Part shown: positions 1 through 64,000 of the stretch, in pieces | How positions within the stretch are numbered: position 1 is the first letter of the stretch | How the letters are laid out: each line of letters opens with the position of its first letter | Assembly (NCBI RefSeq): GCF_000150955.2 | Contig: NC_011676.1 | Span: 1-64,000, forward strand | Length of the DNA: 64,000 nt | Reading direction: 5' to 3' | Source of the DNA: Phaeodactylum tricornutum CCAP 1055/1 | Lineage: Eukaryota > Bacillariophyta > Bacillariophyceae > Surirellales > Neidiaceae | Position numbers and translations under genes: made by a program | Notes under the pieces: model-generated | Told to the model about the DNA's origin: nothing | Database searches by the model: none | What the model saw: the letters and a program-made list of their open reading frames with translations, nothing else

Positions 1-216
1 CCTAACCCTAACCCTAACCCTAACCCTAACCCTAACCCTAACCCTAACCCTAACCCTAACCCTAACCCTAACCCTAACCCTAACCCTAACCCTAACCCTA
101 ACCCTAACCCTAACCCTAACCCTAACCCTAACCCTAACCCTAACCCTAACCCTAACCCTAACCCTAACCCTAACCCTAACCCTAACCCTAACCCTAACCC
201 TAACCCTAACCCTAAC
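1..216. repeat. Telomere, 36 perfect CCTAAC units
   Basis: The window opens with 36 uninterrupted six-base units (CCTAAC on this strand, TTAGGG on the other). The C-rich strand runs 5' to 3' inward, which is the orientation expected at the left end of a chromosome. TTAGGG is the telomere repeat of diatoms and many other eukaryotes. The array stops cleanly at 216 with no degenerate units. Confidence 0.98.
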
Positions 217-449
217 TGTGCAGTAACTATAACCCTATTTGATATCTCAGTGCAATTTGTTGATATCCCAGTGCAATTACTTATATAAAATCTGATATCC
301 CAGTGTAAAGATAAAATATTCATTCATGTATATTTTTACAACACCCGGATATCATTTTCCTTAGGGACAAGCCCGGTCTGGACCAATTGTCTCTGCTGCT
401 CTTGCATATGATCATCCTTAAACATATGAGACTTCTATTTTAATTTTTC
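217..449. repeat. Subtelomeric spacer with three imperfect direct repeats
   Basis: AT-rich DNA between the telomere and the first transposon fossil. It holds three imperfect copies of GATATCCCAGTGCAATT, starting near 241, 262 and 293. No coding signal is visible. Bases after about 430 run into the reverse transcriptase region of the neighbouring copia fossil, so the boundary is approximate. Confidence 0.6.
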
Positions 450-1455
450 ATGCTTATTTATACCGATGATTTCCTATGTATCAGTACAGATCCAAAGAAG
501 ATTCTTGAATCGATTGGTATGCATTTTAAACTCAAGCCTGAATTGATTAAGACACCAGAGGTATATTCGGGAGCAAATCTTGGACGTTTCACGCTTCCCG
601 ATGATCCATCGAAAGAGCAATGGTCAATGAGTTCCACGAATTATGTGAAACAAGCAGTTGCAAATGTTGAAAAGGATTTGGATGAAGTTGGAAAACGTTT
701 ATCTACAAAGATTATGTCACCTATGTCGTCAAATTATCGACCGGAACTCGATGTTTCCCCTGTGTTGGATGCAGAATGTGCTAACTATTTCCAGTCACAG
801 ATAGGAGTTTTGAGATGGGCAGTTGAAATTGGTCGCATTGATATAATGTGTGAGGTGTCTATGCTCTCATCTTTTCTCGCGATGCCGCGTGAAGGACATC
901 TAGCTGCAGTTTTTCATATTTTCGGATATTTGAAAAGTCACATCACAAGTCTCGGTTGGTATTTGATGATTCTTATCCGGTGATTGACAACAGCTTTAAC
1001 AATGATGCGGATTGGAAAGATTTTTACGGTGATGTTAAAGAGCCTATTCCATCAAATGCTCCGGAACCACGTGATAAGGTGGTGGAGATTATAGCTTTTG
1101 TTGACGCTGACCATGCGGGAGACCGTGTTACTCGTCGTTCTCGAACAGGTGTTTTGATTTATATCAATCGTTCTCCAATTATATGGTTCCCGAAGCGTCA
1201 GAATTCAGTTGAAACGTCTACTTTTGGTAGTGAGTTTGTTGCATTAAAGATTGCTACTGAAATGATACAAGGTTTACAATACAAGTTATGTATGATGGGT
1301 ATTCCTATTGATGGTCCGGCTAAAGTTCTTTGTGACAATATGTCGGTTGTGTACAATACTACGGCACCAGAATCAGTGTTGAAGAAGAGTAACGCGATAG
1401 CGTATCATTTCGTACGAGAGAATGTTGCCATGAAAGTGATCAAGATTGCATGAAC

Positions 1456-2333
1456 TGTTACGGAGTACTACCAAAGCACAACCGAGGACGGATCGCTGTT
1501 ATGACAGTGTGTGGTAAACAAAGGTGGGCGTTATGACGAACGACCTGCGATACACCTAAGCAAGCTTAGGGACTGTAAAACTCACTCGCTGACGACGCTC
1601 CCCACGGGTTAGACAGCGGATGCAAGGACCTATGCTATAATGCAATATTTGGATCAAAGAATTTCTAAAACAATGGGTGGAAAATTACATGCTACAAACT
1701 AGTCAATCTGTTGTTCAGTCCAGTGAACAATCCCACAAAGTGCCAGCGCATCATTGATCTTCCACAACTTCCATAATCTCAATAGACAATCTTTCTCCCA
1801 CATGTATATATACCTCCAGAACTATGAGTCCCATGCACAACACCTATGGTGAGTAGCTGTTCTTCTTCAGTCCCACCATGTGTCTTGTGATAGCCCCTTT
1901 ATTGCTTCAATCGTATTTTCGATGTTCCAATTATATCCCAGTCCATTTTGGTCGTGTAAACCGACAAGTGGAGACTAAGCACATGCGGCTCCGGAAACAT
2001 AGCAATTGTACAAACGCTTCGATTATTGTGAGTCCACGTGGCCACGGAACAAGGCTTTGGTATCATTTCTGTGCGTGCCTCCTTAACTCCATGTGCATAG
2101 TTTTGACTCACACTTGAGACATCCGTATTTAGTGAATAATTTCCACAAGACATGTCGCAAGGAGGTAAACCACAACAGGGTAACTCAAATACGGTATATT
2201 TGCGCAATAAGGCCGACACAAACTCCATATGGGACGCGTAACCGCTGCGTCCATCGGATTGGCTCACACTTACACTTTCCTTACCAAGTGGGAGCTGTCC
2301 GAGGGACATGCCGCAAGGTAGCGTACCGTAACA
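1456..2333 (-). repeat. Solo LTR of a second CoDi element, nested, with 5-bp target duplication
   Basis: This 878-base segment starts TGTTACGG and ends CCGTAACA, an 8-base inverted terminal pair. It is flanked on both sides by TGAAC (1451-1455 and 2334-2338), a typical copia-sized target duplication. Most of it aligns with 27814-28534, the 3' LTR of a minus-strand CoDi fossil, so this LTR also lies in minus orientation. A stretch near 2180-2330 is absent from the other copy. By eye the two copies differ at very roughly one base in eight in their best-aligned part, which suggests they are not young. No internal sequence remains, as expected for a solo LTR. Confidence 0.88.
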
Positions 2334-2466
2334 TGAACCATCAGAGTCAAATTTGGCGGATATATTTACGAAGGTTCAAACAGGTCCAGTGATGATAAAT
2401 TATAGCCACATAATGCTACAATTTGATACTACGTTGTAGATAGAATTGCTTAGCCTTAGCATTGTT

Positions 2467-2934
2467 TGTTGGAACATCTATCTAGGATTCACTAGCTCTA
2501 GATCTTGGCCTCGTTGCCATTTCCTTTTTCCTGGCTCTGTCGTAGGACAGAAGCAGTGGCCAGACGACTGTCCTCGTCGGGTTCATTACCCGTGTGTGTG
2601 GCATGCCGGAGGAAAATACGAAGCGTCTCATAGGAAACCAAATATTTGCGTTATGCACCCAAATGTTTGCAACATACACAACTCTGGTTCCGTTGCATGA
2701 GGCATATAAGACGACTCGTCGTATCAAACCTGATATGCTAGGAACGAAATATTCCTGATTACCATACAGTTTCCCTAGATGAAAGTTGTCAACAGATACT
2801 GTTGGCACCATCCGAACTCGATGGTTTGGCGATCACATAGGTGATCCAATCATCTCGACAAAAACTATGTCAATGGTTTGATAGCCAGTACATTGGCTAC
2901 GGGGTTTCTACGTTCGTACATTCTGTTTCCAACA
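2467..2934 (+). repeat. 3' LTR of the plus-strand CoDi fossil
   Basis: A 468-base segment that begins TGTTGGAA and ends TTCCAACA, i.e. 8-base inverted termini starting TG and ending CA. It follows the pol tail by about 30 bases, where the 3' LTR should lie. The termini differ from those of the nested LTR, so it belongs to a different CoDi lineage. No second copy of this LTR was found in the window. Confidence 0.65.
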
Positions 2935-3591
2935 CAAAAGGTTTCATTTTGGAATCTCTATTTTAGTCTCACAATCTCAATCTAAAAACCTACAGATTAA
3001 AACAATCGGAGCCTCTACGAGGCTTTCCCCCCAACTTCTACTCTTTCGTCGTATTCTACAAATACACTCGTAAGCAGGTAGAATCTTATCAGTGAGACAG
3101 GCTATCATACGAAGTATTTTATGGTGATTCAAGTTACAAGAAGGGTTTGCCGACTTTCCCGTTCTCAACAAGTTCAGTGTTGGGACAAATTGCATTTGCA
3201 TTATATTTGTCATTGCATGCAGTGTCGAAATTTTATTTTTTTATTTGGTTCCCTATTTTTCCCATTGTGGTTTTGAGGGGACACATTTCGCCAAGGTTAT
3301 GTTCATGGTCTCAATGTGAGGGGACTAGAAAAACCCTACGACAAGCATATCGGGGGTTCTTTATTCCTTTATCTTGGGTTTATGCTTATAAGTCTCTGTT
3401 TTACGTCTTTTTATCGTATCTACAATCCTTTGGTCCCACAGACACGTTTTAACCCCTTATCGTTGCAGTTTTCTAGTATTGAAGCGTCACACCATCTTTT
3501 AGCAGGGCTTTATTCGTCTGTGCTGATGGTATGGTTGTTTGTGAAGTGCAAGTACTACAAACTCAAGAAGCCATTATGGTCGCATTCTAAT
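2935..3591. other. Intergenic, nothing recognised
   Basis: Between the copia LTR and the 3' end of the GUCD1-like gene. I see only short open frames without recognisable motifs and a T-rich patch near 3230-3260. Confidence 0.5.
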
Positions 3592-4548
3592 TTACTTCAC
3601 GATGAATATTATATCATGGTCCGTTCCTATCGAGTCCCAAGCCAGCTCCAGCGTTACTGGATTTAGAAAAGTGACTTTTTCGTCCGACGCCGGGTTGTGT
3701 GCTATAAAGCACCAGCTGGGGCTGTTTTCCCTCCAGGCATCATGACACGCGGTCACATGTTGGGGTTTGCTGGAAACTCCCGACAGAACGAGATAATGCC
3801 CGGTATAACAGCTTTCTCTACCTAGCTGGCCAGGGACATCTTGATCCATTAGCATTGCATTGTTGACTAAAACTATGGCAACAGCATTATCATCCGACAG
3901 TATTGCAACGAGATCATCCACTCGCAACTCGCCTTGATGAACTGGAATATTCATTTTGGATACGGCCTGCAAACGATGCTGGACTCGTTTCCGGTCCTTG
4001 TCGAACGTGGATTGATAATAGTCAAGAGCGGCCAAGGCTGTATTGACTCGCAACGTATCGGAACAAAACAATAAGTTAATTGGAAGCTGCAGTTTGTCTT
4101 TTAATCCTTGCAAAAGAATGACAAGGTCCACGGTCCAAATGGATTGTGTCGAAGCAAAGCGAACCATCCAGTCTCGTACTGCTGACAGCGGAAAAGCGTC
4201 AACTCTACAGCTTTGACAGCACCACAAGTATACCATCTCAATGCATGCAATACCGCAGTCCCATGATTCCCCTTGGCAAACGTGAGGAAAGGTATCGGAA
4301 GTAGACTGTGGTTCCGTCCTGTGCAACATGCGTCGCCGTCTTATTCCTAGTAGCTCGGCCCTTTTGACATCGAAATCGCGTACTGCTGCATTTTCCGCCT
4401 TTTCTTCTAGCTGTGAATCGGCATCGGGATCTGGCAATTCGCAGTCGAAAGATCGCAATGTCCGCGTTTCTCCGTCTAAAGACGTACTACTGGCGCTGGG
4501 TGGGTCTTGTCTACATATTGAAGGTCTCCACCAGTTCTTCCAAGACAT
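3592..4548 (-). CDS. GUCD1: GUCD1-like protein (Guanylate_cyc_2 family)
   Basis: A 318-residue intron-less protein. The central region carries the conserved signature of the GUCD1 / plant guanylyl-cyclase-1 family: WDCGIACIEMVY near residue 95, GHYLVLSG near 250 and AHNPAS near 285. In family terms these Cys, His and Asn positions resemble the triad of a C39-like papain-fold peptidase, and whether any member truly makes cGMP is uncertain. Length is somewhat above the usual 220-280 residues because of an acidic N-terminal extension of about 85 residues. The first ATG (4548) is used, and no signal peptide is visible. It is transcribed divergently from the plastid SAP-repeat gene. Family identity is confident; biochemical activity is not. 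Confidence 0.82.
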   Translation of the reverse strand: MSWKNWWRPSICRQDPPSASSTSLDGETRTLRSFDCELPDPDADSQLEEKAENAAVRDFDVKRAELLGIRRRRMLHRTEPQSTSDTFPHVCQGESWDCGIACIEMVYLWCCQSCRVDAFPLSAVRDWMVRFASTQSIWTVDLVILLQGLKDKLQLPINLLFCSDTLRVNTALAALDYYQSTFDKDRKRVQHRLQAVSKMNIPVHQGELRVDDLVAILSDDNAVAIVLVNNAMLMDQDVPGQLGRESCYTGHYLVLSGVSSKPQHVTACHDAWRENSPSWCFIAHNPASDEKVTFLNPVTLELAWDSIGTDHDIIFIVK

Positions 4549-5000
4549 AGCAATTTTTTGGCTCTGGTAGCGGCTTGTTAACCTAGTCTCGAATAGTGAT
4601 TGCCGTCCCTTTTATGACGATGTTTCATGTTCAAAGTCAATTGCTTCCGTGATGTCCAAGCTGACTGTGAAGCTGTTGTGACAGCGTATGTCGACGGTGT
4701 TATTCTGTAGGCTGCCATTACGAAACTCTTTTCGCTGCCGAGTAGCAGTCGGCGACTCGGGTAGCGTAAGGACATTTATCGGAAACGACGTACGGCAGAC
4801 ATTTGGGACCCACTCAGATAGAGAATGTATTGACAACCAAGCAAATCTTACCCATCCATGAACCATTTCTCTCAAACGATCACAGTCAGTCCATTCATCA
4901 ATTCCTCTGATCCTTGACAAAGACTTCCTTCTACAAATTCTTTTCTCGACGGAGTGCTGTTATTGTGTATCGTTTTCGTTACCAATTACGGTTGTTAATT
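4549..5000. promoter_or_regulatory. Divergent intergenic region
   Basis: A 452-base gap between the start codons of two divergent genes, so it should hold both promoters. CTGACTGTGAAG at 4661 resembles a motif seen upstream of several genes here. The plus-strand frame of the downstream gene is open back to 4914 but has no ATG before 5001. Confidence 0.45.
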
Positions 5001-7031
5001 ATGTACTGGAAATGTGCTGTCTTGATCGTAGTCGTGGTGGCTCGGAATTCCCAAGCTTTCACGATTCCGACGCCTTTGTCTATCACAACAGTGGGCACCG
5101 CGCCGAGTGCTAGGAGCGATCAACGCTATTCGTTTTTCGCCACCGAACGCGATGAATACGACGACTTCTACAACGATTTTGATCCTAGTGCGGACTACAC
5201 CGACGGTCGTCGCTACGCACAAGATGCGTACAGTGATCGCGGCCGACGTGGAGGAGCTGATGGTTTCTCTGCGGCTGGCAGTCATGACTATGAACGTGAT
5301 ACGTCAAGGGACAGCTCCAGCGTTGATCTGGAAACCGTAAACTCTCTCATCGCGGCGCGCTTGCAAGCCCGGAAAACGGGACAATTTGAAGAAGCGGACG
5401 GTATCCGTGACGACTTGTTGAAAATCCATGGTGTGTCCGTGTGGGACCGTGAAAAAACGTGGCGCAGTGGATGTAGCGAGAGTGGATCGGGGATGCGACG
5501 ATCTGGTGGCCGAGAACAGAGTTCTGGTCGCGGGGATCGTGGAGGTCGACGAACCCGTGAGCCCAAGGATTTTGGTCCACTCGGGCACGACTACACGGCG
5601 TCGTCCGATGCCGGTCCCGTGTCTTCAGCCATCACTGAAGACGAGATACACGCTCTTTTGGCGGAGCGACTACAGTACAAAATGTCTCGACAATTCCAGG
5701 ACGCCGATCGAGTGCAAGAACAGCTCTTGTCCAACGGTGTGTACGTCCACGACGCTCGTAAAGAATGGCGGGCTGACGGTGTCATGTTTGGTGATTACGC
5801 GAACGAAGGGGGCAAACCGAGCCGTGAACGAGGCTCGCGCAGCGACCGCAATCGCCCATACGCCCAATCGGAATACTCTGATGGCGAAGTTCTGACGTCG
5901 GAGCAGCTGCAAAGTATTGAAAATCTGCTTTCCCGTCGTTCCGGAGCTAAACAGACCCGTAACTATCGTGTGGCTGACGACATTCGTGACGAATTGAAAA
6001 ATGATTTTAATGTGTTTATTGAAGACCGTCTTCGTCAGTGGTCTGTCGGAGGAGATTTTGGTCCTGATCAGCCTGGATTCGACGATATGAATCGCTCATA
6101 CACAATATCTGCACATTCGCAGCCTGTTACGCCGGCGGATGAGGCCTTGATTATTACCGAGTTGGAAAAGCGGTCCGAAGCCAAGAAATCTCGTGACTTT
6201 GAGACTGCCGACGCCATTCGAGATAACTTAATGGACAACTTCAATGTTGCTGTCAACGATCGCTTACGAGAATGGTCAATTGGTGGAGAATTTGGGCTAC
6301 CATCAAAAAGCAATGATAAGAATCGCCCTTTTGCTCGTCGTGGTGGCGGTGACTTATCCGACGAAGAAGTGGCAATCGTGACTTCCCTGGTTGAGGAGCG
6401 TGATCAGGCAAAGGGTAAGCGTGATTTTGCGACTGCCGACGAAATTAGAGACGAGCTGGAAGCTCGCTTTTCTGTCAAAGTAGATGATCGTTCACGAGAA
6501 TGGCGAGTCATGTCGGATGACTACGTCTTTTCACCTCTGGCGGGCGGGGATCATGGATTTGACGAGGACACGATTGTCTACATTCAAAAGCAACTTGCAT
6601 TGCGGCTAGTGCACAAGACAAATAGAGACTACGAGGCAGCGGATGAAGTCCGCGATGAGCTCAGAGACAACTTTTCAATTTCAATTGATGATCGCACCCG
6701 TGAATGGTCCATTAACGTCGACGAATACTCTGTTGTAGTCGACCGGCCATCTCAGAGGATCCCTGTGCAGCACAAACAGGAAAATGGATATGGTGCTTTG
6801 GAGGACAGCGAAATCGAGGACGAAGTTCTGTTGTCAGCGATGGACGACTTTTTCAATGAAGGCGCCATTGCGGATGAAGGGGAGTCGCAATCCAGCTCTG
6901 AATCGGTATTAGTGACAGGGGGCAACCTAGAGTCTCTAACAGTGGCTGAGTTGAAAGGAAAACTAAAGGAGGCCGGCTTGCCCGTTAGTGGACGCAAGGC
7001 AGAGCTGATTGAAAGACTTTCTACTGCATAG
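5001..7031 (+). CDS. Plastid-targeted protein with six CysRS-tail-like repeats and a C-terminal SAP domain
   Basis: A 676-residue intron-less protein. The first ATG at 5001 gives a signal peptide (about residues 1-19, hydrophobic core AVLIVVVVA) ending SQA-F. This is the diatom ASAFAP-type plastid presequence, so plastid import is likely. The body has six repeats of about 45 residues with the pattern AxxxRDFxxADxIRDxLxxxFxVxxDDRxREW. The pattern resembles the C-terminal helical region of cysteinyl-tRNA synthetases (ADxIRDxL followed by a Trp), but no catalytic synthetase domain is present. Spacers are Gly/Arg/Ser-rich. The last 35 residues are a SAP motif (LTVAELKGKLKEAGLPVSGR), a short DNA- or RNA-binding helix-loop-helix. 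A nucleic-acid-related plastid role is inference; no function is known to me. Confidence 0.85.
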   Translation: MYWKCAVLIVVVVARNSQAFTIPTPLSITTVGTAPSARSDQRYSFFATERDEYDDFYNDFDPSADYTDGRRYAQDAYSDRGRRGGADGFSAAGSHDYERDTSRDSSSVDLETVNSLIAARLQARKTGQFEEADGIRDDLLKIHGVSVWDREKTWRSGCSESGSGMRRSGGREQSSGRGDRGGRRTREPKDFGPLGHDYTASSDAGPVSSAITEDEIHALLAERLQYKMSRQFQDADRVQEQLLSNGVYVHDARKEWRADGVMFGDYANEGGKPSRERGSRSDRNRPYAQSEYSDGEVLTSEQLQSIENLLSRRSGAKQTRNYRVADDIRDELKNDFNVFIEDRLRQWSVGGDFGPDQPGFDDMNRSYTISAHSQPVTPADEALIITELEKRSEAKKSRDFETADAIRDNLMDNFNVAVNDRLREWSIGGEFGLPSKSNDKNRPFARRGGGDLSDEEVAIVTSLVEERDQAKGKRDFATADEIRDELEARFSVKVDDRSREWRVMSDDYVFSPLAGGDHGFDEDTIVYIQKQLALRLVHKTNRDYEAADEVRDELRDNFSISIDDRTREWSINVDEYSVVVDRPSQRIPVQHKQENGYGALEDSEIEDEVLLSAMDDFFNEGAIADEGESQSSSESVLVTGGNLESLTVAELKGKLKEAGLPVSGRKAELIERLSTA

Positions 7032-7442
7032 GGTGGGAAAGTGGAAATGAGATTGGCCTGTAATTTGCGGTTAGTCAATCTCGCAAATGGATAAGGTAGA
7101 TTGTAATAATCTACAGTATGGAACTTTCAGAAGCCAGTGCTGTATGCAGTTCACACTTTGCGCCGAGTTTCACTAGTGTTACTGCTAGTGTTTTCATACC
7201 CAGCCAGCTACAGTTAGTCCGATCGGTTGTCGTGTATAAACGTAAAAAAAGGGCCAGCACAGCGATCGCCTGACAGTTTTCCTAACACTACAAGGAACTT
7301 TCACAGCGGTCGTTCCTCCTACCTTGAGACATCAACCGAAATTGTGCCATAACTTCGAAAGATTGTTGTACTTTCCTGGAAACGCCACAGAGCAGTGCAG
7401 CGAATAGTGAAAGTGAATAACAACCCAGCGAAACACAGAAAG
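7032..7442. other. Intergenic between SAP-repeat and selenoprotein genes
   Basis: 411 bases holding the 3' end of the upstream gene and the promoter/5' UTR of the selenoprotein gene. No RNA gene or repeat seen. Confidence 0.45.
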
Positions 7443-8126
7443 ATGAAAAATAGAATCACGAGTCTTTTCAGGTGCGCTCATTTGCTGGCGTTTTGCTTCC
7501 TTGCTTACTCATTCGCCAGCCCGGAAGCCGACATCGTTTCCTGTGGAGGATGAATGTTAAACCGCATGCCCGAGCTCAAAAGCTTTCTCAAAGACGGCGA
7601 AGCAGAATGGTATGTGGGGGTTAATGTGACCTACGTTACGGGTCGTCGAGCGGTCATGCACATATATAACGAAGGAGGGAGCAAAGTGGAGGTCATTGAT
7701 TTAACTGTAAGTAAGTTGCAGACGAAAAAAGCATTGCATGCTTTGATGGCAGAAGAAGAATTTGTCAAAAGGTCGGAGGAAGCAGTAGAGATGCCACACG
7801 AAGAGAGACAAGCAGGGGCGCGAAAATGGCGACGCCCGCGAAAGCCTCGCAAAATTATGAATCGAGACCAGGAACTGGCGCTGAAAGAAGCTACACTCAG
7901 GAAACAGCAGAGACACAGGGAACCAAAGCTAACAGAGCGAGATTTATTGGGGAAAACCGCACCCACCGTTACCTCTCCATTTTTGCTGTACGGAGGACTC
8001 CTGGCAACGGCATCGTGTACAAGTGTTCGACGACGTAGAACACGAAGACGACATACAATGACAATAGGCGAAGTTCGGAAGGGTGATGCTGGATTTCAAA
8101 AATGGAAAAGTGTTTCGGTGATGTAA
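7443..8126 (+). CDS. Sep15/SelM-type selenoprotein, TGA read as selenocysteine
   Basis: The frame opens at ATG 7443, passes a single in-frame TGA at 7551-7553, and runs to a second TGA at 8124. Read through, it gives 227 residues: a signal peptide (core LLAFCFLAYSFA), then Cys34-Gly-Gly-Sec37 followed by MLNRMPELKSFL. Sep15 and SelM selenoproteins have a thioredoxin-like fold with CxxU or CxU just ahead of an LNRLPEVK-like helix, so the match covers both motif and position. The middle continues as the family's strand-rich domain (WYVGVNVTYV, MHIYNEGG). A basic region follows, then a hydrophobic stretch (FLLYGGLLATA) near residue 185 that could be a membrane anchor. The likely location is the secretory pathway/ER, acting as a redox protein. 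An alternative model starting at Met 7554 would lose both the signal peptide and the active site. Confidence 0.8.
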
Positions 8127-8142
8127 GGTATAGAGGGCTGAA

Positions 8143-8199
8143 TGATGTCATCAGGGTACCTATCTTGCTTTGCGTGAATACGGTAAAATGGCGACTGAT
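8143..8199 (+). promoter_or_regulatory. Weak SECIS candidate in the 3' UTR
   Basis: A eukaryotic selenoprotein needs a SECIS hairpin in its 3' UTR. Here TGAT (8143) and TGAT (8196) could form the non-canonical quartet. They enclose GTCATCA pairing with TGGCGAC (one mismatch) and TACC pairing with GGTA. The apical AA expected about 11 bases after the quartet is not evident and the lower helix is poor, so this is only a candidate. The true element could lie elsewhere in 8127-8410. Confidence 0.22.
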
Positions 8200-8410
8200 C
8201 GAGAACTCCACACCGCGGCTTTCGACGAGTAAATCTTTACATGTTGTTTTACCGTTAATCAATCAATCTAACGCTTATATCATTTCGATAGCCAACGATG
8301 CAATGATGTGCTATGCCGCCAACGATTTGCAAGTGCGTCATCGCGAACTAAAATGATTTCGTGGGTAGCATAACGTCTCGAAAAGGCATACTGCGTGGTG
8401 GATGCATTAA

Positions 8411-10436
8411 TTAGAATAAAGAGCTAGGGTCCACACCTTTTAACTCATCATCGTCCGCAACATCGGGGATGCCGCCTCTTCCAAACAAGGCATCGGTCAA
8501 TGGGTCTCCACCAATAGCTTCTCGTCCGGAAGCAGACGGTTCTTCATCAATATCGTCCAGCATAGCTCTTCGAGCCGCTTCGGTTCGTTTTTTCCGTGCC
8601 AATTCTAATTCTTTCGGGACGCCTTCCTTTTCTGTGTCCTGTCTCACTACTTGGTCCTCTTCCAGCTGAATTGGTTCTGTTTTGGATGGTACTATTTCTT
8701 CAACGTTTGCGATAGGAGTGGTGCCTCTCGAAGCAATCCTATCCAATTCTTCAATTAAGACATCACCAGCCATTGCCGTGGCACTGGTCTCGGGTCCGCT
8801 CAAGGTTGAAATTACGCCACCTTCGCTCTTTCCCAATCGTTTTTCCAAGGCTTGCAACAAGACATTGACAAGATTACCTTGCTCCACCTGAGATCGGTCG
8901 ATCTTATTGGCGGCGGGGGTAGAATCGCTTGCCAGCGACATGTCTTCCTCAGAAAGCTTTCCTGTTCTTTGATAGTCCTGTGCAATTTTGAGTGCATCAT
9001 ATTCCCGGCGATTGACCTTGAAATCAGCAATCCCACTCCAATCTCGTAGTCGTAGCATAGTTTCCAACTGGCCGACGCCAAGAGACGACAATGTCTTTTC
9101 ATTTTGTTTGTAGACGAGACCAGTCGGAATGCCCTTTTGGGCGGCCCGTACTTGGCTGGTCCGTAATATATTGATCATGGGCCAAGGTGATCTTCGAGCA
9201 TAGTTGCCAGCCTGGGCTTCACCAGCACGAGCATTGCCATCCCTAAACACCCACTGAGGATGGAAAAAGACCAGTTGCAGCAAATCTTCGACGTCTAAGG
9301 CCGTCAAGGGTTGCGTCAAAGTATTCGAAAACGACTCAAAAAGCTCTACGTTGTCTCTCATGAACTCAGGGACGATCAGTAGCGTGGTGGAAATGTCTTT
9401 TTCCTTGTTTTGCTCGACCCGAACCACCTCGTGCCAGTATTTGGCGTACATCTCTTCGACTCCCGTGCTACGATCGACTTCGTAGTGCACGTTGCCCATC
9501 GGCAAACCGGCTTGTTCAGGACCAGCAGTAAACGGACAAAGTCCCATATCTGTCATCATCTTACCGACCCATGCTTTAGTAATGTCAATAATGTCTTCGT
9601 CATCGTCCGGAACGACTACTTCAATCGCCGGATAAGGATCCTTGGCCATATCGTCGTCATCTACACCCGCGTAGAGGTTATCAAAATCCGTCCCATCATC
9701 CCAAAAGGGATCGTAGCCAAACTCGTACTCGTCTTCTTTACTTTCGCTGTTCCTGAAGCTTTTCACAGTAAATCCGACAATCTTGCCGTCTTTCTGGTAC
9801 GGCACCAGTGCCGTTGAGATACCAAAGTGGTCGCAAACGTCTTTGCAAAAGTCCAGATGGCCCATGAGTAGATTGAGATAGCGGGGTGTGAATTTATCTT
9901 GAATTTGCGGATAAATCACCGTATTTGTTTCCTAAGTCAGGGGACAAAAAGGAATTGATCAGGAAACACATGAGACGGAATGAATCTTTGTGTCGGTGCA
10001 GATAGAACAAAAGTTTTGACGAGCAGCATGTAAAGACGAGACCAATCCGTCAACCCTCAATTCCTGCGTATCAATTTCTCTGCCAATCTATAGCGCGACG
10101 CAGACTTACTCCTTTCGACATGGTTCCAGCATGCGCAATTTGATCCCAGACGCCGGCCAATAGCTGGGGCGTGGTAAAGGCAGGATCGTGTGGATGCCAT
10201 TCGTCATCGGTGAAGAAGGAATCTGGATTTACGATACCTTTCAACGTTGTCCTTGAACTAGTGTAAGGGGCGTGCGACCCTACAAAGGACGACGGCCGCT
10301 TCTGCTGGACACTGCCTGTACGAAGGTGATGGCTCTCACTCCGCCGTCGGTGTTGCGGCTGGAACGCAAAAGCAGAGGCCATGTTCCGCGTAATTGCCAC
10401 TACTAAGAGCCACTGTTGAAAAAGTTTCTTCCACAT
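8411..10436 (-). CDS. Plastid-targeted DUF1415 protein, two exons
   Basis: Exon 1 is 10436-10110 and exon 2 is 9931-8411, joined in phase 0 across a 178-base intron (GTAAGT donor, CTTAG acceptor), giving 615 residues. Exon 1 encodes a signal peptide ending ASAFAFQP, the diatom plastid presequence motif, then a Ser/Arg-rich transit-like stretch. Exon 2 holds the DUF1415 signature: TKAWVGKMMTDMGLCPF, then TTLLIVPE, LLQLVFFHPQWVF and RRSPWPMINILR. The family is found in bacteria and algae and its activity is unknown to me. An acidic linker precedes the domain and a long charged, low-complexity tail follows it. Exon 2 alone has no ATG before the domain, which supports the spliced model. The gene lies tail to tail with the selenoprotein gene. 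Confidence 0.82.
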
Positions 10437-10970
10437 TCTTCCAATAAACGAAACAATGTTCTACCACAGAGTTCTTTGCCGGATTGAAGACTCCTACAAA
10501 TGGTGAAGCGATCTTTTACCTGTTGATGGCGGAGTTTTCGCTTTCGATTCGGTAACGGAGTCAAATTTTGTTGTGACAAGGTCGTATAGCGGACAGACTT
10601 TCATTGTTGACGAGAGGTGATGTAGACTATCATGTCGTCCAGACATTCACACTCACTTCGCGAACGTTCCAAGGTTCACGAAAACTTGATTGGAATTGGT
10701 TCTTGCCCTCTTTGCATCATACTTATGTATTGACCGTGAGCGGTGCAGTCAGCCATAGAGACAACGCAACGCAACACTACTCCACTCCAACGGATAGAGA
10801 CGCGTTTCATCCACGGTGGCCGAGTCGGAGAAATGCACAAGAAAAACCTGACACAATGGAGCGCCTCCGAGAAATAAGGTGCCGCTAGTTTCTCAACGAC
10901 GAAGAGTGAAAGATCTGTTCCCTCTCCCACACAAAATCCTGGAACAGAGACATCTGCCCACTTCCACATC
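10437..10970. promoter_or_regulatory. Divergent intergenic region
   Basis: 534 bases between the starts of the DUF1415 gene and the ankyrin-like gene. TTGACCGTGAG at 10730 resembles the motif seen upstream of other genes here. No other feature recognised. Confidence 0.4.
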
Positions 10971-12461
10971 ATGTCCCGGACGACAGCAACAACAACGACA
11001 AGCCAAAAAGCAAAATATCGCGACGTGGCCACGGAGGACGATGCCTTGAATAGCACCAACCTTACGGCGTCACTTCTATCACTGTCAAGGGTATTCGCTG
11101 TAACACACTGGCAAAAATCCAAAGCCTTGTTGTATTCCAACCCGTCCCTCATGACTTACCACATGTTGTGTTTGGCTTTGAAACATCATGCTTCCGTTGA
11201 CATCATCGCTTCCATGATTCAGATCAACCCCAGAGTTGCGTCTGTTCCCAAACAAGGGCTGTCACCGTTGCAAGTAGCTGTACAGAGCTCCTGCAACGTT
11301 GAAATTATCAGAGTTGTGATCCAGGCCTGCCCTTTGGCCCTGATAAAAACCAATCCAGAATCGCGATGGGATCCTCTTTCGTACGCCAAGCGCTTTCGAG
11401 CCAACGAACCGGAATTGCTTTCATTGCTATCCCGTCCTCTCAGTGATTGGCTGACCAGCACCAATACACCTCCAGCCTATCAACCGTCGCCAGTTACTGA
11501 AAGCCAGTCGACAGCGAGGAGCGATGTGACAATCCCCTTGCTCCGATCCGCCAATACACGCACACAACGAACCACGAAAAAAATATTCTCGAATTTGCAG
11601 CAACCCGCCGCAACGCGACCGTGGCCAATGTCGCTACTGAACTCGTCACCAGTCAATTCGATGCGCAGTTTCTGTGATGCCACAGAATCTGCCATGGCGC
11701 AATTGAGAGAGGAGAACCCGTGTACCTATCGCACGGCGCCTTTCGCATCCGACAAAAGTACCACCGATCATTTTTCAGCAGGACGCCTTGAAATGGAAAA
11801 TCTGAAAATGCTCTGCTTGGCGGTTCTAAAAAGTCAACGAAAACTCATCATAGATTTCCAGACCTTGATATCAGACAGAGAAGAGTCTGGTCTAAAAGGC
11901 ACCGATCCATCTTCCTCTCCTTCAGTCGCACAGCCTTTCCCTCGCGACGCAACAGCCTTGCGGGCATGGCAGGAAACGTCAACCCGTCACTTTCGAACCC
12001 AATTGATTGCGCTGGATATGAAGGAAAAGGCAATGAAAGCACACGTGAGAGGAGTTGAGCGGCGGATTATGCATCGACTCCAAGACTTGCAAAAGGAAGC
12101 GATTGTCGTGGCTACAGAACATTTTGGCGAGCAATTGAAAGACATTCAGGATTGCTTGAACCTCCTGCAGCTCAGAATGAATAGATTGGACGAAACGTCA
12201 AAAATTACTCGCACGGGTAATCCCGACCCTATCCATTCCACCGCACTTTCTAATCATCACCAGCGCAACGCGGTCACGGAGATGGTTTCGTATACTCCCT
12301 TTGCCTTTGCGGAAGAAGGCAAGACAAACGAGGATGACGATCTTCGATCGTTGCTAACGGATGAAAGTTTACTGCTGACGGACCGCAAACAGCAATTAAT
12401 GGATCGACCAGCAATCAATGTGTTGCGTGTCATATTTTGCCGAAGTCCTCGTCAGTCCTAA
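10971..12461 (+). CDS. Ankyrin-like repeat protein with C-terminal coiled coil
   Basis: A 496-residue intron-less protein. Residues about 50-150 contain two to three ankyrin-like helical repeats, with motifs such as LSPLQVAVQSSCNVEIIRVV followed by a PLSYA turn, a style common in diatom hypothetical proteins. Residues about 150-260 are Ser/Thr-rich and probably disordered. Residues about 325-405 form a long charged helix (MKEKAMKAHVRGVERRI, RLQDLQKEAIVVATEHF) likely to be a coiled coil. There is no signal peptide or membrane segment, which suggests a cytosolic or nuclear scaffold, but I do not recognise the protein. Start at the first ATG, following an A/C-rich stretch. Confidence 0.7.
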   Translation: MSRTTATTTTSQKAKYRDVATEDDALNSTNLTASLLSLSRVFAVTHWQKSKALLYSNPSLMTYHMLCLALKHHASVDIIASMIQINPRVASVPKQGLSPLQVAVQSSCNVEIIRVVIQACPLALIKTNPESRWDPLSYAKRFRANEPELLSLLSRPLSDWLTSTNTPPAYQPSPVTESQSTARSDVTIPLLRSANTRTQRTTKKIFSNLQQPAATRPWPMSLLNSSPVNSMRSFCDATESAMAQLREENPCTYRTAPFASDKSTTDHFSAGRLEMENLKMLCLAVLKSQRKLIIDFQTLISDREESGLKGTDPSSSPSVAQPFPRDATALRAWQETSTRHFRTQLIALDMKEKAMKAHVRGVERRIMHRLQDLQKEAIVVATEHFGEQLKDIQDCLNLLQLRMNRLDETSKITRTGNPDPIHSTALSNHHQRNAVTEMVSYTPFAFAEEGKTNEDDDLRSLLTDESLLLTDRKQQLMDRPAINVLRVIFCRSPRQS

Positions 12462-12582
12462 ACATTCCTGACAAGACGATTTTACATTAAACGCTGTAGC
12501 AATACTGGTAGGCAACGTAGTAAGTTTGGCTGCATTTTGACTGAATTGAAATAGCCCTTGGTTACAGTTGCGTTTCGATTTG

Positions 12583-13302
12583 TTAACCCTTGGCGTTTCG
12601 GGCAGCCCGACGATCGGCGCGAGAGGTGGCGTGGTACCCGGACCGAATGGGGGCTACGGATCGGGAGCTCCCGCAGTCGCGGCAGGTACAAAAGTAGAGA
12701 CGAGAGGCTTGATTTTTGACGAGATCAGTATTGGGCGAACGGCACATTTCGCACGTCACGTATTCGATGACGTATTTCCGCAGTAGACTTTCAATGTACT
12801 TGGAGAGGTACTTGCCTCGAATAATGAGACGCTGATTTCCGTCCATGGAACCTTCGGTCCCAAGTTCTGCCATGAAGAATTGGTAAACATGCAGAGGATC
12901 GCGCTGCATCATAGAGCAGATCTCTTGGTAGTTAACCCAGAGAGTCTTCTTGCTGGACAACAGCTGGAGTTGCGGAGGCTTGATGCGGGTCCGCTTCTTT
13001 TCAACCAAGTCTGGATTGTTGGCTTGCAGCAAATCCACGACCCGATCCAGGAGTTCTTCGTACGTGTACTCGGCCTTGCGGTCATCAACATCTTCCATTT
13101 CTTGGGCTTCGTCTTGTTCTTGTAAGAGCCGCTGCTGTCCCGAAAGGTCGGGAGCGTTCGTGTCGTCCTCGTCGGTAGTCTTGGATTTGGAGGACGACGT
13201 CTTTTTCTTTTTCTTCTTCTTTTTCTTGCTCAGGTCCAACATGGCAGCGACGTCAGCCTCTTCTTCGACGTCGCTCATAGTCTCTTGCTCTTCTTCGGTC
13301 AT
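12583..13302 (-). CDS. EIF2S2: Translation initiation factor eIF2 subunit beta
   Basis: A 239-residue intron-less protein. eIF2-beta is part of the eIF2 GTPase complex that brings initiator Met-tRNA to the 40S subunit and contacts eIF5 and eIF2B. The sequence shows an acidic N-terminus and one lysine block (nine Lys near residue 30) of the K-box type. The conserved aIF2-beta/eIF5 core contains YEELLDRV and KPPQLQ, then HVYQFFMAELGTEGSMDG and RLIIRGKY. The C-terminal zinc finger is CEMC...CTCRDC. Only one clear K-box is present where animals have three, so it is shorter than the human protein. The identification is secure. Confidence 0.96.
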   Translation of the reverse strand: MTEEEQETMSDVEEEADVAAMLDLSKKKKKKKKKTSSSKSKTTDEDDTNAPDLSGQQRLLQEQDEAQEMEDVDDRKAEYTYEELLDRVVDLLQANNPDLVEKKRTRIKPPQLQLLSSKKTLWVNYQEICSMMQRDPLHVYQFFMAELGTEGSMDGNQRLIIRGKYLSKYIESLLRKYVIEYVTCEMCRSPNTDLVKNQASRLYFCTCRDCGSSRSVAPIRSGYHATSRADRRAARNAKG

Positions 13303-13893
13303 AATGGCACTGATAGGTGTTTGCTCGGAAAGTGGTTACCAAGTATGGTCGATCGTATCGACACCTCCCATCGTGGGGCAAACCCGACAGGCTCCTAAAC
13401 GTGCCTGCCGCTGGAGCAAAAAGACAGACAGACGTGGGGTCAACCTGGATCGTCTGGACTGTGCTCGTCTGGGCCGAAATACGACTGGCATCCGGAATCT
13501 AGGAAGAAGAAATGAAGTTCATTCTTCAGGTGTCTCGGCTGCAACAAGTCCACGACACTAAACTGACTCAGTGGATTTAAGAACGTCACTTGGTTTTGGG
13601 TGACGCTTCGTCGCAAAACATTAAATGTACTCCATAGTATACGTCTAATGACACGACTATTTCTCCGAACAAACGAAAATCCCCAGTTTCCACGAGCTTC
13701 GAATTTGTTCCCATCGGTTCCCGCTACGATGTCTTGTCCTTTTCTGCCGATGCCGATGGCCACGAACCTGCCGATCCCAGGGAAACCTCGTAGCGGCTTC
13801 CTACAACATCGATCTCCTCGATCTCATAATCTTTGCACTCGTGTGCCATCCTAAAGCACACACACGTTATTCACTCTACGAAAAGGTCAGATC
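13303..13893. promoter_or_regulatory. Divergent intergenic region
   Basis: 591 bases between the eIF2-beta and Old Yellow Enzyme start codons. No repeat or RNA gene recognised; both promoters must lie here. Confidence 0.4.
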
Positions 13894-15137
13894 ATGAGCA
13901 ATCTTCAGATACTTTCCAAGTTCACCGTTGGTGGACAGGAGCTGCAGAACCGTGTCGTTCTGGCCCCTTTGACCCGCGCTCGGTAAGCGGCAAGAACGAA
14001 CTATTTTGTGCCCAGTGTCGAACACGATTACTCACTGTACTCGTGTTTCAATTCTATAGCTGCACACCTACCGAAGATCCGCTCGATACCGTCTCCCGGA
14101 CACCGAACGACCTCATGGCGACTTACTATGAACAACGTGCGTCGGCGGGTCTCATCATTACGGAAGCCACTGCCGTTTCTGAAGAGGGCTACGGCTGGCT
14201 CAACAGTCCAGAGCTTCGTACCGAAGCACAAATGGAAGCATGGAAAAAGATCGTGGATAAGGTACACGCCAAGGGATCCAAGATTTATGTCCAATTTTGG
14301 AATATGGGTCGACAAGCCCATTCGTCTTTTCACGTCGAATCCCAACGCGTAGTTTCGGCGTCCGACATTCCCATGGCCGACTCTTTCAAGGTCAAGTCAT
14401 CAACCTTTGAAGATGTACCGCCCGAAACACCCGTTCCCTTGACGGTGGACGAGATTCAAAGTGTGGTCGCAGATTTCGTACATGGTGCCAAACTCGCTCG
14501 TCAGGCAGGCTTTGACGGAATCGAGATCCACTCCGCCAACGGATATTTGATTGATCAATTCTTGCAGTCCAAGACCAACAAACGCGCGGACCAATACGGC
14601 GGAAGCATGGAAAACCGCTTTCGCTTTTTGAAGGAAATTGTGCAAGGTATCGTGGACAGCGGAGCCTACCCCTCGAATCGGATTGGCTTTCGAATCTCGC
14701 CCAACGGAGTCTTTGGAGACATGGGTAGTGAGGACAACGCCCAGATGTTTACCTTTGTGGCGGCCGAAATGAGTAAACTCAAGGTGGCCTACCTGCATCT
14801 TATGGATGGTCTCGGCTTTGGATACCATGGATTATGTCCGGCAGTTACGGCTGCCGATATCCGTAAAGTCTTTGACGGTCCCATTATTTGCAACGTTGGA
14901 CTTACGAAAGAAATTGCCGAAGGGATGATTCGCTCGGGTGCCGCTGATCTGGCCTGCTTTGGACGTTTGTACATTAGCAATCCCGATCTGGTCGAACGTT
15001 TCGCCAATGACTGGCCTCTAGAACCTGAAGCTGCTTATCAGCACTGGTGGCAACACGTTGGCGCCAAAGGTTACACCGATTGGCCAACGTACAAGCCATC
15101 CGAGGAAGATAGCGACGACGCTCAGAACGACGAGTAG
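13894..15137 (+). CDS. Old Yellow Enzyme family flavin oxidoreductase, two exons
   Basis: Exon 1 is 13894-13982 and exon 2 is 14060-15137, joined across a 77-base intron (GTAAGC donor, CTATAG acceptor), giving 388 residues. Exon 1 supplies the family N-terminus (GGQELQNRVVLAPLTRAR), which runs straight into CTPTEDP after splicing. Exon 2 carries the FMN-binding TIM barrel with IHSANGYLIDQFLQ and a NKRADQYGGSMENR-type motif. It then has GFRISPNGVFGD and a C-terminal phosphate-binding loop region ending ACFGRLYISNPDL. The family reduces alpha,beta-unsaturated carbonyls with NADPH (NemA, plant OPR). No targeting peptide is seen, so it is probably cytosolic. Reading without splicing would give a spurious N-terminus from 13833. 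Confidence 0.93.
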
Positions 15138-16574
15138 GCTGCTACTACAAGAGCTCGAAATTTCGTGAATGTGCCACGTTCCTGCACTTTGCGGTTGGGT
15201 TCTAAAGTTTAGATCAATTACTTACAGTTAGAACGCTACAGCTCCTCCTCTCATCCAGATCGGGATCGCTTTTGATTAGAGAAAACGTTTTTGATTAGAA
15301 ATTAGGAAGCAACCATTCGATGTCGCCTTGGAGTGTGTGATCGTAGGGGTTGTCCAAACTGACCATAGGACGTCAGGAATTGACTGTAAGTAGCTCTTCT
15401 CCGATAACTCACGCTCGGCAAGTCGAAATTTGCCGTAGAATATTCGATTTGACCACTCGAATCGACGTGCTAGGAATCTTGCGTTGCTTTGCAAGCCATC
15501 ACCTCATCGTTACCCTGTTGCTCTGGCTCGTCCATCTCGGTTCGGCTGGCTTCTGTCAGGCCTGCTGCGATGAGGTTACCCGTTCCGCTGGAGGGTTAAA
15601 ACACAAGTTGGCCGAGCGATTTTCTGCATAGAATAAATCATTTCCCTACAGCTCCTTGAACTTTAAGACAGTTAGTACCACAACCCGTACAATGCTTATA
15701 TTTCTGACTGTTTTGCGAACGACCGGTATTAATAATTGCGTTACAGTTTGTTAGGAACACTCTAGTACTAGTGCATTGTGAGCAAGGCTGTGCAGATTTG
15801 TCCGTGTCCGTGTCCGTGTGTGCACCGTCAAAGAGGTACCATCCCGGTCACTTGCTTTACAGTTATCTCGTTCCAAAACAGACACTCCCACTCTCAACGG
15901 CTACTGGTACGCCAAACAGCACGTTCGATTGTACTATTTATATAAGTAAATACAGACTTGCGGTATCCGTATTTCGTTGAAGATCCAAAGTGAACAGCAA
16001 TTATGTAAAATTCAATACCAATAGCACACATAGTACTTACAATAGTAGAATTTTTGTACGGATAAGTAGAATGGACACGATAGGCATATTTGATCCAACA
16101 AAAATGGAGTACCTCCATTTTCGTAGTAGTCGTATGAGGCCGCTCTTCTCTAGTGATTCAAGACGCTGGGCTGGGCTATTTTGTATGTTCCAGAATGAAT
16201 GCAATTAACGTCGGAATAAGAAACAATAATAAGCCGCCATTTCTCTCTATATACGTTTCATCCGCGATTGCCAAGCGTGACCAAAGATAGGAAACTGGTA
16301 AGAGCCAAGAATAGCTGCCGTGTGTTTGGATTACGGGGGCATCACCAGCAACGGTAGTTAGTACCCTATACACCGTATCCTATCGTCGATTCCTCCCTCC
16401 TTGCTACTAAAATTTCGTACCATCCATCATATCTTGTGTGTCCGAAATTTGCGCACCACCACATTGACTCTACTGGACCGAGTAGTAGTGTGACACCATC
16501 CCCATTCACCTCCTTCCCCCCAATCCAAGAAAAAAATATTCTCACATTCGGTTTATGTAAAAGGAGTGCACGCA
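15138..16574. other. Long intergenic region, small repeats only
   Basis: 1.4 kb without a convincing gene. It contains TTACAGTTAG at 15222, a short TGTCCG repeat near 15799, and a near-perfect palindrome AAAATGGAG-TAC-CTCCATTTT at 16101-16121 that could fold as a hairpin. A 93-codon open frame at 15350-15631 has a hydrophobic stretch but no recognised motif. Confidence 0.5.
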
Positions 16575-17429
16575 ATGACCTTTACTTCCATTTGTACCGC
16601 AACACCCCACAACGCGAACGATCTGACGGAACCCCTTCTACCCCAAGGATCCGGCGTAAAGGCGCCGCCCGCAAGTGCCGTCATCGGTAGGAATGGGGAA
16701 GACGACCGCGACCCAGACACAACGATTGTAGAAAGCAACGACTCCTACCACAAGGAAGACACCGACGATCCAGCGTGTTCCTGTACCATTTCCATGGGTT
16801 TAGATCGCGACAAGCTCCCCCACCAGCACCAGCACAAATACCAGTACAAGCAGTCACACACAAACAGTGGCGATGTTTCCGTGGTGACTTGTCAAGATAC
16901 GACGTTCTTGTTGCTGATCTTTCCGGCGCTGATTGCCATTCAATTCGGAATCGTCTTTTGGTCGATTTCGAACAACAACGCCACAACTAACAGTGAATCG
17001 ACCAGCGTGCCCAAGATTACCGTAGCGTTGGTTGATCACTGGCCCGTCGTGAACGCCACTATTGCGCTCTTTGCCATTTCAACCTGGTTGTACCGTCTGA
17101 CCTTGCAGGAATGTCGAGTTACCAACGTTGTCTTGTTGTTGGTCCCCGAAATCTTGCTCAACATTGTGCTGGGTCTCGTCTTATTTGGACAAGCTCTGTG
17201 GGGATTTACAGTGCTCCTCGTATCGCTTTTGGCGTTGTGTAGTCTGGTGGTTCTGCATGGGGTCTACCAGCTGTTCTGTGATACGCGTGACGTCGACGAC
17301 GTTGTCGAATTGCGTGACGACGAAATGTATCATGGCGAGCAGCCAAAAGTCAACGACAAGAAGCCAGAAAGCCAGGACGAGGAGGAGGACTATGGCTACT
17401 ATTGCCGATGCCACGCCATCGTTTGCTGA
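16575..17429 (+). CDS. Multi-span membrane protein, TLQEC family member 1
   Basis: A 284-residue protein starting at the first ATG (16575). The N-terminal 110 residues are polar and acidic, with a TEPLLP dileucine-type motif that in plants and algae can direct proteins to vacuolar membranes. Four hydrophobic segments follow (about residues 112-132, 160-180, 190-212 and 216-240). Between the second and third lies WLYRLTLQECRV, which recurs almost unchanged in the protein at 52029-52700, and the protein at 49287-50252 is a more distant relative. The C-terminus is acidic and ends in Cys/His (YYCRCHAIVC). I do not recognise the family; transport or scaffold roles are both possible. Confidence 0.72.
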   Translation: MTFTSICTATPHNANDLTEPLLPQGSGVKAPPASAVIGRNGEDDRDPDTTIVESNDSYHKEDTDDPACSCTISMGLDRDKLPHQHQHKYQYKQSHTNSGDVSVVTCQDTTFLLLIFPALIAIQFGIVFWSISNNNATTNSESTSVPKITVALVDHWPVVNATIALFAISTWLYRLTLQECRVTNVVLLLVPEILLNIVLGLVLFGQALWGFTVLLVSLLALCSLVVLHGVYQLFCDTRDVDDVVELRDDEMYHGEQPKVNDKKPESQDEEEDYGYYCRCHAIVC

Positions 17430-17672
17430 GGAAACGAATCGCAACAAGTCTCGTACAAAGACGCTCTACAACCTAATTCTACTACTATATATGCTTCTGC
17501 ATGCGTACTAATGTAACGACATTAGCCCCTACCGCAAAATTATACGAACTGTTTACGTACTATTACACTCGACCAATTAGTTCATTCCGTCCGGCAACTC
17601 ATAGCAGGCCACACACACCGAGCCTGTATAGAGGGGCAATTTGTTTAGAGACACGCACGTAATCTATTCTAG

Positions 17673-19676
17673 CTACAAGTTGCGCCATTGCGGGGGAAGA
17701 AGTTCGTCCGGTAGACCGATCAAGTGTCGAAAAGCGTTGGGCAACTGTAAATCACTCGTTCCGGGGGCCGGGAAAAATTGCATCGCCGATCGGGGTACAT
17801 CCGTTCGCTCTGTTCTTACAGCGGTTTCGGCGTCGGGATCGACCGTCAATTCCAGCTCGACCGTGTACCAGTCCTTGTTGTCTTCAATAAACCGATCAAG
17901 AATGTGACATGCGTATCCGTAATCATTGTCCCGCCAATGGAAAACGTAGGCCTCCTCGCGATTTATGGTATTCTTGAGAGCGTAATGGCACCGAATTTGC
18001 AAATTGCCTGGATACGGATCGAACCTTTGTTCGTCTTGCGTCCGCAGTGGGGTTTCGCGGGCGACTTCATTCATTGTGGTGGCACTACCGTAGCTTATAG
18101 CATCCACGACCCCATTGTACGGCTGCCATGTGTCGACGTGTTCCCGCCACGCTTCTTCCCATACGGCGCCGTAGTCAAGTAAGAGTTCCTCACCGGGCTC
18201 GATGTCCCTCGTTGCGAAGTAATCCAAGGCAAGACGTGGCTTAGTATCGTTTTCCAAATCTTCCACCGTCCATGATTGTACAACTTCATCGTCGTGAACG
18301 ACGTCAAAATCGACCGCCCATCTGATTTTTACATTGGCGAGTGTTGCGTCGTGATTAATGTAGTTGATACCGGATCCGTAAGGACACAATATAACGGTCG
18401 TCTCTTCGTGTCCAAAGCAATAGTTCAAAAGGATCTGGGATCCCACCACAGTGTCAACATGTTTCTGATAGTGTTCATTGTCGTTTTCGTCAAACATCGA
18501 GGTGACATTGTACAGATTGAAGAAATCAGCATCCGCCACGTGCAGCAGAGGCGTGGTGGTGATGACTTGGTCACGCAGCAAGCTTCGCACGGCAAACGCT
18601 CCACGCCCGGCTTGCGGTACGATGGTACTCGTTCGCGGTTCTACATGATCTATGCATCGTCCGTGTTTTTCCAGCCAGGCCACATCCCGCGTCGCGGATG
18701 GTTGGTGTAGGGCGGATATTGTGTCTTTGGCGGCCAACGTGGCGTCGGCCCAAGACTGGGGTAAGGCATTGAGGGTGCGCGATTCAAAGGCACCGGCATT
18801 AATTTTCTGTAGCAAACCAAACCAGTCCTCCAACAGATTGTTGCCACTGCTGACGTTGACGCCATCGCGGGTACCCAAAGCTCGTTGCAGTAGCAGCACC
18901 ATTTTTTCATTCATGTCTTCCGCCGTTTCGTAATCCTCCGAAAGTGGGATCAGGCCAAAAACATGAGGTCTTGTTTGGAACCAGTGATCCCCATAGAACT
19001 TGAACAATTCTCCTCCCGCTGGAATGTGTCGGGACACGTAGGTGGTTCCGTTGTGGTACGGGGAAAAGGCGCCGGTTCCAGGATCGCGGGATCGGTGTAG
19101 CGCTCCGAAGTCGTCGTAGACGGGGACGGCTTTCTCCACGTTAACGAGTGCAAGATGACAGTTGATGGCACAGTCTAACCCCGGGCAGAGTGCTTCCACG
19201 TCGTCCGAGTCGGTTTCGTGCGACATGCCCATGGTGTCTCCGGACCAGAAATAGTCCGAAAAGGGTTGCGTGATGCCGTCGGCGTGCCAGTACATATCAA
19301 TGACGGGAATGCAAATATCTCCACGTCCTACCGTATCCCCAATTTGCTTCTCCACCGCCGTAAATATCCCCACGCCTGCACCAGGAATGGTGGAGGGTGC
19401 CAAGTACAAGTCACAGGTGGAATCCGACAAATCCGAAGAGACAATCATTCCAGCATTGGTTGCTTGCCGATCGATATCGTCGTCGTTGCTGCTTCTTTTA
19501 CACACGGAAGTACCATCATAGGCGATTGTGCACGTTTGCTTCGGATGGCTCTGTGCGTGAGAACCGACGGTCACTGTCAGTAGCAAGTATGCGGTCGTGA
19601 CAAAGCTACACAAGGCTTTCGTGTCCAAGCCCGCCGTCCGGTGGAGTATACATTGTCGTCGCTCTATACTTCGCAT
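17673..19676 (-). CDS. Secretory-pathway protein with two SET-like domains
   Basis: A 667-residue intron-less protein starting at ATG 19676; the frame stays open upstream but without an ATG. Residues about 20-42 are a signal peptide or anchor (CSFVTTAYLLLTVTVG). A first SET-like domain spans about 85-260 (PSTIPGAGVGIFTAV, then IPAGGELFKFYGDHW). A second spans about 345-520 (QAGRGAFAVRSL, INYINHDATLANVKIRW, and GEELLLDYGAVWEEAW, the NH..C / ELxxDY SET hallmarks). SET domains transfer methyl groups from SAM to lysine. With a signal peptide the target is probably not histone, and diatoms have several such genes. The C-terminal 120 residues are of unknown nature. An 82-base piece of this gene (18913-18994) recurs at 27066-27147. 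Confidence 0.85.
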   Translation of the reverse strand: MRSIERRQCILHRTAGLDTKALCSFVTTAYLLLTVTVGSHAQSHPKQTCTIAYDGTSVCKRSSNDDDIDRQATNAGMIVSSDLSDSTCDLYLAPSTIPGAGVGIFTAVEKQIGDTVGRGDICIPVIDMYWHADGITQPFSDYFWSGDTMGMSHETDSDDVEALCPGLDCAINCHLALVNVEKAVPVYDDFGALHRSRDPGTGAFSPYHNGTTYVSRHIPAGGELFKFYGDHWFQTRPHVFGLIPLSEDYETAEDMNEKMVLLLQRALGTRDGVNVSSGNNLLEDWFGLLQKINAGAFESRTLNALPQSWADATLAAKDTISALHQPSATRDVAWLEKHGRCIDHVEPRTSTIVPQAGRGAFAVRSLLRDQVITTTPLLHVADADFFNLYNVTSMFDENDNEHYQKHVDTVVGSQILLNYCFGHEETTVILCPYGSGINYINHDATLANVKIRWAVDFDVVHDDEVVQSWTVEDLENDTKPRLALDYFATRDIEPGEELLLDYGAVWEEAWREHVDTWQPYNGVVDAISYGSATTMNEVARETPLRTQDEQRFDPYPGNLQIRCHYALKNTINREEAYVFHWRDNDYGYACHILDRFIEDNKDWYTVELELTVDPDAETAVRTERTDVPRSAMQFFPAPGTSDLQLPNAFRHLIGLPDELLPPQWRNL

Positions 19677-20059
19677 CGTCTTTTGTGTGTTACGTTGCGA
19701 ATATTGCAGAATACACACGGTGAAAGGGATCCAAGAACGGGGTCGGCGGCGTCCACTTCTCTTGACCAATTCTGGGTTACAGTTAGCATCATTGTGATAA
19801 GGACCCAACGACGGCTGTTGGGATGTACATGCTCGCAGCTTGCGTTCACGTTATTATTAGATACAGTAAATCTGGAATATGAACGTAATTTCTGTAGAAT
19901 GTTTCCTGTACTTACTGTTAGTTGGACGACTTCAGACTTCAGAATGGACATTCTTCATACGCTAAATATTGTATCCGGTTTCTCCCATATGTCCTTTCCT
20001 GACCCGATCAACCTTCCGATGAAACCTAGACCTACCTCTCTGATACTAGCTAGAGTTGG
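19677..20059. other. Intergenic upstream of SET gene
   Basis: 383 bases with TTACAGTTAG at 19777 and CTTACTGTTAG near 19911. The SET gene's promoter should lie here. Nothing else recognised. Confidence 0.4.
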
Positions 20060-28534: not shown

Positions 28535-31500
28535 CTCCCCATCAGCCTGCTTGGTGGTCTTGAAGGTCTTCACTTCACAATTTGATGTATCTCTTTGCCA
28601 GAACAAGAGTGGCTTAAGGACTGGCCATGCCTGTTGAAAACCCCAGTGTTTACTGAGCACATCTGCCACGATTTCGGCTCCCAAGTTTTTCTGGAAATCG
28701 ACAACTCCCGCTGCAATTGCACCCTAAAGACAATGGATTATGACGCTTGTTTATGGGCGACTGAGGTTCTTTTGAGCTAGTAATCACCAACTGGTTGTCA
28801 CCAAACAAGATTGTCTTTCCTGTCAATGGTACTCCAAGATCACGGAGGTTGGTACGGATGTCCATGATTTGCTCAACTGCAATCCGAGCTGCAACAAACT
28901 CAGACCCATAGGTGGCAGTTTCCACGGTAGCCTGACGCTTCGAGAACCATTCAAAGGGAGTCTTGTTGATCAGATGGAGTACTCCTGTCACAGAACGACC
29001 TGTTACCATATTGTGGTATAGGTTTGCATCAGCGTAGCTATTTAGAGTGACATGCTTTCCAAGTGCCGTCGGTGCATCATGAGGAAGAAATTCTTTGACA
29101 TCCCCAGATACAGAAGTTGCCCAGCTATGACGCTTGTCCGGTTGTTCTGAGTAGTCGGGATCATCAGTACAAACCCGAATAGCACCATTCTTCATCTTCT
29201 TGACGTAGCCGTACATCCGCTTGAGTCGATCAAGATGTCCTTCGCGGGGTGCCACTCGAAATCTTGACATATGCATAACAGCAGTGGCTATATCAAATTG
29301 ACCTAGTGTGATGAGCCATTGCAAGCTCCCAATGAGTGACTGGTACTGCTTTATCCCGTCTTCACTGAGTTCCGATGTAGCATCTAGTTCCGGATGGTCT
29401 CCTTTCTCTAGTGGGGACACATACATCTTGGGCTGTTCACCATACATCCTCTCATACTGCTCCATCATACGTGCAATATATTTCTTTGGGTGGTATGAAA
29501 GAGTGCTGTCCTTGTCTCGCTCAAAAGTACATCCCAAGTGGTATTCGAGAGGACCAACACCTTTGAGCTTGTACTTGTGTTGCTCCTTGAGTTGATCAAT
29601 GATATCTCCAGGACTGTGAGCTGCAACGGCAATTTTGTCAACCCAGACCGCACTGTATTAGTAGACTCTACCATTGGCTCGTATCCAGACATCCGAGACG
29701 GCCTTACTTGCTGTGAACCCAAGGTCCCGAAGGGTGCCCGCAAGTCTCTCATGCCATCGGAGTCCATTGCTCCTGAGACAATACAATGCCTTGTTGATAA
29801 CAAGAATGTGCCCTTCTAGCTCAGCAAATTTCGGACCAGCTACAACAAAGACCTTTTCTTTGGTCTTGGCTTCCAGGTATGCATTCCCTATGTCTGCTCC
29901 CCATGACTTTAGACTATTGAGTTCAGCTAGGAATACAACAATGCGCAAGCTTCGTAGCAAGACAACTCCAGAATACACACTTTCAAGAGGTACAGGGGTA
30001 AGATGTCCACAAGCTACCATCCTGGCCTTGCGTCTTCCGTCGTGCTTGACAGCATATACTGCATGGATGCGGATCTTCTTGAACCCTTCTGGTGCATTTG
30101 ACACATGTTTACCGTGTATAACAGCTTTACCTCTGTCAATAAAGGTGTTATACTAATGGATGTGACTCATTTCAACTTTTTCAGCCTCCTGCCATTTGCT
30201 ATTTCCATTCAACTTATCAACAGCTACCGCCTGCTTGTGGTCACGAGGGAGCTGGTACCCAAACTTGAAGACAGGGGAATGCCTAGCAGAATGAAGTCGA
30301 GCTTGGTTAACTGGCCGTTGAAAATTCTTTTCCCTAGTTGCAAGCCATTTAAACTGTTTCCATCCTGGAGTATCTTGTAGACCTTGGTGTTTAGCATAGG
30401 CAGCACACGTAACAGGATCGTCGGCCTGTATGACATCTAGGGGTTCATAGGTAGACTCCCCAGTTTCCCAGTTCACAAGAATGTTGTATTTAGAACCTTT
30501 GTAATCTCATTGTGCGTCGATAGGGGGCCTTGGTGCGCGACGATGTCTTTAAATTGTCGATCCGCATCATGCAATTCTTTGTCTAGATTAGTTTCAAGTT
30601 TATCTAGAATTTCGTTGTAGGCAAGAATTTCATCATACTCGCCATCATTGATTTCGACTAAAAAACGCACATCGGAGGGCTTGTCGGGATCTTGGAGAAT
30701 GGCTTTGGCATCATCAGAATTATCGTTTGAGTGTGGGTATTCGCTTCCAACGCACGTTGCGAGACATTGCCGGAACAATTAGGGCCCTTGTCGGGTGCGG
30801 ACAGGCCTTGGAGAATGGCTTTGGCATCATCAGAAAGCTGATTCCACATCTCGCGAGGGATATACGGACGCTTTCGATTGGTTGCCGGATTGCAACTACG
30901 GTGACCAGATGGACTGGCTTTGCGGTTGTGAGCATTTGCCTCATAGATCGCTGCAGGAGAGAGATCAATATCATAGTCAATTCCATTGTCTTCGGTGAAG
31001 TCCGGTTGATCATACGAGAGGTCGGTCAAAAAAGCGCTACGCTTGCTCTTGGCACTACGAGAATTAGAAAGGTTGTTCCCTTTATTGTATAGAGAAGCAG
31101 AGGCAAGCAATAGACTCAGGTAACCTTTGTAGTTGAGAGGAGTGCCTCCTTTAGCTAAGTCTAAAGTAGCGGTGATCTTGATCTGGCGGAATTCAGGGAT
31201 GTCGTGTACAGCGTTTTCAAGCAAACTGAGGCAAAGCTGTTTAGGTAGCTGCTCTGCCATAGGGACCATGTCATTGTAGATGCGGAGATGGTTCTTCCAA
31301 TGAAGGATGAAACCTTCCACCGTTCCTGTCCAGGATGTGCCATATTTTGCCGTAGTGAGGTAGGCCAAAGTGTTGGAGGACCCAATCTTGGCACTGGCAG
31401 ACTCTGTGTAGTGCTTGACAACCCTACGGAAAACTTCTTGAGCATTGAAGTCAAAACTATGTTCGCGAACAAGGTTTTTCACCATATCTGTCTGAAGTGT

Positions 31501-32162
31501 ATGTTCCAAAGCAGAGTACACAAATTTCTTCTGTTCCTCAAAGAGAGACTTCTCTGAGGGGTCCGTTGGTGCATACGACGGGTCAAGTACCTTTTCAACG
31601 TTATGGGATACCGCGGTGACCACGAAAGACCGGTAGAAATTGTCCCAGTATCGGTCGTCCTTAAGGATAGGATAGTGGGTCTTGTCACGCTTGACTCCTC
31701 GCTTGAATTCGTCGACTGCCGATTGAGCTTTTGCGGACGTACTTAACTGGTTGTTCAGCGAAGGACTGGTGGTGGCCGGAACATTAGAGACTTGTCCGAG
31801 TGCCGAGCGTCGATATAAAATGAAATCTCCACTAGTCAATGCAACAAGCTCCGAATTTTCCAAAGGACTTCCCTTTTGCCGTTCAAGTGATGCCTGCCAA
31901 TGCAGAAAATGGCGAAGAATCTGTCGGTGCGCCATGAGCAATGGGGTCCACTGGGGGTCTTCATTGGTGTCAGGACTCGCTGGAGGCACATATCCAAGGG
32001 CATTAGTTCGTTCTCAAAAATGCTGAGGAGATCATCAACAGAATTATACCCTTGCTGCTCAAAACTAAGTCGGATTAGGTGCCCTTGAGGAAGTGAAAAT
32101 ACATTATCCAAAAAATGCGAGTAAGCAGCTCCGCTAGTCATTTGCCTGGTGGCCGGTACCAT
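27814..32162 (-). mobile_element. Ty1/copia (CoDi-type) fossil with gag, pol parts and 3' LTR
   Basis: Minus-strand element. From its 5' side it shows gag (about 32160-30770) and the integrase C-terminal tail (STYEPLDVIQADDPVTCAAY near 30440). It then shows the start of reverse transcriptase (30104-29658), the rest of reverse transcriptase with RNase H (29537-28650) and a pol tail (VADVLSKHWG near 28660). A polypurine tract GATGGGGAG (28543-28535) directly precedes its 3' LTR (28534-27814). No 5' LTR was found and not all pol domains are visible. It is broken, with several breaks, and looks old. Confidence 0.82.
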
Positions 32163-32256
32163 GGTGGGCTGGATAGCCGAATCAAAAGAGGTTTCTTGGG
32201 GTTCTCAAAAGAAAACAATAAGAGGTTTCTTGGGGTTCTCAAAAGAAAATATCTAA

Positions 32257-33126
32257 TTATGGGTTCGGGTCCTTCGCTGTTTTGTTATAGCGGACTTCAT
32301 TAAATGACCCTACACCAGTGAACGAAGCTAGCACTGGTACACTTTCTTCTACCTCCGTAGGCAGCGTCCTCGGGGACTGACGAGGGTTTGAAGTCGTAAA
32401 CAAATACAGAGTGAGCTTTGTTTCAATGGCCGTGGCCGTGATCTGTGCGTTAATACCTTTACCGTACAAGTCAACAAGGTTGCGGTAAACCGCCTGAGCA
32501 TCCAATTCATTCACATGCCTGTGGAGAATTCCACGCACACGAGGGGGCAACAAAATATCGTTGAACACGCCAAAAACAAAATTCTGCATTTCAACAAACG
32601 CATCCGTCTCGTCGACGGTCTGGGGCAAGTAATCCGGGTCAAGAACCAGTTGAACACCGTGGATACGGAGTTTCATACAAATATTTGTATTCCAGGTAAC
32701 CTAAAAACGGTCCTCACTGAACTTTGGGTACTGGACAGAGTGATTTTTGATTGTCTTCCAAAATTTTGCGGCAGCACTTTCAACAAAGGATTTCCGGGAA
32801 TCAGATCCAACAGGAGTAGCGGGGGCAACAATAGCAGAAGCTGGTTGCCAATACTTGAGGACATCAGGAGTAAGTTTGAGCCAAGTTTTGTTGGCCACAT
32901 TGAGACTTTTCGAGAGAAACCATTGTACAATTTTCAAGATCCGGTCCTGCTGGGCAGGCGGAAGAATGTACAAACAGTTGTAGCAGGGCCGTCCCCCCCC
33001 GGCAGGGGTCAAGACTCCATAAGACAATGTTGCAAGGCAACGTTTGGTGATTGATGTAAACTCACCGTCCTGAGTAGTACCATACTCTTCAAAGAACCGA
33101 TAGAACGACAAATCCAGCATTGTCAC
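32257..33126 (-). mobile_element. Ty1/copia (CoDi-type) fossil: second gag fragment
   Basis: Minus-strand gag remains distinct from the previous gag. Motifs include YPKFSEDRF near 32710 and AQAVYRNLVDLYGKGINAQI near 32480, typical of diatom copia gag. It could be the 5' part of the older element whose gag end and protease lie at 27148-27813, split by the younger insertion; that is inference. A 34-base tandem duplication (32187-32254) lies between it and the younger element. It is broken and incomplete. Confidence 0.65.
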
Positions 33127-34459
33127 TCAGAAAAGGTTCACAAGAACATGCTCAAGAGGGTCCATGGTCAAAGCAGGGAAAATTCTTGAACGCAACTGTT
33201 GGGCCATTCATACACAACAGAATCTTGTGCACCAAGGACAAACAAGACAAACACAGTATCTCATGCACCAAGGACAAGCAAGATAATGATTAATCCAATC
33301 AACTTGTTGGCAGACCAAAAACAACAACAATGCCACTGGTCTTACCCAATGGATTGTTCTATTGCCGTTCTGTCACAGAACCAGGCAATACCCAAACAAG
33401 CAGCAGAAGAATGAATAGCAATGCAAGACTGCTGATCTGTCAATGGTCAAGTATCTCCTGGCTTCTGAAGACAGCACAAGGTGATCAAGACTTGTCTGGC
33501 TCCTAACAAAGAGATACAGACTAACAAATATGTTTTTCACAGAATTGTCGTTAAGATTTATTATAAGCTCTAAAGTAAAGCAAATCTATTTACTTTCCAT
33601 CCAGTCCCACAATTTGCCAGGCACCATTGTGGTCCGTTTCATTAGTCTCCATGGTGTTATACATGGCACCATGGGCACATTCATTATAGTCACCATGCTC
33701 CTTAGTATGGCAGCGGTTGAGTTCCAAAACAGTCACATCATCTTTCTGAATACTCAACTTGGATTGCATCTGTCCAAAACAATCTGTGTCGGGATTTGTG
33801 GGCAAACACACAAGATTAGTTTCAACAGGCTCACCTTGGGTGTCACAACCCAAGTAGTGCGCGCCATTGCGCAAACCGGTACTCAAAACTGTCATTCCAG
33901 TTGACACCATAACAGAGAAGTTACTTAGCAGTTTTTCCGTTTGTGTTGGTAAATGGGAAACTTTTGACGGTTTGTCTGTTTACCTTGTATTTACCTGAAT
34001 TGAGGAAGCTCCTGAGTTGATGTGATCAATGTCAACTCAAACTTTCCTTTCTCTTTTCAGAACTGGTTGTTGTGATGAACACAAATGCAACAATGGCAAT
34101 TAATTGGACAATAGTGGCTTTTTGGGACAAAAGGAGCTTTTACAAGTTTCGTATTCCAATATTATAAAAAAAATTATTTTGTTGTTGTAAAGCTGTAAAA
34201 AGGCTATGGGATCCAGCTTGGAATGTCTGGCACACCAGTATAGTTTGTGTAGAGTTGGTACTGTTCAAAAGACCACCAAACACCCTGATGCCAGATGAAA
34301 GAGTCTCCAGACGCCATTGAATGCCTGGCACACTAGCATAATTTGCGTAGTGTCCATATGGCTAAAACGACCGCAACCCACCAATGCCTCCCAAACGGTC
34401 TTTACTGGGGTCACAAATTTGTGACGAACTTACTTGAAGATTCGACTCATTCGACTCGG
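33127..34459. other. Transposon-edge DNA with short repeats, no firm gene
   Basis: Two direct copies of GCACCAAGGACAA lie 36 bases apart (33229, 33265). A near-duplicate block of about 34 bases (CTGGCACACCAGTATAGTTT versus CTGGCACACTAGCATAATTT) lies near 34226 and 34327. A 106-codon minus-strand frame (33910-33590) starts with ATG and encodes six Cys residues but has no recognised motif; I would not call it a gene on this evidence. Confidence 0.4.
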
Positions 34460-34734
34460 CCTAGTGTATTTGAGGACTATTACAGTCGGAAATTTCCCGT
34501 ACAAGTCAGTTCGATATATCCTGTATTTGAGACGAACTATCCTTCCCTCGGTTGGCCTTGACCAAGGGCGAGTGCTCTCTGTGTTGACTGTGAATACGTG
34601 CGAGAATGAGAACAAAAGGCGTCCGACAGTCGCAACGCACGGAGCTCGATCGCTGCTTTGATATCTGCCCAAAATCCCCATCACCACCACGGAATGGAGA
34701 ACGAATAGGGCGAGACGAACGAGCAATAGTACCG

Positions 34735-36231
34735 ATGCCGGTACGCAATATCATGGCGTGTTTGCAATGCGTAGCGGTAGTGACGGTACTGTTCTTCGGT
34801 GAAGAGGGAGGACGATCGTCCATGCTGTCCGTAGCGGCATTCTCCACGAGACCACCCGTCTCCAAGCCGCTCACCACACGCTCGTCTTCACAACGACTTC
34901 ACCTTCACTGGGAAATCTCACTACCCCTTGTCGTCTACAACGGCAACGAGAATTCAATGAACGACAGCAACCACGATAATCTTTCCCAGCACCTTTGTCG
35001 AGCATTCAACGAGATTGTGGAATCGACGGAATTCTTTGAGGTTGCAAGTACACTGGATGAAAACAACGTCGACACAGTGGACAATTCTAGCAAAAAGAGC
35101 ACGGTGAAGAAGATACAATCGTCCCACAGTCACGACGGTGCCAGTGTCGGGTCCTGTAGGATCCCACTCTTTGGTTCGCAAGTGACGGTACAGATGCAGT
35201 TAAACTTGCAGTCGTCTGGCGTGGAAAGTCCACAACAGCCGCGTTCACCAAAACCGACTCGTACGGTAACCCTGTCCATTGATAATTGCAGTGACAACAC
35301 GGAAATCTCCTGGATATGTACCAAGTTCTACGAATCTAGAGCAAGCCTGCAGGGTATTTTGGATCTTTCTGTTTTGCATCCTTTCGTCGTAGCTCCTCCA
35401 TCATTCTCCATGGCAACCACCACCTCCAAGCTAGATCCCGGCGTACCCGCTGCCAGTGCACCCCTTGCCGGGTCTACCCGCACTGCCGCTATTCTAAAAA
35501 GTTCACCAACCGAACATGACATCGACTCGCATCAGAATAGTATAATGGCACGGTTACAACGACACGGATACGTCGTTGTGGACGCTCCCGAACTTCCCCG
35601 CACAAATCTAGTTCAACACGCAGCACTCACTGACTTTCTCACAGAAAAGACAGGACAAGGGGACAGCATACGAACAGACACGGTACACTATTTGACGCGC
35701 ACCGAGGCTGCCGCATGTGGGTTGACCGATCATTTTGACGTTCTCACAAGTCTCGCGTCTTATTTGAACGAGAACTACGAAATAGAAGAATCGCCTTACA
35801 AACCATTGCCACCTGCCACCGAAGATTCCCCATTGACCAATCCTGAACGTATCCAATTGGCGGAATACGAAAACAGCGGTTTCTATACTGCTCATAGTGA
35901 CAATCCGATTGTCCAAGATTCTGGTGGAAGTGGTTTAGTTCGGGAAAACTTCCGTCGCTTCACCGCTATATTGTACATGAATGAGGGCTGGACTAAAGGT
36001 GATGGTGGTGCTGTGCGACTGTATCTACGTTCTCAGGCTCTACAATATGTTCAGGAGGTATACAGTGAGAGTGAAGAACCACGTTGGCACGTGGTCGATG
36101 TCCTGCCAAGCAACGGACGATTGTTGCTTTTTGATTCGCGATTGGTGCACTCCGTCGAACCGGTCCTGTCGGAGCAAAAGCGACGAGCGCTCACCTTGTG
36201 GATAAAGCGACCGATAGAGGGCGGTGTTTGA
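34735..36231 (+). CDS. Fe(II)/2-oxoglutarate oxygenase (prolyl-4-hydroxylase type), signal peptide
   Basis: A 498-residue intron-less protein if started at ATG 34735. An upstream in-frame ATG at 34606 would add 43 residues that hide the signal peptide, so I prefer 34735. The N-terminus has a hydrophobic core (CLQCVAVVTVLFF) and a later SVAAFST that could be a plastid-type cleavage motif. The catalytic domain is C-terminal (about residues 370-490). It has YTAHSDN with ligands His387 and Asp389, a distal ligand His472 in RLVHSVEP, and an Arg near 484 (RRALTLWI) for 2-oxoglutarate. Members hydroxylate prolines or other residues using O2 and 2OG. The middle 250 residues are not recognised. A relic copy of its 5' region lies at 20060-20480. 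Confidence 0.85.
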   Translation: MPVRNIMACLQCVAVVTVLFFGEEGGRSSMLSVAAFSTRPPVSKPLTTRSSSQRLHLHWEISLPLVVYNGNENSMNDSNHDNLSQHLCRAFNEIVESTEFFEVASTLDENNVDTVDNSSKKSTVKKIQSSHSHDGASVGSCRIPLFGSQVTVQMQLNLQSSGVESPQQPRSPKPTRTVTLSIDNCSDNTEISWICTKFYESRASLQGILDLSVLHPFVVAPPSFSMATTTSKLDPGVPAASAPLAGSTRTAAILKSSPTEHDIDSHQNSIMARLQRHGYVVVDAPELPRTNLVQHAALTDFLTEKTGQGDSIRTDTVHYLTRTEAAACGLTDHFDVLTSLASYLNENYEIEESPYKPLPPATEDSPLTNPERIQLAEYENSGFYTAHSDNPIVQDSGGSGLVRENFRRFTAILYMNEGWTKGDGGAVRLYLRSQALQYVQEVYSESEEPRWHVVDVLPSNGRLLLFDSRLVHSVEPVLSEQKRRALTLWIKRPIEGGV

Positions 36232-36355
36232 GCGAACAGAGTTGATGTTTAGCACCACTCATCAAGTAGCTATACATTCGTCAAGACTTGAGAGCTTCTG
36301 TGAGGTATCAACACACTAACCATGCGACTTTGTAACTGCGTTCTACCTAGCTTCG

Positions 36356-37492
36356 TCACATAAAGCGCATAACACTGGTTCGGTACGTTACATCTGGTGC
36401 CGAGTGCAACACATCGATATCACGATACACCAGCAACTCCTTGCCAGGCCCGAAACAAGGCCGGACGATGGACTCATCAGGAACGGTGATCCCGTGAAAA
36501 AGAACAGGCTCGTTCTGGGTGTGCCCGTGCGGTGCATGGTGTTCGTGGGTTAAAGGCAACACGTGCGTAAAAACACCCGTTCCAACATAACAATCTTCTT
36601 TTGGAAAGCCCCATAGCACGGTCCAGGATTCACCATCGCCTCTTCGACCCGTATCCTGGTGCCAGGAATGAGAAATAGCACGATCGTTTATTCCTACAAT
36701 ATCCATCCAGTGGGTTGATGCGCCTCTACCACACAACGAACCGATTGCGTTCAATAAATCCACTCCAGTGGGTATGCTGTATTCTGTGGGATGAGGAGTA
36801 CTACCAAAGGTCTTTTGCAGCAATGCTGTTGTCCGTGGTGTAGGAGTTGGAATTGATTCTGATGACGATATCGACCAGGAACTTTGTAAGGAGGAATCCG
36901 GCTGCAACAAAATCGCCCTTGCTTTTTCTGAAAGACGATGGTGGGTTGGATTAGCATCAAACAAGTCGCGCCGTAATGAATTGCGCAGTTGCTCGCGAAA
37001 GTGTTTGTCTGTACTGAATGTCTCTGAAAACCCCAGCATGGCACTGCTGTGCGGAAACAATTCGTTGAGCGAAACAAATCGAAAGCGAGTCTCTGGTGTC
37101 GGAGCGTGCAAGTTATACGCAATGGAGGGATCTGCAGTATTGGCATACACTTTCGTACCACGATCTTGGACAAGGCGTAGCCCCGACGATGCAAGATTAA
37201 AAGCTATTGCATTTTCATTGGGATTCTGGAGTCGCACTAATGCGGAGGGATTCCACGATTTTCGAGTCGCAACACCTCTAGAACTGCGTTTAGAAGCGTC
37301 TCGATGACAACTTGGCACCGCGACAGAAGGCCGACGGGGACTTCGGTCCCGAAGGGAGCGAATGGGTCGTCCGGAGTCCTTGCCCGTGGATTTGTTCGTC
37401 AATACAGCGACAGAATTGAGCTGATTCAATGCGCAACAAAGACTCCAATATGTCGCCAAGTAGAGGCTAAAAGCAGTCAACGAACGTTGCAT
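36356..37492 (-). CDS. Probable non-heme iron dioxygenase (phytanoyl-CoA-like), signal peptide
   Basis: A 378-residue intron-less protein starting at ATG 37492. Residues about 8-23 form a signal peptide (LTAFSLYLATYWSLCCA). Residues about 25-200 are not recognised. The C-terminal third has a plausible double-stranded beta-helix iron site: HSWHQDTG (HxD) near residue 280, and LHSAPDVTYRTSVMRF near 365 with the distal His and Arg. WTVLWGFPKEDCYVGTG lies between. This is the arrangement of phytanoyl-CoA dioxygenase-like proteins, but overall similarity is weak and the substrate is unknown. It ends 125 bases from the stop of the preceding oxygenase, so the two converge. Confidence 0.6.
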   Translation of the reverse strand: MQRSLTAFSLYLATYWSLCCALNQLNSVAVLTNKSTGKDSGRPIRSLRDRSPRRPSVAVPSCHRDASKRSSRGVATRKSWNPSALVRLQNPNENAIAFNLASSGLRLVQDRGTKVYANTADPSIAYNLHAPTPETRFRFVSLNELFPHSSAMLGFSETFSTDKHFREQLRNSLRRDLFDANPTHHRLSEKARAILLQPDSSLQSSWSISSSESIPTPTPRTTALLQKTFGSTPHPTEYSIPTGVDLLNAIGSLCGRGASTHWMDIVGINDRAISHSWHQDTGRRGDGESWTVLWGFPKEDCYVGTGVFTHVLPLTHEHHAPHGHTQNEPVLFHGITVPDESIVRPCFGPGKELLVYRDIDVLHSAPDVTYRTSVMRFM

Positions 37493-37967
37493 GTTCAATT
37501 GCAAACAAATCCGTTAATCTTGTACAGTAAAATCATCACAAAGGGTTGACCCTGAGCACAGATAACATTCACATTGGCAGGTTGAACTTGCATCAGCAAA
37601 ATGGTCGCCAAGAATGATTTCTATTTGTCTTTTACGATGTTGTAAGCCAATCAAATCTCTACTGTCTTGCTGTAGAGAGATTCCTCAAGGTGCCAACATT
37701 CCCAAGCAGTGCAGTATGGTATTCCCGGCGGTTGTTTTGCGAGGAAGAACCCCCCCCCCCCCCCATGTCCAGAGCCTGACTTCTGTCCGTTTGAGAAGAA
37801 TGGGTCTGCTCGTGCATATCATGATATAATTTGCATCATAGGACTGTTGTTCCACATTTACAGTAGTGATGACTGTAAATCTTCTGATAACACTTGAGAC
37901 TTTATGGGGCAAAAAGGCTTGCCTATTCTGCCAACAAAGGCACTCTTTGGACATCTGATTCCCACAG
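37493..37967. other. Intergenic with a 15-base poly-C run
   Basis: Contains C15 at 37750-37764. No gene recognised; short frames on both strands lack motifs. Confidence 0.4.
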
Positions 37968-38052
37968 CTCCCCCACGCTGGGTCCCCTAGCAGTGGGAAT
38001 TGCGACAGGAGAAGGCGTGGGCATTACAACAGGAGAAGACACGGGAATCACA
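37968..38052 (-). pseudogene. Relic of a TSPVA/VVGDNG secreted-protein gene
   Basis: On the minus strand this stretch encodes IPVSSPVVMPTPSPVAIPTA followed by RGPSV. It matches the linker-to-module joint of the secreted protein at 24.8-26.6 kb (SSPVATPTAGGPSV). It has no start, stop or Cys-rich module and is a small gene fragment. Confidence 0.68.
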
Positions 38053-38151
38053 ACAAATTTTACACCTCACCGTCAATTATACACAAGCTCCCTGAACTGT
38101 AACTGTAAATTGGTAGGTAGACTAGCCTGAAAAGTAAGACATGATTCTCAT

Positions 38152-39504
38152 TCATATTCCATGTAAACGAGCCAATTGGCAGATTGTTCCAGTCGTCGTC
38201 TGCACAATGTTGAAACCAAACAGAAAATCTAGTTCGTCAAAGGTCGTGTACAGGTCAGTTGGCTGGTGCCAATGCGGCTGGGATCCATTCCCTATCTCTG
38301 CCCGCCGCTGGTTTTCTCGAATACTGACAGAAGGTGCCAAATCTTGGAAGGGCACCGAGTCAGTGCAACACATATCGCTGCTAACTTGTGATGGATAGTC
38401 TGAGGCAAACTGATTGTTGCCTGACTTCAATGAAATAGCAAGAGCACGCGATTGTAGGGCAAATACCGAGTTAGCTTGGTATTCGATATCCACGTCGGCG
38501 GTAGGGGATTGATTGGGTTCAACGGGAAGTCCATGGTCGAAAAGGATTTGATCGTGAGTTATTACACCGAGCCATGTTGGCTCCGGATAAACGTTTGCGC
38601 CTGATGGTACAGCAATTCCTTGCAAAGGCAAACGATCAGCTACATACGCATGGGCGCCGTTGAGACCAGTCTCTTCGTTATTCCAAAAGATGAAACGAAC
38701 CGAGACATCGAGCTGGACACTTCTAGCCACCAAGACACGCGCCAGTTCTAGTACAAGCGAGCAGCCCGAACCGTTGTCATTGGCTGCCCCACCACCGCCG
38801 CGGCCATCCAAATGCGCCGACACAATGTACATTTGATCCGGCTGCGAAGACCCTACTTTGGTAACAAAAATATTTGTGCGCGGTGATCCACGGTACGTGT
38901 AGGTGTGCTCTTGAACAGTGTATCCATAGTCTTGCAGCTGCAATTTTACCCAATTAGCAGCATTGTTGTAGCTCGTGGAACCTTGTATTCGGTCTCCAAA
39001 GTTCGAAAGCGTTTCAATGTTTTCTTTGAATGTCTGCCGGCTCAGGCGTGAGACAACTTCGTGAACATAAGCTGTCGAAGGCACAAACGTAGGTGATGTA
39101 CTTGGCGTCGCTGTCAACGAAGCAGGTGTAACAGATGATGATAATGCAGGCTCTATGGTGGCCGGGATTGTAGGAAGCTCCTTGTTCGGTTCTGCTGTCG
39201 GGTTGTGCGTTGTCGGTGCTTGTGATTGATGCCAGGGATTGTTCTGCGGTGTTACGGATCCCTCGGGGATCGCTGTCGTTGGTGAAGGTGATGGCTGGAA
39301 ACGACTTATTGCCAGCGGTAAATTGGGTATAAAGGAAAAAGGCGTGACGGGCATTGTCACTTCATGCTCCTGATCTTTGTCACTTGGGGACGGAGTTGAC
39401 GAAACGGAACCAGGGAGAGAAACGCTTTCAGTATAAGCTTCGGCATCGTCTCTGTCGCGATTGACGAAAGTAAAACTTGGAACTATAACGAACACAGCAC
39501 CCAT
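38152..39504 (-). CDS. M28-family zinc aminopeptidase, membrane-anchored or secreted
   Basis: A 450-residue protein from the first internal ATG (39504). Residues 1-14 are hydrophobic, followed by about 130 residues rich in Ser/Thr/Pro that look like an extracellular linker. The peptidase domain (about 150-440) has the M28 two-zinc set: SAHLDGRGGG, ANDNGSGC, WNNEETGLNG, CCTDSVPF and HWHQPTD. The family cleaves N-terminal residues from peptides. The same frame remains open upstream except for one TAG at 39553-39555. Beyond it a Met at 39639 would start an acidic cytosolic tail leading into a basic patch and the hydrophobic segment, which looks like a natural type II membrane protein. The true start is therefore uncertain. 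Confidence 0.88.
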   Translation of the reverse strand: MGAVFVIVPSFTFVNRDRDDAEAYTESVSLPGSVSSTPSPSDKDQEHEVTMPVTPFSFIPNLPLAISRFQPSPSPTTAIPEGSVTPQNNPWHQSQAPTTHNPTAEPNKELPTIPATIEPALSSSVTPASLTATPSTSPTFVPSTAYVHEVVSRLSRQTFKENIETLSNFGDRIQGSTSYNNAANWVKLQLQDYGYTVQEHTYTYRGSPRTNIFVTKVGSSQPDQMYIVSAHLDGRGGGGAANDNGSGCSLVLELARVLVARSVQLDVSVRFIFWNNEETGLNGAHAYVADRLPLQGIAVPSGANVYPEPTWLGVITHDQILFDHGLPVEPNQSPTADVDIEYQANSVFALQSRALAISLKSGNNQFASDYPSQVSSDMCCTDSVPFQDLAPSVSIRENQRRAEIGNGSQPHWHQPTDLYTTFDELDFLFGFNIVQTTTGTICQLARLHGI

Positions 39505-40485
39505 GACAACGGCGACTATCAACAGAGTCCGGCAGCCTCTACGATGAGGAATCTACGGAAACCTTGAAGATGCTACGATTCCGTTGGCCGCCTCCTCTGC
39601 TCCCCAGTCTAGCTCCCGTCTTCCAATCTCTTCGTCCATCAAAGTGCTGCGCTGTTGAGGATTATCTGTCAATTGAGTAACAAAGCGCAAAATAGCATTG
39701 ATGAATCCTGCAAGAAGTAGTCTGTCGTGTGATGGATCTGTGTACGGTAGGTGCGATGCATCGCAAAAAGTGACGAGAGGCAAAGAGTCATTGTCCTGTG
39801 CGATGAAATGACCACATTATTAAGTATTCTTTATGCCGATAGGCAATTCTGTTCCTTTACATTTACCCAGATTTACTGCTGATTCCGATCTCTAGTATTG
39901 TCCCTTCAACCTTCAATACCGGGCGACAGCGATTCTCATCTCTACTAGTCCCTGTGATAAATGAGGCTCACGCCCTCTAAAAATACCCTCATGCTGCCGC
40001 CTCCCTGTCGGTGGGCTGGCGGAAGTTCCCAAAAACACGCCAGTGATTTTTCTTGCTATAGCAAATGTACACATTTCAAAAACCCTCGTCAAGGTCAGAC
40101 CATCACATCGGCCTGGGACACTTCCAGCTAGCAACACCTAACAAAGAATGGACTCGCAGCTGCTAGCAAAGTCGACAACGATTGGTTGTGCATGTGTCCA
40201 GCCCCTTCCTCCAACTGGATATTGTGGTGCGAGTATAAATAGAAATTTCAGTCAATTTGCATAAGGCAACAAGAGCTACGACGTTATAGAGAACACTCAC
40301 ATACTGTGTAGTGTTCCCCTCCATGTCCGCGAGATAGCAATGACAGTTTGAGACGAGGCAATGATTTCAGATTAGTCTCGGGGAGAGGAATGGGCATGGT
40401 AATATACGTGCTAACAGACAATTTATGCAATGCGAGTAGCAACAGGATCCATTAAAGAACGAGGTCTGGATTGGAGAACTGTTAA
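39505..40485. other. Intergenic; includes possible upstream coding of the M28 gene
   Basis: 39556-39639 on the minus strand may encode the N-terminal tail of the M28 peptidase, separated from it by one TAG. The remainder holds no recognised gene. Confidence 0.4.
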
Positions 40486-41223
40486 CTATTCTGTCCGAAG
40501 AATAATGTGGACACCAGAGGAGGTATCGATGAGCCCACTCAACTGGCCGACGTCCAAGGCGAATGCCGCATGCTCAAATTCTGGCCGCATCTTCCCGCGT
40601 CCGAAAACTCCTAGATCCCCACCCCGTTTAGCGGAACTGCAATCTGACTCCTCCTTCGCCAGTTCTTCAAAGGTTGCCTTAAGCGAACCCATATCGTGCG
40701 CTTCTTCTTGTAAGATTTCGAGTAGACCCTGCAATTCTTCGCGAGCTTGTTCGCGTGAAATAGTGATCTTCGGTACACGCCAAGAACTCGGTCGCTTACT
40801 GTCTTTGTGTTTACGCAAGATATGCAAAGCGCGAACGTGTGTGGGCTTATCCATGGAAGCAGTTGTATCAGAAGACACTGTATTAGAATTCGTCTCGACA
40901 GCCTTTGGTCGTTTCTGACTAATGCTATCTCGGTCGCTTTTATCCTCAATCTTTACTGCTTTGATTTCAACGGATGTTCTTTTTTTACCACTAGTGGTAG
41001 ATTCAGTTGCCGATGAGAGGTTATTCAAACCGAAATTGGGGGGTTCTGCTACATTGGCCATTGGAAGCTTGACACGAAAGGGTTCCTCCCAAGTACATTC
41101 GCCCGTTTCGAGATTGTAATAATAATACGATCCCGGCTGACTTTTTGCTTCCTTCATAAGCCATGCAGGTGGTAAGGGCGGTGGCGGTGGCGATGGCGAT
41201 ATCGATGAGGCACTCGCCGTCAT
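40486..41223 (-). CDS. PIN1: Peptidyl-prolyl isomerase, Pin1/Ess1 type (WW + parvulin)
   Basis: A 245-residue intron-less protein. An N-terminal WW domain (about residues 15-50: PPAWLMKEAKSQPGSYYYYN, then TWEEP) is followed by a charged linker of about 70 residues. The parvulin domain (about 125-245) has VRALHILRKHKDSKRPSSWR, then RGGDLGVFGRGKM, FEHAAFAL and SGVHIILRTE at the very end. Pin1 isomerises phospho-Ser/Thr-Pro bonds; the K..RRPSSW basic loop that reads the phosphate is conserved. The linker is longer than in human Pin1 (163 residues). A TGACTGTGAATC motif lies about 90 bases upstream on the same strand (41311-41322). Confidence 0.95.
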   Translation of the reverse strand: MTASASSISPSPPPPPLPPAWLMKEAKSQPGSYYYYNLETGECTWEEPFRVKLPMANVAEPPNFGLNNLSSATESTTSGKKRTSVEIKAVKIEDKSDRDSISQKRPKAVETNSNTVSSDTTASMDKPTHVRALHILRKHKDSKRPSSWRVPKITISREQAREELQGLLEILQEEAHDMGSLKATFEELAKEESDCSSAKRGGDLGVFGRGKMRPEFEHAAFALDVGQLSGLIDTSSGVHIILRTE

Positions 41224-41704
41224 GGTTTCACTGCGATCCCCACTATTGTGACAATAACCGTAACTCGTTTGTGATGCTTGTTCCCATGGTTGCCGGGCAA
41301 CGTCGTGAAGGATTCACAGTCAGACCCGCAAGTGATTCAAATCCGGGTCATGTTTCTATTTCTTGACCGAGAACCCAATAACGAACCTAGACCATACCTT
41401 AGCTGGTGCTTAGTTCGGCAACTGCTTCCGGATCCTCTTCCTCTGTAGTTTAGTGGAAACTGATCACCAGAACTCTCACTCAGGCCTAATGATAACGTTT
41501 AAAGAAACGATTTTAATATTTTTTATTTCCGGCTACTGGTGGATTGGAAGGAACCCTCCACCAAGGCTAGGCATGAAAGTGATGCCGACGAACTTTCCCA
41601 GCAAATCCGATCTTAAGTCATTTCTCGCATGATTTCACTCTGTGGTAATTTAAGAGCGCCGGTAGACGCAAATAGACCACAGACTTTCGCTTCGAAAAGA
41701 TCAG
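41224..41704. other. Intergenic
   Basis: 481 bases between the Pin1 start and the stop of the ATP-grasp gene. Holds the TGACTGTGAATC motif (minus strand) near 41311; nothing else recognised. Confidence 0.4.
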
Positions 41705-42958
41705 TCATCTGCACAAGATCACGTCCTGGACTGCCTTGGCAAGCTCCTTCCACGGATTAAAACCTCTCGGCCACCCCTTAGTATTGGCATTCCCACTATC
41801 ATCATTGGTCTCATCAGAAGCGACAGTGGGTAAAGTAGAAAGCATATTGAAATCGAAGTAATACCGCAAATCGTTGAAAATTAGAAACTCGACCGACCCG
41901 GCATGAGCATCTGGAACAAAACGTAACAACGTCTGAATTTCGTCTTGAATTTCCAAAGGAACTTCCCAAGGCTTAAAGTGAGGTAATGGCGATACATGAA
42001 CCAATGGCAACCGCGTATCAGACTTAGCATTGTATACAGTACTAGGACGTATACAAGTTGCAGTGATTCCGACACAACCCGTTGTAAACTCACTCTCCAT
42101 ACTTTCAACTGCGCCATTCTCTTCGTCTTGGCCTACCTTCCGGGATGCCGCACATTGAATACGTCCACACAAAAACCAGACTCGATATATGCAGCCGTCT
42201 TGTGGTGCGAGGTAGGCTTGTACAAGGCGGGTCGGATCCTCTCCAGCGGGAGCGGGTGGAACGGTACTTCGGTCGTTGTAGTTTTGAGTATCCCCGTCAA
42301 GTTTTACAATACCAGCTCCGAATCCTCCCGCATTTGGTTTAATCAGATATGACTCTGCTGCCGGTGTGGTCCTGATTCCTGGTACTGCTTCCGCAGACAA
42401 TGACTGAAGGTCACGTGACGGGTGCCTCACCAATTTTGTCGCATCTTCGAAGGTGAGAAGTCCTTCTTTGGGATGAGCCATCGGTGTCCACACAACCGTT
42501 GGAGGAGTGGCAAGGCCTGCTTTTCGAAAAAGCACATGATGGCACCACTTATTGACAGCAAGACTATAGGATGTGGGGCCGTTAAATACCGGAATCCCCA
42601 ACAGAACGGCAGTCTGCAGCAAAGCCAACGTGCGCTTTACAAGAGTAGGATCAGCTGCATCCGATACTCGATTTATGATACCATCATATTGACAGAGGAC
42701 AGGATCAGTACCGACATCATTTTTGATAAAGAGTGCTCCGAAATTTCCCTCCGATGGTGGCGGCTGGCAGTGTAGGATACGCTCCACATCCTGAACCTGT
42801 ACTTGGATTTCCCTTCCGTCGCTCACTTTGCTTTCCGTCAGAGAATGAAGTTCTTCTACTAGTCGCGTAATCCACACGCCCTCTCGATGCTTCTCTAGCG
42901 TAAGAACAAGGAGCACAACTAAATTGTTGCTGGGCGTCGGCGAAAACTGGCTGCTCAT
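41705..42958 (-). CDS. ATP-grasp domain protein (RimK-like)
   Basis: A 417-residue intron-less protein. The N-terminal half has a pre-ATP-grasp-like fold region (YDGIINRVSD, then LLGIPVFNGPTSYSLAVNKW). The ATP-grasp part follows with KAGLATPPTVVW, SYLIKPNAGGFGAGI (nucleotide-binding Lys and glycine loop), RLVQAYLAPQDGCIYRVWF, and SVEFLIFNDLRYYFDFNML, which supplies the metal-binding acidic/Asn residues. ATP-grasp enzymes ligate a carboxylate to an amine or thiol, and the substrate cannot be told here. No targeting peptide. The carboxy end is acidic and Asn-rich. Confidence 0.72.
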   Translation of the reverse strand: MSSQFSPTPSNNLVVLLVLTLEKHREGVWITRLVEELHSLTESKVSDGREIQVQVQDVERILHCQPPPSEGNFGALFIKNDVGTDPVLCQYDGIINRVSDAADPTLVKRTLALLQTAVLLGIPVFNGPTSYSLAVNKWCHHVLFRKAGLATPPTVVWTPMAHPKEGLLTFEDATKLVRHPSRDLQSLSAEAVPGIRTTPAAESYLIKPNAGGFGAGIVKLDGDTQNYNDRSTVPPAPAGEDPTRLVQAYLAPQDGCIYRVWFLCGRIQCAASRKVGQDEENGAVESMESEFTTGCVGITATCIRPSTVYNAKSDTRLPLVHVSPLPHFKPWEVPLEIQDEIQTLLRFVPDAHAGSVEFLIFNDLRYYFDFNMLSTLPTVASDETNDDSGNANTKGWPRGFNPWKELAKAVQDVILCR

Positions 42959-43302
42959 GTTCGTTGCTGCTACCTGTTGACTAACTGTAACGGAGTCATG
43001 CTGTCATGCGGAAACTGAGCGACCGATTCGGCGCTTGGTCGCGGTTTGGTTCCCGTGAAATGTCTCGTATCACGTATACGACGCAAAGGGTGGCGCTTCC
43101 CCAGTTTATCTACCCTGACGAAGGATAGACGGCATCTGCCATGAGCACCACGCAAAAAGCACGGCTACACTTGTTCCAACAAAAAGTAATTTACTGTTCT
43201 GTTAGGTGCTTTTCTCGACTACTTTCACTTGGCAAAAATTACTCTCCACCATAGTTAGCCTTGACCGTGAATACAATACAAACAATCTGGATTGATTGCT
43301 TC
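42959..43302. promoter_or_regulatory. Divergent intergenic region with a TTGACCGTGAAT motif
   Basis: 344 bases between the starts of the ATP-grasp and MAK5 helicase genes. TTGACCGTGAAT at 43261-43272 lies 31 bases before the helicase ATG, and CTAACTGTAAC lies near 42981. Confidence 0.45.
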
Positions 43303-46300
43303 ATGACGTCTGCTATCGTGAGTGGAAGTGGCAGGAAAGGCCGCAAACGTTCTCGTCCAGCAGCGCCGTCTTTTGGTTGGAAGCCTGTTGAGGTGACAAT
43401 CGGCGATGTCGTTCCTGCTGGAAGTGTAGACGTGACAAGCGACAATGGTGATGCGATGGCCAGTAACCATTACGACGACGATTCTTTCGCCCATCGCGCC
43501 AGTCGTGACCTTGAGGCTGAGCCTGGCGAGGGGGTTGGCATGTTTTACGGCCTGGAGGTCATTTCTGGGGATCAATACCGGATGATCACAACTCCACACA
43601 GCGAAGGGAGCGACCCCTCGTCTATAACCCGTCTGCTTGTTGTGAATTCTCCCGATGTTACTACAAACAATGTGGACAAAAACGTGCAGACAGTAAGGAA
43701 ACAAGAAACTCCGGCAAGAAATAAGTCCAAGAAGACGAAAAAGCAAGGTGATACCGCGAGCCAAAATCCCAATTGTGCTCCCAGTGAGACGAGATCCACC
43801 GAACCCTCGGCGACAGCCGGTCGCACAGTCGAAACTTGTAAACATTCAAAATCAGGCCCTGTTGATCTAACCACAGCACGGAACGGAAAAATATCAAGCA
43901 AAGCGCTAGAGGACGATCAGCAGTCTGATACAGGCAGAAGTGTTGCGGAAGGTAGCCAAGGTCGGCAACGTTCCCAACAGCAAGCTCAAGCTATGCAGGA
44001 CGCTTGGCTGATGCAGACGGGTGGGGTGTCATTGGATCTAGCTATCTGTGAGGCGCTAGTTCTCCAATCCTTCTGGACACCCACGCCGATCCAAGCCGCA
44101 ACTTTACCGGCCGCGATTCTTGGACGACGAAATGTAGTGGGCGCCGCCCCCACCGGATCGGGAAAGACTCTAGCCTTTTTGCTACCCGTTGCACAATTCT
44201 TACTGCAGAAGCAGGAGAGTATGCATATCAATGATGAAGCAACAAAGGATGATTCATTGCAGGCTCTCATAGTAACACCGACAAGGGAGTTGGCCTTGCA
44301 AATTCATCGCGAAGCCGTTTCGTTGTTGAGTAGCAGCATTAAGAAGAATTCAGGGTGTGGTGTGCTGGTAGGCGGACTGGCTCACGCTAAGCAATCTCGT
44401 GTACTGGCCTCTCGTCCCCCGATTCTTGTTGCCACTCCAGGACGACTTTGGGAACTGGTACGTACCCAAACGTTTAGTGTCTGCTTTTCTGCGCATGCAC
44501 TCGTCTATCGATGCTCGCGTGGATGTCGGTGCCGACGCGGGTCTAAGAAGAAACATTCGCCTAGAAATTAGTCTGAGTTTGCGCAGCAAGCGTTCTTCTT
44601 TGAGAGACACATTTATCGACAATTTGCACGTCAGTCTGAGACTCGCTCTTTTGGCAAACCATCTATCCTTTATGCGAATTCTGCTGAAAATGATTGCGGT
44701 CCGAATATATTTTCTCATGCTCCTTTCCTGTTTCTACTGCTCATTCTTGGCATTTATTAGCTTTCGAGTGGCGAACACGCTCATTTGAACGATTTGTCGC
44801 GTGTTCGTTTTTTGATTATCGACGAAGCCGATCGGATGATTCAGCAGGGCAGTTTTCCGCAATTGGCAAGAATTTTGGATGCAGTCCAGAAGGCCAATCC
44901 TACGGACGACGACGACGACGAGGAAGAGCTTGGTGAGGAAGGCACTGATATAACAGAAGAAGATGGCGATACAAATCGTCTTTTCGGTTTACCTGGCATT
45001 CCAGGAGAAGCCAAGGTGACTATGTTGAACGCCAGCATTCTTCAGCAAATTGAAGAGGTAAAGAACGGAAGCAAGTCAGGACCGCCTGTGGTCGAGGAAA
45101 TATGCAGTGGCGAAGAAGATGTTGAGGCGGAAGGTTTTGAAGGGGGTTCAGATGATGGCTCCGACCCGATCTCACTTCCTGGCCTACCACCCGTGTATCG
45201 TCAAACGTTTGTCTACTCAGCTACCCTTACACTACCTTCGTCGGGTTCGGCGCTTCAGTCCAAGAAGAAAAAGAGGGCGAGGAGCAACAAAGACGTAGAT
45301 GGCGCCATTGCTGAGATTTTGGAAAAGTCTCGCGCCAAGGGAACAACGAAAGTAGTCGATTTATCCCACTTGGATAAACGAGACAAGGCCAAATCTGTAC
45401 CGATTACAGCTCAAACAGACGACAGATCAAAAGCGAACGCTATACCTGCTGGACCGGCAGGTCAGTTTCGACTGCCACCAGGCCTTACATTACAGCAGAT
45501 TAAGTGCACGCAAAGACACAAAGACTCGCACCTGTACGCATATCTATTGACGACCGACGCAGGTGCTTCCGGCCCTAGTCTTGTGTTTTGTAACTCAATT
45601 GCGGCCGTAAGACGTGTTGGGGCCACGATGCAGACACTTGGACTACAAGTGCGTGTCCTGCACGCCCAAATGCAACAGGTAAGACAAAGATGCGTATATC
45701 AGTTAATCACAGTTTTGCAATGAAGGATAAATTTTGACACCCGACTACCGCATCTCGTAAAATACGAACATGTCGCAACACAAAATGGGGGTTTTTGTGA
45801 ACAATCTCTGAGCACAATGAAACCTTTTGTTCAAACATATATTGGGGTTATTGAATAGTTCGTCTCACATGAATCGTTCGTTTGCATTGTCTCAGCGTGC
45901 CCGCTTCAAGGCGATTGAATCTCTGAGGAACGGCAAAGAACGAACTGTCGTTGTATGCACTGATGTTGCAGCTCGTGGTTTGGACATTCCTTCCGTCGCG
46001 AGTGTAGTTCATTACGATGTTGCACGAACAGTGGACTCCTTTGTGCATCGATCAGGTAGAACTGCGGTACGTGTTCTGTATTCCTTATGTTTGTCAGCGT
46101 ACGAAAAAGAAGAACGATGAAGATAAAATGTGTTTCGGACTAGAGTCTCTGAACAAGCATATGTTGATACTGCACTCCCTTGGCTGTCTGAGTTATCCTT
46201 CTTTTGAACATCACCTTTGGAACTGGGGTTTTCTACTAACGTTGTGGCTCATGATATTTTCTCTTTCGTTGTAGCGCGGAATGGGTCCAGGCGCGGTAGG

Positions 46301-46769
46301 GTCGAGCCTGTCTCTGGTTGCACCTAGTGAGGATCGGATCCATGGGAAAATCGTTGAATCGCTGCAAGCCAAGTTCGAGTCTGTGAATCTTGATGGTCGC
46401 TTGTTCAAGGCGGCACAGGAGCGCGTCAATCTCGCATGCAAGGTAGTTGAGACTGAAGAAACAGAGCGAAAGACACAACAGTCGAATAAGTGGTTCTTAG
46501 ACAATGCAGAAGAGGCAGGAATTGAGCTTGACGAGGACGTTTTTGAAGAGGGTCTTGCTGGCGGGGACAAGCGCGATCGGGGTAGGCTTCGAGAGGGCCA
46601 ACTCGCCAAAGAACGTTTACAGAAGCTTCTCGCCGAGCCTATGCAGACGCAGCGATTTTGCAAGTTTTTATCTACGAGAACCACTTCCAATCACCGATCT
46701 ATTGCCCCCTCTCTACCTCAAGCCGGCGGAAATCAGGCACGACGGAATAAGAAAAGACGACGGAATTGA
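43303..46769 (+). CDS. MAK5: DEAD-box RNA helicase, MAK5/DDX24 type, four exons
   Basis: Exons are 43303-44457, 44761-45678, 45896-46066 and 46275-46769, giving 912 residues. All three introns are phase 0; donors are GTACGT, GTAAGA and GTACGT, acceptors TTAG, CTCAG and GTAG. The N-terminus has FGWKPVEV and a MFYGLEVI motif found in MAK5/DDX24. The helicase core follows with the Q-motif [12 protein letters not shown], motif [11 protein letters not shown], Ia [16 protein letters not shown] and [15 protein letters not shown] long acidic insert precedes the SAT region (VYSATLTL), then [25 protein letters not shown] and HRSGRTA complete the core. MAK5 acts in nucleolar 60S ribosome assembly. The family-typical DEADRM and large insert support the subtype. 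The lysine/arginine-rich tail ends KKRRRN. Confidence 0.92.
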
Positions 46770-48125
46770 AGTGATGGCAATTAGGTACGTTGTGGAAGAA
46801 GACTTTTGCAAATAAATTACCTCAAGACAGCGATGATCCAAGGTTTCGGACTAGAGTCTCTGAAAAACAACTGTTGATACTATCCTTGCATGTGCCTGAG
46901 TCTTGAATATCTGTGCGTTTGACTACCATCGACTCTGGTAAATTCTGGACTCACTTGTCTTTTTTTGTCAGTTTTAGTAGTAGTCGTTTCCGAGCACAAA
47001 TCCTAACCGACAGATGCCAGCATGACACACATTGTAAATTAGAAATCAGCCAGCGGCTTCTAACATAAGAGGCTTTGTCAACGACTGGTAGACAACGTCC
47101 CGTAATTGCCAATACATTCGAATTGCGGCCACGGAGCGGTATTGTAGTCAAAGAGGTCAATTATTTGCTTACTCAGACTAGTCTTTACATTAATTAGTGT
47201 TTCCGCAGAACTGCTTGTTGATAGGTCGTCTACTTTTGAATGCATGTTTAATTTTAGCTACCTGATACAAACAAGCAGCTGCGCCATCAATTCAGCAAAG
47301 CTAGATGGCATCTTTCAAAGCCTCGCAACGCAGCTCTATGGCGCATTGGCTCATCTGATCCTCTGATCCCAAACCACCCCATGCTTTTGCAGTCAGGAGA
47401 GCCCCCAACTGTCGTGCTCCCGTTCAAACTCGACATGGGAGCTGCCTTGAGCATTTGGAAAGTAATATGACTTTTCTTACAAAATGGTTAGCTTTGGCCT
47501 TTTGCTGCTGACGCAGTCCATTAGTACATGCCAACGTACCGTGACGTTTCACCAACAGGCAGGCAGGACTGGGGGCCTGCTTGACAATTCAAAGCTCATC
47601 CGCCACACGCGAAGATTCTTCGTACCCAGGCCTTTCCCGAGGCGATAAGGAATTTTGACAGGAACCACAAGGCAATCAACGTCTTGATCGTCACCATTGT
47701 TGAAAATCTTTGGGACCCTTGCTTGTGCATGTCCCCCTTTCCGGTCAGAGAAATGTGAGCTCATATTAGCGAAGGACGCCGGACGATAGCGATCGCGACA
47801 AAAGTGAAAACTCATAAGTATAGAATTGACTATTTATGATCAGACAGATGATCAACTTCGCTAATTACGAGAGAAGCGCAGGGACCAGAAAACATATCAG
47901 GTTTTTACGCTAACAACAAAAATATCTTTCACCCGCGGTGCTTGCAATACCAAGAAGCCAAATCTCGAACCCTTTTGAAGCTAGTACAAGAGTTCGGAAG
48001 AGAAGCGGAAAGTTTACGGGTAGTGATCATACCGTGGCAAGTGTTCGCTCTCATTCTTTGTGTCCAGGAGGAGTCTTGAAACCCCCGCACGACCAGAGAA
48101 GTACTCAACCAAATAGGCTATCACC
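46770..48125. other. Intergenic with a copy of a MAK5 intron segment
   Basis: 1.36 kb. Bases about 46842-46901 (GGTTTCGGACTAGAGTCTCT and on) repeat a stretch of MAK5 intron 3 near 46131-46195. No gene recognised; an 88-codon minus-strand frame at 47815-47549 has no known motif. Confidence 0.45.
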
Positions 48126-49121
48126 ATGACAACGCGTTGGCATTCTTCTCTTCGGTCACTGATTCGGCCTCGTCGCGTCGGAATCCTTCATCGACGGCTG
48201 TTCCACGCGACGAGTTCCCCACAAAGTGTGTTGCATACCGAATGGATCGGACGCCCCAGTCTGGACAGCCAGCCGTTGACTGGTACCGTGCTCGTCTTTT
48301 TGCACGGCTTATTGGGGAACAGTCGTAACGTCAAGACGTTGGCGCAAAAAACATGCGCGTTGTACACCTCACCGGGCCTTTTGGTGGACCTCCGCGGACA
48401 CGGACGATCGAAGGAATGCCACGAGTATGGGAGTGGCACAGAGACGGATCGAGTTCCCGTAACCTTGGATGACTGCGTCGGAGATATCCAAGAAACACTC
48501 CAACACGTTGGTGTGTCACAATCTACCAATGGCAAATTGACGAGCACCACCAACATTACCTTCGTGGGACATTCCCTCGGCGGCCGTGTCGCCATGCAGT
48601 ACGTGCACGCACGGTTGGAACCCCGGCCATCGCACGTGTGGCTGCTCGATACCGTTCCGGGCCTCACCAACACCAAGGTAGAATCCGTTCTCCGGATAGC
48701 GCAATTGGTCCGGGAGGAGAAATCGGCGTGGACTCGACCCAACCTCCAGCGTGCACTGACCGAATCGCACGGTTTGGATACCGCGACGGCTCAGTGGCTG
48801 GCGAGTTCTTACGATCCCTCGACGCACGACTTTGGCTTTGACCTCACTGTGGCGCACAATCTCGTACAGAGTATGGATGAACAGGACTTTTTGGGGTTTC
48901 TCCAGGAGGCCGTCCACGAACACTGGTGTAAAATTGATCTAGTCCGGGGTGGCCAAAACGCGGACTGGCACGCCTATCCCCACACAATTTCCTTGCTACA
49001 GGCGATGGCGAAAGAGCACGCCGGAACGTTTGGTTACCACACTCTACCCAAAGCCGGACATTGGGTCCATATTGATGATTTGCCCGGTCTTTTGAACGCC
49101 ATGCGATCCCGCCTTTTGTGA
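48126..49121 (+). CDS. ABHD11: Alpha/beta hydrolase, ABHD11-like, probably mitochondrial
   Basis: A 331-residue intron-less protein. The first 40 residues are Arg/Ser-rich without acidic residues, a plausible mitochondrial presequence. The hydrolase fold shows the oxyanion motif LVFLHGLLGNSRN, LVDLRGHGRS, the nucleophile elbow VGHSLGGRVAMQY, an acidic region WLLDTVPG, and the catalytic His in KAGHWVHIDD. The order and wording (GLLGNSRN, GHS(L/M)GG, GHWVH) match ABHD11/YbfF-type hydrolases, which act on lipid or lipoyl-related esters in mitochondria. An insertion in the lid region (ESVLRIAQLVREEKS) is typical. Confidence 0.88.
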   Translation: MTTRWHSSLRSLIRPRRVGILHRRLFHATSSPQSVLHTEWIGRPSLDSQPLTGTVLVFLHGLLGNSRNVKTLAQKTCALYTSPGLLVDLRGHGRSKECHEYGSGTETDRVPVTLDDCVGDIQETLQHVGVSQSTNGKLTSTTNITFVGHSLGGRVAMQYVHARLEPRPSHVWLLDTVPGLTNTKVESVLRIAQLVREEKSAWTRPNLQRALTESHGLDTATAQWLASSYDPSTHDFGFDLTVAHNLVQSMDEQDFLGFLQEAVHEHWCKIDLVRGGQNADWHAYPHTISLLQAMAKEHAGTFGYHTLPKAGHWVHIDDLPGLLNAMRSRLL

Positions 49122-49286
49122 GTACCTCCCGAGTGTGACATCCTTCTCTCAAGCGCACGCAAGACTATTCCGTCTCGTGCTATGCCACTCGCGGGATAGA
49201 GTAGTGGAAATAATACAAAATTATAGTCGGATGTGACTCGTGTGTCCAACAGATTAAGTTCATGTCGTTCTTGGGAAAAATAGTAT

Positions 49287-50252
49287 CTACAAGAGTTCCA
49301 GTGATGATTCCAGAGAGGAGATTTCTTCGGGAGGAATGCCTGTGTCACCAAAGGCGCTTGTGGGTGGATCCAGTTGCGTACCGGGTCCATACACGGACGT
49401 GACGAGAAAACCAATGCAACTAGCGGCAATACAAACGTTCAAGGCAATCATGGCAACAAGAAGGACCACGTAGGACGTAAAGGGTCGTTCCGTGAGCACC
49501 AGTAGGAGTACAGCAGTGAGACCGAATTCGGGAGCCCAGGAATCCACGTATAGATTGGTCGGAAGCATGAAAGCTATGCTGCGACAAATATTGACAGTGG
49601 CACCATACGTCCACAACGATTCGCGAAATGCCAGTGTACTGATGGTGTAGAAGTCTTCCGGTTCGACCCCGGAGTCTGCCGCAACTTTGTCGAACTGGAA
49701 CTGAATGAGGGCCAATACTAAACTCCACGTCGCAATTCCTAGCCACTGATTGCACCCACCGGATAATTTACACTCTCGTTGGCGGGAGCGGAGTGATTTG
49801 GACGAGCCCGAGTCTATTTTAAGAATGACACCGCCGTTGATTGATATTGCGGATACGTTGGCAGTTCTGTTGGCAGCGTGTACAGCAGCTTCCACATCGG
49901 TCCTTGTCGTCCTCTTAGGAAGAGGAAGCGACTGGTGTGGCGACGAATTTTCCATAGCTGGCGACGAATTTTCCATAGCTGGCGACGAATTTTCCATAGC
50001 TGGCGACGAATTTTCCATAGCTAGCGACGAATCTTCCATAGCGGGCGACAGGCGATTGTACAATCGAACGTGACTTAAACCCCAACGTTTCCATGCCGCC
50101 TCGGGACTACCGTTGACGTTCTTGTTGTCGTTCTCCGCATCGACTCCCGCATACTCGTCATCGTCTTCGTCGTAGTCGCCATCGTCGTTCTCGCACGCGT
50201 AGGCTTCCAAGACAATCTCTCGAGGTACCGTCATCATGGTGTTAAGGGTCAT
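49287..50252 (-). CDS. Multi-span membrane protein, distant TLQEC-family member
   Basis: A 321-residue intron-less protein starting at ATG 50252. Residues about 1-160 are acidic and low-complexity and include five tandem copies of a seven-residue unit (SSPAMEN). Four hydrophobic segments follow (ATWSLVLALIQFQF, the NICRSIAFMLP region, FGLTAVLLLVL, and YVVLLVAMIALNVCIAASCI). Spacing of the segments and the motif FRESLWTYGATVN before the third helix resemble the proteins at 16.6 and 52.0 kb, so I group it with them as a distant relative. No known family recognised. Confidence 0.65.
   Translation of the reverse strand: MTLNTMMTVPREIVLEAYACENDDGDYDEDDDEYAGVDAENDNKNVNGSPEAAWKRWGLSHVRLYNRLSPAMEDSSLAMENSSPAMENSSPAMENSSPAMENSSPHQSLPLPKRTTRTDVEAAVHAANRTANVSAISINGGVILKIDSGSSKSLRSRQRECKLSGGCNQWLGIATWSLVLALIQFQFDKVAADSGVEPEDFYTISTLAFRESLWTYGATVNICRSIAFMLPTNLYVDSWAPEFGLTAVLLLVLTERPFTSYVVLLVAMIALNVCIAASCIGFLVTSVYGPGTQLDPPTSAFGDTGIPPEEISSLESSLELL
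49940..50044 (-). repeat. 21-bp tandem repeat, five units, inside a coding region
   Basis: Five consecutive 21-base units (GCGACGAATTTTCCATAGCT plus G); the first three are identical and the last two vary. They encode the SSPAMEN repeats of the membrane protein gene. The period keeps the frame. Confidence 0.92.
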
Positions 50253-52028
50253 CTACATTGCTTTGGCGTAACACTTGCTCGAACGGTGTCCTTTCCCAAT
50301 CCGTCGCAATCGACAAAGGCAGGAGAGGCAAAGCTTCGAATCACGATCGTATTCCCGATTTGCGTTCCGCCTACGCCACGCCCCCTATGCCTGCTCCGTC
50401 TTGCAAAACACCCTTCCTAATTGTATTTTATTATATAATCTTAAATCGCACATCAATAAGCATATTCATAAATATGAAAATATTGAGCTTCATTCTTTTC
50501 TGAATCATATCAAGACTAGGCATTCCAAAACGGGTTTCACGGCAATTAACAGTACCAACGAATTACCAGCCCCTTTCGTGTTGTATTCATCCATGCGTGT
50601 CATGTGGACTCTCAAGAAAGAGTCCACTCACTGTCACTTCCAAATTGCCATCCATGTAAAATCGCTATCATTCGTTTTCGATTCCATCCGACTGGTGCCG
50701 TTGCACTACCCCTTATCGCACACGGCAACGGATTTCCAGCAGCACCGACAAGAAAGCGCGATTAAACAGCGAAAGCGGATTCTCCTCTGCAAGAAAGAGG
50801 GAGTTTTCTCACAAACTGCCTACACTCCGTTATGGAATGGCGGCTATATGCCTATCGAGCCGATGTGTCAGCACACGGTTTGACGCGAAGAGACGCAGGA
50901 ACATCTTGCAGTAAATCCCGGTCGCTAAAAACAAGAAAACCTCTGGTGGACCTTGCGGATGTGAAATGTAATGCCTGTGATTGCTTTCAGCACCCTCCCT
51001 CCGTCCTCCATTCCTTCCCATCGGTACGCAGGATGCCAACGGAAACAAGGGCCACCTTTAGATCGCGAGTTCCAGTGCAAAATCCGCATCTCCACTCGAG
51101 TTTCACGAGGCTTTTTGAAGCGTTCCGAAATAGACGGGGCAATCCGATTCCTCCGAACTCGGGGATCCCGCTTTTGCCTTGAGATGCCTGCATACCTGAC
51201 ACGGCAAATTCGAACAATATTTCTCAATGGGACGATCAGTGTACATTGTCAAGGGAACGAAGGCCATCAAGGCATTTACAGTAAAACACGGAAGGCATGA
51301 AGACTGTATTTTGGTGAGAGACGGAAGAAATCTATGTTGGTCACGTTTTCATGGCGCGTATCTGGGACGTGTACCCGATGGAAGGAAACGGTGAACCCCC
51401 CCCTAAAATATGTAGGCGAGACTCCAAAATTCGTATCACGATCCCGCTAGCCCACCGTTATCGCGGTAAGCCCCTTATTCGATATGTGCAATACCTTTAT
51501 AAATTGAGACATCTTCCATACCTAGTGATATCGTTCCCCAATAAGCGAATTTCTTTATCAATGTCTGACTAAGGTACTGCTACATTGACCGGGATTGAAA
51601 ATGTAACATTTTCAACTGCTTGGCGCGGTAGTCAGTTCCCACGAAGTGGCCGAAAATCTTCACATATGCCCATTGTGAGTGATTCTTTGATAACAGAAGC
51701 AATCGTATTATACCGCGAGGGCTATGCCGGTGTGGTCGACGAAAAGCATCGTCCCCGTGGGATCGCGGTCCTACCTGTTGAGGGACACGTTAACAGTCAG
51801 TCTTTCTCCACCGGATTTTAATCTACCGACTGATTGTGAGTTTTGCCGACTGTGATAGCTCTCTCCTCGACTACCTTTGCCTTTGCGTTTGCATTCCCCA
51901 CACAGACTTGCACCGCAAAGAATAAACTTGTATTCGTGTCATTCTCGCCAAATTTGCGAGTATTCCCACCTCCAAGGGCTACTTGCGCACGTGCAATAGG
52001 CTCGGATAGCGCTCCTATTGGAACACGC
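50253..52028. promoter_or_regulatory. Long divergent intergenic region between two related membrane-protein genes
   Basis: 1.8 kb with no convincing gene. Several 70-200-codon frames occur on both strands without motifs. The frame of the downstream gene is open back to 51843 but without an ATG. Confidence 0.45.
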
Positions 52029-52700
52029 ATGTTTACACAAAGTGTCGCAACTGCAAGTACTACTTTCGCAACAATGGCAAAAGCGCGACCCAAGCAGCGT
52101 CACTTGGATGTTGACGGCAGCAAGAGTTACGACAATGTCCAGTACGAGGATTGTCACGAGGAGGACTTGGACGAGGAAGATTCTAATTTCTGTTACGTTC
52201 CATTCCAGACCGACGAACCCGAGGATTCCGAGAACCGCAACGAGCACTGTTGCGAATCCGTAGCCTACTGGTACGTGCTACCTGTTCTACTGTTGGTACA
52301 GTTCGGCCTCGCCTTTGCCAACGACCCGAATCTTCAATCGACGCACGGCGGTGTCGTCCAATGGAGAATTGCCAATTACTCCATTGCGCTGTTTACGGTT
52401 ACGCACTACTTGTATCGCAACACTCTTCAGGAGTGTCATGTATACGATACCATCCTCGGGATCGTTCCAGACGTGACCGTCAATGTAACCCTAGCCATGG
52501 TATTGTGGGGACGTGTGGATGTGGCTCTAGGTGTCCTCCTCGGCGTCTTGCTCTTTATGAGCCTCCTGGTGGCCGGAGTTAGCATGTACCATTTGCTTGT
52601 CGACGTGCCAAAGTTCTCGAACGACACCCGTTGTAGGAATGATGGAGACTCGAAGGACCTACGAGAACGCTTGGAGTATCATCCAATTGTGATTGTTTGA
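52029..52700 (+). CDS. Multi-span membrane protein, TLQEC family member 2
   Basis: A 223-residue protein starting at ATG 52029 (ATG 52074 is an alternative). About 75 polar, acidic residues precede four hydrophobic segments. YLYRNTLQECHVYDTILGIV matches WLYRLTLQECRVTNVVLLLV of the 16.6-kb protein at the same place in the fold, and the flanking ALF and VP..N..L..VL.G patterns also match, so the two are paralogs. It is transcribed divergently from the distant relative at 49287-50252. Function unknown. Confidence 0.72.
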   Translation: MFTQSVATASTTFATMAKARPKQRHLDVDGSKSYDNVQYEDCHEEDLDEEDSNFCYVPFQTDEPEDSENRNEHCCESVAYWYVLPVLLLVQFGLAFANDPNLQSTHGGVVQWRIANYSIALFTVTHYLYRNTLQECHVYDTILGIVPDVTVNVTLAMVLWGRVDVALGVLLGVLLFMSLLVAGVSMYHLLVDVPKFSNDTRCRNDGDSKDLRERLEYHPIVIV

Positions 52701-53295
52701 TAATATAGCGTTGGCTTTCTCTGGTGCTCCGCCCTATAGTTTGTTTATCACCCCCGCTTGAAAGGTAGTTGAGTATTTTGAGGCAATTGGTCTATTGGTT
52801 TCTGTGAACGCCTACCTATATTCAACACCGGGGCCAGGTGAGAAGCAAGATATTTACAAAACGACGAGGATTGTGAGCTAGAAATTTGGTTGTGGACCAC
52901 TGCAGGCATATAAAAATAACAGTTCCTAAAGAAGGTTAGATGAGCGCATGTTTCAGGAAAGCCTCTCACTGGCCAATAGAAGTATCTTCTAGAGTTCACA
53001 GTCAAATAAGCTTTCGTCAAACGTGGCTCAACTAGGTAGCTAGCGCAAAGGCTACCCAACCTTGCAGTATCTTGAGAGGACAATAATCTTAGTGCTAGGA
53101 GCGATCTGCTGACGTCTGTCCTTTGCCTCAATCCGTACGAAACCGCTTTACTGCTAGCTTATCGGTACTGCATGTCTGTACGCCGACATGAGACAGGCCA
53201 AAAAACCAACGGCACGTTCCGCTTCACTGTCAAGCACCGGCATTTTCCGTCCGTCGAACTGCCTCGTCCCCACCATCACTCTAACACCATCCACA
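52701..53295. other. Intergenic
   Basis: 595 bases between the membrane-protein gene and SmF. No feature recognised except CACTGTCAAG near 53226. Confidence 0.4.
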
Positions 53296-53814
53296 ATGGC
53301 ACGAGAGTCGTTATCGTTCTTCGCTTTCCAGGTAGTGACGAAACGTTAAAGACAGCCTTCTTCATTGTTGCAATCGTTCTTATACGTCACGTGAAGCAAA
53401 AAGGGTAATGGTAAGACACGCCAGTGGTGAATAGAACCAGGAGTGCTTAGTTGCCGATCCGCAACCATTTAATGCTCTTTTCTCTTACGAATGATTGCGT
53501 GCATAACCATTGCTAATCCTCGTCTCTTCTTACTTTCGCCATTACACTTTCAGTCACAATTCATAGTAAATCCGAAGCCATTCTTGGTCGATTTAACGGG
53601 GAAAACCGTAAAAGTCAAGCTCAAGTGGGGCATGGAGTACCAAGGTGTATTGGCAGCTGCCGATGCGTACATGAATCTGCAACTGTCTGCTACGGAAGAA
53701 TTTCTCGATGGTCAATTCGCCGGATTTTTGGGGGACGTATTAATACGGTGCAACAACGTTTTATACGTACAAGCGGCACCCGCAGAAGAAGACGAGGAAG
53801 CCATGAAGGAATGA
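53296..53814 (+). CDS. SNRPF: Small nuclear ribonucleoprotein SmF, two exons
   Basis: Exon 1 53296-53331 (12 codons), intron 53332-53553 (GTAGTG donor, TTTCAG acceptor), exon 2 53554-53814; 98 residues. Exon 2 is almost the whole protein: [53 protein letters not shown], with the Sm1 and Sm2 motifs and the SmF-specific NPKPFL and WGMEY. SmF is one of seven Sm proteins forming the ring on spliceosomal snRNAs. The 12-residue first exon ([12 protein letters not shown]) is the less certain part; reading through from an ATG at 53491 is an alternative without an intron. The acidic tail is typical. Confidence 0.9.
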
Positions 53815-54399
53815 AAACTCTGCTTGTTTCGAGCGAAGGAGCAACAAAGTACGATTCCGTTCGCCTCTCTTACTTTCTTGCACTCGCTCTCTGACTAGGT
53901 ACGTTTTACTTGGATTTGGCTAGTTGTCATTAGTTTTGAATCGTAAATGTGGATCTGTGGAGGCGATCAAAGGAAGAGACGAGAAAGTCCGAATCGTACC
54001 AGTCCCTAAGCCGCGAGGCCTGGGTGCGTTCTTCCGCAAGGAAGAATGTTTTGAAGGGTGCGGCTGCGAATTCAACTACAAGCGTTGTGGACTACTGGTT
54101 CATTGTACCGAACCTTATCACCAACCCATATCTGATGATCACCTTCCCAACACATTCACACTGAAAAGGCTGACACACACAACAGCCACCAATAGCGCCA
54201 CATTGAATTTTGTCTCACCTCAATCTGCACCACTTTTTTAGCGTGGAATTGAGGTCGCAAATGAATAGAAGGAATTCACTAGCGTTAGCTAGTTGCTACG
54301 AAAACGTAGCTCTGCAACCATATAAAAATATACAGTAGAACAGAATCTTGGCGCGTGGGTCACAGAAGAGTCAATCTATAATACAATACTTCCTCGTTT
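53815..54399. other. Convergent intergenic region
   Basis: 585 bases between the stops of SmF and Kish. A 105-codon plus-strand frame (53924-54241) shows no motif; both 3' UTRs should lie here. Confidence 0.45.
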
Positions 54400-54802
54400 C
54401 TACTTGAAAAATAGAATGTGAACGGCCATGAGTGCACACCCGGCTCCAACATACGGGCTCAATCGCTCGCCTACGCGAGATAGCTTCCACAAAAATCCCC
54501 AAAAGCCCTCCCGTGCGGCTACCTTACTGTGTCCTTTAGCCGCGTTAGGATCCGATGTGTCCACCTGCGCTCGCAGAATATAACGGAAGGAACGAAAAAT
54601 TGCCAAAGAGATTGAGATAAAACGCCGTTGAAAATGAATCGTTTCCACTGACAGTGAACAATTTTAATTCGACTGTGCGCTAACTGACCTTGGGCGGTGG
54701 ACCATCAAAAATACCTGGCCGCAATTCTCGAAGATATGTGCATGTGCAAATAAGCAATAGCAATACCGTCACGAGCGAAGAAAAATCGAAAATCGCGGAC
54801 AT
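54400..54802 (-). CDS. TMEM167A: Kish/TMEM167 homolog, two exons
   Basis: Exon 1 54802-54689 and exon 2 54564-54400, joined in phase 0 across a 124-base intron (GTCAGT donor, CGCAG acceptor); 92 residues. Exon 1 reads [20 protein letters not shown] followed by CTYLREL, nearly the invariant Kish start. Exon 2 ends with [20 protein letters not shown] and then [10 protein letters not shown], the second conserved half. Kish is a small Golgi membrane protein needed for the secretory pathway. The protein is about 20 residues longer than the animal form because of a polar insert between the two membrane segments. Neither exon alone is recognisable as a full protein. Confidence 0.92.
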
Positions 54803-55465
54803 GGTGTTTCCAACACGAAAACGATCGTGCTACTTATCCGGATTTGTATGGCTCTATTTCCAATGTTCCCTGTCAGGAAGTTCAACAACGCGCAACGTCC
54901 GAAAAAAAATTCAAACCGGAACGAGTGGACTTTCAGAGAAAAACTTAACGATGGAAAGTAAGTCTCTACTGGACTCACTACGGCAGCCGATGATGTATGT
55001 TCGATTCACTTTTCAGCCTGCACATGGAATGAGCAGTTGCACTGGTAACGCAGATGGCTTCCTACGATCCTGTTTTGAGGGAGCAAAACGATGCGAGTAA
55101 TGCCATGTGTCCCCTTCTAATAAGAGAGTCGCCTACGACCTATATGCAATAAATATATTATATCGAGTCGTTTTCCAGTTCTGCACAAGAAGTCAAACTT
55201 TTACCAAGACAAAATGGCCGCTAGCTAGCCAAGGTTGCCGACTGCCCCAATCAGTAGCAACCTAGATTGTTTGCTCAGGGTATCATTTTTTTTGTTGAAA
55301 GAATCGCAATATAAAACCAGTCAATACGAACCCCGCGAGAATACAGCACGATCGCGTACATCCAGATAAAATTGGATACGGAAGGTTAATAGATACAAAG
55401 CATTCACAGAGGTTTTTTAGTCTCTTCCTACAAACCCGTAGTGTCGGCGCACGCGATTCTGTTCG
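54803..55465. other. Intergenic
   Basis: 663 bases between the Kish start and the R3H-SUZ stop. No feature recognised. Confidence 0.4.
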
Positions 55466-57067
55466 TCATCGTGGGTATGAGCTGGATGTCGGCGATGCGG
55501 CGGTACGCGGTGTCGACGCCGTGGCAATCTTTGACGTACTGCTCCTGGTCGATTTTTCCATTGACGCTGATCGGTACGGCGATGGTGTCAAGGTTGAAGG
55601 AGTTGATCCCTGTGTATAGGAATATGCGGTAGCGGGGTAGGGTGTTGAGTAGTAGTCGTAGTACTGTCCCGAACTAGCGGGGATCACAGTGGAGGCATAA
55701 CCCGTGTACATGGTGGGCTGCGTAAGTGGAAGCATCCCATTCCCCGAAGGCCTAATCGAAGAGGCCATCGGGTGAGTTTGATTCGCGGAATATGCCGCCT
55801 GCGCTAGAACGTGTTGGGAGTGCTGCTGATTGTGAGCGACCAGATACGGGTCAATTTCACCTGTTACCGCGATGGTACAATCTCCAGCGCTCGCTGGGTA
55901 CAGAATTGGATTGCCATATCCGGAGACGATGCGCCCTCTTCGAAAGTCAGGATCTGTTGCTTCCTCCATGCGATTGCGGTAGACGGCCTTGCTTGCTGTG
56001 ACAGAGCTTGTGCCGGTCGGCTCAATTTGTACCAAGGACGTTCCGTTCAAGGATTGAGGCCGAAACGTCGGTGCCGCCGCTTGTAACGCACTCGACTTTG
56101 CGGTCGCATTATCTGCAGTCGAACTTATGTTGCAAGATGCCATGGGTGTGATCAAATCTTGCGCCGATGGGCTTGCGGCGTCGTTTTCGGCATCCGCCAT
56201 ACCCGCAAGATTGCTGTTACTATCGGTACTAAAAATGCGCGCCCGCGCTTCAGCGTAGGCTTTTTCCTTCTCTGTCAAGCTGCTCACATTTCCACCTAGA
56301 CCGTTCTTGCCCAATTTCAAATGGTTAGATGAACTGGATTCCATGGAAGATTGCGACTGCAAAACGTCCTTGCCGGATCGCTTCATAATCTTCATTTTCC
56401 GCGGCTTTCCGTTATTCAGATCCATGCTAGCGCCTTTTCGTAGCATCGGTTGAACGTTGGTGTCCGGAGCTTGTCGTTGTTGGTCAAATGCTAAGTTGTT
56501 CTGTACTTCATCGTCGACGAGAGCATACTGGGACGGTTCCAAGTCTTGTAGTAGAATAGACGGGAGTTTCGATTCCGTCGTCCGAATCAATCGAATCGAC
56601 TGGTCCAGAACAGAGCCGGTCTGCCGTTGAATCAAAAACCGATCGGCCAACCGGTGAACCAGACAGCGTTGGAAGGAAGTTTGTTTACCTTGTGGACAGG
56701 GCGCGGCGCCAGCTTTGACAGAAGACTCGGGCGACGAGTGCGGCCTTAGAATTTGGGCATTGAAGGCCCCGCCAACTTCCATCCAACCCGCGAGTGGACT
56801 GCCACTGGCAGTGACATTGGTCTCGTTGTCATCACTGGCATTATTCAATGCAAAAGATGCCGGTTCCGCCGTCACAAAATCGCACAAGGCTTGTTCGAGA
56901 CGGAGTAAGGCAACTCGTTCCCGGGGATGCCGGAGTGCGGCGAGCAAAGCGGAATCAATAGACAATTCAATTCCAGATTCCTTCGGCACAAGTATTGCAT
57001 TGTCTAGTATGGACGGAATCGTCATTGACGGAATCTCATTTCTCGGGGAATCCGATGAGTTGCTCAT
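55466..57067 (-). CDS. R3H and SUZ domain RNA-binding protein
   Basis: A 533-residue intron-less protein. An R3H domain spans about residues 50-150 (RLEQALCDFVTAE, then SFQRCLVHRLADRFLI with the R..xH signature), interrupted by a Ser/Gly-rich insert. A SUZ motif follows at about 220-280 (PRKMKIMKRSG, SLTEKEKAYAEARARIF). The C-terminal half is rich in Tyr, Ser, Pro, Thr and Gln, as in ARPP21/R3HDM and encore proteins that bind mRNA in the cytoplasm. There is a conserved-looking DPDFRRGR after the SUZ. Start at the first ATG. Confidence 0.88.
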   Translation of the reverse strand: MSNSSDSPRNEIPSMTIPSILDNAILVPKESGIELSIDSALLAALRHPRERVALLRLEQALCDFVTAEPASFALNNASDDNETNVTASGSPLAGWMEVGGAFNAQILRPHSSPESSVKAGAAPCPQGKQTSFQRCLVHRLADRFLIQRQTGSVLDQSIRLIRTTESKLPSILLQDLEPSQYALVDDEVQNNLAFDQQRQAPDTNVQPMLRKGASMDLNNGKPRKMKIMKRSGKDVLQSQSSMESSSSNHLKLGKNGLGGNVSSLTEKEKAYAEARARIFSTDSNSNLAGMADAENDAASPSAQDLITPMASCNISSTADNATAKSSALQAAAPTFRPQSLNGTSLVQIEPTGTSSVTASKAVYRNRMEEATDPDFRRGRIVSGYGNPILYPASAGDCTIAVTGEIDPYLVAHNQQHSQHVLAQAAYSANQTHPMASSIRPSGNGMLPLTQPTMYTGYASTVIPASSGQYYDYYSTPYPATAYSYTQGSTPSTLTPSPYRSASMEKSTRSSTSKIATASTPRTAASPTSSSYPR

Positions 57068-57973
57068 TTCCGCAAAAACCGAATACGGGTGTTGGCTGTC
57101 GGATCACAAGTCTCTAAGTCTCTCTCCCAGGAACCCCAGGCGAAGGAAGCAAGTAGCTAATGCAAGGAACGCCGTGATGACACTCGTGTCAAACAAAGCA
57201 AGCAAGCAACGACAATTTACTGCAGAACGGGGAAGAACAAATGTCTACGGTAGGAAGTTGAATCTCGATCGTCCGAAACTCCTAGAAAAGTTTCCAAGCG
57301 TTTCGTCCCTCTTTCCAAAAAGCAGCGGGGTGCTGTGGATATTTGGAAGTAACAGTGATGCAGGAACAGGCCAGAGCAAAAGCCAGTACCAAGAACGACC
57401 GCACTTTTTGCCAACCACGGGAGCCCAAACAAGACTTTTGGTGTAAGGGCAATGGAATGATGCGACTCGCTTCGTAAAGCGCAGGTCTCCCATTGTATAT
57501 TCCGAATGCCGTTCAAGATACCCGGAAGTAACGAACCGCCGAAAACAGACGACACGACATGAACTGTAAAAAGTCCTCTGACAGAGAAGGAAATCTCCAA
57601 CGGGTTTGACACTGACTGTACGTCGTTGCCGCATACCGCACATTTCGGAATAACGTGCTGATAATACACGGTATTTGTTTTTTGGATTGCCGACGGCTCC
57701 CTGTAACCTAGCAAGCATACTACAAAAGGGGGAACGGCTTCTCTAGCAAACTACAGGGACCTTTCCTGAATTTAGACGTTTGAGTTCTCCGTTCTCGGAT
57801 TCTATCCAAGCATTTCTGGTTCCCTCTGATAGGCACAGAAAAGCACAACAGCAATTACCAGCAGTTGAGTGGACGCCAATCCAAGGATCTCACGCATCGG
57901 GCAAGTCTCTCGGGGCAGATTGCCAACGACCTAGCAACTGACAGAAAACATGCACGCATCTGTGGTAATTTCC
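57068..57973. promoter_or_regulatory. Divergent intergenic region
   Basis: 906 bases between the R3H-SUZ and bL33 starts. A 157-codon minus-strand frame (57718-57245) has no recognised motif and is not called. Confidence 0.4.
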
Positions 57974-58147
57974 ATGGCTCGTGGTAAGGGACGGACTATT
58001 GCTATCAAGTTGATTTCAACAGCCGGTACGGGATTTTTCTACACGACAAGGAAGAACGTTACCAACACGCCGAATAAGCTAGCCTTTATCAAATTCGACC
58101 CGGTAGTTCGGCGACGGGTGGTCTTTAAAGAAGGCAAAATCAAGTAA
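57974..58147 (+). CDS. mrpL33: Mitochondrial-type ribosomal protein bL33
   Basis: A 57-residue protein from ATG 57974: [20 protein letters not shown], then [28 protein letters not shown] and a KIK end. This is the bL33 fold of the large ribosomal subunit; the KLxSxAGTGFFY and PVVRRxVxFKExK wording matches mitochondrial rather than plastid bL33, and the zinc cysteines are missing as in that group. An upstream in-frame ATG at 57950 would add eight residues. It lies tail to tail with the FKBP gene. Confidence 0.93.
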
Positions 58148-58330
58148 ACCACCAAAATACACAATCGCGCACACAAGTTGCATTTAGCTTTTTAGAGTGA
58201 AAGGATTGCGATTGGAGAGTTAAATCGTACTAAGATGTGGTGACGTAGTTTAGATAGCTTTGTGTTGGTAACGGCGAGTTGAAGAGTTCCAGCGAGCACT
58301 GCTGTTCATTGCAATGTCTGACTCCCCGCT

Positions 58331-59104
58331 TTAATCATCACCAATGAGTTCAATGAGCTCTTGTTCCTTGCCCGGAAGACCGACCATTTCCAAATCAAAG
58401 GTAATGACTGCGTCTCCCGGAATTCGCGGTTTGCCCGCCGAGGACGGACGTCCCTTTTTCCCAAAGGCCATATCACCCTATTGTGGCAAAGACGTTAGCA
58501 AAAGGTAACATCGAGGGTGGAACGAGTGCATCGAGATTTATGAAAAAAGAGTGTGAGCGAAGGAATGGTGAACCCAGAGACATCGAAAAATCGTTTTGGC
58601 TTTACATGATCACACTTATCTCGGTGCAAAACTTACTGGAATGGTCAACACCCAACGATCTCCCAAACGCATCATGGGCAAGACTTCTTCCACACCCTTG
58701 ACGAGACCACCACTACCGACTCGTGTGTAATAAGGCTCAGGCGTATCGAAAATATCGTCCAGCTTGTTCTGGCCATCGTTCACGTAGGCGGCGAATCGAA
58801 TCGCCACAAGCTCACCCACTTCCGCCTGCGGGCCATTCCCTTGTTTCTTGACGACGTACGAAACGCCGCTGGGAAGCTTGACTGCCGTTTCGTCTGCCCA
58901 AGCGGACTGTTCCAACAAGAGCGCCGACGCGACACCAGCCGCAGCCGTCTGGAAAAAGGCTTGTCTAGATTGCATGGCCAAGGCCGTACTCGAAGAGGTA
59001 GCAGCCGAGCTGCTGACACTGCGCCGATAAGCAGACGCTGGCGTCCAAGCTTGGGTTGTCGTTAGGACCGCAAGCGTTGCGGTAAGAATCAGAAAGGTAC
59101 GCAT
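58331..59104 (-). CDS. FKBP-type peptidyl-prolyl isomerase, thylakoid-lumen type, two exons
   Basis: Exon 1 59104-58637, intron 58636-58478 (GTAAGT donor, AATAG acceptor), exon 2 58477-58331; phase 0, 204 residues. The N-terminus is layered: a signal peptide (FLILTATLAVLTTTQA-W, the diatom plastid type), a Ser-rich transit region, then RQAFFQTAAAGVASALLLEQ ending in AWA-D. That last part looks like a thylakoid-transfer domain, so lumenal location is inferred. The FKBP domain runs from GVSYVVKKQGNG through VGELVAIRFAAYV, GLVKGVEEVLPMMRLGDRW and, after splicing, IPGDMAFG to PRIPGDAVITFDLEMVGL. FKBPs isomerise X-Pro bonds; several of the aromatic active-site positions seem changed, as in many lumenal FKBPs. 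Confidence 0.92.
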
Positions 59105-59849
59105 CGCAACGAATACTATGATTGCTACTGGCAAGTGACTGGGAGGAGAAGGAGGAAGAGTAAGGTAAGCTAACGTTGCAATCTGAGAATACGTCTGTCT
59201 GTTGCAGCAATCAGTGAGCTTTACCTAGTGAATTTGAGAAAAGGTCGTCGTCGATGGCGTACGACGTAGAAAAAGGCACACGAAATTGTCTCTTGGTCAG
59301 CAGGCCAGAGTGATTCGCGAAGCGTCGGAGACTACCGTAGTTGGTTGGGCAAAAAAGAGGGGGGTTGTTGTGACATGTTCGAGTTGACACAGAGCAGCGT
59401 TTGGCTCGCCCAACGTCGGCAGGGCGAGATCGGATTCCCCTCATTCCCCGAGTGACTACGCGTTGTACGTCTGTGATTAACAGATTTTGTACCCTGCACG
59501 GTGTACTGCCTGCCGTACGCAAAGCAAACACACCACGTACGTACAAACACGTTCCTTAGCTTTTTACTATCAATATCGTGACTGCATATCCTATGACTAT
59601 TATACGTCATCCTGGAACGAGCGTCTTCATCGAACGCTCAGAGGTTCTTTCAGATTCAGACATTTAAAATCCAATGGTAGGCTCAAATGATGTTCAGTTC
59701 ACGACCGTTCGTTCTCGCGGCATAAAATCACGAGGAAATGTTACATTTTCAATAGATTCGCCAGATCCATTCAATCGTCCCGTCCCGTCCTTTGGGTCCT
59801 GTTGGATGATACTCTAATTGACTGTAAAGGAAACTTGTTTCTGGACGGC
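59105..59849. promoter_or_regulatory. Divergent intergenic region with TTGACTGTAAAGG
   Basis: 745 bases between the FKBP and helicase starts. TTGACTGTAAAGG at 59818-59830 lies 19 bases before the helicase ATG. No other feature recognised. Confidence 0.42.
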
Positions 59850-61928
59850 ATGGGCAAACGTTCGAAAAATCGGTTTGCCAAGCGTAAACGTGCGGAAGAA
59901 CGAGCGCTTTCCCAAGCCGCCAACGGGAGCAGCACAGAAGCGGAGGCCGCGACGCAACCACAAAATCGTGTCGAAGTGTCCGTCTTGATTCCGGGAGAAA
60001 ATGGCGCTTTGTTCCTTCCAGCTCCACTGACGGCCCAACACTTTGATGAGATTGGTATTGACGATACTCCTTCTTTTGAAGCTCCCTCTGGAATATCTGC
60101 CGAATACTGGCACACTTTGAGACAAATTTGGAAATCTTGGTCGTCCCCGTCCCGGCACAATCTCCCCATCCGGACACCAACCTTGGTCCAGTTACATTCA
60201 TGGCCCGTGCTGTTGTCGACATCACCATCACGTTACAATTTGATCCAGCTTGCTCCTACCGGATCGGGTAAAACGTTGGCTTACGGCTTGCCCCTCATCC
60301 TGCACGCTCTAGAGTTGAGGCCGAACTTCGAATGTGGTACGGAGAAATCCACACCTGCTGGTGGCCTGGTGATCGTACCGACACGCGAATTGGCTCGTCA
60401 AGTAGCCAAAGAATGCACCCGCGCGATCAAATGCCTCGCCGATGAAGGGGGGAATCGAAATCACAACGTATCTGTTGTAGCCTTGTATGGGGGAGTGGAG
60501 AGAGGTGTGCAGGAACAAACTTTGAAACAGATCATGGCAGACGCATCCGCTGCTGCTCGTGCGGATCGACGGGGATTCATTCTAACGGCTACACCAGGAC
60601 GCTTGCTGGATTTATTGGGCAACGGCAAGGTTCAAGTACCTTTGAAGGATACCGGTAGAGTTGAAGGAGAAGAGAAAGCAGGCTCGCCAGCTGCCGGATT
60701 ACCAGTCGCCCGTTCCGCTTTGACAACCTTTTTGAGCGAACATATTCGTCATGTTGTATTGGATGAAGCCGATAGATTAGCAATCCAGACCGATTTGTGT
60801 GAGCAGATCAACGAGATTCTTTGCCTGATCGGCCGTTCACGTCAAACGACTTGCTTGTGTTCGGCAACGTGGCCCGATAAAGCCCAATCACAATGGAACA
60901 CTTGGGTTTCAAGTACAAATGTCGTCTCCCATTCGTTGCCACCTTGTGTAGTGGTCAAAGTCGACGCTATGAAAAAGAAAGCTCGTCCGCAGGTCGAAGC
61001 ACCGGAACTGACCACCCTATCAACTTATCGGGCTGAGACTTCAGCCGACGTTAAGGATGATACGATAACCTCTGACGAGGAACCCTCAGTGAAACGCGCT
61101 AAATTGGATCTCTGGTCCGAAATTCCGGCCCATCTCACGCAAACACTGCATGTATGTGCCGAGCATAAAAAACCACGCAAGCTCTTGACAATCCTACAGC
61201 GCATTCGTCATGACGAGAAACAATCCCGTCAGAAATCCTTGATTATCTTGTTCTTTGCCAGGATCAAGACTCTACTGTACATGCATACATTTTTGACCAA
61301 AGAACGAGTTGCCTGCCTCACATTGCACAGTCAACTGAAGCAACACGAACGCGAACAAGCCGTGCGTGCCTTTCAAAGTGGTCAGACTTCGTTGTTGTTG
61401 GCCACGGATATTGCTGCGCGTGGCATTCATGTGGCAAACGTGTCGTTTGTGATTAACTACGATTTTCCCGGAAATTTAGAGCAGTATATTCATCGGTGTG
61501 GACGTGCGGGACGCAACGGCCAGGGAGGCACCGTTTACAGCTTCTTCACCCGCAATCTAGCGCCATTGGCGGCTGACGCGGTTGCTCTATTGGAGTCAAG
61601 CCAACAGTGGATAGATCCCAATTTAAGAGCCCTGGCGGAGAAGACGAATGAAGGGGACACCAAGGCTACAATGTCAAAACGAGACTGCCTCAGAGAGGCG
61701 GCAGAAATATGGAATGGGACGGAGAAACCGAAGAACGAAGCATCGCGAGGCAATGGCGGTAGCGATAGCGACGACGACGTCAATTTGCTCGGCCTTCTTC
61801 CCCAAATTTCGTTGCGACGAGCTTCGAACGTGAGTGATCCCTCTGATGACTCTTCTCTCGGCGAAGATTCACTCAGGGACGAGCAGGAGCTACTTGAAGC
61901 TGCTAATGCTTGGGCAAGAGATAACTAA
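59850..61928 (+). CDS. DEAD-box RNA helicase
   Basis: A 692-residue intron-less protein starting at ATG 59850; the frame is open back to 59802 without an ATG. The N-terminus (MGKRSKNRFAKRKRAEERA) is a nucleolar-type basic stretch. The core shows [16 protein letters not shown] (I), IVPTRELARQ (Ia), TATPGRLLDLL (Ib), VLDEADRLAIQ (II) and LCSATWPDKAQSQW (III). The second domain has IILFFARIKTLLYMH (IV), LLLATDIAARGIHVANV (V) and YIHRCGRAGRNG (VI). Two inserts, one before motif II and one between the two RecA domains, are charged and low-complexity. The domain order fits ribosome-biogenesis helicases related to Dbp3/DDX5, but I cannot fix the ortholog. Tail Ser/Asp-rich. Confidence 0.93.
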   Translation: MGKRSKNRFAKRKRAEERALSQAANGSSTEAEAATQPQNRVEVSVLIPGENGALFLPAPLTAQHFDEIGIDDTPSFEAPSGISAEYWHTLRQIWKSWSSPSRHNLPIRTPTLVQLHSWPVLLSTSPSRYNLIQLAPTGSGKTLAYGLPLILHALELRPNFECGTEKSTPAGGLVIVPTRELARQVAKECTRAIKCLADEGGNRNHNVSVVALYGGVERGVQEQTLKQIMADASAAARADRRGFILTATPGRLLDLLGNGKVQVPLKDTGRVEGEEKAGSPAAGLPVARSALTTFLSEHIRHVVLDEADRLAIQTDLCEQINEILCLIGRSRQTTCLCSATWPDKAQSQWNTWVSSTNVVSHSLPPCVVVKVDAMKKKARPQVEAPELTTLSTYRAETSADVKDDTITSDEEPSVKRAKLDLWSEIPAHLTQTLHVCAEHKKPRKLLTILQRIRHDEKQSRQKSLIILFFARIKTLLYMHTFLTKERVACLTLHSQLKQHEREQAVRAFQSGQTSLLLATDIAARGIHVANVSFVINYDFPGNLEQYIHRCGRAGRNGQGGTVYSFFTRNLAPLAADAVALLESSQQWIDPNLRALAEKTNEGDTKATMSKRDCLREAAEIWNGTEKPKNEASRGNGGSDSDDDVNLLGLLPQISLRRASNVSDPSDDSSLGEDSLRDEQELLEAANAWARDN

Positions 61929-62829
61929 ATGGAGGTCCACTTTATCGGATCTCAGTATGTAGCTAGTCCGTCTGTGCTGACTAACTCATTCAAAAAAAAT
62001 TGTACTACACTTAGCGCATAGGAGTAATTTGTAAGCGAGACACGGCTTATACCCGCCTTGTTGTCAGGTCGAAATCTTTTTTTTTAAATGCGCCCATTCC
62101 TCGGTGGCTTCTCAGCGAGATTCTTATTCAAAGAATATGAATTTATGTTTACAGTTAAGCCTACCCTCTATTCCTTGCACTGACCGGTAAAAGTCTCAGG
62201 CAGGTTAGGATCAAAGTTTCACATCGTCTGTGAATGGCAAATTCCCCCTAAGAGTACGAGACCCCTTTCGCCAACAATTTCTCCGGATGAAACAACGTCC
62301 AAAAATGTGCTAACCATTTTCCCGTCTCTTGATCTTTTTGTGAGTTGTTGTTCGTGGCACCTTGAGGAACTCACGGTCAATCCTAGTCGCCCCAGTAGAC
62401 ACAAAAGCCCCGTATGCTCGAATTGGATCTTGCTCGAAACGTGTCAGACACTCTAACGGTAAGCTAGATCTGTCGAGGATCTGTGTATGTATCATTTAGA
62501 TTTTTTTGTGCGTGAATGAGAAGTAATTCAAATTGTAGTGGCGGAAGGTCAATATGGGCTTAGGAGGGTATTGTCCATTGGCTGCTTCATGGGTGACTGA
62601 CGCATTCTGTCGGCCGAGGCTTAAGCAGGGAGGGCATGGCATGGCATATTGAATTACCTACACCTACGTGTATTTTGCCGAACGTTGTTCGGAACGGCTG
62701 CAGTGGACTTGACAGTTAGCTGACGGCACTGTTCCTGAATTTTACAATTCGCAAACGGTCGTTTGTTTGTTGACATTGGTCAGCGAAAGCCAGCTGGATT
62801 TGGGTCGTGGGTCGCCATCGACGTCGTCG
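61929..62829. other. Intergenic
   Basis: 901 bases with TTACAGTTAAG near 62150. A short GGCAT run near 62635. No gene recognised. Confidence 0.4.
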
Positions 62830-63430
62830 TCGGCAACACACCCTGAAAAAGTAGAGTCGCTACGCTGTGGAAGAACAACTGGAGAACACTCTTTGCTAAA
62901 CGGGACGTGGACCTTACCAGCACTGGGCCCATGGATCCCTCCCCTGAAGACACGGAAGCTAAAACAGTGGGATTGCGAGCAGCAGATCTTGTACTGTATG
63001 TACTTCCTGGAACAAAAGAAAGCGCCATGCACAGACTCGAGGCCAAAATAGCCCTGGTGTAGAAGAGAAAAGACGGTGCTTTTGTGCAAGGTTGCTAATG
63101 TGACGCCTTTGGCACCGCAGGTACTGGAATCCAGTCTCCTACCCCAATTGGTGTGGGCTTCGATACTTTCCGTCTGGGCAGTGGAGCTTCTCCTTCTATT
63201 GCGAGGCTGAAAGGACGACTTTTCCGGTTCGGGCGATGTTACTTCGTTGATCCAACGCAGCTGCTTGGTTGTTGTTGACTGCGGTTATAGTCAATCTCCG
63301 TTGGACAAGGTACCGACACAGTATATGTCTTCCAACAATCGGAAGCGCTTCCCAGGAGAATATTCTGTTTCGAGAAGTCGACTTGTCTGAGGAGGAGAAC
63401 GCCGCTGCCATTTCGTTGGTAGCGGGCAAT
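62830..63430 (+). other. Possible coding remnants or exons, unidentified
   Basis: A plus-strand frame open from about 62848 to a stop at 63060 reads, among others, LFAKRDVDLTSTGPMDPSPE and KTVGLRAADLVLYVLPGTKE, with protein-like composition but no start codon. Another frame after a possible acceptor (GCACCGCAG, 63119) reads TGIQSPTPIGVGFDTFRLGS. These could be exons of an unrecognised gene or a decayed gene; no family match is claimed. Confidence 0.25.
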
Positions 63431-63775
63431 ATAAGACTTTTCCTTTGATTGTAAATGACGACAAAAACGCGCTACACTTAATGTGAGCTTACATTGCCCT
63501 GTTTTTCTATTTGGATATTGCACCGGGAGCTTACACGGGCTGTGGGAATCACCGGTAGGCCTCGAGAGAAGACGCGTGCCTTGTCTTGATTTTTAGTATC
63601 TCATGGGCAAAGCACCCCTATAGGATTTTTGGTGCACAATTTACAGTAAGCCCTACAAGATTATTTAAAGTTAACTGTAAGCTTGGACGAAAATGTCACG
63701 CTCTTATGCTCCTCACAGTCAGTTGGCGAGCTGAACAGCTTTTTAAAAAGAATGGACATTACTGTAAATTATACC

Positions 63776-64000
63776 TATTTTTACCAGTCCCAAGGAAACA
63801 AAACACGCATTAGTAGCCCTGACATCCCAGCAACATACTGCTGCCTCAAAGGCTCTTAAAGATGAAGAAGTAAGGATTTATGGTCCGTTGGACTGGTGTC
63901 CTACCAGAGATCTTTGTTTTGATAATGGGAAGGGACAGGTATGGAAGGTCGAATTGATTGCGAACATAAGTTGTGTCCGCTGGATTGCCTACTCTAAGTT
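63776..64000 (+). CDS. Possible partial coding region running off the window
   Basis: A plus-strand frame is open for about 75 codons to the window's end, with stretches such as SKALKDEEVRIYGPLDWCPT and GQVWKVELIANISCVRWIAY. It has no start codon here, so it would be an internal exon or a remnant. Composition looks protein-like, but I recognise no family. Confidence 0.25.

Follow-up and report, generated by a model that had tools for sequence, protein, structure and literature searches.

This locus raises the question of whether an in-frame TGA codon close to a chromosome end of Phaeodactylum tricornutum is a stop or is read as selenocysteine (Sec), and, in the latter case, which selenoprotein is encoded and which SECIS element directs the recoding. 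The stretch that was analysed, hereafter the window, comprises positions 1-64000 of contig C8 in a genome of 27.45 Mb and 88 contigs. A distance of 7.4 kb separates the gene from the chromosome end, since the window begins at a telomere (positions 1-216 consist of 36 perfect CCTAAC copies). The features of the locus are collected in the table.

Table. Observed and predicted features of the SelM locus (window coordinates)
Feature	Position	Strand	Basis
SelM read-through CDS, 227 residues, Sec (TGA) at residue 37, stop TAA	7443..8126	+	Reading frame; PF08806; frame and TGA retained in C88
Probable signal peptide (residues 1-26): basic part followed by a hydrophobic one, S-F-A preceding S-P	7443..7520	+	Sequence reading, hydropathy
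Sep15/SelM redox domain, residues 30-95	7530..7727	+	PF08806, 43.1 bits; six-frame genome search, one TGA inside
TGA very probably read as Sec, CGGU-MLNR motif	7551..7553	+	Translation, alignment to closest PDB entry, motif count
Fast-changing C-terminal extension: acidic, basic linker, hydrophobic segment (about 7965-8027), RRRRTRRR tail	7758..8123	+	Haplotype comparison
SECIS-like element	8332..8408	+	Descriptor (C88), folding of both haplotypes
SECIS-like helix I	8332-8345/8394-8408	+	
SECIS-like ATGA core	8353-8356	+	
SECIS-like helix II, as folded in C88	8357-8366/8375-8383	+	
AA of apical loop	8372-8373	+	
SECIS-like 3' core	8385-8386	+	GG in window, GA in C88
Haplotype difference G (window) / A (C88), 3' half of sheared G-A tandem	8386	+	
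AATAAA, possible poly(A) signal shortly after the SECIS candidate	8415..8420	+	Sequence reading

Translation confirmed that, as the initial annotation had stated, ATG 7443 and the TGA at codon 37 (7551-7553) share the frame of the downstream domain; the same frame ends at TAA 8124-8126, and the nearest in-frame stop 5' of ATG 7443 ends at 7352. A standard gene caller had been predicted to start at Met 7554, and the table-11 ORF call indeed begins there, giving an ORF of 190 residues. The open frame 5' of the TGA is no evidence by itself, because dinucleotide shuffling of 7443-7550 also left it open in 1495 of 5000 cases. The motif TGYGGNNGNTGANNNYTNNNNMG occurs once in the 64 kb against 0.01 occurrences expected from shuffles, a count that is no independent test, the pattern having been composed after the sequence was seen. 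A looser form of the TGA motif is not specific on its own, since it matched 27 times genome-wide against 9 times for the reversed control pattern. At the level of sequence, the evidence for read-through is the family match that spans the TGA, rather than the open upstream frame. Against PF08806 (Sep15_SelM, cut-off 26 bits) the read-through protein scored 43.1 bits, and the match crosses the TGA, bearing out the expected family similarity around residue 37. Three candidates were scored when the whole genome was searched with PF08806, and the cut-off was exceeded by two, the present locus and its second haplotype, each with one TGA inside. Rather than a stop, the internal TGA is very probably a selenocysteine codon.

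The closest PDB match is selenoprotein M (2a2p; phmmer E 6e-5, 25.8 bits), which we take to be the mouse protein, with the CGG-C/U-x-LNR motif aligned. The match to Sep15 is far weaker (phmmer E 0.23, 14.1 bits), and because of this difference the initial Sep15/SelM-type label can be narrowed: judged by its motif and by the closest solved structure the protein is SelM, and the Sep15 part of the label falls away. The Pfam redox domain is common to the diatom protein and Sep15 (SELENOF, PDB 2a4h); Sep15 has in addition a Cys-rich N-terminal domain and a CxU motif, whereas the diatom protein has CGGU, and inspection of the region between the putative signal peptide and CGGU found no Cys-rich UGGT-binding domain of the Sep15 kind. 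With SELENOM (PF08806, 2a2p) it has in common both the Sep15/SelM domain and the CGG-U/C-x-LNR redox motif, to which it adds a basic/hydrophobic C-terminal extension of about 120 residues. Animal SelM carries a signal peptide and ends in a KDEL-like retrieval signal, whereas the diatom protein ends in SVSVM. The candidate signal peptide holds the most hydrophobic 19-mer of the window protein (Kyte-Doolittle mean 1.47). Its S-F-A-S-P resembles ASAFAP, the diatom plastid-targeting motif; plastid targeting was rejected, since the redox domain starts a few residues further on, too close for a transit peptide to fit in between.

Other approaches to the family were less productive. A single-sequence AlphaFold model had a mean pLDDT of 48, too poor for use. 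Protein-guided scans with patterns that did not include the TGA motif, made in a contig collection reported to hold no relatives of this genome, gave 28 pattern stretches in viral contigs and 81 in genome contigs, and tblastn found no relatives among these. As DNA, the TGA motif had no match in the viral contig collection; its four matches in the genome contig collection were judged by eye, after translation, to be chance.

We also found that the genome has genes for making Sec. Two tRNA-Sec genes (on C21 and C9) scored 78.7 and 66.5 bits with an Rfam cut-off of 47, a family that gave signal in 14 of 14 control genomes and exceeded the cut-off in five, and both have a TCA anticodon according to ARAGORN. 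SepSecS was matched at C5:919039-920423 (E 2e-75), and there is one match to the SelD family. This search covered tRNA-Sec, SepSecS and SelD. Further TGA-containing genes, which served as controls, were found in two families: two of the three GPx matches (on C18 and C11) contain a single in-frame TGA, and so does one of the three Rdx matches (on C17), which we take to be SelT-like. No extra controls came from the SelU-like (6), MsrA (9) and SelD (1) matches, none of which has a TGA inside; one SelU-family match contains a TAA. A partial second SepSecS match with one in-frame TGA was seen at C5:914004-914586, some 5 kb from the full one, and is possibly a decayed tandem copy.

A second copy of the SelM gene is present on contig C88 (22989-22297, minus strand), with 96% protein identity and with the TGA kept. 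C88 is colinear with window positions 3476-19795 (99.0% over 16.3 kb) and itself terminates in TTAGGG repeats. On these alignments C88 is most simply the other haplotype of the same chromosome end; it could also be a duplicated chromosome end, because outside the colinear stretch only weaker or short, repeat-like matches are common. The window is repeat-rich at 22242-27146, where it holds copies of C88 sequence (mostly about 84-93% identity), among them many short-spaced ones at 25.3-26.6 kb.

Between the haplotypes there are no differences in residues 1-105. In the C-terminal extension ten codons differ, eight of them non-synonymously and two synonymously, and within the hydrophobic segment there is a 12-base in-frame indel. 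The extension is unlikely to be a chance frame, because only 26 of 5000 shuffles stayed open; no Pfam family matched it at E up to 1. The hydrophobic segment, pointed out initially as unusual for the family, proved membrane-like in C88 (19-residue Kyte-Doolittle mean 1.83) and weak in the window haplotype (1.06), so that a membrane anchor is plausible for the C88 form and doubtful for the window form.

For the SECIS we used a descriptor consisting of NTGA, helix II, an apical loop with AA or CC, GA and an outer helix I. A SECIS had been anticipated in 8127-8410; in C88 the corresponding flank gave a good candidate, whereas the window copy has GG for GA in the 3' core and does not fit the strict descriptor, the sole hit in its flank being a weak CTGA/CC arrangement elsewhere (-8.6). 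The element starts 205 bases 3' of the stop codon and stops 2 bases short of 8411, the stop codon position of a convergent DUF1415 ORF. All three control genes yielded a candidate in their 3' flanks, with scores of -17.9 (GPx, C18), -25.9 (GPx, C11) and -25.0 (SelT-like, C17), compared with -23.0 for SelM in C88. The first version of the script recovered both GPx candidates, although that of GPx C18 was outscored by a CTGA site farther downstream, and missed the SelT-like one; the spacing limits were widened after the SelT-like flank had been read by eye, and the SelT-like gene is not an independent control. With an AA-only filter three of the five flanks still score, the exceptions being window SelM and GPx C11, the latter, we think, because the script logged its CCAAAACC loop under CC.

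Flank shuffles reached the observed score in 2 of 400 cases for C88, 6 of 400 for GPx C18 and 0 of 400 for the SelT-like gene. Both strands of the window (128 kb) served as a null. Of the 55 hits found there, whatever their kind, 13 scored -17.9 or lower and 3 scored -23 or lower, and single moderate-score hits thus mean little; only one of these 3 combined ATGA or GTGA with AA. In both haplotypes unconstrained folding gave two helices, I and II, separated by a large internal loop; in the window copy the top of helix II is rearranged and one apical A is paired. The stability of the element is unremarkable for its composition (z -1.0 in the window and -1.4 in C88; -0.5 and -1.4 with longer ends). 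Rfam SECIS_1 had no match in window positions 7400-9000, none at gathering scores in the whole window and none in 101-base slices around the element of C88, the window and GPx C18. Genome-wide it gave two hits, both below threshold, and by eye the frames upstream of them showed none of the selenoprotein genes identified here. Since all three control loci were missed too, Rfam is uninformative as a SECIS detector here.

The element contains three haplotype differences: one in the internal loop (8349, T in the window and G in C88), one in helix II (8376, T/C), where G-U becomes G-C, and one in the 3' core (8386, G/A). The G at 8386 changes the sheared tandem A-G, G-A into A-G, G-G. The SECIS core was called essential for Sec incorporation, and mutations of the G-A pairs abrogated L30 binding (PMC3706390). 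A variant in the quartet core of the human SELENON SECIS is listed as pathogenic (PMC8584023); the diatom difference is likewise a point change in the conserved quartet core, but it is a natural haplotype difference of which the effect is only predicted. From the GG core and this literature we infer that full-length selenoprotein is probably produced in smaller amounts, if at all, from the window haplotype. The G could be an assembly error, or a diatom SECIS-binding protein could tolerate it. A tentative reading is that the strain is heterozygous, the G haplotype recoding UGA poorly or not at all and SelM coming from the more membrane-like copy, or else that G-G is tolerated; we regard this as possible, though with the balance somewhat against it.

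With considerable confidence we propose that the gene encodes a Sec-containing selenoprotein M, on the strength of the reading frame, a family match that spans the TGA, the retention of this codon in both haplotypes, the genes for Sec-tRNA and its synthase and the SECIS-like fold. The mRNA would be polyadenylated soon after 8420, and at codon 37 Sec-tRNA would be supplied by SBP2 and eEFSec bound to the SECIS. The putative signal peptide would bring the protein into the endoplasmic reticulum, where the CGGU pair would act as a thiol/selenol redox site, and the basic and hydrophobic C-terminal extension may tether it to a membrane, most plausibly in the C88 form.

It is very improbable that the TGA is a real stop and that the 190-residue ORF from Met 7554 is a SelM relic without the redox site. 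That ORF is intact and passes the Pfam cut-off alone (31.8 bits), and the GG core of the window copy would fit with it; the family match, however, continues across the TGA to its 5' side, where CGG is present, and the genome has the Sec machinery as well as other TGA genes. Residues 1-105, with the putative signal peptide and the TGA, are also identical in the haplotypes, which is weak evidence of constraint as it comes from one locus at about 1% divergence.

Two further explanations accept a selenoprotein gene. The SECIS might be another 3' stretch, e.g. at about 8143-8198 or at 8304-8346, considering that 8079-8246 and 8278-8348 are free of haplotype differences and that hairpins fold between TGA and GA in such stretches. 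Neither of the two stretches meets the descriptor, however, and both are without the ATGA, apical AA and GA arrangement of the three controls, and we consider this unlikely. The gene might also be a decaying subtelomeric selenoprotein gene that lost its SECIS first in one haplotype. The G at 8386 and the 8 to 2 ratio of non-synonymous to synonymous codon differences in the extension are in line with such decay, but neither the domain nor the TGA is damaged or differs between the haplotypes, and the change at 8386 may have run in either direction (G to A or A to G); decay, too, seems improbable.

SelM is already known as a kind of protein in diatoms, and the present gene adds a well-supported member. 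Two SelM selenoprotein genes were reported in 2007 for Thalassiosira pseudonana by SECIS search (PMC2375036), and these are diatom SelM selenoproteins too, likened here by their description and not by sequence. A 2020 survey describes SELENOM among the algal selenoproteins, with 20-44 selenoprotein genes per diatom (PMC7539508), and the gene itself may stand in its species tables. The SELENOM fusions described there, with pVHL in Aureococcus and with ShKT in Emiliania, are likewise SelM proteins with added parts, whereas the extension found here belongs to no Pfam family. A literature search for Phaeodactylum with SelM or SELENOM returned nothing on point, and one for a SECIS haplotype difference in an alga gave no such title among the matches listed.

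What the analysis supplies is the correction of a gene that ordinary calling cuts short at the active site, together with SECIS candidates for SelM and three control genes from this genome. The surprising part is the haplotype difference in the SECIS core, the effect of which is only predicted. Should it be real, two natural SECIS cores can be compared within a single strain, in nearly identical mRNAs, which makes the G-A rule easy to test directly in a stramenopile; tolerance of G-G, if true, would loosen a requirement regarded as essential.

Two other ORFs came to attention. On C25 (about 274701-274790, minus strand) lies a 201-residue Sep15/SELENOF-like ORF that is Cys-rich (CxxC...CRTCC) and has no CxU where expected. 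It matches the C-terminal part of PF08806 only (14.9 bits, below the cut-off) and had no PDB match, and it is presumably Sep15-like, going by the Cys pattern of Sep15. It fits the Sec-less SELENOF 'other homologs' described for algae (PMC7539508). Upstream of the SelM gene, the ORF at 4914-7031 matches CysS_C (the anticodon-binding domain of cysteinyl-tRNA ligase) and has a C-terminal SAP domain, and further CysS_C-similar segments were recognised in it by eye.
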